Virus record (IMG/VR): IMGVR_UViG_3300025000_000324
Location: 1-30,377 of that record
DNA from: a virus
DNA length: 30,377 nucleotides
Direction: 5' to 3' (one strand)
In this document: positions 1-30,377 of the stretch, one piece after another
Numbering within the stretch: position 1 is the first letter of the stretch
How the letters are laid out: each line of letters starts with the position of its first letter
Program-made: the position numbers and the translations under genes
Notes under the pieces: generated by a model
What the model saw: the letters and a program-made list of their open reading frames with translations, nothing else
What the model was told of the DNA's origin: nothing
Database searches by the model: none

Positions 1-73
1 TATGATGTTTTTCAACTTCCATATTAAACACATCTGACTTACCAACATATTTTACCGATTTAACCTGTACCAC
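1..73 (-). CDS. Split-intein C-terminal half (Int-C) joined to terminase large subunit C-terminal part, 5' end only
   Basis: The frame opens with GTG at 73, directly after an in-frame TAG (77-79), and has a strong AAGGAGG at 83-89 with a 9-base gap, so this is a separate translation start. The 24 visible residues begin MVQVKSVKYVGKSDVFNMEV and continue with EKHH. This is the pattern of intein block F in naturally split inteins such as Npu DnaE Int-C (short lead, a YxGxxxVxxxxV core, then a [DE]xHHN-like motif). The rest of Int-C, the Asn-Cys/Ser splice junction and the terminase C-extein lie beyond the left edge. I infer that its product trans-splices with the TerL-IntN protein encoded at 693-2483. 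Confidence 0.85.
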   Translation of the reverse strand, partial: MVQVKSVKYVGKSDVFNMEVEKHH

Positions 74-76
74 AAA

Positions 77-301
77 CTAAAACCTCCTTATACCATTTCG
101 TTTAAGGAGCATTAATTTTGCACTACACTTCCTTGAGCATGTCTTTGTTTTAGAATATTTATTTATTGGGAATATTTTTTCGCAAACAATACATACCCTC
201 TCAATATCGTCCACACCTATACTTCTCCTGTATGCAGACTTGCACTTATTAGAGCAAAACCTACTATGATCTCTCATCATTATGCTTGTCTCATATTGCT
301 T
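77..301 (-). pseudogene. C-terminal zinc-finger part of the HNH endonuclease, cut off by an in-frame TGA
   Basis: This is the direct in-frame continuation of the HNH gene past the TGA at 302-304. Its 74 codons plus the end of the upstream part form two zinc fingers of the type common in HNH homing enzymes. The first is CDLC (upstream of the stop) with RFCSNKCKSA; the second is CIVCEKIF with TCSRKCSAK. The stop sits exactly where the second finger has Glu and where related fingers often have Gly or Arg, so one base change from GGA or CGA would explain it. The tail could be untranslated, made by readthrough, or reinitiated at ATG 280 or 277. It ends in TAG just upstream of the Int-C start. Confidence 0.7.
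83..89 (-). promoter_or_regulatory. Ribosome binding site of the Int-C reading frame
   Basis: The minus strand reads AAGGAGG nine bases before GTG 73. It shows that the C-terminal half is translated independently and is not reached by readthrough from the endonuclease gene. Confidence 0.8.
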
Positions 302-745
302 TCAGCATAGGTCACACTTGAGGACTATCATCTGGTCCATGTATAAACCAAGAGATTTGTGCCAATTCTTTCTCGACACCTCTCTTGCTTCATCCGTATG
401 ATGCCACTCAGTAGCAAGGTGTCTGTATTTGTCTAAATTCTTCCTTTTCCTTTCCAAACATTCTCCGTCAATATTGCTGAGTAGTGCATGTAGTTTTAGA
501 TGATCTTCTTTTTTCATCGCAACCAGATTATCAATATAGTTATTATCCTTGTCTAAATCGACATGGTGGACATGATAACCTTTCGGCACTTTTCCGTTAC
601 TACATTCCCATACATAAACATGCAGTCTTTTGGGTTTTTTATCTATAGTTGCTAACCAATAACCTTTACCGTCTTTATAAAACTTAACTCCGTTAAAGAT
701 TATGTATTGTGTTGTTATTGTTTTTGTTTCTGTTACTATTTGCAT
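302..745 (-). CDS. Free-standing HNH homing endonuclease between the two halves of the split terminase gene
   Basis: 147 residues to the TGA at 302-304. The HNH core is HVHHVDLDKDNNYIDNL at about residues 58-74, with the histidine pair and the Asn typical of HNH_3-type homing nucleases. A basic helical segment with WHHTDEAREVSRKNWHKS follows, as in target-recognition modules. Start ATG 745 has GAGGTG seven to eight bases upstream. The first 53 bases overlap the end of the TerL-IntN frame in another phase. The gene lies exactly where a contiguous intein carries its homing endonuclease, so its expected job is to spread the split-intein locus into intein-free terminase genes. The nuclease core is intact but the C-terminal zinc fingers are cut off. 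Confidence 0.85.
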   Translation of the reverse strand: MQIVTETKTITTQYIIFNGVKFYKDGKGYWLATIDKKPKRLHVYVWECSNGKVPKGYHVHHVDLDKDNNYIDNLVAMKKEDHLKLHALLSNIDGECLERKRKNLDKYRHLATEWHHTDEAREVSRKNWHKSLGLYMDQMIVLKCDLC

Positions 746-2483
746 GATTCACCTCTAATGATACGTCGATAATAAAATCATTGTCAGTAAGTTGCTCAAC
801 TAATTTCCATCCGCTATTAGTAAGTACAGGATGATCTTTAGTTGCAACAATATTTCTTCCGTCACATAGTTCTATTTCATACACATCCACATTCTCTCTT
901 GTTAACCTAACATCAGAAAAAGTAGATACTGACATGCACTTGTTTTCTTCGTCATAACAATATATACAACCTAATTTACCGACTAAATCCTTAATAGGAA
1001 AGTCGCCATTAGGAGTATTTATTATTGTTTGTCCAATCAAACATGCCTCCGGCGCGTGTGTGACCTCGTGTGGAGTATCTGCCGCATCCTCGGAGTCATT
1101 CTTATCATGTTCAAGTAGTGGTAAACACCGTATAAGATTCTTACATTCCTCAAATATCTTCAGTTTAGAAGTAAGTACAGTAACCGCATCAATACCTTCA
1201 TCAGTAATAACGTCCTGCTTTTCCTCTCTAACCAATAGATATTCCCTTAATGCCCTCCAACCTGCAACACGGTCATGCTTTGCTTTTCTCAGATTATTAA
1301 GTCCAGCACGATTCATTATCTCCCTACCGCTTGTCCCTGTCTCTTGTCGTCTATTCCACAAGTCAGGAGAAGCAACCGTATAGCTAATTTTCTCGTCTTT
1401 GGGTGTCATGGAGATAATCTTTTTCGCCGCTTGACTAAGGGTTAAGTTGGGTTGATATAACTCACGATAAGCGCACATAATGCCTTCGGGCGATACTGCC
1501 CACCAGTGACATGAACACATATCAAGTCCATAGTCCAACGAGCAGAACCTTTTCCACCAGGACGGTATCTTAAAAGGTTTAACGACATGCACATCACGAC
1601 GAAACTCTTTAAAGAACTGCCCTTCACCGGCAGTAAACGCCTCTTCCGGAGTTGCTGGATACTCTGCCATATAACTATGAGGTAAGTCTTTTTTGACCTG
1701 CTCATACCACTCCTGGGTACGTCTAGGGTCGGTACTCCAAGGCATAAATATAGGCGTAAACGTATTCTCACCGTTGTACGCCTTCCAAAATATTTCCTCA
1801 AATAAGGTACCTTTTTTAGCGGTAGATAACCCAATAACCTGTCCACCAGTAGGACGGTTAATAGTCGGATAAGCAGCAGACCAAATATCTCTAGCGAACA
1901 TCTGAAACGCCCATTCGTCAAGTATTACAAGGTTAGCTGTGAAAGAGCGTCCACTGTCAGGACCGGCAGACATAGCGTTAAAAACAGCAGGTTCCTTGCC
2001 TTTATGGTAGATAGTAACCGACAATACCGTTGAATCCCACGTAGGGTTAGGATATTGCTTCGGAGTACCCTTAACGTGACGAATCATCCATGAAGGTAGA
2101 TACCTCAGAATAAAGCAAATACGCCTGACAAGTTCCTTAGCATCCTCTTCCCTTTTAGACAGAGCAACAACAGAATATCCAGGTCGAAATATAACCCCGT
2201 GCAATCCGTAAATAAGAGATAACCAAGTAAAACCTAACTGCCGCGCTTTAAGTATAATTGATAACTTACTGTCAATAATCTTCCTTAACGCTTCCTTCTG
2301 ACCGTCCCATAGGTTGAGTTTGGCAACTAAGTCTTGAACGTCTCTATCCTCAATGTAGGCGTACTTATCTATGAAATACTCTACACTCTTAGAGGATTTA
2401 CGATATTCTAACTCAACTTTTGCTGCCGCTTTTTCCCTTAACTTCTGAGTGGATAGTTTTTTCTTTTCCTGCTGTTCGGTCAT
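693..2483 (-). CDS. terL: Terminase large subunit N-extein fused to split-intein N-terminal half (Int-N)
   Basis: The large terminase packages phage DNA: ATPase motor plus RNase H-fold nuclease. Seen: terminase-type Walker A KARQLGFT (residues 79-86), Walker B LVILDEWAF (185-193), nuclease acids in SLDYG (D317), SPDLW (D374) and EDAADT (about 466-469). After HEVTHAPEA the frame switches at Cys481 (codon 1041-1043) to an intein: block A CLIGQTIINTPNGDFPIKDL, and block B with DGRNIVATKDHPVLT. About 95 residues resemble a real Int-N. The last 20 or so are Asn-rich and come from the overlap with the HNH gene. The C-extein, which should complete the last nuclease motif, is missing here and presumably follows Int-C (1-73). 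ATG 2483 has AAGGTGAT upstream. TerL function would then depend on protein trans-splicing. Confidence 0.92.
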   Translation of the reverse strand: MTEQQEKKKLSTQKLREKAAAKVELEYRKSSKSVEYFIDKYAYIEDRDVQDLVAKLNLWDGQKEALRKIIDSKLSIILKARQLGFTWLSLIYGLHGVIFRPGYSVVALSKREEDAKELVRRICFILRYLPSWMIRHVKGTPKQYPNPTWDSTVLSVTIYHKGKEPAVFNAMSAGPDSGRSFTANLVILDEWAFQMFARDIWSAAYPTINRPTGGQVIGLSTAKKGTLFEEIFWKAYNGENTFTPIFMPWSTDPRRTQEWYEQVKKDLPHSYMAEYPATPEEAFTAGEGQFFKEFRRDVHVVKPFKIPSWWKRFCSLDYGLDMCSCHWWAVSPEGIMCAYRELYQPNLTLSQAAKKIISMTPKDEKISYTVASPDLWNRRQETGTSGREIMNRAGLNNLRKAKHDRVAGWRALREYLLVREEKQDVITDEGIDAVTVLTSKLKIFEECKNLIRCLPLLEHDKNDSEDAADTPHEVTHAPEACLIGQTIINTPNGDFPIKDLVGKLGCIYCYDEENKCMSVSTFSDVRLTRENVDVYEIELCDGRNIVATKDHPVLTNSGWKLVEQLTDNDFIIDVSLEVNHANSNRNKNNNNTIHNL

Positions 2484-2501
2484 AAGATCACCTTACTGTG
2501 A

Positions 2502-2825
2502 CTAGATTATTTTAAATTCGCCGATTTCGTTTTTAAGTATGTCGCATAAGTCATATAATGCCTTATTGTTGTCTACTATAATTCCTGCTAAAGTATATAA
2601 TTTTTCATACAGCGTAACATCGTTATTTGTTGAACCTTTACCTTCGCAAGAAACAGGATATGGTTTCCGCACAATTCCTTCAAGCAAAGAAATGGCATTG
2701 CTGTTTTCATGCACAGATTGGGTTATTGCCCCCATTATGCTTTCTAGTGGGGTTAACTCCATAGAGCATGCAGGTTCATTCATCGGCATGTTACTACAAC
2801 TTTTTAATTCATTGGGAAAATTCAT
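2502..2825 (-). CDS. Hypothetical protein upstream of terL
   Basis: 107 residues from ATG 2825, which has GGAAGA upstream; a TTG at 2843 would add six residues. It is acidic and mostly helical, without cysteine pairs or membrane segments. It contains a low-hydrophobicity middle (GKGSTNNDV) and a helical C-terminus (KALYDLCDILKNEIGEF). It lies 18 bases before terL on the same strand, so it is co-transcribed with packaging genes. I do not recognise the family. Confidence 0.6.
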   Translation of the reverse strand: MNFPNELKSCSNMPMNEPACSMELTPLESIMGAITQSVHENSNAISLLEGIVRKPYPVSCEGKGSTNNDVTLYEKLYTLAGIIVDNNKALYDLCDILKNEIGEFKII

Positions 2826-2879
2826 TTCAATTCTTCCATCCAATTGATTAGTCCATTGACGGGGCCGGGTAATATGCGC

Positions 2880-3230
2880 TTAACTTTTTGGCTCATATTT
2901 GCAATCACAACCCCAACCAGAGAACCAACCACTACCGTCACTTAACTCAATGTGAGTTTTAACCATGATGGTCTTACAGTCAGGACATATGGGGCGAGTG
3001 TCTTCGATATCTCCTACTTCCTCATAAGTTGCCTCGAAGTTTTTAGGTTCATAAGGAAATCTAACACCGTCTGGTCTTGTTGCAATATAATCTACCGGTG
3101 ATATTTTTATCTTTATTTGTCCGGCAGCAATATAAGGAATTCCTTGATAAAAGCCATCCTCCAAACCATCAACATAAGGTTCGGCATCAACAAAAATAGG
3201 TTTTCTACGGTACCTTTTGGTTTTGCTCAT
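2880..3230 (-). CDS. Phage protein with PGDYI-like fold and C-terminal zinc-binding cysteines
   Basis: 116 residues. It opens with SKTKRYRRKPIFVDAEPY and contains SPVDYIATRPDGVRFPYEP followed by NFEATYEEV. This resembles a widespread small phage protein with a YRRKP start, a GDYI-x-G middle and a K/E-P-x-x-F-E-x-TYE end, whose function is unknown. Unlike the usual short form it carries a C-terminal extension with CPDCK and CDC, which may bind zinc. ATG 3230 follows a purine-rich GAGGACGG. It belongs to the terS-terL operon. Confidence 0.6.
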   Translation of the reverse strand: MSKTKRYRRKPIFVDAEPYVDGLEDGFYQGIPYIAAGQIKIKISPVDYIATRPDGVRFPYEPKNFEATYEEVGDIEDTRPICPDCKTIMVKTHIELSDGSGWFSGWGCDCKYEPKS

Positions 3231-3254
3231 TACTTACACCGTCCTCGGTTATAT

Positions 3255-3518
3255 TTAACAATCCCACTTATCTAAAGCGAGTTTACTTCGTGTCGGCCTG
3301 CCTTTTTCGTCCTTTAACGGTCCTGGCATACCACCCATTCTTGCACAGAAGGACTTCCTTCTTGCCGCTGCTTTAGGTGATTTCTTAGCCGTTTCCTTAG
3401 ATACAGGAGGTTTAAGATTACTGCCGGGATTTTCCTTCTCATAGGATTTACGACCTTTACTATTTAACCCGCCAGATTCGCTTTTACCTTCTTTTCTTGT
3501 CCAAGCAGGAGTTTTCAT
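3255..3518 (-). CDS. Small basic phage protein, DUF6321-like
   Basis: 87 residues, strongly basic. It has the pattern TPAWTRKEGKSESGGLN, then PPVSKE, then RRKSFCARMGGMPGPLKD and a C-terminal KLALDKWDC. From memory this matches small phage proteins of the DUF6321 type (TPAWQRKEGK, RRKSFCARM, ALRKWKC); I could not check the family name. No function is known. The many Gly, Lys and Arg residues suggest a nucleic-acid or structural role. It lies in the terS-terL operon, four bases after the stop of the short gene upstream. Confidence 0.65.
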   Translation of the reverse strand: MKTPAWTRKEGKSESGGLNSKGRKSYEKENPGSNLKPPVSKETAKKSPKAAARRKSFCARMGGMPGPLKDEKGRPTRSKLALDKWDC

Positions 3519-3522
3519 TTAA

Positions 3523-3633
3523 TCACCGCTGTTCTGAATAATTTTCTGTTACATAAGGTGAATGTATATATACTGTATTTTCTTCTCTGCAATATCCACA
3601 TACAACCCCACATGCTTTAATGTTACTTTTCAT
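3523..3633 (-). CDS. Possible 36-residue cysteine-containing protein
   Basis: ATG 3633 to TGA. The peptide has CGVVCGYC near its start, a plausible small metal-binding cluster, and ends four bases before the ATG of the next gene. Only a weak AAAGG lies upstream. It fills what would otherwise be a 170-base gap in a tightly packed operon. Support is moderate at best. Confidence 0.4.
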   Translation of the reverse strand: MKSNIKACGVVCGYCREENTVYIHSPYVTENYSEQR

Positions 3634-3689
3634 AGTTAACAACCTTTGATGATATGATTTATGAAGTTTTGGTGATTATGGAAAAGCCA

Positions 3690-3968
3690 TTAATTGAATG
3701 AAATTTTGTTGTCCTTTAGTGTTTGATATAGTCCCGCTTCAAGTGCTGATATTTGCTGATGCTCTAGTCTTAGTTCAAGACTCATATTGAGGCACTCAAT
3801 AATCTCATGCAGTAAAGTTGTATCAATCTGACTTATAGTTTTATTCTTATTCAAGCGGATGGTGTTAGTGTTTGGATTAAGACTTCCATAGTCACCACTT
3901 TCTCTATCATCAACCATGATGATGCTGTAAATATGACCTAGTATTTTGATGTTATTTGGTATTATCAT
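3690..3968 (-). CDS. Putative small metallopeptidase-like phage protein with HEIIE motif
   Basis: 92 residues. It opens with IKILGHIYSIIMVDD, has a Gly-Asp-Tyr-Gly stretch and TNTIRLNK, then TLLHEIIECLNMS (about residues 52-64) and a helical tail. This order (G-H-x-Y-x-V, beta strand with I-x-L, then HExxx on a helix) is that of small phage proteins related to IrrE/SprT-like zinc peptidases. The second zinc His of HExxH is Glu here, so activity is uncertain. ATG 3968 has AGGAGA seven bases upstream. Confidence 0.6.
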   Translation of the reverse strand: MIIPNNIKILGHIYSIIMVDDRESGDYGSLNPNTNTIRLNKNKTISQIDTTLLHEIIECLNMSLELRLEHQQISALEAGLYQTLKDNKISFN

Positions 3969-4381
3969 AACAAGTCTCCTGTTCTCAGTTAGTTTTATGT
4001 ATATACATAAAATGATAAATCGTTAGATGGAGATAGCATAAGGTACAGGTACCCGCCGCCGGAGTCCCACCAATCCATACCGGGGGTGTTTGACCCCCAC
4101 CCCATCTTTTTGGCGAATCTCCTATCTAAATACGTGCGCTCGCTCTCCTGCTCGCGTATGCGCTGCGCTCTGTGCGTACAATACAGTATCACAACCCTGC
4201 GCCTGTGAAGGTGAGCAGGTACAATGAAATGTCCATGAGTGGAGGACAAATGGCGTTTTTGTACCTGCAATAGTGCCGGCAAATAGAGAAACCCAGCAAC
4301 GACGCACGCTACAATGTTTCTGCTAGTTTACATAATGTATATTCTCGGAACTTCGAAGGATTTCGAAATATGGTTTTCGGG
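3969..4381 (-). other. 413-base structured gap between terS and the next packaging gene
   Basis: No convincing gene. Frames cover 3995-4282 and 4122-4307 but have no good ribosome binding site and odd composition. The stretch is richer in G and C than its surroundings and full of inverted repeats: GCAGGTACAA/TTGTACCTGC (4215-4268), GGGGGT/ACCCCC near 4082-4098, and a run of GCGC-type short palindromes around 4135-4165. The motif GGTACA or TGTACC occurs at least three times. A packaging (cos or pac) site or an untranslated RNA would fit a place next to terS; neither is shown. Confidence 0.45.
4215..4268 (-). repeat. Long nested inverted repeat near terS
   Basis: GCAGGTACAA (4215-4224) pairs perfectly with TTGTACCTGC (4259-4268). 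Inside, TGTCC (4230-4234) pairs with GGACA (4244-4248). The nested arms would fold as one extended stem-loop in DNA or RNA on either strand. Confidence 0.6.
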
Positions 4382-4843
4382 CTAATCCTCCAACAACTGC
4401 TCTAGCTCCTCGTCGCTCATACCAGCTATTCGCACGTCCACGGGACCACCGTCAGCGCCCGTCAGCTCTAGCTTTTGAGTGTCGGACCAGCCGTAACCGT
4501 TCAATAGACAGAATTTCGCGCCTCTATCGTTGCCCTCATAGAGCTGTTCTTCGGCAAAGTTCTCACATCTTCTTCGCGCACGCATAAGAACGGGGAAAAA
4601 CTGGTCATCTTTTGAGTAGTTAAACAACGTTTTTCTATCACAATCCAGATAACAAGCTAATCCTGATAATGTATAAGGTCTAGGCATTTTGACAGGTACA
4701 ACATCACCTTGCTTCGTGACTTGGTTTATTACTCTACTATCACAATACTCAAAGTATTCATCAATTCTTTTCTGAAGTTCTTCGACGCTCGTAAACTTCA
4801 GCGGTCGTCCTCCCGGATGCCTTTCGTCAATAAACTCTGCCAT
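4382..4843 (-). CDS. terS: Terminase small subunit
   Basis: 153 residues from ATG 4843, which has GAGGTGA eight bases upstream; ATG 4849 is only two bases from it. The protein shows the common terS pattern: HPGGRPLKF, an ELQKRIDEYFEYCD helix, PYTLSGLACYLDCDRKTLFNYS as the helix-turn-helix, then a helix with ENFAEEQLYEG and KFCLLNGYGWSDTQKLEL. The C-terminus is acidic (SDEELEQLLED), as is usual where it touches the large subunit. It recognises the packaging start site and loads TerL. It is separated from terL by small genes and a structured gap. Confidence 0.9.
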   Translation of the reverse strand: MAEFIDERHPGGRPLKFTSVEELQKRIDEYFEYCDSRVINQVTKQGDVVPVKMPRPYTLSGLACYLDCDRKTLFNYSKDDQFFPVLMRARRRCENFAEEQLYEGNDRGAKFCLLNGYGWSDTQKLELTGADGGPVDVRIAGMSDEELEQLLED

Positions 4844-4895
4844 AATCATTTCACCTCATTTTCTTAGATATTCCTATGTAAGATACAATAAACTA

Positions 4896-5534
4896 CTATC
4901 CTTTAGCCATATACGAACGATTAATATAATAACAATCGTCCTTCCGATACGCTACACCTGCACCCGTGAGTGCTGACATTCTTCTATAGAAGTTGCGTTC
5001 CGGCATTTTCAGCACACGAATCAAATCGTCTGCGCTCAGCTTTTCCTTTTTCCGCTTGTCCGTCAATGCTCCACTGTCCCAGTCAATCAGCGGCGACAAC
5101 TTCACCAAAAACCCCATGTCTGCATCGCTCAGTTTTGCGCTCAGTTCCACCAATTTTTCATTATACAGCTTCACGTAACCTTTTTTATTCCCTGTACTGC
5201 GCTTTTTGGGCGGTTTTAGTCCTTTTTTCGTATTCCAGAACTCATAATAACTATGTTCTATATCCTTGTCGCGGATGCTGATATGTTCCGACTGCTTGTC
5301 CGGCGATTCTTCCCTAGTAAAAATGGTTTGCGCTACTGTCGCGCTGACTCCAATTGGAAATATACCCTGCTCAGGTTTGTTATGCCAAACTTCGGCCAGC
5401 ATTTCGCCGGTTTCCGGATCTATAACTTGTCGCCTTGTCCTGCCATATCCGAAATCATCGTCCAAAATTAAACATCTTTTAATCAAGCAAAAACAACTCA
5501 CTTTCTGATATATATACTGCTTTTCACGAGCCAA
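4896..5534 (-). CDS. Winged-helix DNA-binding protein, first gene of the packaging block
   Basis: Up to 212 residues; the start is unclear. TTG 5534 has no good ribosome site, while AAAGTGAG sits upstream of possible in-frame TTG starts near 5474. The N-terminal part has IDPETGEMLAEVW. The C-terminal 100 residues (KKGYVKLYNEKLVELS, then DWDSGALTDKRKKEKLSADD, then RVLKMPERNFYRRMSALT and a beta wing ending in YYINRSYMAKG) read as a winged helix like those of Firmicute plasmid replication initiators. In a phage at this position it may be a regulator of terS/terL or a replication protein. It is the first gene after the promoter at 5731-5759. Confidence 0.6.
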   Translation of the reverse strand: MAREKQYIYQKVSCFCLIKRCLILDDDFGYGRTRRQVIDPETGEMLAEVWHNKPEQGIFPIGVSATVAQTIFTREESPDKQSEHISIRDKDIEHSYYEFWNTKKGLKPPKKRSTGNKKGYVKLYNEKLVELSAKLSDADMGFLVKLSPLIDWDSGALTDKRKKEKLSADDLIRVLKMPERNFYRRMSALTGAGVAYRKDDCYYINRSYMAKG

Positions 5535-5577
5535 ACCAGCAAACCCTTATGGGAGTAAGGCTAGACACCATTTTAGC

Positions 5578-5597
5578 ACCTGCCATATTTGGCAGGT
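5578..5597 (-). promoter_or_regulatory. Perfect 8-bp hairpin in the packaging-operon leader
   Basis: ACCTGCCA and TGGCAGGT flank a 4-base loop. It lies about 45 bases before the first possible start of the winged-helix gene. It could be an operator or a leader RNA stem; no U-run follows on either strand. Confidence 0.55.
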
Positions 5598-5634
5598 AGA
5601 AATCAATACTACATACATAAAAACAAAACATAAA

Positions 5635-5652
5635 AGCACCCTCTCGGATGCT
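5635..5652 (-). terminator. Terminator-like hairpin (attenuator) in the packaging-operon leader
   Basis: On the minus strand AGCATCC, loop GAGA, GGGTGCT is followed at once by TTTTATGTTTTG. It sits about 80 bases downstream of the minus-strand promoter at 5731-5759 and before any gene, so most transcripts would stop here unless antiterminated. Confidence 0.6.
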
Positions 5653-5730
5653 CCCATAAACAGTATTCGCCAACCGAAAACAGTAGACAGACACAAAAAA
5701 AATAAGCAGGTATAAAAACCCCACACTACC

Positions 5731-5759
5731 ATTCTATCACGGTTAAAGTCGGATAACAA
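5731..5759 (-). promoter_or_regulatory. Sigma-A type promoter for the packaging block
   Basis: The minus strand reads TTGTTA (5759-5754), a 17-base spacer, then TAGAAT (5736-5731). It points at the winged-helix gene and terS. Upstream to about 5950 I see no convincing gene, only frames without ribosome sites. Confidence 0.65.
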
Positions 5760-5951
5760 GCAAAACTTTCCGTTTTCTCATGCTTCCTTCCCTCCACAAC
5801 AAAAACAGCTTCGCCACAGCGACCACAGAGCGACACAAAACACATTACAGGTATGTTTGTACCTCCAATTTGCGTATGGTCACTACAAGCACGTTTCCGG
5901 CTATTTTGCGTGTTTCTTCTATAGATATGTTTTTTCTTTGCTCTCTGTAGC

Positions 5952-5984
5952 TGGCTTGCCACTGGCTAGCACATGTGCTATAAT
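5952..5984 (+). promoter_or_regulatory. Promoter P1 with two operator copies, for the RHH regulator
   Basis: TTGCCA (5956-5961), 17-base spacer, TATAAT (5979-5984). Two operator-like sites lie over it 11 bases apart: TGGCTTGCCA (5952-5961), one base from the palindrome TGGCTAGCCA, and TGGCTAGCAC (5963-5972). Both would block the -35 element and spacer. Confidence 0.8.
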
Positions 5985-6018
5985 ACTACATAGAAATCAC
6001 AAGACAGGAGGAAATAAA

Positions 6019-6222
6019 ATGACAAAAAGAATAGCGCAGAAATATCGTGAAAAATGGGGAACTCTTTTCCTTCGTATACCAATAGAGCAAAGGGAAGAAA
6101 TAGACAGAATCGCAGCCACCACTGGCTTGACGGCAACTGAAATAGGCAGAAAAGCCATTGAAAGAACTATTTCAGAATTTCAAAACTCGATGAAAAAGGC
6201 AGATACGGGGAGCATTGGCTAG
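6019..6222 (+). CDS. Ribbon-helix-helix transcriptional regulator, probably autorepressing
   Basis: 67 residues from ATG 6019, with AGGAGG eight bases upstream. After a basic N-terminus it has a beta strand TLFLRIPIEQREE, a helix with EIDRIAATTG, then TATEIGRKAIERTI, the usual strand-helix-helix plan of Arc/CopG-type repressors. A polar tail follows. The gene is bracketed by copies of the palindrome TGGCTAGCCA: two in its promoter, one spanning its stop codon (6216-6225) and one in the next promoter (6281-6290). I infer it represses itself and the accessory genes downstream. Confidence 0.75.
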   Translation: MTKRIAQKYREKWGTLFLRIPIEQREEIDRIAATTGLTATEIGRKAIERTISEFQNSMKKADTGSIG

Positions 6223-6225
6223 CCA
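6216..6225 (+). promoter_or_regulatory. Operator-like palindrome TGGCTAGCCA over the RHH stop codon
   Basis: This is a perfect 10-base palindrome; the TAG stop of the regulator gene is inside it. The same word occurs at 6281-6290 and, with changes, twice in P1. Confidence 0.65.
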
Positions 6226-6277
6226 GTAGATGCAGAGCAGTCGAAAATAATTGAATATGACGTTATATCGACTTTGA

Positions 6278-6306
6278 TTGTGGCTAGCCAGATGTGATAG
6301 TATAAG
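6278..6306 (+). promoter_or_regulatory. Promoter P2 with operator, start of the accessory gene block
   Basis: TTGTGG (6278-6283), 17-base spacer, TATAAG (6301-6306). The perfect palindrome TGGCTAGCCA at 6281-6290 overlaps the -35 element. It would serve the small genes from 6344 onward. Confidence 0.65.
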
Positions 6307-6343
6307 CATATGGAACACAGCAACACGAACGGGAGGCGCGAAC

Positions 6344-6415
6344 ATGGAATACATAGTAAGCGCAATGTTACTAGCAACAATAGCAACTCTAACATGGTGC
6401 TTTAGTCAACTTTAA
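6344..6415 (+). CDS. 23-residue single-span membrane microprotein
   Basis: ATG 6344 has GGGAGG six to seven bases upstream. After Met-Glu the peptide is one hydrophobic helix (YIVSAMLLATIATLTWCF) with a short SQL tail. It is the first gene after P2. The function is unknown; such microproteins in phages often act on host membrane proteins, but nothing here shows that. Confidence 0.55.
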   Translation: MEYIVSAMLLATIATLTWCFSQL

Positions 6416-6437
6416 ACTAAATAAGGGGGATGCACAC

Positions 6438-6629
6438 ATGAAATGTAAACTTTGCGGAAAAGAGATTGAGAAATCAGAATTTGAATCTTTTTTTGAAAGC
6501 TGGGAACCTTCGGTTTGCTCTGACGAATGTGGTAAAGTCTTGAGGGATAAGAAAATTAAGGAAAACTACGAAAAAAACAAAACACCTTTAGAGCATCAGT
6601 TACCATCAGGTGGAGTTTGGCCGCAATAA
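6438..6629 (+). CDS. Small treble-clef zinc-finger protein
   Basis: 63 residues. CKLCGKEIEK at the start and VCSDECGKVL about 20 residues later give a C-x2-C...C-x3-C treble-clef pair, as in many small phage and homing-enzyme fingers. A charged helix (DKKIKENYEKNK) follows. ATG 6438 has AAGGGGG upstream. Its partner is unknown. Confidence 0.7.
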   Translation: MKCKLCGKEIEKSEFESFFESWEPSVCSDECGKVLRDKKIKENYEKNKTPLEHQLPSGGVWPQ

Positions 6630-6850
6630 CTCGTCTCAGCGAGTATAAAAAGTGCCTTAAGCTGGGAGCGTCCTACCCGAAAGGGTGGGGGTGGCAAGTC
6701 AGAATAAAAGGGAGGCGATACAGCACCACAGCAACAAAGCGCACCGCACACACAGAAAAGAATAACAAAAACCCCACAGCGCGAACCGGCGAAGTCTGCA
6801 TGATGCGGATCAAGGAACGCGAACACTGGACCCGAAGGGATATCCGCTAG
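6617..6850 (+). CDS. Doubtful basic 77-residue frame or remnant
   Basis: An open frame from TTG 6617 to TAG. GGAG is only one base from the TTG, so the start is poor. The product is very basic (KGWGWQVRIKGRRYS) and Thr/Asn-rich. The DNA also holds ACTCG/CGAGT after the previous stop and a GAAA-capped stem CCTACCC/GGGTGGG (6672-6689), followed by GGGAGG with no start codon after it. It may be a decayed cassette. Confidence 0.3.
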   Translation: MAAITRLSEYKKCLKLGASYPKGWGWQVRIKGRRYSTTATKRTAHTEKNNKNPTARTGEVCMMRIKEREHWTRRDIR

Positions 6851-6876
6851 AGGTGCAGAAAAAGGGAAGTATGGGA

Positions 6877-6924
6877 GTTTAGGTTTGCGTGAGTACCCAC
6901 AAGGGGATTGACGTAAATTTAAAC
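6877..6924 (+). promoter_or_regulatory. 14-bp leader stem-loop upstream of the 25-residue gene
   Basis: GTTTAGGTTTGCGT (6877-6890) pairs along its whole length with ACGTAAATTTAAAC (6911-6924), using three G-U pairs. A short CCC/GGG stem lies in the loop. The AGGAGG of the next gene starts about five bases after it. Confidence 0.7.
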
Positions 6925-6941
6925 TACTAGGAGGCTAAAAT

Positions 6942-7019
6942 ATGAAATGTCCAACTTGTAAGAAAAAGGTAGGAGGAAGTTTAGGTTTTATCCAAACGCC
7001 TTCAATGAGGGATTTTTGA
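6942..7019 (+). CDS. Very short (25-residue) zinc-knuckle-like peptide
   Basis: ATG 6942 after a good AGGAGG. The peptide starts KCPTCKKKVGGS and then runs GFIQTPSMRDF to TGA. One CxxC pair only, so it may be a truncated form of a longer zinc ribbon. It is preceded by the strongest leader hairpin of the block. Confidence 0.45.
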   Translation: MKCPTCKKKVGGSLGFIQTPSMRDF

Positions 7020-7044
7020 TAAAACTTAAATGGGAGATAATAAG

Positions 7045-7212
7045 ATGGAGGAAGATAGAATAATAGAAATTTGCACCTGCGATAGATGTGGAAAAGATTT
7101 TGAATATGACTACGAGGAAGCAGCGGGTTTATGTTGCGACAAATGCGGATGTGAAACCTGTCCAGAATGTTATTCCGAGCTAGACTACGAATGTCCAGGT
7201 TGTAACGCCTAA
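7045..7212 (+). CDS. Cysteine-rich zinc-binding protein
   Basis: 55 residues from ATG 7045, with GGAG nine bases upstream; ATG 7030 would add five residues. Ten cysteines form CTCDRCGKDF, LCCDKCGCETCPEC and ECPGCNA, suggesting two zinc sites. It is acidic, unlike typical DNA-binding fingers, so a protein-binding role is more likely. The stop codon lies inside the first of two tandem hairpins. Confidence 0.7.
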   Translation: MEEDRIIEICTCDRCGKDFEYDYEEAAGLCCDKCGCETCPECYSELDYECPGCNA

Positions 7213-7255
7213 CCTCGCGTTAGGTTTTACCTGAGTCCGTGAGATTGAGGTAAAA
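7208..7255 (+). promoter_or_regulatory. Tandem hairpins A and B before the 58-residue gene
   Basis: A: CCTAAC/GTTAGG (7208-7224), followed by TTTT, like a short intrinsic terminator. B: TTTTACCT/AGGTAAAA (7225-7255) with an inner AGTC/GATT stem. The U-run of A is the 5' arm of B. AAGGGGG follows. Confidence 0.65.
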
Positions 7256-7275
7256 TCTAAAAGGGGGAATTAAAA

Positions 7276-7452
7276 ATGACTAAGAAAGAAAAACAATATC
7301 TAAAAGAAATAGTAGATCACAACAAAAAACTTTTAGAACGCGTTAAATCAGGTGAATTTAATGACACCTATAAGACAGAAAGAGAAAGGGAAGTTTTTTC
7401 CGTGGGCATAGAATTAGCAACCGAATTACTGGATAACTACATTAATGGCTAA
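7276..7452 (+). CDS. Hypothetical 58-residue helical protein
   Basis: ATG 7276 after AAGGGGG. The protein is highly charged and helical (KEKQYLKEIVDHNKKLLERV, then REVFSVGIELATELLDNY), suggesting a two-helix hairpin. I do not recognise it. It has tandem hairpins on both sides. Confidence 0.65.
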   Translation: MTKKEKQYLKEIVDHNKKLLERVKSGEFNDTYKTEREREVFSVGIELATELLDNYING

Positions 7453-7454
7453 CT

Positions 7455-7507
7455 CCTAGCACTCCGCTAGGTTTTACCTCTGCATCCTGCCGGGTGTGGA
7501 GCTAAAA
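7455..7507 (+). promoter_or_regulatory. Tandem hairpins A and B before the 76-residue gene
   Basis: A: CCTAGC/GCTAGG (7455-7471) followed by TTTT. B: 7472-7507, TTTTA-C-CTC-TGCATCC, loop TGCC, then GGGTGTG-GAG-C-TAAAA. This is 15 pairs including G-U, with one C-C mismatch. The sequence differs from the junction at 7208 but the layout is the same. AAGGAGG follows. Confidence 0.65.
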
Positions 7508-7525
7508 TCTAAGGAGGATGATAAA

Positions 7526-7756
7526 ATGCTGGAAACATACGAAAGTTACGTCAGTGAAGCGAGCAAGTATGAGCAATCATTGAAAGATGCTGAAAAAGAA
7601 AAGCGCAGGAAAGCGGCAGACGAACTTTTGCAGAGCGAAAATAGTTTCGTCTATGTAGAAAATCTTTCCAGTTGTACAGGTGGTTGGACATTGGTTTTGT
7701 CTGACTCCGACGAATACTGGTTGGATTGGTTGTATCTAGTCAACAGGGTAGACTAG
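7526..7756 (+). CDS. Hypothetical 76-residue protein
   Basis: Start ATG 7526, with AAGGAGG eight bases upstream. The N-terminal half is a charged helix (EASKYEQSLKDAEKEKRRKA). The C-terminal half has aromatic strands (GGWTLVLSDSDEYWLDWLYL). It is not recognised. The stop overlaps hairpin A of the next junction. Confidence 0.65.
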   Translation: MLETYESYVSEASKYEQSLKDAEKEKRRKAADELLQSENSFVYVENLSSCTGGWTLVLSDSDEYWLDWLYLVNRVD

Positions 7757-7803
7757 GGACTCCGGTCCCTGCTTCGCCAAAGTACCTTTAGAGAGGTATT
7801 TTG
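7755..7803 (+). promoter_or_regulatory. Tandem hairpins A and B before the 73-residue gene
   Basis: A: AGGGAC, loop TCCG, GTCCCT (7755-7770), overlapping the stop codon. B: CAAAGTACCT, loop TTAGAG, AGGTATTTTG (7778-7803), ten pairs with one G-U. AAGGAGG follows about ten bases later. Confidence 0.65.
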
Positions 7804-7825
7804 TTGAGGTGAAGGAGGAATAACG

Positions 7826-8047
7826 ATGACAATAATAATGTTACTCGACGAGCAAGGCGATATTTCCGAACTGGCAACATATACCCTGTCGGCAAAGCAA
7901 GCTTTAATCGCTTACCGCCAAAAATTTGAGTTAAACCGGGGTAACACATGGACTTACCCACAAGAAGATCCGGCAATTCGCGAAATGCGAGGCGGCGAAT
8001 ACTGCTACTTCAAGGGTGATGCCAATATTTTCACTAAGTCCCTGTAA
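7826..8047 (+). CDS. Hypothetical 73-residue protein
   Basis: ATG 7826, with AAGGAGG upstream. The sequence reads as a small alpha/beta protein: ITIIMLLDEQGD strand, TLSAKQALIAYRQKFE helix, and a C-terminal part with GGEYCYFKGDANIF. It is not recognised. Its end overlaps hairpin A of the next junction. Confidence 0.65.
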   Translation: MTIIMLLDEQGDISELATYTLSAKQALIAYRQKFELNRGNTWTYPQEDPAIREMRGGEYCYFKGDANIFTKSL

Positions 8048-8094
8048 TAGCAGGGGTTTTACCCAAATCCTTTTGCGAGAGGGTTTAGGTAAAA
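8040..8094 (+). promoter_or_regulatory. Tandem hairpins A and B before the 135-residue gene
   Basis: A: CCCTG/CAGGG (8040-8055) over the stop codon, followed by GTTTT. B: 8057-8094, TTTTACC-C-AAATCC pairing with GGGTTT-A-GGTAAAA, one C-A mismatch. GGGAGG follows. Confidence 0.65.
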
Positions 8095-8114
8095 TTATGA
8101 GGGAGGCAGATATA

Positions 8115-8522
8115 ATGTATAATAATTTATACCTAGAAGTATCAGAAAAACCTAGAGGAATCAACTATCACTACATCATAACGTCAGGCGCAACTTCTCA
8201 TACAGCATTTAAAACAGAGCAGGGCTACAAAAACTATCTTGAGCGAACCGGACTTACACCGGAATTCCAGCGGACAGTCAATAGTCGCGAACATGGCAAA
8301 GTTGACTGCTACAAACTGCATGGTCAGTATAACGAGAAATATTTCCGCAGCATGGAAGAAATACCGCAGAATGCAAAACGGTATGTCGGAGTGTCAAACG
8401 GTTCTTACGTTGACTGTTACCATGCTGACGTTGACGGAGTGAGAACGATGTTCCTGCCCAACTCAAACGAAAAAGAGGTTTACAAACCTAAGGATTACCA
8501 CACTTACTCAAAATTAAATTAA
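8115..8522 (+). CDS. Hypothetical 135-residue phage protein
   Basis: ATG 8115 with GGGAGG eight bases upstream; an upstream frame extension to 8016 lacks a ribosome site. Mixed alpha/beta content: YHYIITSGATSHTAFKTEQG, a middle HGKVDCYKLHGQYNEKYF and a C-terminal GSYVDCYHADVDGVRTMF. No membrane segments and no known catalytic motif seen. It is not recognised. Confidence 0.65.
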   Translation: MYNNLYLEVSEKPRGINYHYIITSGATSHTAFKTEQGYKNYLERTGLTPEFQRTVNSREHGKVDCYKLHGQYNEKYFRSMEEIPQNAKRYVGVSNGSYVDCYHADVDGVRTMFLPNSNEKEVYKPKDYHTYSKLN

Positions 8523-8539
8523 CAAGGTGAGGTTACACA

Positions 8540-8743
8540 ATGAAACAAAAAATCCAGCGCGCACTTGACCATGCAGGTTACAATAGCGAACCAACCGAGC
8601 AAAACCTTACCTCCTGCTTTTTGGACTATGTAGATGCTGGAGTTTGGGGAAATTTGCAGTACGACGAGGCGCAGGAGGACATTCAGGACGGCGAAATCAC
8701 AGCCCAGGATATGTGCCACGCTATTATGAAATTAAGGAGGTAA
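8540..8743 (+). CDS. Hypothetical 67-residue acidic protein
   Basis: ATG 8540 with AAGGTGAGG upstream. Helical and acidic (QNLTSCFLDYVDAG, then QYDEAQEDIQDGEITAQDM). It is followed after five bases by the next gene, whose AGGAGG overlaps its last codons, so the two are translationally coupled. It is not recognised. Confidence 0.65.
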   Translation: MKQKIQRALDHAGYNSEPTEQNLTSCFLDYVDAGVWGNLQYDEAQEDIQDGEITAQDMCHAIMKLRR

Positions 8744-8748
8744 GTAGT

Positions 8749-9063
8749 GTGGAAAACTTGAAAATAAAACTTCGCCCAAACGGTTTAGTCGCTGGGCAGT
8801 TTTTAGCAAACTTTAAACAGGACAATGAATTTTGTGCCGTGTCTGGCAAGTATCAACTTCTAGTCAGCGAAAATGATTGCAAGATCTACTTCGACGGGGA
8901 GTTGAAAAAGAAGGTTCGTTACTGTTATGACGGACCGACTAATCCGGGGACGTTCTTTGATGGGCAGCACAAAAGATCGTTGCGCCAGGACGAAAAACAC
9001 GTCGTCGCGCATGAGTTAAAGGGACTCATTGCGGATGAATATTTCAGGAGGGGAGGTAAATAA
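8749..9063 (+). CDS. Hypothetical 104-residue protein
   Basis: GTG 8749 with AAGGAGG eight bases upstream. Basic, strand-rich (NLKIKLRPNGLVAGQFL, KYQLLVSENDCKIYFDGELK). A C-terminal helix has EKHVVAHELKGLIADEYF. The HELKG stretch alone is not enough to call a peptidase. It is coupled with both neighbours. Confidence 0.6.
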   Translation: MENLKIKLRPNGLVAGQFLANFKQDNEFCAVSGKYQLLVSENDCKIYFDGELKKKVRYCYDGPTNPGTFFDGQHKRSLRQDEKHVVAHELKGLIADEYFRRGGK

Positions 9064-9064
9064 C

Positions 9065-9310
9065 ATGCTAGCAACCGCCAAAAACCTGCTTCACGCCACC
9101 ATACAGGGGAGCAAAGCGCCAACAGATACAAATACACCTGAATTGAGCAAATACACTACATTAGTGCATTTCCCCGACTTACGTATAGGTAAAACGCTCA
9201 TACCTGCCGGGGTGGAAAATAAAATAGTTTGGGGAACTTCGCCACTTGATGCCTGTCAATGGATGATGGGACATTTTACCACTGCCGAGTGGGTGGAACT
9301 GGTAAGATAA
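9065..9310 (+). CDS. Hypothetical 81-residue protein
   Basis: ATG 9065, one base after the previous stop, with GGAGGGGAGG upstream. A Thr/Lys-rich N-terminus is followed by TTLVHFPDLRIGKTLIPAGV and a C-terminal SPLDACQWMMGHFTTAEW. It is the last gene before a new promoter. It is not recognised. Confidence 0.6.
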   Translation: MLATAKNLLHATIQGSKAPTDTNTPELSKYTTLVHFPDLRIGKTLIPAGVENKIVWGTSPLDACQWMMGHFTTAEWVELVR

Positions 9311-9328
9311 AATAATTTATTCTCACGC

Positions 9329-9369
9329 TTGACAGGTGGTACACCATAGTATATAATAGGTGTACCACC
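9329..9369 (+). promoter_or_regulatory. Consensus promoter P3 inside an 11-bp inverted-repeat operator
   Basis: TTGACA (9329-9334), exactly 17 bases, TATAAT (9352-9357). GGTGGTACACC (9335-9345) and its perfect inverse GGTGTACCACC (9359-9369) flank the -10 region, about two helix turns apart centre to centre. Each arm is itself nearly palindromic, as expected for RHH dimers. Confidence 0.85.
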
Positions 9370-9387
9370 AAGACGGAGGACAGCACA

Positions 9388-9537
9388 ATGATAGCAAAAA
9401 CTAACACACGAGTACAAATAACCATGCCGAAGTCGCTTGCCGAGCAGTTACGTGAGCAAGCGGACAAAGAGGGTAAGACGGTTTCCGAGATAGTGGTTAA
9501 AAAAATCATGCCGGGCGAACCGGCGAAGGAGGAATGA
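9388..9537 (+). CDS. CopG-type ribbon-helix-helix repressor (antitoxin-like)
   Basis: 49 residues. TRVQITMPKSLAEQLREQAD is the strand and first helix; KEGKTVSEIVVKKI is the second helix: the CopG/Arc plan at its usual size. ATG 9388 has CGGAGGA eight bases upstream. Its stop TGA falls within the ribosome-site region of the next gene, which starts three bases later at ATG 9540. The perfect operator in its promoter fits autorepression. Pairing with the downstream gene recalls type II toxin-antitoxin or repressor-effector pairs. Confidence 0.8.
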   Translation: MIAKTNTRVQITMPKSLAEQLREQADKEGKTVSEIVVKKIMPGEPAKEE

Positions 9538-9539
9538 GC

Positions 9540-9833
9540 ATGATATTATATCACGCAACGCGCCAACCGGCCTACGAAAACGCCAAGAAAATAGAGCAAG
9601 AAGGTTTTCGCGGTAACGACGTTTGGGATCTGGAAGATGTTGTTTTTCTTGCCGACAAACCTCTTACCGGTTTCGGCGGATATCATGATTGCTGGGTTGC
9701 CGTTGATGTTCCTGAAGAAAAACTGACGCTTGGAAACTATGAAGACCAAGAAACCGACAACGACCAGTATAGTTGCAATAGTTATGCTTTTAAGTCAGAC
9801 GTTATCAACAAATTTGACAGATGGGTTGTATAA
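9540..9833 (+). CDS. Small protein with ADP-ribosyltransferase-like N-terminus, partner of the RHH gene
   Basis: 97 residues from ATG 9540, with AAGGAGG seven bases upstream. It starts ILYHATRQPAYENAKKIEQE, then GFRGND, then EDVVFLADKPLTGFGGYHDC and WVAVDVPEEKL. The order Y-H-[AG]-T, a helix, a Gly-Phe turn, V-x-L-[AT]-x, and a strand with V-x-V-D-V-P is what short ART/KptA-like phage proteins show. His5 would be the NAD-site histidine. A catalytic Glu cannot be assigned. The target is unknown. It could be a toxin or a host-takeover enzyme. Confidence 0.55.
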   Translation: MILYHATRQPAYENAKKIEQEGFRGNDVWDLEDVVFLADKPLTGFGGYHDCWVAVDVPEEKLTLGNYEDQETDNDQYSCNSYAFKSDVINKFDRWVV

Positions 9834-9994
9834 ATTATCGTTATCAGAGAGAAATCCAAGTCTATGCCGAGTTTGCCGCACAAGAACAGGAAGGGAAAAG
9901 GTATTGCGCTCAATGTGCAGAAAATAGCAAAAAGTGGGCGCACAAGGTGAAAGAAACCGGATATATGAAAAAATATTATACCCCAGTGAAGTAA
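9821..9994 (+). CDS. Hypothetical 57-residue basic protein
   Basis: ATG 9821 lies inside the last codons of the ART-like gene (13-base overlap), without a clear ribosome site, so coupling is likely. It holds RYCAQCAENSKKWAHKV, one CxxC pair, and a basic tail (TGYMKKYYTPVK). It may be a single zinc finger with Cys4 and His. It is not recognised. Confidence 0.5.
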   Translation: MGCINYRYQREIQVYAEFAAQEQEGKRYCAQCAENSKKWAHKVKETGYMKKYYTPVK

Positions 9995-10000
9995 ACAGGG

Positions 10001-10047
10001 TTTAATCCCCTGCCGAGCGTCTATAGGGCGTTGGGTAGAGGATTAAA
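10001..10047 (+). promoter_or_regulatory. Leader hairpin before the 54-residue zinc protein
   Basis: TTTAATCC-C-CTGCC pairs with GGTAG-A-GGATTAAA: 13 pairs and one C-A mismatch. It starts seven bases after the previous stop. AAGGAGG follows after about five bases. Confidence 0.65.
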
Positions 10048-10065
10048 AACTAAGGAGGGACTAAG

Positions 10066-10230
10066 ATGCCAAACAAGTCTAAAACTTTCTGTTGCGAGTA
10101 CCTCAAAAACCTAGCAGAAAAGGAACATGCTGAATGTCGTGGTGAGGTTAATTTGGTGTTTAAACACTACGGCGGCGGGTATCTGCTTACTAGAATCTTG
10201 TTCTGTCCGTACTGCGGTAAGAAGTTCTAG
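10066..10230 (+). CDS. Small zinc-ribbon protein
   Basis: 54 residues from ATG 10066, with AAGGAGG upstream. The C-terminal CPYCGKKF, a strand LLTRILF before it, and CC at residues 9-10 with C24 make a plausible single zinc site. It has leader hairpins on both sides. Confidence 0.6.
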   Translation: MPNKSKTFCCEYLKNLAEKEHAECRGEVNLVFKHYGGGYLLTRILFCPYCGKKF

Positions 10231-10233
10231 TTT

Positions 10234-10267
10234 TTCGTTATCTCCTGCCGTGCCAGGGGATGCCGAA
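10234..10267 (+). promoter_or_regulatory. Leader hairpin before the DHHA1-like gene
   Basis: TTCG/CGAA outside and ATCTCCTG/CAGGGGAT inside (eight pairs, one G-U), with 2-base bulges between. GATTAAAATAAGAGGGGG, the usual spacer and ribosome site of this block, follows. Confidence 0.6.
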
Positions 10268-10294
10268 GGATTAAAATAAGAGGGGGATTTTAAA

Positions 10295-11356
10295 ATGACA
10301 CAAAGAGTACAAAACATCTACTTAGTACCGACCAAGGAATTAGCTCAAAACTTGCCTTTCGAGGCACACTGTTGCGTAGAAACCGAATACGGCGATTGGG
10401 CACTCGAGGGAACTATTTATACCGCAAACCATCACTTGCCTAAGTACGCCGGGCAACCTGCGCCTTGCAATGTTGACCTGCCGAAAGACTACCATACGGG
10501 GTTGCCGATGGGCGTCAACATCGTGGTCAGTCACATTGACCTTGATACCGTTCTGGGTGTCATGGGACTCATGGGGGAATGGTATTTCATCCCTAAAAAG
10601 TTCCGCGAGGTTGCCGAGTTTATCGACTTGAACGGGCCGCATCATATATACATGTTCGACCAAGAGACTCAGGATCTGTTCAACGCTTACTGGGCATGGA
10701 ACGCACTGCCGGAAAACCGCGCTCCGAGGGTAGCCGATATTACCGACATTACTGCTACAATTCACAAGTATATTGAGTTTTTTGAATTGCTGTTTGACCT
10801 GTATGCTCACAACTCGCCTCCACTTATCAAGGAAGGGCGCGAATGGGCAGCAAATATCCAGCGCGAAACCGAGTCAAAACTACTCATGGAAACCGAGAAT
10901 TACCGTGTTTTTAGTACGGATGGCGTATTTTGTGGGGCAAGTTACTACTCCCCAACCCACCGCACGATCGCCAAAGCTGTAGTCAGTTTCAACGAAAAAT
11001 TCAAGGCGATCACGGTTTCCTGCTCAGACGGATCGATTGACTGCCGCGCACTGGTTCAGTCACTTTGGGGGCCGGAGGCAGGCGGTCATAAGGGGATCGC
11101 CGGAAGTCCGAGGGGTATGGTGATGGATGATTACGAACTGAAACGCGCTGTCCATGCCGTTAAGCGTGCAACATTGGAACACATAGATCTTCCTTGCAGT
11201 ATGCAAGATTCATACACGGGTTATTGTCCAGAAGATTACCAGTGCTATAACCAGTACAAAGGTAACTTCTGCCCAGTCCTCAAGGAGTGCATTAAAAACG
11301 TCTTTGAGTGGGGACATACGGTAACCGTCAGGGATTTAGCGGAAATATACAAGTAG
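10295..11356 (+). CDS. Putative DHH/DHHA1-family phosphoesterase
   Basis: 353 residues, the largest accessory gene. Near the C-terminus CSDGSIDCRALVQSLW is followed by GGHKGIAGSPRG (263-274), close to the GGH-x-x-A-A-G signature of DHHA1 domains that bind substrate in DHH phosphoesterases. The N-terminal half has NHH (45-47) and SHIDLDTVLG (79-88), acidic and His residues that could form the metal site. If so, the order of motifs is not the canonical one. DHH enzymes cut short RNAs, DNA ends or cyclic dinucleotides. A phage form might remove a host signal, but that is conjecture. The C-terminus adds several Cys (CSMQDSYTGYCPEDYQC). Confidence 0.5.
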   Translation: MTQRVQNIYLVPTKELAQNLPFEAHCCVETEYGDWALEGTIYTANHHLPKYAGQPAPCNVDLPKDYHTGLPMGVNIVVSHIDLDTVLGVMGLMGEWYFIPKKFREVAEFIDLNGPHHIYMFDQETQDLFNAYWAWNALPENRAPRVADITDITATIHKYIEFFELLFDLYAHNSPPLIKEGREWAANIQRETESKLLMETENYRVFSTDGVFCGASYYSPTHRTIAKAVVSFNEKFKAITVSCSDGSIDCRALVQSLWGPEAGGHKGIAGSPRGMVMDDYELKRAVHAVKRATLEHIDLPCSMQDSYTGYCPEDYQCYNQYKGNFCPVLKECIKNVFEWGHTVTVRDLAEIYK

Positions 11357-11366
11357 TTAGAAAAGC

Positions 11367-11388
11367 GGTTCGGGGTAATCCCTAAACC
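11367..11388 (+). promoter_or_regulatory. Leader hairpin before the DnaJ-type zinc protein
   Basis: GGTTCGGGG, loop TAAT, CCCTAAACC: seven Watson-Crick pairs, one G-U, one C-A mismatch. GAAGGAGG follows three bases later. Confidence 0.6.
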
Positions 11389-11407
11389 CCAGAAGGAGGA
11401 ATGAATT

Positions 11408-11812
11408 ATGCAAGATAAGATTAATAAGTTAGTCGTAGATATCTTGTCAGGAAGTATTAAATGTCCTGAAATTGAGGACATCATTAAGTTGGAGGTAGGT
11501 TTGTCGCTCGGTAGGCATATCATGGAAATCTCAGCAGAACAGTCAGTTGACGCTATTAAGAAGCATCATGTGGAGATATTTAAGTTACTTGATCGCCCTA
11601 AACTTTACTCTTTCCAAGGTGTTATTATGGAGAAAGTTTGTCCAGTCTGCAAGGGCGATCACATAAACTCCCCACAAAAACAAACTATCGGACGCAACAA
11701 GGATCTCTGCTTAGGTTGTAAGGGCAAGGGTAAAATCCCCACCCCCGAAGGTAAGCAGTTTATGGAATTCATAACTACCCACTTCACTGATTTTATATTT
11801 ATCCAATATTAA
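11408..11812 (+). CDS. Protein with DnaJ-like zinc-finger C-terminus
   Basis: 134 residues from ATG 11408, with AAGGAGG upstream. The N-terminal 70 residues are helical with no known motif. The second half has VCPVCKGDHI and LCLGCKGKGKIPTP, the CxxCxGxG pattern of DnaJ-type fingers with one site. It is the last plus-strand gene and ends seven bases before the terminator facing the early operon. The role is unknown. Confidence 0.65.
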   Translation: MQDKINKLVVDILSGSIKCPEIEDIIKLEVGLSLGRHIMEISAEQSVDAIKKHHVEIFKLLDRPKLYSFQGVIMEKVCPVCKGDHINSPQKQTIGRNKDLCLGCKGKGKIPTPEGKQFMEFITTHFTDFIFIQY

Positions 11813-11818
11813 ATAAAA

Positions 11819-11838
11819 GCAGGGGATCTTTCCCCTGC
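11819..11838 (-). terminator. Intrinsic terminator of the early operon
   Basis: GCAGGGGA, loop of four, TCCCCTGC: a perfect eight-pair stem. On the minus strand it is followed by TTTTATTT and it starts one base after the stop of the activator gene. On the plus strand no U-run follows, so it mainly stops leftward transcription between the convergent blocks. Confidence 0.85.
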
Positions 11839-12276
11839 TCACCTCAACAATCCTCTCTTAACCGCCAACCTGCAACCCTGCTCCAAAACTTCCTGCCAAC
11901 GGTTATAGGTTGTCCTTATACTTACCCCAAGCTCAACCGCAATTAATTGTTTCACCGAGTTTCCGCGAACATGCTCCTTATGTGTCCTCTTCAACTCCAA
12001 CAACAGTTTATCATCATTGTTCAGGTCTACTGCCAATTCATCGACTACCTTTAGCCACGTTTCTGTCACCACTAACGATGCCAACGCGATCCCTGCGCTA
12101 GCTGTTTTATTACCGACACCGCTACCGCGAGGCATGCCGTCGGGAGGCGGGGGAGAGTTTTCTAAAATCCTCTCCCGGTCATGATCGTATTGTTTTTTCA
12201 GTTCGTGGTAGTTGATTAGATAGTTAGCGACTATTCGTTTTTCATTTTTGAACGGATCTTTAAGTTTATTGGCCAT
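11839..12276 (-). CDS. RinA/ArpU-type late gene transcription activator
   Basis: 145 residues from ATG 12276. It shows the plan of phage late regulators: an N-terminal helix (RIVANYLINYHELKKQYDH), the PRGSGVGNKTASAGIALASL segment, a helical middle (LLLELKRTHKEHV) and a sigma-like helix-turn-helix (IAVELGVSIRTTYNRWQEVL). Such proteins switch on packaging and structural genes. As the last early gene it is well placed to drive the packaging block at 5731 leftward. Confidence 0.75.
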   Translation of the reverse strand: MANKLKDPFKNEKRIVANYLINYHELKKQYDHDRERILENSPPPPDGMPRGSGVGNKTASAGIALASLVVTETWLKVVDELAVDLNNDDKLLLELKRTHKEHVRGNSVKQLIAVELGVSIRTTYNRWQEVLEQGCRLAVKRGLLR

Positions 12277-12279
12277 CAA

Positions 12280-12420
12280 CTACCTGCCTTTTTCTCTGCC
12301 CCGACCACAGGTTTGCCCTGACCCTGCGGAAATGGTTGCGGCAAAAACTACTGCCAATATTGCGGAAATTTGCACTATTGGAAAAGTTATGTTGTCGCCA
12401 AATAGGTAAATGTTCTTCAA
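12280..12420 (-). CDS. Possible 46-residue membrane protein
   Basis: A frame from TTG 12420 to TAG gives a single hydrophobic stretch (FPIVQISAILAVVFAATISA) then a basic tail (GRGREKGR), in the positive-inside pattern. No good ribosome site is seen. A competing frame covers 12266-12469 and looks less natural. Confidence 0.35.
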   Translation of the reverse strand: MKNIYLFGDNITFPIVQISAILAVVFAATISAGSGQTCGRGREKGR

Positions 12421-12471
12421 AGATGTACTCAGGAATAAAATAATTACTCAACTCAAACGGAAAGCACAAAT

Positions 12472-12663
12472 TTAAACCCCCTTATTCAAATAAGGTCTAA
12501 CCGCCCTCAATGCGAGATATTGCGGCACATGCGGTAACTTCTCCCATATATAGTTCATCCGGGTGCTATTATCCTTCATCCCGGCCAACTTATCCCGGTT
12601 GAGTTCGCAAAATTTCACAAACTCGTCGGTTAATTGTCGTTCAACGTCTGCTGTTAGTTTCAT
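12472..12663 (-). CDS. Hypothetical 63-residue helical protein
   Basis: ATG 12663 overlaps the TGA of the RusA gene and has AGGTGA seven bases upstream. Helical and charged (DVERQLTDEFVKFCELNRDK, then MNYIWEKLPHVPQYLALRAV). It is not recognised; it is co-transcribed with rusA. Confidence 0.6.
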   Translation of the reverse strand: MKLTADVERQLTDEFVKFCELNRDKLAGMKDNSTRMNYIWEKLPHVPQYLALRAVRPYLNKGV

Positions 12664-13082
12664 CAAAATTCACCTATAGTAACTTCAATTCTCGGCACAT
12701 CGGAGTAATATTTTTTAGTCGTTAGAGTAACGACTTGACTATCATCCTTCCATATAACGCCTTTTAACGAGTCTTTTACCCCCTTCACGATGTTATCTAT
12801 GTCGGGACGTGTTATCGGTCTTATATAACCTTCCTGAGCCTGCACAGCACGCTTTTTAGAAAAGGACTTAGGTATACTTCTATAGACTAATACAACTAAA
12901 GAAATTGGCCCTACAAGCGGTTTATCGGGTCTAACCTTTAATGCCTCTGCCCTGACAATTTCTTTATAATTCGCTGATTTCTCAGGGTCATAAGTTTTTA
13001 CGTTATTACCCATCCTCGCAAACCTTGGTCTTCCCTGCGCTACAGGTTCACCATAAACTGTAAACTTGATGAATACCGGCAT
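12663..13082 (-). CDS. rusA: RusA family Holliday junction resolvase
   Basis: 139 residues from ATG 13082, with GGACGG upstream; ATG at 13103 and 13112 would add an unlikely tail. The start PVFIKFTVYGEPVAQGRPR is typical of RusA. The catalytic acids lie in TRPDIDNIVKGVKDSLKGVI (D94, D96) and WKDDSQV (D113-D114). RusA cuts four-way junctions, here to clear branches from replicated phage DNA before packaging. The length is normal for the family. Confidence 0.92.
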   Translation of the reverse strand: MPVFIKFTVYGEPVAQGRPRFARMGNNVKTYDPEKSANYKEIVRAEALKVRPDKPLVGPISLVVLVYRSIPKSFSKKRAVQAQEGYIRPITRPDIDNIVKGVKDSLKGVIWKDDSQVVTLTTKKYYSDVPRIEVTIGEF

Positions 13083-13095
13083 TTGTCCGTCCTGA

Positions 13096-13401
13096 CTACT
13101 CATTAGATACATTTTCTTGTATTTCTACAGTTTGGTTAAAATTATCCCGAATATATTGCAACCTGCCAATAACAACATCAAGCGACTCGATATTATCAAA
13201 GTGCATCATAACTTTAGTATCTAGTTCACGGTGACTTTTCCCATTAACTCCATGCGTGTTTTTTTCGCCTATCTTACGGCAAACACTGTCTTGTATAAAA
13301 ACAATGGAGTTTAGTTTGTTTTCAAGCATTACAGTACCAACATTAATATCTCCGTAACCAAACTCTAATACCCTTACGCCTTCATCGTCCTTAATCGGCA
13401 T
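13096..13401 (-). CDS. Hypothetical 101-residue phage protein
   Basis: ATG 13401 has AAAGGAGG seven bases upstream; the open frame to 13428 has no ribosome site. It has strands such as VRVLEFGYGDINVGTVML and a C-terminal helix (DNIESLDVVIGRLQYIRDNF). No known motif. It lies between the zinc-finger gene and rusA. Confidence 0.6.
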   Translation of the reverse strand: MPIKDDEGVRVLEFGYGDINVGTVMLENKLNSIVFIQDSVCRKIGEKNTHGVNGKSHRELDTKVMMHFDNIESLDVVIGRLQYIRDNFNQTVEIQENVSNE

Positions 13402-13417
13402 AATAATCCTCCTTTTT

Positions 13418-13624
13418 TCAACAATCACTTATATCCCTAAACCCATCCCTCCTCCACCTCGGATGCTCCATATTCGGCTCAAAGTGGCGGCAGGGTTTAA
13501 ATTTCCCGTTCTTATGAAGGCAATTCTTCCTTAATACTCGCATCCACCACATCTTGCCGGGGTGGAGACTTGAGAGACACCACCCACAATGAGGAGTTTT
13601 CTTCTTTCGTCTGCGTTTTTTCAT
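13418..13624 (-). CDS. Small basic cysteine-containing protein
   Basis: 68 residues. It begins KKRRRKKKTPHCGWCLSSL and has NCLHKNGKFKPCRHFEPN. The CxxC, C and CxH pairs could hold one zinc. The very basic start suggests nucleic-acid binding. Its ATG overlaps the stop of the upstream gene (TGATG). Confidence 0.55.
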   Translation of the reverse strand: MKKRRRKKKTPHCGWCLSSLHPGKMWWMRVLRKNCLHKNGKFKPCRHFEPNMEHPRWRRDGFRDISDC

Positions 13625-13881
13625 CAGAACATCAACCAGTCCCGAAGTCCCACCGGAAATCGTTTGCGCTCCTTCGGTTTTTTTTCTACAGCAACAACAG
13701 TAACAACATTAGCAACAAGATCTGATTTTCTTAAACTGCTCATACCTTGGACGTTTCGCCATCTGCGGATATTATCCCGACTCCTATTAAATCCATTGCG
13801 GAGAAATATGTTATAAATATCGTTAATCGTTAAGTCGCGACTCGCTATTTCCTTTTCCTCGTCGCTCCATAACCTACCCAT
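13624..13881 (-). CDS. Small Myb/SANT-like or helix-turn-helix protein
   Basis: 85 residues. It opens GRLWSDEEKEIASRDLTIND, then IYNIFLRNGFNRSRDNIRRW: a W-x-x-E-E start, a turn at LT and a third helix with RSRDNIRRW, as in small Myb-like DNA-binding phage proteins. The C-terminus is basic (EKKPKERKRFPVGL). Its target is unknown. Confidence 0.55.
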   Translation of the reverse strand: MGRLWSDEEKEIASRDLTINDIYNIFLRNGFNRSRDNIRRWRNVQGMSSLRKSDLVANVVTVVAVEKKPKERKRFPVGLRDWLMF

Positions 13882-13892
13882 ACTATCAACTC

Positions 13893-14060
13893 CTATTTTC
13901 CAACCTCAGTCCTCCCAAAGTTTAACTTAGTTACGGTAGTTTTTATTTCCATAATGTGATCCTCATAGCACCGTAAGCATTTCACTGTAGTTGCTCCCGG
14001 TGAATATACGTTAGCAGGATTTTCCTTACCGCAATTTTTGCATGTCCATTTTGCGATCAT
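13893..14060 (-). CDS. Small zinc-ribbon protein
   Basis: 55 residues. WTCKNCGKENPANVYSPGAT and VKCLRCYEDHI form a two-knuckle zinc ribbon (C-x2-C, C-x2-C). ATG 14060 overlaps the TGA of the MazG-like gene (ATGA), so it is coupled to it. Confidence 0.65.
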   Translation of the reverse strand: MIAKWTCKNCGKENPANVYSPGATTVKCLRCYEDHIMEIKTTVTKLNFGRTEVGK

Positions 14061-14356
14061 TCAAGATAACCTCGTTCAATCATCTTGCGCCAGTGCATTT
14101 CCTCGGCAACGTCATAGAAAACACTAAGATTAAACACTAATTCTACCGCAGCCTGCGCTACATCCATTGCTTCTTCAATCACCTTATTTCTTATATCAGC
14201 AGGAACGTCTTTGCGTTTTCCTGTCTCCCCGGTCAACTGTCCCAACCTCTCCGACAACTCGCCCATTTCCTCGGCAATTTGCATAAACTGAGATATTGGA
14301 GATTTATATAAACCTTCTTTGAGTTTAGGCAGTTTTATGATTTTTGTTTCGCTCAT
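14057..14356 (-). CDS. MazG-like nucleotide pyrophosphohydrolase
   Basis: 99 residues. SQFMQIAEEMGELSERLGQL holds the E-E-x-x-E of the first helix. KVIEEAMDVAQAAVELVFNL supplies the second acidic motif (E-E-x-x-D). This is the EExxE...ExxD plan of all-alpha NTP pyrophosphatases. Such enzymes cut (d)NTPs, dUTP or ppGpp-like alarmones. It lies with dCMP deaminase and ThyX-like genes, in keeping with nucleotide-pool control. Confidence 0.75.
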   Translation of the reverse strand: MSETKIIKLPKLKEGLYKSPISQFMQIAEEMGELSERLGQLTGETGKRKDVPADIRNKVIEEAMDVAQAAVELVFNLSVFYDVAEEMHWRKMIERGYLE

Positions 14357-14853
14357 TAATCAGTTACCTCCGGTCCAGAAATATCTAGCAAAGCATCTTC
14401 CGATACGTAGTGTTTTAAGTTTTCTTCCCTACATTCAACCGCCTCGCCGTAGGAAAGAGAGTATCCGTCCCTAAATATGATATTCCTATTGTCACAGGTA
14501 AAACATCCTCTTAATAAACCTTTATTATCCGGTTCGTTGGTTTTCCTGGGACTATCCTGCTCCCAGAAGAAGTACTGGCTGTCTTTACAGAGTTTTCTAT
14601 GTGAATCCATGAGTTGACAGCACCCATTTAACCAGTTTCCACAATTCCCGCAGGACTTATTGAACCCCAACCGTCTAAGTTCGTCCTCCATCCAAAACGA
14701 GTAGTTCAACCCGTCCAACATTTCCTGCCTAAAATGTTCTAGTCGCTTAAAAACATCATCCGTATTTTGCTCTAGGACGGTTCCGTATTTATCTATACCC
14801 TTCTGTGTTTGCGCTTCGTGCAGGGCAATTAGTCTGCTTCGGTAGTTGTCCAT
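14356..14853 (-). CDS. MazG/dUTPase-like N-terminal domain fused to cysteine clusters
   Basis: 165 residues. The N-terminal 60 (KGIDKYGTVLEQNTDDVFKR, then LEHFRQEMLDGLNYSFWMED) have the K-Y-G and Q-E-x-x-D-x-x-x-Y pattern of phage MazG-like proteins. The rest carries two zinc-like clusters, CGNCGNWLNGCCQL and GCFTCDNRN, plus single cysteines. The fusion is odd; the zinc part may bind a partner or DNA. It overlaps both neighbours by one base or so. Confidence 0.6.
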   Translation of the reverse strand: MDNYRSRLIALHEAQTQKGIDKYGTVLEQNTDDVFKRLEHFRQEMLDGLNYSFWMEDELRRLGFNKSCGNCGNWLNGCCQLMDSHRKLCKDSQYFFWEQDSPRKTNEPDNKGLLRGCFTCDNRNIIFRDGYSLSYGEAVECREENLKHYVSEDALLDISGPEVTD

Positions 14854-15323
14854 TACTCAATCACTCCCTCGTCGGGATTGTCTATGATGATGGGGTCCTG
14901 CTTGTACTGCTCGACTTCAACGCCACATTTGCGGAGGTATTCAATAGCATCGTCGCCCTCATAGTCGTCACGATAAACGACTTTCCTAATGCCAACCTCG
15001 ACTATGGCAATAGCACACGTCAGGCACGGTTTGTATGTGCAGTACATCGTTGTAGTATCTGTTTGTCGCCCCAACATTGCGGCGTTTTGAATTGCCGCTA
15101 TCTCAGCATGAATTACGGGACATTCTTGACTACCGTTCCAATTGCCAGGAGTTTTATTTTCCCTTGGACAGTTTTTGCAAAATCCTTCCGGCGTTCCATA
15201 TGGTAAATGATTATAACCTTTTGCTCTCACTACGTCGTTTTTAACAATAACCGCCCCTGTCTGTTTTCTGCGACAATCTGAGGACTTTGCCATGCGCTCG
15301 GCAAGTTTCATATAGTCAGTCAT
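14853..15323 (-). CDS. Deoxycytidylate (dCMP) deaminase
   Basis: 156 residues. The zinc site is H72-A-E74 in VIHAEIAAIQ and C100-x-x-C103 in YKPCLTCAIAI. It starts LAERMAKSSDCRRKQTGAVI, the usual dCMP deaminase opening. A Cys-rich insert (CKNCPREN) is common in phage and Bacillus ComEB-type forms. It makes dUMP from dCMP, feeding the ThyX-like gene just upstream. ATG 15323 has GGGGG upstream and the stop overlaps the next start (TAATG). Confidence 0.9.
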   Translation of the reverse strand: MTDYMKLAERMAKSSDCRRKQTGAVIVKNDVVRAKGYNHLPYGTPEGFCKNCPRENKTPGNWNGSQECPVIHAEIAAIQNAAMLGRQTDTTTMYCTYKPCLTCAIAIVEVGIRKVVYRDDYEGDDAIEYLRKCGVEVEQYKQDPIIIDNPDEGVIE

Positions 15324-16043
15324 TTAATTAACCCCCAATCTCGGATAAGGTTTACCGCACGACTTACCTTCTGTGCATTTTCTGGTCTGGCAAGGCGCAC
15401 CGCAATGATTAAAAATAAGCGGCCATTCTTGCTGAAAAAGTTTCAAAATCTGCTGTGCTAAGTCCAGCGTTACCGGCGTATTTCTCTTACAGATACGTTT
15501 TTGTATCCAGTTAAACCATGCCCATAAATTACCTGCTAATACGGTATTAGCCTCGGCAGAGTTCGGCAGAACTGCCCTGGCGTTCATTCTGGCTTCTTCT
15601 GGTGTAAATCCTCGTTCAATCAGTCTTTTTTTATGGAAATCATATTCAGTTTGAAGTGCCTCCATTAACCACCTAAAACGCTCCATTGCATAATCATCAT
15701 CGGTCATTATTTGCGGCACATGATACCTAAAATCCCGATGATCTACATACTGCTGGGACTGGGTAACGGTCTTGACAAATGCGTGAGTATTTAACTGAGT
15801 TAGGCACTCCCTAGTCACATTAACTGCTACCGCCACTGATACCACGTTAAACACTGCTAAATGACCAGACTTGGCGCAATGCGCTATTACGCGCTCAATA
15901 TCTTGCTGATTAAGTAGTTCGATGATTGTCTGCACATCAACAGGACTGTAGCATTGTTTTGCTGTCCCTGCACATGCCTTATAAGCGTCTGCCGGTATTG
16001 ATTCACGAATAATTCTTGCTTCCAAAAATGTTTGTGTTGCCAA
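15324..16043 (-). CDS. ThyX-like flavin-dependent thymidylate synthase homologue with an altered signature
   Basis: 239 residues from TTG 16043, with GGGGGA upstream. The ThyX layout is clear: SGHLAVFN, then TQLNTHAFVKTVTQSQQYVD, then ARAVLPNSAEA, NLWAWFNWIQKR and a Cys-rich tail CGAPCQTRKCTEGKSCGKP. The ThyX signature R-H-R-x7-S is T86-H87-A88-x7-S96 here, and the usual N-L-R is N-L-W. In ThyX these arginines hold dUMP and the flavin, so normal dTMP synthesis is doubtful. It may act on another nucleotide or be a structural relic. The dCMP deaminase and MazG-like neighbours support a nucleotide role. Confidence 0.75.
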   Translation of the reverse strand: MATQTFLEARIIRESIPADAYKACAGTAKQCYSPVDVQTIIELLNQQDIERVIAHCAKSGHLAVFNVVSVAVAVNVTRECLTQLNTHAFVKTVTQSQQYVDHRDFRYHVPQIMTDDDYAMERFRWLMEALQTEYDFHKKRLIERGFTPEEARMNARAVLPNSAEANTVLAGNLWAWFNWIQKRICKRNTPVTLDLAQQILKLFQQEWPLIFNHCGAPCQTRKCTEGKSCGKPYPRLGVN

Positions 16044-16044
16044 T

Positions 16045-16146
16045 TTACTTATCCCCCTTCTTGGGTAAATTTACTTCCACAGCACTCCTAAACTCGTCAT
16101 AAAGTGTCTGCCGGTCCTGCTTTGGCCTGCCAGTTTTGCGCCCCAT
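16045..16146 (-). CDS. 33-residue basic peptide upstream of the ThyX-like gene
   Basis: ATG 16146 with AGGGAGGG directly upstream. The peptide starts GRKTGRPKQDRQTLYDEFRS and ends KKGDK. The GRP core looks like an AT-hook. Its stop is one base before TTG 16043, so it could couple translation of the ThyX-like gene. Confidence 0.5.
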   Translation of the reverse strand: MGRKTGRPKQDRQTLYDEFRSAVEVNLPKKGDK

Positions 16147-16188
16147 AGTCCCTCCCATATTCAGTTACATTATACCGCAAACAGTAGA

Positions 16189-16518
16189 TTATTTCCTACC
16201 AAATATCTTAGTCCAAAATCCAACAGGTTTTTCAAGGATATTTATTCTGCCATCCAGATAGTTAATTATTCTAACCCTATCGGCATCTAAAATCTGAAGT
16301 TTTCCTATAGCTCGCGCCATGCTGAAATTTTCGCTAACTGCTTTAGCTAAAGAACCTTCGATAGCGGTAAGTCTGCTTTCATCATAGATAAGTCTTTCGC
16401 GTAAACCATAATTAGTATTTATGAGATCATTTGCAATTTTAGTTAGTGCAGAAATCTCCTACCTTAACTCAGCTATTTCCTGCTTCTTGGCCTTATTTTT
16501 CGCGGTTCTCTTGCTCAC
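16189..16518 (-). pseudogene. Coiled-coil protein gene broken by an in-frame TAG
   Basis: A GTG start (16518, or 16521) has GGAGG upstream. 19 codons in, ending QEIAELR, a TAG at 16459-16461 interrupts the frame. It then continues for 89 codons, EISALTKIANDLINTNYGLR onward, to TAA, with heptad spacing kept across the stop and a C-terminal EKPVGFWTKIFGRK. A CAG, AAG or GAG codon would restore one coiled coil. No start follows the TAG at a useful distance. The function is unknown. It overlaps the gene at 16493-16699 by 26 bases. Confidence 0.65.
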
Positions 16519-16699
16519 CACCAACCACCTCCAAATTTCTCACGCTAACTAATGCACTCCTGCCAACATCAAACCACACATAAGCACGTTTACCGTACAC
16601 ATTTCTTACCTCGCCAGTATCTCCAACGGTGAATTTGTACTTGGTTCTACGTGTTCCTTTCGGCATCCTGACAACTTTTACCGTGTCACCCCTGGTCAT
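16493..16699 (-). CDS. Small basic SH3/KOW-like protein
   Basis: 68 residues from ATG 16699, with AGAGGGA seven bases upstream. It is nearly all strand: RGDTVKVVRMPKGTRRTKYK, FTVGDTGEVRNVYGKRAYVW. The VGDTG-x-V turn is that of KOW/SH3-like barrels that bind RNA or protein. It overlaps the previous stop (ATGA). Confidence 0.6.
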   Translation of the reverse strand: MTRGDTVKVVRMPKGTRRTKYKFTVGDTGEVRNVYGKRAYVWFDVGRSALVSVRNLEVVGGEQENREK

Positions 16700-17145
16700 A
16701 GACAATCCCTCTCATACAGGACTTGTCCGGTTTCAATGCTCACCTTCATTATCGGATTGGCGAAACATTCCTCTATCGACCTTTCAAACATCTTTTGACT
16801 AACTCGCTGCTTGACCTGCTCCGGCTTTTTCTTGACATTACCCTTTGAAACATGGGAACTCTTGCCTGTGAACTTCGGCACTACGTATTTAGGTGCGCCC
16901 TTATTGGGGCGTTTCTTCATTTCTACTACACCTTTACAGAGCGTTTTCAAGTCCTCAGTCCAAATGTGCAGTTCTTTACTAATTTCCTGCAACGGTATTT
17001 TGCCTGTATTTTCTCGGACATAGTTAATCTCATCATCCGTCAATGCCCTTGTGGTTGTTTTTCTACTGCCTGCCCGACTCGTTGCACTCAGAGTTGGCGT
17101 TATAGTATCCATGCCGAATTTATTATCGCCTTTGAAGAAATTCAT
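16696..17145 (-). CDS. Basic helix-turn-helix-like protein
   Basis: 149 residues from ATG 17145, with AAAGGGG upstream; an earlier in-frame codon would overlap the radical SAM gene. A stretch RALTDDEINYVRENTGKIPL, then QEISKELHIWTEDLKTLCKG looks like a homeodomain-type helix-turn-helix of phage regulators. A very basic linker follows (KKRPNKGAPK, GNVKKKPEQVKQ). It is probably DNA-binding; the target is unknown. Confidence 0.55.
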   Translation of the reverse strand: MNFFKGDNKFGMDTITPTLSATSRAGSRKTTTRALTDDEINYVRENTGKIPLQEISKELHIWTEDLKTLCKGVVEMKKRPNKGAPKYVVPKFTGKSSHVSKGNVKKKPEQVKQRVSQKMFERSIEECFANPIMKVSIETGQVLYERDCL

Positions 17146-17158
17146 TTTAAACCCCTTT

Positions 17159-18145
17159 CTATGCCTCTCTATGCCCCATAACGCCTCTACCAAATGGTTC
17201 TGTGCCACTTAAAATAGCGTTTCCACAGGTTATGCGCCCTTCATCTTCTTCCCTTGACGCTATAAATACTAATACATCAAAACCGGCATTTCTTAAAGCA
17301 TATTCATAATGCTCATATGGATATGGTTCAGTATAATCTCCACCCGTTTCTATGCCATTTTCTAACGCCATTTTAGTTTTGTGCATCGGAGTTAATTTTA
17401 CGATAAATTTCTTAGGATGAAATAATCTCCTTAATTTTTCAGCATCAATCTCATAATCAGCAACCGCAAAGTTCAGTGTATACTTTCTACCTTTTGGCAT
17501 GTCTAACATATCACCTATTTCCATTATCTTATCTAAAGACAATGAATTTCCACTAAACATATCTTCCCTTTCCTTGTCACTTGTAGAATTTATAGAAAAT
17601 TGAAGTCCGGCATCGCCACGGAAAAGATCGTTTTTAATCTCTATCCACTCATTCAAGAAATCATTTAACTTACTGTTTTTCTTTGGCAACATAGTAGAAA
17701 CTACCGGGTGAATTAAACTTCTCCCAATATAGGGATACAATTCTTTTCTCATATACCAAGAAAAATCCAAAACATTCCTATTCCATGTCGGTTCTCCCAT
17801 GCGAGCATAATGGATATTTAGCCTCTTAGTAGACGTAACTCCTGGATGAAGTTTTAAGCCTTCGACAATCTGGTTTTTTAAGTCGCTATATGTTGCATTT
17901 ATGCCAGGACCAACTTTAGGAACGTCGCAAAATTTACAATTCATCGAGCATCCATACTGAGTTGATATTGTTATTACCCATTTTTCTTCTAATGGCATAA
18001 TATTACAATGCTCAACTTTCTTACCTTGATTCAGATTTATATCTTTGCCGTAATCTCCTATTGAAAGAAATTCAAGAAGTCCTTTTTCTCCCCTAGCTAT
18101 ACAGATATTTCCTGTTGGTACTGATACATTTCTTTCTATTTTCAA
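17159..18145 (-). CDS. RlmN-like radical SAM methyl synthase
   Basis: 328 residues from TTG 18145, with GGGGGAG upstream. The [4Fe-4S] motif is C66-x3-C70-x2-C73 in YGCSMNCKFCDVP. It is followed by IHYARMGEPTWN (the GEP SAM motif), QFSINSTSD, VKLTPMH, and near the end RITCGNAIL with Cys307. That Cys sits where RlmN/Cfr enzymes have the C-terminal methyl-carrying Cys (A-C-G-Q-L). RlmN methylates A2503 of 23S rRNA and a set of tRNAs. A phage form could change host translation or modify another nucleic acid. No family search was run. Confidence 0.75.
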   Translation of the reverse strand: MKIERNVSVPTGNICIARGEKGLLEFLSIGDYGKDINLNQGKKVEHCNIMPLEEKWVITISTQYGCSMNCKFCDVPKVGPGINATYSDLKNQIVEGLKLHPGVTSTKRLNIHYARMGEPTWNRNVLDFSWYMRKELYPYIGRSLIHPVVSTMLPKKNSKLNDFLNEWIEIKNDLFRGDAGLQFSINSTSDKEREDMFSGNSLSLDKIMEIGDMLDMPKGRKYTLNFAVADYEIDAEKLRRLFHPKKFIVKLTPMHKTKMALENGIETGGDYTEPYPYEHYEYALRNAGFDVLVFIASREEDEGRITCGNAILSGTEPFGRGVMGHREA

Positions 18146-18159
18146 TTTTACTCCCCCTT

Positions 18160-18255
18160 CTACGCCCCATTTGCAACAACAGGTATAAAAGCATGTCCTG
18201 TAATTTTACGTCGCTGTATGGGCTTGTTATTGCCGTTATTTTTGATTCTAACCAA
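18160..18255 (-). CDS. Possible 31-residue basic peptide
   Basis: TTG 18255 directly after the stop of the Spo0A-like gene, to TAG. The peptide is basic (RIKNNGNNKPIQRRKITGH). It has only a weak AGGA upstream. It fills the space before the radical SAM gene; support is low. Confidence 0.25.
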   Translation of the reverse strand: MVRIKNNGNNKPIQRRKITGHAFIPVVANGA

Positions 18256-18582
18256 TTAACTGTCCTGCATCTTTAGATGCTCGGCAACCGTCGCTATAAA
18301 TCTACTTACAATAGGAGGTTTAGTTATGTTTTGGTAAAACATATCGGCATATTCGATAGTTCCGTTTTCCTGAGTTTTCTTAATAGCATGACGGATACAT
18401 CTTCCGACTCTCTTGCCGGTTGTGCTGAATTTATCTCCTACCTTGTCGTATGTTTCGCACTAACGATAAGCGGAGTTCGGAGTATTTAGGGTTAGCAGTA
18501 TTACTTCTCTTGCGTATAGATAACCGTCTAATTCCGTCGGCATCCCTAGTTTTAGGAGCAGTTTTGTGGTTTTGTTTTTCAT
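18256..18582 (-). pseudogene. Spo0A C-terminal DNA-binding domain homologue, broken by an in-frame TAG
   Basis: ATG 18582 follows AAAGGAG. The 108-codon frame matches the Spo0A effector domain: LLLKLGMPTELDGYLYAREV, then KFSTTGKRVGRCIRHAIKKT (the recognition-helix region, compare KFNTTASRVERAIRHAI of Spo0A), then SRFIATVAEHLKM. There is no receiver domain. Codon 41 is TAG (18460-18462), after NSAYR, in the linker region before the HTH. The rest stays in frame to TAA. Intact, it would bind 0A-box DNA without needing phosphorylation and so mimic or block Spo0A. As read here only a 40-residue piece is made unless the stop is read through. Confidence 0.8.
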
Positions 18583-18602
18583 TGGCGATCTCCTTTCGTT
18601 AA

Positions 18603-18764
18603 TCAACTCACTACCTCCACCGCTGCCACACATACGCCAACGGTTATCCCATCGGTATAATCCATCACCTTACCGTTAGGTTTCCGATATGTTCCGCGTG
18701 TCATTTTGGCCCAAAGGTGGGCTCCGTAGTTGCTGCGGAAATAGAATTTGAATTTAGGTTTCAT
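18603..18764 (-). CDS. Hypothetical 53-residue basic protein
   Basis: ATG 18764 has AAGGAG nine bases upstream and overlaps the end of the previous gene by 11 bases. It starts KPKFKFYFRSNYGAHLWAKM and ends in a hydrophobic strand (GITVGVCVAAVEVV). Strand-rich; not recognised. Confidence 0.6.
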   Translation of the reverse strand: MKPKFKFYFRSNYGAHLWAKMTRGTYRKPNGKVMDYTDGITVGVCVAAVEVVS

Positions 18765-19053
18765 TGATGGTATTCTCCTTATCCGTCAAATACTGTTCTG
18801 AAATATGTTTCTCAGGTATCCGCAGTACAGCGAAAACTCCGAAATCAGTAAGGGCATTTACGCTTTTCAAGGCATCATCCGGTATCACGAGTTCAGCAGT
18901 TATCCGGTGACATTTCTTTTTCTTAGTCGGTGCATAGGTGCTAATGGGATTGACAGGCGGCAAAACTAAAATACTGTCGGGATTAGCACCCTTAATGGTT
19001 TCCGCTATCTGCTTAATCTGATCCGGTGATGCGTTGATGTGGCATGTTCTCAT
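18754..19053 (-). CDS. Hypothetical 99-residue protein
   Basis: ATG 19053 overlaps the stop of the upstream gene (ATGA). It starts MRTCHINASPDQIKQIAETI, has ILVLPPVNPISTY, a basic TKKKKCHRITAEL, and ends acidic. It looks like a small soluble alpha/beta protein. No motif was recognised. Confidence 0.6.
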   Translation of the reverse strand: MRTCHINASPDQIKQIAETIKGANPDSILVLPPVNPISTYAPTKKKKCHRITAELVIPDDALKSVNALTDFGVFAVLRIPEKHISEQYLTDKENTINET

Positions 19054-19313
19054 TCTCTTACCTTCCTCTCCGCTTCTTTAGGTTCCCATATAAGACGCCC
19101 TGCCTCACAGGTAATAGCAAATTTATCGGTAGGGTCGCCCTTGCCGCGCTTCAACTCGTTATCCATATAGTGCATAGTTGCAGTTACAATTTCATTCGTT
19201 CTATCATTAGACTTGTCAGTAGCAATCCTGCCCGACTTATCTGTTTTACCTAAAACCATGTTGTTAGTTATGGCGCAATGCAAAACTTTAATGTTCTCCC
19301 ATTTAATTCCCAT
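19050..19313 (-). CDS. Hypothetical 87-residue phage protein
   Basis: ATG 19313, with AGGAGG seven to eight bases upstream. IKVLHCAITNNMVLGKTDKS then ATDKSNDRTNEIVTATMHYM resembles a common phage protein with an N-terminal strand, an L-x-G turn and a D-x-T/N-x-E-[IV] stretch (possibly the DUF7446 group; not checked). The function is unknown. Confidence 0.55.
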   Translation of the reverse strand: MGIKWENIKVLHCAITNNMVLGKTDKSGRIATDKSNDRTNEIVTATMHYMDNELKRGKGDPTDKFAITCEAGRLIWEPKEAERKVRE

Positions 19314-19324
19314 TTGCTTTCCTC

Positions 19325-19417
19325 CTATCTAAAAAATATCCAACAAATTACTACAAGTGCAGCAAATCCAGCTATAGACTTTATTGAATCAAGTAAATTC
19401 AGACCTATTTCTAACAT
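19325..19417 (-). CDS. 30-residue single-span membrane microprotein
   Basis: ATG 19417 has a perfect AGGAGG seven bases upstream. MLEIGLNLLDSIKSI is followed by a hydrophobic span AGFAALVVICWIFF and Arg. It sits between the helicase gene and the next gene, whose AGGAGG begins at its stop. The strong ribosome site makes it likely to be real. Confidence 0.55.
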   Translation of the reverse strand: MLEIGLNLLDSIKSIAGFAALVVICWIFFR

Positions 19418-19472
19418 AATAATCCTCCTAAATTAAGATAATTTCTACTGTTTGCGGTTGGTCAGGGCGTGG

Positions 19473-21221
19473 TTATGCCTCGGTTGCGAATAATTGTCCT
19501 GCTTCGTAAATTGTTGGTTCGTCCCAACCAAACTGTTTTGGTCTTTCACCAAACATATGAAATCTCTTACACTCAGGTATAAAGTGAAGTCCTACCGAAA
19601 CGTCCTGCGTTCCACTAAAACGGTTTTTATCTATGTCTATAACCGTATCAACGCCCAAATCTTTTTTATCCTTATCGCTCAACCGATTAACTATGAAAAT
19701 ATTATCTGCCCTGTTCTCTGTGTCTGCTGTACCCGATACGGAGTTGTCAGATTTTCTTGGGTGCGCTATAAGGTGAATATGTGCATCGTACTTCTGAGCA
19801 AAGACAATTAACTTTTTAACAAATTCAGATTGTTTGCGGTAAAAGTCCCTATCCTCGCTCGTAAATTCTGTAGTCATAAGGTTGTCTATCGAAAACACCT
19901 TGCAACCATATCTCATTGCCGCATACTCAAAAGTTTCAATGAGACTCTTATCTGTCACCGAACCATAACTATCAATCAAGAAAAAGTGGTCTTTATACCA
20001 TTCTCTTATCTTATTAACGACTTCCCTTTTGGGGTGCGCTACCTCTTTGTTTTTTATCTTATCGAATTTCATTTCCATGTTGCCTGGGCCTGCTGCCTGC
20101 AAATCAATCCAGTAGCGGAAAATTGCCTGTTTTAATTCTCCTGAGTATGAGCAAACAACAAATCTGTTATTTATCGCTTCTAGCAGGACTTGTCCTAATA
20201 CAGTAGATTTACCACCACCACGCTTACCAGTCCATATACTGACCTCGCCTGTCATAAAACCGCCTATTGCTTCGTCAATACCTTGTATCCCTGACGGTAT
20301 TCTAGTGGTATTTGAGTAGTCAAACATTGCAATTTCCGACACCCTGACAAGTCCTGTTATTGGCACTTCCACCGCTTTCCTAAAATAACTTCTTAACGCT
20401 TCTGGTCCATCGTAAAATAAAACCTCATTTGCATCTTTGCGCCCTGCATGGTCAACTATACTACAACGCCAAGCACCTAACCGATTAATTAGATTACGTT
20501 GCAACTCCTGTCCCGGTTCGTCCTTGTCTACCCATATTACAACCTTCTTGAACTGGTTTAACCAGTCCCAGCAAAGGTCAACGCAATTCAGATCACTTGA
20601 ACCGGACGGAACACTTACCACATTCGATATACCTGCTTCATCAAGTGAGAGTGCATCAATCTCGCCCTCAACTATAACCAGTGGTTTTTCGGTATTACAC
20701 AAATCCATACCCCAAAATACAGGTTTTCCTCCGGGTTCTCGCCAACCCTTCTTTTCGTCAGGTCTAACTTTATGACTGGGGCGAAACTTCACTAGTACCA
20801 ATTTGCCGCTTTCAAAATAAGGGAAAACAATATTACCCTTGGCATCTTCCCCTACTACACGACTCTCCCATGTTTCCTTAGATATTTTCCTGCTCTTTAA
20901 ATACTTCTCTGCCTGACTAATCGGCATTATCTCAGTTTCCGGTATTTTGTAGTTTACTTTTGGTCGCTGCTTAATCTCATAGTTTTTCTGGTTCATCGTT
21001 TTTTCCCCGAATTCTTTGAGTAGTTGATTAAATGTACCGCTTGATGCACAACTACCACGTTTACAGTTAAATGTACCAGTATCAGCGTTCATGGCAAATG
21101 TATGTTTATCCTGTCTATTACCGCCTTGGCAAAATGGGCAGTAGGTTGGGACTATCTCATTTCCTTTTATCCGGTATTCCCTAAAATGTTTTTCCGCAAA
21201 ATCAGTAGGTGTCATTTTCAT
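19473..21221 (-). CDS. T7 gp4/Twinkle-like primase-helicase
   Basis: 582 residues. An N-terminal zinc finger (C28, C31, C53, C58), TOPRIM primase motifs VIVEGEIDALS (E185) and WVDKDEPG (D232, D234), and a RecA-like helicase with Walker A GKRGGGKST (332-340), a SIDNLMTTEF Walker B region and LIAHPRKSD. This is the DnaB-type replicative helicase with a linked primase half, as in phage T7 gp4. Whether the primase half still makes primers cannot be told. It acts with the loader and the initiator-like protein encoded just upstream. Confidence 0.9.
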   Translation of the reverse strand: MKMTPTDFAEKHFREYRIKGNEIVPTYCPFCQGGNRQDKHTFAMNADTGTFNCKRGSCASSGTFNQLLKEFGEKTMNQKNYEIKQRPKVNYKIPETEIMPISQAEKYLKSRKISKETWESRVVGEDAKGNIVFPYFESGKLVLVKFRPSHKVRPDEKKGWREPGGKPVFWGMDLCNTEKPLVIVEGEIDALSLDEAGISNVVSVPSGSSDLNCVDLCWDWLNQFKKVVIWVDKDEPGQELQRNLINRLGAWRCSIVDHAGRKDANEVLFYDGPEALRSYFRKAVEVPITGLVRVSEIAMFDYSNTTRIPSGIQGIDEAIGGFMTGEVSIWTGKRGGGKSTVLGQVLLEAINNRFVVCSYSGELKQAIFRYWIDLQAAGPGNMEMKFDKIKNKEVAHPKREVVNKIREWYKDHFFLIDSYGSVTDKSLIETFEYAAMRYGCKVFSIDNLMTTEFTSEDRDFYRKQSEFVKKLIVFAQKYDAHIHLIAHPRKSDNSVSGTADTENRADNIFIVNRLSDKDKKDLGVDTVIDIDKNRFSGTQDVSVGLHFIPECKRFHMFGERPKQFGWDEPTIYEAGQLFATEA

Positions 21222-21466
21222 ACAACAAATCTTCTGCCGCCTAACAACCTTTCTTTTGCAGATAGTTGTTGCTCTCCCTTAATATCATGGATAGTAGGTT
21301 GATAGTTGCTTCTTGAAATATGTTTTTTAAGATTAGTCTTAACATCACCAAACGACATTTCTTCTATGTTCTCATGCCACCAATTAATTTTACCCGGTTC
21401 AACCTCAAAGTTCGGATATGACCAAAGTATCATTTTCATCAATTCGATAGTTTCATTTTTTGTCAT
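21218..21466 (-). CDS. G39P-like replicative helicase loader/inhibitor
   Basis: 82 residues. TKNETIELMKMILWSYPNFE, then WWHENIEEMSFGDVKTNLKK, HISRSNYQPTIHDI match the small helicase loader of phage SPP1 (G39P) and its kin: E-x-x-x-x-x-x-x-x-x-Y-P-x-F, a W in the middle and P-x-I-x-D-I near the end. It delivers the helicase to the origin complex. It overlaps both the initiator-like gene and the helicase gene by four bases. Confidence 0.8.
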   Translation of the reverse strand: MTKNETIELMKMILWSYPNFEVEPGKINWWHENIEEMSFGDVKTNLKKHISRSNYQPTIHDIKGEQQLSAKERLLGGRRFVV

Positions 21467-22341
21467 TCCCTCATATCCTCCAACTGCTTTAACTTATCGC
21501 TAATACTTTGTTTTACCGGTGCAGTATTTTTATTTCCGCCATTACTAACTTTATAATTTTCAAGAGGATTGTTAATAGTAAGAAATTTATCTAATCCCCT
21601 CAAAAGAAACTCCTGTAAACTCCATTTATGAGTCCAGTAATATTGATCACTCTGTAAAACTTCTGCATAGTTATTCATTGCATCGGTCAACTCGTCAACT
21701 GCATACCCTCCAGTTAACCTGGCATTAATATGTCCTCTTAATGTTTTTGAGATTGACTTATGTTTAATGATATTTTTACTATTCCAAAAATCAAAAATGG
21801 TATATATATTAATATCTGTTTTAGTCTCTGCTGTAGTCTCTGGTATTGCTGCGTAATTTTCCACTTCTTGAAGCGTATTTTCTTCCCCTTGAACGGAAAT
21901 ATTTTCGCTTCGAGAAATACTTACCTTATATCCTTCAAGATAATAACTTATCACATATAATTCATCTTGTATTTTTTTTAAGTTAACTCTATACTGCATC
22001 GTCTTATCCCATTTAAACTTAGGATTAGTTCTTTCAGACAAAAAACCTCTATCAACTAATTCCCTAACATGATTTCTAATAGATTTGGCGGTCATATTAA
22101 GCATTGTTTCTTTAGACAAGTCCTCTGACTTCTTATAAATCCAGCCGTTTTGCAGGTCAATGTCCAATTCTTTTCCATCATTTTCTACCCTGATACGTTC
22201 CTCTTGGATGAATTTATCAAAGTCACTAACTCTTTCGCTCCAATAAATAAATTGGTTTAATAAAACTGCCTTTACAAAATCACCCGTCAACACAACCAAT
22301 TCTTCTTTTATGACAGAGCGTTTCAACTTTTTATCAGACAT
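21463..22341 (-). CDS. Phage replication initiator-like protein with winged helix
   Basis: 292 residues from ATG 22341, with GGTGGTGG upstream; TTG 22374 overlaps the previous gene and lacks a ribosome site. The N-terminal 120 residues read as a winged helix (KAVLLNQFIYWSERVSDFDK, KSIRNHVRELVDRGFLSERT), as in DnaD/RepA-like phage replication proteins. The C-terminal half (FDFWNSKNIIKHKSISKTLR, WSLQEFLLRGLDKFL) is the conserved tail of that group. It lies before the loader and helicase genes, the usual order initiator-loader-helicase. Confidence 0.75.
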   Translation of the reverse strand: MSDKKLKRSVIKEELVVLTGDFVKAVLLNQFIYWSERVSDFDKFIQEERIRVENDGKELDIDLQNGWIYKKSEDLSKETMLNMTAKSIRNHVRELVDRGFLSERTNPKFKWDKTMQYRVNLKKIQDELYVISYYLEGYKVSISRSENISVQGEENTLQEVENYAAIPETTAETKTDINIYTIFDFWNSKNIIKHKSISKTLRGHINARLTGGYAVDELTDAMNNYAEVLQSDQYYWTHKWSLQEFLLRGLDKFLTINNPLENYKVSNGGNKNTAPVKQSISDKLKQLEDMRE

Positions 22342-22352
22342 ATTACCACCAC

Positions 22353-22574
22353 CTAATACCGCAATAACTCGCAAATTTTTCTAACGACAACTACATACGC
22401 TTCCGAAGTTTGAAGTTTACCGTTATTGCTATAGCAACCAACTAACTCCATTGACGCCGGTTTATATTTGTTACTCCATAATTCATCTTTATTAGCGGCA
22501 AAACTTTCCTTACTGGCACATTCCGCTAACTTGCCTAATCTCGGCTCAATCGACACTATTTGATCCCAAGTCAA
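22353..22574 (-). CDS. Hypothetical 73-residue phage protein
   Basis: TTG 22574 with GGAGG upstream. It begins TWDQIVSIEPRLGKLAECAS and ends AYVVVVRKICELLRY. This small mostly helical protein with a W-D-x-I-x-x-x-E-P start is common next to phage replication genes; its function is unknown to me. Confidence 0.6.
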   Translation of the reverse strand: MTWDQIVSIEPRLGKLAECASKESFAANKDELWSNKYKPASMELVGCYSNNGKLQTSEAYVVVVRKICELLRY

Positions 22575-22595
22575 TTATTGTTTACCTCCAATTCG

Positions 22596-23177
22596 TCAGC
22601 TAACTAACTTGTATAAATAAATATGTTTACCCTTGGTTTCCTGGTAAAATGCTTGCCCGTTCTTTAATGCCTCGGCAATTTTAACCGCATAAGGTTTTAG
22701 TTTTCCATTATGATACGTCCTTATGGTCTTGTCGTGGTATCTCTTGCCGTTAAAAATTATCACTTTACCCTTTTTAGTCATTCCTAAATATGTGAAATTG
22801 GTTGCCTGATATATAATTACCTTATGCCCAAAGTCCATGTCGGCATATGATATAACCTTTTTAACGTCAGTGTTTTTCCTCAACCACCTAAGACAATGAC
22901 CTATGAAGTATGACTCTGTATTCTTAGGAGTTTCGTCAATACAGCACAACCTTCTTAATTCAATCAACTCGGTACGACTATCGGCATATTTCTTCCAAAC
23001 ATTAGCCATGCCCATTTCAGCGAATATGGCAGCACCGATTAAATCATTACTACTTTTAAGCATAAAGCAATACTTAGACTTAACCCCGTTAACATTTCCT
23101 GAGTAGTGCCAATGCTCTATAAATTCCCTTATATCTTTTATGTCGCAAGTAGCAACAGTAAAGTTTTTTACTTTCAA
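22596..23177 (-). CDS. Mom-like DNA adenine modification enzyme (GNAT fold)
   Basis: 193 residues from TTG 23177, with AGGAGG upstream. The sequence has EHWHYSGNVNGVKSKYCFML, LIGAAIFAEMGMAN, ELIELRRLCCIDETPKNTES, and ISYADMDFGHKVIIYQATNF. These match my memory of phage proteins related to Mu Mom, which turns adenine into N6-(carbamoylmethyl) forms in DNA to block restriction. The usual H-Y-[SL]-x-x, E-L-x-R-L and Y-A-D motifs are present. The family assignment needs a search. With the methyltransferase at 24091 it suggests protection of phage DNA. Confidence 0.75.
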   Translation of the reverse strand: MKVKNFTVATCDIKDIREFIEHWHYSGNVNGVKSKYCFMLKSSNDLIGAAIFAEMGMANVWKKYADSRTELIELRRLCCIDETPKNTESYFIGHCLRWLRKNTDVKKVISYADMDFGHKVIIYQATNFTYLGMTKKGKVIIFNGKRYHDKTIRTYHNGKLKPYAVKIAEALKNGQAFYQETKGKHIYLYKLVS

Positions 23178-23193
23178 TTTGTGCCTCCTGTTT

Positions 23194-23376
23194 ATGATAA
23201 ATTCAATATGTCACTCACACATATACGATAAAAGGTTTAATTTTGCTATCAGTCAAAGTTTACTTAATCAAATTGAAGAATACCGCAAAACCTTAGATAA
23301 AGTACCCCCAACCGCCGAAGTAGTCCGCGACCTTCTTAAATACGCCCTCTCTCACAAAGAGCAACCCCGAAATTAA
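23194..23376 (+). CDS. Ribbon-helix-helix protein, only plus-strand gene inside the early operon
   Basis: 60 residues if started at ATG 23194. DKRFNFAISQSLLNQIEEYR then TAEVVRDLLKYALSHKEQ is a plausible RHH (strand, helix, helix). No ribosome site lies upstream and the first 13 residues look unlike a natural start, so the 5' end may be lost or the message leaderless. It is divergent from the Mom-like gene and could regulate it. Its end overlaps a pseudoknot-like element. Confidence 0.5.
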   Translation: MINSICHSHIYDKRFNFAISQSLLNQIEEYRKTLDKVPPTAEVVRDLLKYALSHKEQPRN

Positions 23377-23400
23377 CGGCGGTTGCTCCCTTGCCGTTAA
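23359..23400. repeat. Interleaved inverted repeats forming a possible pseudoknot
   Basis: GAGCAACC (23359-23366) pairs with GGTTGCTC (23381-23388). TTAACGGC (23373-23380) pairs with GCCGTTAA (23393-23400). Both are perfect eight-pair stems in the order A-B-A'-B', as in an H-type pseudoknot with loops of 6, 0 and 4 bases. It lies between convergent genes and covers the stop of the plus-strand gene. Confidence 0.7.
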
Positions 23401-23550
23401 CTAACTAATAACCAATCCGGTAACAACACGGTTAAGGCCAAAAGTGGAGTTAATAATACCGATCATTTCCTTCTCTGAGCGATAACCCTTAATTTTTCCC
23501 TTTTCATCATAAACTTTGAGCATTTCCTTAGAAATTTTATATTTATACAT
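23401..23550 (-). CDS. Hypothetical 49-residue basic protein
   Basis: ATG 23550 with a perfect TAGGAGG six bases upstream; the longer open frame is untranslated lead. It starts YKYKISKEMLKVYDEKGKIK and has SEKEMIGIINSTFGL. Small, basic, strand-helix. It is not recognised. Confidence 0.6.
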   Translation of the reverse strand: MYKYKISKEMLKVYDEKGKIKGYRSEKEMIGIINSTFGLNRVVTGLVIS

Positions 23551-23600
23551 TTCGTACCTCCTAAGTTTTATCTTATTGCAGGCAATAACTGGGTTTACTC

Positions 23601-23735
23601 CTACCTCCACTTATACTTACAATGCTGGCATAACTTATAAACAAAAGTCTTAGACGGTATTTCCTGCACAGACCGACAACCGCACTTCGGACATTTATCC
23701 TTAGTTACTGCCAGCACCCCCCCCAATAAATTCAT
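23601..23735 (-). CDS. Small zinc-ribbon protein
   Basis: 44 residues from ATG 23735, which directly follows the TGA of the previous gene. DKCPKCGCRSV and KLCQHCKYKW make a two-knuckle zinc ribbon. A run of eight G (23717-23724) near its start encodes GG and could also serve as a ribosome site for GTG 23717 or so; the exact start is open. Such a run is also prone to length errors. Confidence 0.6.
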   Translation of the reverse strand: MNLLGGVLAVTKDKCPKCGCRSVQEIPSKTFVYKLCQHCKYKWR

Positions 23736-23921
23736 TCACTCTAAATTCCTCCACTTCCACCCTCTCCAATCAACCTCCTCAGCCAACACCGACCAATTCA
23801 TGTCGCAATACTCAGCTAACTTCTGTAGGTTATCCACGTAAACGACATGCTCAGGCCAATCAATAATGTATAGAACAATACCGGCCATTTCCAGAGTCTT
23901 ATTCGGGTCCGTTATCTTCAT
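23736..23921 (-). CDS. Hypothetical 61-residue acidic protein
   Basis: ATG 23921 overlaps the TGA of the Spo0E-like gene (ATGA), so the two are coupled. It has MAGIVLYIIDWPEHVVYVDN, LQKLAEYCDMNWSVLAEEVD and a Trp-rich end. It is not recognised. A partnership with the Spo0E-like protein is possible from the coupling only. Confidence 0.6.
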   Translation of the reverse strand: MKITDPNKTLEMAGIVLYIIDWPEHVVYVDNLQKLAEYCDMNWSVLAEEVDWRGWKWRNLE

Positions 23922-24079
23922 GCCGTACCCCTCATATACTGCACAATCAACTTGTCCAACTCCTGTGACGCTTTCACCACGTCAGTAGCGGTTAAGTTAA
24001 AATCAGTTACGGCATCGTACATTTTTTGTTGCGCTTCCTTAATTTGCTGTGATAGTGCTTGTCTTTCCGTATCGGACAT
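23918..24079 (-). CDS. Spo0E-like aspartyl-phosphate phosphatase
   Basis: 53 residues. LSQQIKEAQQKMYDAVTDFN, then TATDVVKASQELDKLIVQYM. The SQELD signature, the hydrophobic spacing and the L-I-x-x-Y end are those of Spo0E, which removes the phosphate from Spo0A~P and delays sporulation. The usual two-helix hairpin and size (50-85 residues) fit. ATG 24079 has AGGAG seven bases upstream. It lies just after the methyltransferase gene. I infer it keeps the infected host from sporulating, or times sporulation. Confidence 0.85.
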   Translation of the reverse strand: MSDTERQALSQQIKEAQQKMYDAVTDFNLTATDVVKASQELDKLIVQYMRGTA

Positions 24080-24090
24080 ATTGTTTTCTC

Positions 24091-25383
24091 CTATTCCATT
24101 ACCAAGGTTCTATTTAAAATATCATCACAATACTCCATTTCTTTCTCAATAACGACTACCCCAAAACCTTCCTCATGAGCTGCTTGTAAGGTTGTCCCAC
24201 TACCACCGAAGGGGTCTAAGACAATGCCTCCTGGAGGTGTGATTAATCGGCATAGATAACGGATAAGGTTAAGCGGTTTAATCGTCGGGTGCTTACTGCC
24301 TGCTCGGTCTAATTTTGAGGCTTTAGCTGTGTAAAAAAATCTACTGGCACCGCCTGAGTCATTATGTCCACCTCTTGCAGTTTTCTTTTTACCTGCCCAC
24401 ATGCCGGGGTCATTGCCTCCAAAACCTCCCGATTTGCTAACCGTTTTACCGCTCTGCCTGTCCAACTCTGCCGCCGCTTCCTCGGAAAATATTACGTTGG
24501 CAGGGAATCTGCCCAGTTGTTCAGCCTTAGCCACTTTTTCGGATGTCTCTAATGCTTTTACTTTAGCCACTTCTGGGTTATGCCTCCAAGGTCTATCCCA
24601 ACCATCACTCGCCGGAGTAGTACCATTAAGCATGCCCCCACCCAATTTATCAGTAGTAGGTATCCGGCACTTATCAATATTTAATCCGGCAGTCCCCCAC
24701 TTCAGAACATTAGCGGCAACCGTTTTCTCTGATAAAGGTTTACGGGCAAGGCATATAGGTTCATTTGCAGGTTTTAGTGCTGTACCAAATCCTTGCCATT
24801 GTTTCGCTTCGTCTGTAGAAGGAGTAGTTATATAATTAGGTTTTCTATTTTGGTCTGACCATTTATCCGACATTTCTTTATTTGTTCTACCATTTCTAAG
24901 CATACCAGATGATTGTTTTTCACCTATAATTTCTCTTTCTTTACCTTCTTTCTTATCAATCATCTTACTTATATCTTGCGATTTTGGAAATCCAGTCCCA
25001 TACAACCATTGAATCTGATCTCTAATCTCAAAACCTGCGTCCTCAATAGCACATGCCATGCGGTGATATGTCCTTGTGCCACCAAACGCTAATAAGTGAC
25101 CTCCAGGCTTAAGCACCCTAAAAACTTCTTTCCATGTTTCTGTTTTAAACGCTATCCCGGTTCCGTCCCATTCTTTGCCCATAAAACCCTTACCCTGTTT
25201 TTCCTTTTTATTTCCTCTGCCAAAACTTTCACCATCATAATGACCAGGGAACGCTGAACGTCTTGCCGCCCCCGGACTTGTTAAATCATATGGCGGATCA
25301 GTCACCACGCTGTCAAAACTATTGTCTGGAAACTGCCTCAACACGTTCCGACAGTCACCGTTGAAAACTTTATTATCAACCAA
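24091..25383 (-). CDS. Site-specific DNA methyltransferase (N4/N6, beta-type order)
   Basis: 430 residues from TTG 25383, with GGGAGG upstream. Motif IV DPPYDL is near the N-terminus (29-34). Motif I (GGIVLDPFGGSGTTLQAA, 390-398 core) is near the C-terminus. The order IV...I and the DPPY mark the beta class of amino-methyltransferases acting on adenine N6 or cytosine N4. A long middle region (HYDGESFGRGNKKEKQ through SEEAAAELDRQ) is the target-recognition part. No restriction gene is visible, so it acts alone, most likely to protect phage DNA. Confidence 0.88.
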   Translation of the reverse strand: MVDNKVFNGDCRNVLRQFPDNSFDSVVTDPPYDLTSPGAARRSAFPGHYDGESFGRGNKKEKQGKGFMGKEWDGTGIAFKTETWKEVFRVLKPGGHLLAFGGTRTYHRMACAIEDAGFEIRDQIQWLYGTGFPKSQDISKMIDKKEGKEREIIGEKQSSGMLRNGRTNKEMSDKWSDQNRKPNYITTPSTDEAKQWQGFGTALKPANEPICLARKPLSEKTVAANVLKWGTAGLNIDKCRIPTTDKLGGGMLNGTTPASDGWDRPWRHNPEVAKVKALETSEKVAKAEQLGRFPANVIFSEEAAAELDRQSGKTVSKSGGFGGNDPGMWAGKKKTARGGHNDSGGASRFFYTAKASKLDRAGSKHPTIKPLNLIRYLCRLITPPGGIVLDPFGGSGTTLQAAHEEGFGVVVIEKEMEYCDDILNRTLVME

Positions 25384-25428
25384 CTAATTGCCTCCCGTTA
25401 AAAGTTTCTGCCTACCGGATACAGTGGG

Positions 25429-25758
25429 TTAGAGTAACCCTAAAGCACCTTCAATAACCTGCCTGCTTTGCTCGGTATGTTGTTCGCCGCCTAAAATCAT
25501 AGAATGTGCAAGTGCTAGTGCTTTGCGAAGTTTAGTAATAGTCGCTAAGGACAACTTATGCACCTCTAAAGCCTCTTCCATGAGTTCAATATCTTCTGTG
25601 CGATGTTTCCGCAATTTTTCAACCTCTGCCTCTGCCGCAATTGCTCTTTCTACTGCATGTGTCCAACAATGCTCTGCTGCTACAATAAACTCTATCGTTG
25701 GAGAGTGTTTCTTGGACACTATTAAATCTGCACATAAATCCCTTTTCCCATCTCTCAC
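25429..25758 (-). CDS. Hypothetical 109-residue coiled-coil protein
   Basis: GTG 25758 shares a base with the previous TAG. After KRDLCADLIVSKK a long helix (AEAEVEKLRKHRTEDIELME, EALEVHKLSLATITKLRKAL) predicts a coiled coil. The end is a short amphipathic helix. It is not recognised. Confidence 0.55.
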   Translation of the reverse strand: MRDGKRDLCADLIVSKKHSPTIEFIVAAEHCWTHAVERAIAAEAEVEKLRKHRTEDIELMEEALEVHKLSLATITKLRKALALAHSMILGGEQHTEQSRQVIEGALGLL

Positions 25759-26039
25759 TACTCAACCCCCTTAAAGTGTTTCTGAAGGCTTTTTAGGATT
25801 TCAGCACCTAAAGTATCTAAATGATTTTTAATCTGCTGTACGTCACTTAAATCGTTGTTTTCGATGCCATGTAGCAGACAACCGTTCACTATGCCGGCAA
25901 TGGAACTGTAGTAACCTGTCTTGTCCCACATTTCCTTGCCCGGTTCCGCAGATTTAGGTCCAGCAATACGCCGTTTCTCCAAAATATAGTTATGTGGATC
26001 TGTTGACACTCTGTAGTCCTCGTTAAGTCTTATTTTCAT
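25758..26039 (-). CDS. Hypothetical 93-residue phage protein
   Basis: ATG 26039 with GGGAGG upstream. IRLNEDYRVSTDPHNYILEK is the opening of a small phage protein family (possibly DUF5405; not checked). It continues with GYYSSIAGIVNGCLLHGIEN and a C-terminal helix. The function is unknown. Confidence 0.6.
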   Translation of the reverse strand: MKIRLNEDYRVSTDPHNYILEKRRIAGPKSAEPGKEMWDKTGYYSSIAGIVNGCLLHGIENNDLSDVQQIKNHLDTLGAEILKSLQKHFKGVE

Positions 26040-26117
26040 TTCTTACCTCCCGTTATACCTAAAATATATCTACTCGTCCGTACAGTCCTTAAAATACTGT
26101 TTCCGGTCATTCTGTAG

Positions 26118-26351
26118 TTAATTAACTACCTCCACATCACTCCAAAGTATATGTTCATTTAATCCCCTACCCCTAACGCTGCCGTACACATTTAACCTTG
26201 TTCCGTCGGGGTGGTGATAAATTTCCTTGAATAGTTTATCGTCAAACGCTAAGTCAATGGGACATTCCTTCTCGATAGCATCAACCATTGCCTCGTCACC
26301 ACCGAGCAGGGTTAACTTGCCTCCTTCGACTTCGACCGTTACGAATGACAT
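26118..26351 (-). CDS. Hypothetical 77-residue acidic protein
   Basis: ATG 26351 directly follows the previous TAG, with GAGGAGGA upstream. A strand-rich start (FVTVEVEGGKLTLLGGDEAM) and a C-terminal RLNVYGSVRGRGLNEHILW suggest a small beta protein. It is not recognised. Confidence 0.6.
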   Translation of the reverse strand: MSFVTVEVEGGKLTLLGGDEAMVDAIEKECPIDLAFDDKLFKEIYHHPDGTRLNVYGSVRGRGLNEHILWSDVEVVN

Positions 26352-26660
26352 CTAATCATCCTCCTCGACTTCTGTATAATTAAAGCCCAAACATTGCATG
26401 AGTTGTTCTTTGAGACTTTCAAACACAAAACCGTTAGGGCAATAATAATTACGGATTCTCACACAAGCAAGACAAGTTTTGAATTCCGTAAAATAACCGT
26501 CCCATTTGCCAGAAACTCTTTCATACACCTCGCCCGCCTTGATAACTTCCCTGCACTCGCAACAGGCATGATTCTTTCGCGCTTTAGGGAAAGACGAATT
26601 ATATAATTCCGTTAATCCACAATTATCCGTATTCATACTACAATCACACGACATACTCAT
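26352..26660 (-). CDS. Phage zinc-binding protein
   Basis: 102 residues from ATG 26660 (TAATG overlap with the previous stop; GAGAGGAAG upstream). The core ARKNHACCECREVIKAGEVY, then VSGKWDGYFTEFKTCLACVR, has four zinc-type cysteines (C-x2-C twice) and the G-E-x-Y-x-x-x-x-G-x-W-D-G pattern found in many phage hypothetical proteins. The N-terminal part adds CDC. The role is unknown. Confidence 0.65.
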   Translation of the reverse strand: MSMSCDCSMNTDNCGLTELYNSSFPKARKNHACCECREVIKAGEVYERVSGKWDGYFTEFKTCLACVRIRNYYCPNGFVFESLKEQLMQCLGFNYTEVEEDD

Positions 26661-26842
26661 TATATCGCTCTTCCTCTCACCGCACCCTGTACCCACCGGG
26701 CAACCACGACACTTCTCCTTGCCGATATACGCCCATCACGGTATCCAGTGCAGTAAATTTTATGTTCGTGTTTACCGATTGGAGGCAGCTTAGGCCTGCC
26801 CAAGTAACCGGCGCGAAAACCATTGTCGTAGGTGTTGTCCAT
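26660..26842 (-). CDS. Hypothetical 60-residue basic protein
   Basis: ATG 26842 with AAAGGAGG upstream. DNTYDNGFRAGYLGRPKLPP and YCTGYRDGRISARR show two G-[FY]-R-x-G repeats, as in small phage and Firmicute proteins with repeated Y-x-x-G-[FY]-x-x-G units. The tail is Arg-rich. It is not recognised further. Confidence 0.55.
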   Translation of the reverse strand: MDNTYDNGFRAGYLGRPKLPPIGKHEHKIYCTGYRDGRISARRSVVVARWVQGAVRGRAI

Positions 26843-26862
26843 GTGCTGCCTCCTTTTATTAA

Positions 26863-27048
26863 CTAGATTGTTTTGTATATTATTAGTACGCCTGAAAACT
26901 CCTGCGCTCTTCCGTTATCGTCGGTAAAGTAACAAACGCTATATTTAATAACAACATCACTTATCTTACCGTCCATTTCTTTAAACCATTTATTAATCAT
27001 GTCGTCTTGCGCTTCCCGATAGTTTAAAAACTCCTTGACCTGTATCAC
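26863..27048 (-). CDS. Cse60-like small protein (sporulation protein family)
   Basis: 61 residues from GTG 27048, with AGGAGG eight bases upstream. The layout IQVKEFLNYREAQDDMINKW, then SDVVIKYSVCYFTDD and FSGVLIIYKT matches the M-I-Q-V-K start, V-[IV]-D-I-K-Y middle and M-I-[IL]-Y end of Cse60 of B. subtilis as I recall it, a 60-residue protein made under sporulation sigma-E. Its biochemical role is unknown and it is also common in phages. It lies between a basic protein and the recombination ATPase. Confidence 0.6.
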   Translation of the reverse strand: MIQVKEFLNYREAQDDMINKWFKEMDGKISDVVIKYSVCYFTDDNGRAQEFSGVLIIYKTI

Positions 27049-27069
27049 GATATTTCCTCCTAACCTTCC

Positions 27070-28473
27070 CTAGAAATCAATTCCATCATCCAAAGATGTA
27101 AGCACATCATCTAAGGTTTTTTCTTTCTTAACAGCAACCTTCTCTGGTTCTGCCTTAACTGCGGCAATTGTCGGCATCGTGACTACTTCCCCATCCTCGA
27201 TATAAATACCCATACTGCCGCTTTCATCAACCATTTCAAGCCAAATCTGATAGTCGTTGTCCTTCGCCATTTGCTCAACTACGGTCATATTGCTACTGTC
27301 AAGCAGGTTCCCGTTGGTTATGCGGATAACCTTCAACTCAGGATTTAACGCCATTGCCATAGCAAGTGAAACTTTCAACCTCTCAGCACCAGAGCACTGT
27401 TTTAACGGTATTCCATTAAAGGCAACACCCTGCTCGTTAAATCCTAATCCGTCAATCGGGAATTTTGCTTCTTTAAGCATCGTTTCTTTCTGCTGCTCAA
27501 TTGCCTGTATTTTATTAGTAAACGCTTTACTTTCTTCCTGTGAAGTTTTAAGTTTATGCTCTACCTCACGATATTCAACCGCACTTCTAAATTCCTTGTT
27601 GGTTTTTTCAATGTCCGTCATTTGCCGTTGCAGTCCGGTTATGTCGGGGTCAACTAAATACTTGACTTCTTCCTGCAACGCTTTACCCTTCCCAATAACT
27701 TCGTTAAGTTTTACCTGTTCATCGTCAATCCTTTTGCCGAGTCTGGCAATTTGCTCATTCAGTCCATCAATCTGATCATTGAAAGATTTTATCTCTGCCT
27801 TGTGACCGTTCATTTGCTGACCAAGTTTTTGCAAATCAGACCTTTTGACATTGTTAGCGGTCAAAGTCTCACTGGCAGCCTGAATCTTCTCTAATATTTC
27901 ACTGACAACCAATTCCTCGGTAGGCGTGTCCTCGTCTGGCACCGGCAACCCATCAAGTATTACTTTGTTCTGACTGACCATGCGGTTAACAATGGTTCTC
28001 TCGTCAAACAGTTCCTTCTTCTGTCTGTCAAGTTCCTTTGGGTCAATCGAAAACTCGACCAAACCGGTTAATGTTTCAACCTGTTGCTTGTCCTCCATTT
28101 GAGAGAACGCCAACGGGTCAAAGGACAGACTGCCGACCAACTTATCAAGCATTGCCTGCGGACTTTTAAACTTCGCGCCCTGCTGATTTTCCACCACCAA
28201 GGTTGATTTATCATTGCTTGTCCATTTACGAGTAACTTTAATATCGCCCAGGTCAACCGATATGACTGCTCTTTTCTCGTTGCCGTGAATTGGTTCAATG
28301 GTTCCCTGCGCTTTATCAGCTTTAGCACCGCCTAATGCCGCCCAAATAGCGTCTAAGATAGATGTTTTGCCCTGACCATTTGCCCCTGAGATAATAACCG
28401 TATTGCCCTGTGGTATAATCTCGACTGCTTTAATTCTCTTGAAATTTTCAACTTGCAATCCTACTATTTGCAT
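27070..28473 (-). CDS. Rad50/SbcC-like ATPase
   Basis: 467 residues. The start LQVENFKRIKAVEI and Walker A GANGQGKTS (30-38) are those of RecF/SbcC-type ATPases. A long coiled coil fills about 150-330 (for example NDQIDGLNEQIARLGKRIDD). The signature helix is CSGAERLKVSLAMAMAL. The Walker B region reads LKVIRITNGNLL, without the usual acid pair, as in many phage versions. No CxxC zinc hook is seen. The usual Mre11-like nuclease partner is not in the window. It lies with the Sak4-like ATPase, probably in recombination. Confidence 0.8.
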   Translation of the reverse strand: MQIVGLQVENFKRIKAVEIIPQGNTVIISGANGQGKTSILDAIWAALGGAKADKAQGTIEPIHGNEKRAVISVDLGDIKVTRKWTSNDKSTLVVENQQGAKFKSPQAMLDKLVGSLSFDPLAFSQMEDKQQVETLTGLVEFSIDPKELDRQKKELFDERTIVNRMVSQNKVILDGLPVPDEDTPTEELVVSEILEKIQAASETLTANNVKRSDLQKLGQQMNGHKAEIKSFNDQIDGLNEQIARLGKRIDDEQVKLNEVIGKGKALQEEVKYLVDPDITGLQRQMTDIEKTNKEFRSAVEYREVEHKLKTSQEESKAFTNKIQAIEQQKETMLKEAKFPIDGLGFNEQGVAFNGIPLKQCSGAERLKVSLAMAMALNPELKVIRITNGNLLDSSNMTVVEQMAKDNDYQIWLEMVDESGSMGIYIEDGEVVTMPTIAAVKAEPEKVAVKKEKTLDDVLTSLDDGIDF

Positions 28474-28506
28474 TTATTTATCCCCTTCCATTTCTTTAAG
28501 TTTTGC

Positions 28507-29424
28507 CTAATCCTCTACATATACCTGTTTAAGTTTTTCCATCAACTCGGCAACTTCTTCACGCGACCAATCAGAAAGACTGGTAATCTGAGTTTTACGC
28601 ATAGCACTAGCAATAGAGTGAACATCATCTTCACTGTAACCGAGTTTTGACTTAACTCCTGTCCAAAATACAGGCCAATTGACTGGTTGAGGTGTTTCAT
28701 CTGCACCACTTTCAAGCCATTCCAAAAACTGCTTACCCAACTCCGGCAACAACTGAAATACCCTGCCATCTACAATAGATGTTCTGTCTTTGCTTGAGGT
28801 GCATTGATGGTCTTGATCTACGTCTATAAAAGTCGTAAATTCATATTCCATACCGTCCCTCTGGACTGGGTTCATGCCTATTTTACGGACCACAACTCTA
28901 CCGGTAGATGGGTCTTTTTCTTGAACATGCTCCATCTTTGCGCGAAGGGTGGCAACTACATGACATTTACTAGACAAAATGGTGTCTACAAGGTTATTGT
29001 GCATTGGAGTAATATCTCTCCATGCTGTCCATGAATTTACTCCTGGTTTATTACTTTTTTCTATCTGACCTTTTTTATCAAGCAATCCACCAACACCGGC
29101 CCAAGCATGAGTAAGAGAATCAATTATCACAACTTTTATTCCTGCACTTTCACATTCCCTAATAGCTGAAACGTATTTCTCTGGTGTGTATGGTGCGGCA
29201 AGAGATATGATGTTATATTCTTTTATTTCAACGCCTGCTTTGGTGCTATTGGCATACAGGTCGCCGGAATAGTTTTCGCTGTCAACAATACAGATGTCGT
29301 CCCAATCACCAGTTATTCCATAAGCAAATAGAAGTGCGCCCAATGTCTTGCCTCCACCAGCTGGACCACTTATACCTAGTCTTAGTTTCGCCTTTTTGCG
29401 CTGCGCTTTTCTCATTAATGCCAT
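28507..29424 (-). CDS. Sak4-like RecA-fold ATPase (single-strand annealing/recombination)
   Basis: 305 residues from ATG 29424, with GAGGTG nine bases upstream. Walker A GPAGGGKT near residue 19-26, Walker B KVVIIDSLTHAWAG, and VVATLRAKMEH form the RecA-like core of AAA_24/Sak4 phage proteins. The C-terminal 60 residues (WPVFWTGVKSKLGYSEDDVH, then SLSDWSREEVAELMEKLK) form a small helical domain. Sak4 proteins promote annealing or strand exchange of phage DNA. It is followed by the Rad50-like gene. Confidence 0.75.
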   Translation of the reverse strand: MALMRKAQRKKAKLRLGISGPAGGGKTLGALLFAYGITGDWDDICIVDSENYSGDLYANSTKAGVEIKEYNIISLAAPYTPEKYVSAIRECESAGIKVVIIDSLTHAWAGVGGLLDKKGQIEKSNKPGVNSWTAWRDITPMHNNLVDTILSSKCHVVATLRAKMEHVQEKDPSTGRVVVRKIGMNPVQRDGMEYEFTTFIDVDQDHQCTSSKDRTSIVDGRVFQLLPELGKQFLEWLESGADETPQPVNWPVFWTGVKSKLGYSEDDVHSIASAMRKTQITSLSDWSREEVAELMEKLKQVYVED

Positions 29425-29440
29425 TTGAAACATCACCTCG

Positions 29441-29986
29441 CTATCTATTTTCTAAAAATCTACTAGCAAACATGTCGGACCAATGAATAATCATCAACAA
29501 CTTAGTTTCTCTGCCCGATATCACCCTTCCGTCAGGCGTATACAGAGCATTGTGATAAAGCACCGAATAAAGCTCGTCCTCAGTTAAGTCGATAAACTTA
29601 CTTAAAATCAACGCTGAGACTGTTTGGTGCGGTATCGGCAACCTGTCTGGATTGGTCATGTATGGTTTACTATCTGACATTTTGCCACTCTTTAATAGAT
29701 TAGGTATATAATTAGGTTTATCCAAAAACTGCGCTTTTCCTAGGTCGTGAAATAGTCCGGAAATAATAACTGACTCTCTCGGCAACTCCGGCGCTAACGT
29801 GTCCCTGAGTTTTAACGCCGTTTCGGTAACAAGAATACTGTGTTTAAAGTTCCCCGCTTCCTCTGCCCCGTGATATTGGCTTGAACTTGGGCAGGTGAAG
29901 TAGTGGTTGTTTTCCAGATAGTTCAGTAGTTCCAATTTCCCAGGCCTTTTTATTTCCGCGAATAATGCGTTAAATTTTTCTCTCAA
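29441..29986 (-). CDS. HD-domain phosphohydrolase
   Basis: 181 residues from TTG 29986, with AAGGAGG eight bases upstream. NFKHSILVTETALKLRD holds the first His, SGLFHDLGKAQFL the HD pair, HQTVSALILSKFIDL and SVLYHNALYT later His residues, and MIIHWSDMFASRF the last Asp. This is the full metal set of HD hydrolases. It could cut nucleotides such as dNTPs or (p)ppGpp, or act on RNA ends. The substrate cannot be told. Confidence 0.8.
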   Translation of the reverse strand: MREKFNALFAEIKRPGKLELLNYLENNHYFTCPSSSQYHGAEEAGNFKHSILVTETALKLRDTLAPELPRESVIISGLFHDLGKAQFLDKPNYIPNLLKSGKMSDSKPYMTNPDRLPIPHQTVSALILSKFIDLTEDELYSVLYHNALYTPDGRVISGRETKLLMIIHWSDMFASRFLENR

Positions 29987-29998
29987 AGTTAATCCTCC

Positions 29999-30175
29999 TT
30001 AAAATAGCATTACATCTTCCTCTATCTCCACCACCTCAAAACAATCCAACTTCGGACACATCAGGCGGTAGTCTTGCGTTTCTCTCTCGACCAAAATTCC
30101 TGCAACCACTTCCATGTTGACACAGGGTATAGCAACTTCCACCAACTTACTTCCACAGCGTTCACACACGTACAC
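29999..30175 (-). CDS. Small zinc-ribbon protein overlapping its upstream neighbour out of frame
   Basis: 58 residues from GTG 30175, which has GGGAGGTG five to six bases upstream. YVCERCGSKLVEV and RLMCPKLDCFEVVEI give the four cysteines (C-x2-C and C-x4-C) of a zinc ribbon. Its first 115 bases lie inside the end of the gene at 30061-30339 in another frame. The good ribosome site and zinc pattern support it. Confidence 0.65.
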   Translation of the reverse strand: MYVCERCGSKLVEVAIPCVNMEVVAGILVERETQDYRLMCPKLDCFEVVEIEEDVMLF

Positions 30176-30339
30176 CTAAACACCTCCCTTGCATATTCAT
30201 CCGGCACGCTGACCTGCTCCAAGCAGTACGCCGACACTCTTTCAAGTGACTCTGCGACTAATACTGCTTGTCCATTGCGGATACCCTGCGCCCATGATGC
30301 GGTGTGTTTTGCTAATTGTGCGTAGTCGTTTGTGTTCAT
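30061..30339 (-). CDS. Hypothetical 92-residue protein
   Basis: ATG 30339 overlaps the TGA of the gene at the edge (ATGA). The first 55 residues look natural (DYAQLAKHTASWAQGIRNGQ, LVAESLERVSAYCLEQ). The last 37 are Trp- and Lys-rich, and lie over the zinc-ribbon gene. A frameshift joining the first part to the zinc ribbon is possible. It is not recognised. Confidence 0.5.
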   Translation of the reverse strand: MNTNDYAQLAKHTASWAQGIRNGQAVLVAESLERVSAYCLEQVSVPDEYAREVFRCTCVNAVEVSWWKLLYPVSTWKWLQEFWSREKRKTTA

Positions 30340-30377
30340 GCCGTTTGTTTATCCATTTCAATAAATTTTCCGTCCTT
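30336..30377 (-). CDS. 3' end of an upstream gene cut by the window edge
   Basis: 13 codons ending KDGKFIEMDKQTA then TGA, overlapping the next ATG in the usual ATGA way. Too short to name. Confidence 0.5.
   Translation of the reverse strand, partial: KDGKFIEMDKQTA

What the first reader, a model, noticed from the sequence alone, without database searches (positions are those of the whole stretch)
1..2483. Fractured terminase gene: TerL-IntN, free-standing HNH gene, then IntC-TerL
Seen: terL runs to HEVTHAPEA and switches at Cys481 to intein blocks A and B, then stops. An HNH endonuclease gene follows with its own ribosome site. Then a new frame starts at GTG 73 with AAGGAGG, and its first 24 residues match intein block F. 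Known: fractured genes with split inteins around a homing endonuclease gene have been described, mostly from metagenomic phage data. Inference: this phage makes its packaging motor by protein trans-splicing. The insertion sits at the last nuclease motif (EDAADT...HAPEA), so an unspliced TerL should lack a complete nuclease.
Basis: partly seen in the sequence, partly recalled or inferred. Interest (0 to 1): 0.92.

Follow-up and report, generated by a model that had tools for sequence, protein, structure and literature searches.

The report
Phage packaging gene split by an intein
This phage's DNA-packaging enzyme is encoded as two separate proteins that a split intein should stitch together, with a now-broken DNA-cutting gene in the gap; many related phages instead hide the same cutting gene inside an unbroken intein, in another reading frame.

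Summary
Confirmed. The window holds TerL residues 1-480, then Int-N (Cys481, 116 aa), an HNH_3 gene, and at its edge the start of Int-C. A longer contig of the same phage (L002) supplies the rest: a canonical Int-C ending HN, then Cys+1 and the last 51 TerL residues. The joined exteins have 531 aa, exactly as in an intein-free relative (L007). Two relatives, with and without intein, share the N-extein with 2 mismatches in 1,440 bp and diverge right at the site. One correction: in this phage the HNH gene carries an in-frame TGA; sister copies are uninterrupted and under purifying selection.

The window is a new member of a known kind (fractured genes with split inteins). Isolated, infectious Lactobacillus phage CL2 has the same layout as the only TerL found in its genome, its C half unannotated.

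The survey was more surprising. The same HNH family sits at the same TerL nuclease motif in two architectures: fractured (39 distinct loci) and nested (59). In nested loci TerL plus intein is one stop-free frame and the HNH gene is overprinted out of frame on the intein linker; the HNH frame is conserved as protein, the linker merely kept open. A 2025 preprint I could not read may describe similar inteins.

The parts
1044..2483 (-). TerL N-extein, residues 1-480 (ATPase and most of the nuclease domain, to ...HEVTHAPEA)
   Evidence: PHROG 2 E 5e-32; intact relatives align to residue 479-480 and then go on as TerL
693..1043 (-). Int-N, Cys481 to residue 596 and stop TAA; intein blocks A and B
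   Evidence: TIGR01445 above cut-off; Foldseek of the AF2 model matches Ssp DnaB mini-intein and Npu DnaE split intein
750..755 (-). GAGGTG, ribosome-binding site of the HNH gene, inside the Int-N frame
   Evidence: sequence
302..745 (-). HNH_3 endonuclease gene, first part (147 aa), ends at an in-frame TGA at 304-302; overlaps Int-N by 53 bp
   Evidence: Pfam HNH_3 E 2.6e-14; broken frame
77..301 (-). Remainder of the HNH frame beyond the TGA (74 codons, Cys-rich, treble-clef-like), to TAG 79-77
   Evidence: uninterrupted in L004 and L006
83..89 (-). AAGGAGG, ribosome-binding site of Int-C-TerL
   Evidence: sequence; kept in L004 and L006
1..73 (-). Start of Int-C (GTG, 24 codons, block F), cut by the window edge; on L002 continues as ...GGLIVHN|C + TerL C-extein (51 aa)
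   Evidence: L002 7411-7671; TIGR01443 above cut-off

Best explanation
A homing intein sits in the last nuclease motif of TerL (Glu479-Ala480 | Cys-Arg-Tyr). Its gene is fractured: TerL-Int-N and Int-C-TerL are translated from two separate starts around a free-standing HNH endonuclease gene (anatomy shown). The two intein halves should associate, excise themselves and ligate the exteins to a 531-aa TerL (inferred). The HNH protein should cut intein-free terL copies near the Arg-Tyr codons so that the element is copied into them (inferred from position, patchy presence and recombination edges). In this phage the HNH gene has recently acquired a stop codon: splicing must be kept for a working TerL, mobility is probably lost (inferred).
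For: Canonical Int-N and Int-C halves and HN|C junction. Precise empty site in close relatives, joined product 531 aa = L007 TerL. With/without pair L004/L007: 2 mismatches in 1,440 bp of N-extein, 6 of the first 12 bp differ after the site. L002/L004 identical from near the end of HNH through 2.5 kb downstream but 33-35% synonymous divergence in HNH and Int-N. HNH under purifying selection, dN/dS 0.026 and 0.10. No HNH gene in the intein-free relatives at this locus. No second TerL found. Isolated phage CL2 with the same layout and no other TerL found; infectious (PMC6563197).
Against: No protein data. The Int-C end is read from other contigs of the same phage group, not from the window record. 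Records are metagenomic and may be incomplete. HNH cleavage and target are untested; the HNH is broken in this phage.
Confidence: 0.88

Rival explanations
1. The two TerL pieces work as a two-subunit enzyme without splicing, and the intein halves are dead remnants.
For: A phage enzyme broken by an endonuclease gene and working as two peptides without splicing is on record for a ribonucleotide reductase (cited in PMC10448857).
Against: Both intein halves keep their sequence motifs and splice-junction residues (Cys1, C-terminal His-Asn, Cys+1) in L002, L004 and L006, and Int-C dN/dS between L004 and L006 is 0.07; dead halves should decay.
Confidence: 0.05
2. The HNH protein is a packaging partner of TerL (as the HNH proteins beside terminase genes in other phages) and not a homing endonuclease; the intein is just a landing place.
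For: HNH proteins next to terminase genes are described as packaging components (Kala 2014, cited in PMC12613952); free-standing members of this HNH family lie beside terL or terS in several phages.
Against: Intein-free close relatives lack the HNH at this locus, the gene is broken in this phage, and the family follows the intein at one motif through very different TerLs.
Confidence: 0.07
3. The TGA is read through or recoded, so a full 222-aa HNH protein is made.
For: The frame beyond the TGA is still 97% like L004.
Against: Sister copies have no stop there, and a recent stop explains the intact remainder equally well.
Confidence: 0.05

Closest known systems
Fractured genes with split inteins (Dassa et al. 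2009, NAR 37:2560; content from memory and from citations in PMC10448857 and PMC7090010; full text not held)
   Same: Conserved phage gene broken by a split intein with a free-standing endonuclease gene between the halves.
   Different: Here the host gene is TerL and the endonuclease is of the HNH_3 type; from memory, about half of the 2009 loci had Vsr-like endonucleases. The endonuclease gene is broken in this phage.
Naturally split TerL inteins AceL-TerL and GOS-TerL (PMC11766414)
   Same: Split inteins in phage TerL from environmental sequence.
   Different: Those are atypically split, Int-N 25-37 aa and Int-C 104-115 aa; here Int-N is 116 aa and Int-C 36 aa, the usual split position.
Contiguous TerL inteins of mycobacteriophages (PMC5050341) and cyanophage Mic1 (PMC7156551)
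   Same: Inteins in TerL; Mic1 has one in the nuclease domain.
   Different: Contiguous; the mycobacteriophage ones are all in the ATPase domain; Mic1's large intein is described with a homing endonuclease domain in frame.
Hidden out-of-frame HNH insertions in phage DNA methylases, ShiLan domain (PMC11855218)
   Same: HNH gene of about 195-220 aa overprinted out of frame on an insertion without stops in the host frame, as in the nested relatives found here.
   Different: ShiLan has no intein domains and is not thought to splice; the nested relatives here have intein halves on both sides. The window itself is fractured, not nested.

Membership tests
Fractured gene with split intein | Conserved host gene broken in two at the intein, exteins joining to a full protein | tested here: met
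   480 + 51 = 531 aa, equal to intact TerL L007
Fractured gene with split intein | Intein N half and C half with splice-junction residues | tested here: met
   Cys1; HN|Cys+1; TIGR01445 and TIGR01443 above cut-off
Fractured gene with split intein | Free-standing endonuclease gene between the halves | tested here: met
   HNH_3 gene with its own start and ribosome site; broken in the window, uninterrupted in L004 and L006
Fractured gene with split intein | Protein trans-splicing takes place | not testable with these tools
   Needs protein experiments; indirect support from CL2
HNH homing endonuclease | Cuts the intein-free allele at the insertion site | not testable with these tools
   Only indirect: patchy presence, sharp recombination edges at the site
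AceL/GOS-TerL atypical split inteins | Short Int-N (25-37 aa) with long Int-C | tested here: not met
   Int-N 116 aa, Int-C 36 aa
Nested (overprinted) HNH intein | One stop-free frame over TerL, both intein halves and linker, with HNH in another frame | tested here: not met
   The intein region has 12-34 stops in every frame of L002, 37 in the intein frame of L006

The most novel reading that the evidence does not exclude
Fractured TerLs like this one are one of two old forms of a single mobile element. In the other form, common in phage TerL genes, the intein stays one open frame and the HNH homing endonuclease gene is overprinted out of frame on the intein linker, so one DNA stretch encodes both a conserved nuclease and a spliced-out linker that is merely kept free of stops: a way for an endonuclease to live in an intein without being fused to it.
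Probability: 0.7. Interest if true: 0.78.

Novelty: new member of a known kind. Interest (0 to 1): 0.6.

Why it matters
TerL is essential for DNA packaging and a common marker gene; in loci like this one annotation gives a truncated terminase plus an HNH gene and misses the C half. The loci supply many natural split inteins at the usual split position, and phages already in culture (Lactobacillus CL2, Brochothrix BL3; nested: Tetrasphaera TJE1, Acinetobacter Highwayman) in which trans-splicing and overprinting can be tested directly. The two architectures side by side make the question of how endonucleases enter inteins, and how split inteins arise, open to experiment.

Tried and rejected
Both AF2 models are weak overall (mean pLDDT 47 and 52, shallow alignments); only the TerL nuclease part and the intein half are usable. 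Considered and rejected: recoding of TGA; two-subunit TerL without splicing; HNH as packaging partner; chance as the cause of the nested class (59 open frames where about 7 are expected from synonymous codon shuffles; 0 of 56 fractured or free-standing HNH genes have an open alternative frame; 5 of 174 stretches of long ORFs). The nested class is defined by its open frame, so this compares classes and is not an independent p-value. Dassa 2009 and the 2025 actinobacteriophage intein preprint are not held.

Full report
OBSERVATION. On the minus strand the window reads TerL (2483 to 1044), Int-N (1043 to 693, stop TAA), an HNH gene from ATG 745, and from GTG 73 the first 24 residues of Int-C. Pfam HNH_3 (E 2.6e-14) and the intein splicing domain PF14890, NCBIfam TIGR01445 above its cut-off and PHROG 2 terminase large subunit (E 5e-32) confirm the parts. 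The window is its whole record (30,377 bp), so its left end had to come from elsewhere. IMG/VR contig L002 is identical over TerL-Int-N and longer. There the frame from the GTG reads MVQVKSVKYVGKSDVFNMEVEKHHNFSVNGGLIVHN | CRYAVMSRPPISKDDKYSFPDDMSLSEQSAVLSNIAFEKEYEKLQEHIVGF and stops: a canonical Int-C (TIGR01443 above cut-off), Cys at +1, and the missing C-extein.

L002, L003 and L012 carry it too; L004 and L006 have uninterrupted genes.

EMPTY SITE. Intein-free relatives (L007, L008, L010, L011, L013-L015, L017, L018) read straight across the site, for example HEVTHSPEE-V-RYAVMSRPP and HEVTHSNES-L-RYSVMSRPP. The joined exteins of this phage (480 + 51) have 531 aa, as has L007. The intein lies two residues after the position (Glu479) that aligns with the acid of the DALRY-type motif in related TerLs (assignment by alignment and general knowledge of TerL nucleases).

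MOBILITY. L004 (with intein) and L007 (without) differ at 2 of 1,440 bp in the N-extein (at -1201 and -25) but at 6 of the first 12 bp after the site and about 10% beyond. L002 and L004 are identical from near the end of the HNH gene through Int-C, C-extein and 2.5 kb further, yet differ at 33-35% of synonymous sites in HNH and Int-N. Between L004 and L006 the HNH gene differs at 71% of synonymous sites against 32% in the N-extein, so element and host gene do not share one history. HNH dN/dS is 0.026 and 0.10: it was kept as a working protein until recently. The stop codon in the window's lineage fits the decay phase of a homing cycle with splicing retained (inference). L005 has a further damaged HNH and an Int-C cut short at its start, either a dying copy or an assembly error.

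EXPRESSION AND FUNCTION. HNH ATG 745 has GAGGTG upstream, inside the Int-N frame; Int-C GTG 73 has AAGGAGG at 9 bases, a site kept in L004 and L006. Trans-splicing is inferred. The best indirect support is the isolated Lactobacillus paracasei phage CL2: TerL 506-1954 ends in Int-N, HNH 1967-2590 follows, and an unannotated frame up to 2774 holds Int-C, HN | CMDATRYF and the TerL end. No other TerL was found in its complete record, and the phage is infectious (PMC6563197). Brochothrix phage BL3 has the same break with most of the HNH gene lost. An AF2 model of the window protein, weak overall, matches TerL nuclease domains and, over the intein half, Ssp DnaB and Npu DnaE inteins.

WIDER FAMILY. 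Searches with 15 HNH relatives and HMMs of Int-N, Int-C and HNH gave, after removal of duplicates, 121 HNH genes: 59 in contiguous inteins, 39 in fractured genes, 17 without intein, 6 incomplete. The scans return only the best 80 loci each, so this is a sample. In the contiguous class TerL-IntN-linker-IntC-TerL is one stop-free frame and the HNH gene lies in it in another frame of the same strand (51 in frame +2, 8 in frame +1). Named phages: Tetrasphaera TJE1 (TerL 728 aa), Acinetobacter Highwayman (760 aa) and a Rhodobacteraceae phage; no HNH gene is annotated there.

Synonymous codon shuffles predict about 7 open frames among these 59; fractured and free-standing HNH genes have 0 of 56 open, with 7-10 stops in the easier frame and about 20 in the other. 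In 71 nested pairs of 55-97% nucleotide identity the HNH frame is more conserved than the linker frame in all 71 (means 0.59 and 0.37). Nested HNH starts have a Shine-Dalgarno match of 4 or more bases in 31 of 59 cases, inner start codons in 6 of 52. In an AF2 model of one nested precursor the linker stays below pLDDT 50 (shallow alignment). So the HNH frame behaves as a gene and the linker is only kept open.

Both architectures use the same two positions of the TerL motif: before the acid (DH | C.DALRY; 48 of 59 nested, 28 of 39 fractured) or after it (xxxA | CRYA; window clade and others). On a quick HNH tree the nested and fractured labels need 3 changes, so they are clustered, old lineages; the window's clade lies among fractured elements, many from Bacillota. 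Support is moderate and the root unknown, so the direction of change is open.

KNOWN OR NEW. The window's arrangement is that of fractured genes (Dassa 2009, cited in PMC10448857 and PMC7090010; full text not held). TerL split inteins are known (AceL-TerL, GOS-TerL) but atypically split (PMC11766414). Hidden out-of-frame HNH genes are known in phage methylases without intein domains (PMC11855218); its authors cite a preprint on actinobacteriophage inteins with non-canonical architecture, not held, which may already describe overprinted HNH genes in inteins. Hence the window is a new member of a known kind; the nested class may be new or recently anticipated.

Noticed in passing
L082, L083, L104, L107-L110, L113, L201, L217, L218 and others (59 distinct loci): Contiguous TerL inteins with the HNH gene overprinted out of frame on the linker; unannotated in Tetrasphaera phage TJE1, Acinetobacter phage Highwayman and a Rhodobacteraceae phage.
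   Followed up: yes
L111 (Lactobacillus phage CL2, KR905067) 506-2774; L117 (Brochothrix phage BL3, HM144386) 727-2607: Isolated phages with fractured TerL; in CL2 the Int-C-TerL half is unannotated, in BL3 it is gp3 without function and only the tail of the HNH gene remains.
   Followed up: partly
L005 2600-3150: HNH catalytic HH segment replaced by a stop-bearing stretch, and Int-C lacks its first 17 residues but still has a ribosome site and ATG: dying copy or assembly error.
   Followed up: no
L098 2601-3100: The TerL ORF upstream of the split intein seems to hold a second, endonuclease-bearing intein in the ATPase domain.
   Followed up: no
L102 4327-5008: HNH gene of this fractured terL is also broken (two frames).
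   Followed up: no
L115 (Acinetobacter phage BP10) versus L109 (Highwayman): The same HNH family is free-standing upstream of terS in one Acinetobacter phage and nested in terL in another.
   Followed up: no
window 22596-23177 (-): Mom-family DNA modification protein (Pfam E 1.5e-32), near an N6/N4 DNA methylase at 24091-25383.
   Followed up: no
window 15324-16043 and 17159-18145 (-): Thy1 thymidylate synthase, and a weak radical-SAM match that fits PHROG 24834 of unknown function very well.
   Followed up: no
window 10295-11356 (+): 353-aa ORF on the opposite strand with no Pfam or PHROG match.
   Followed up: no
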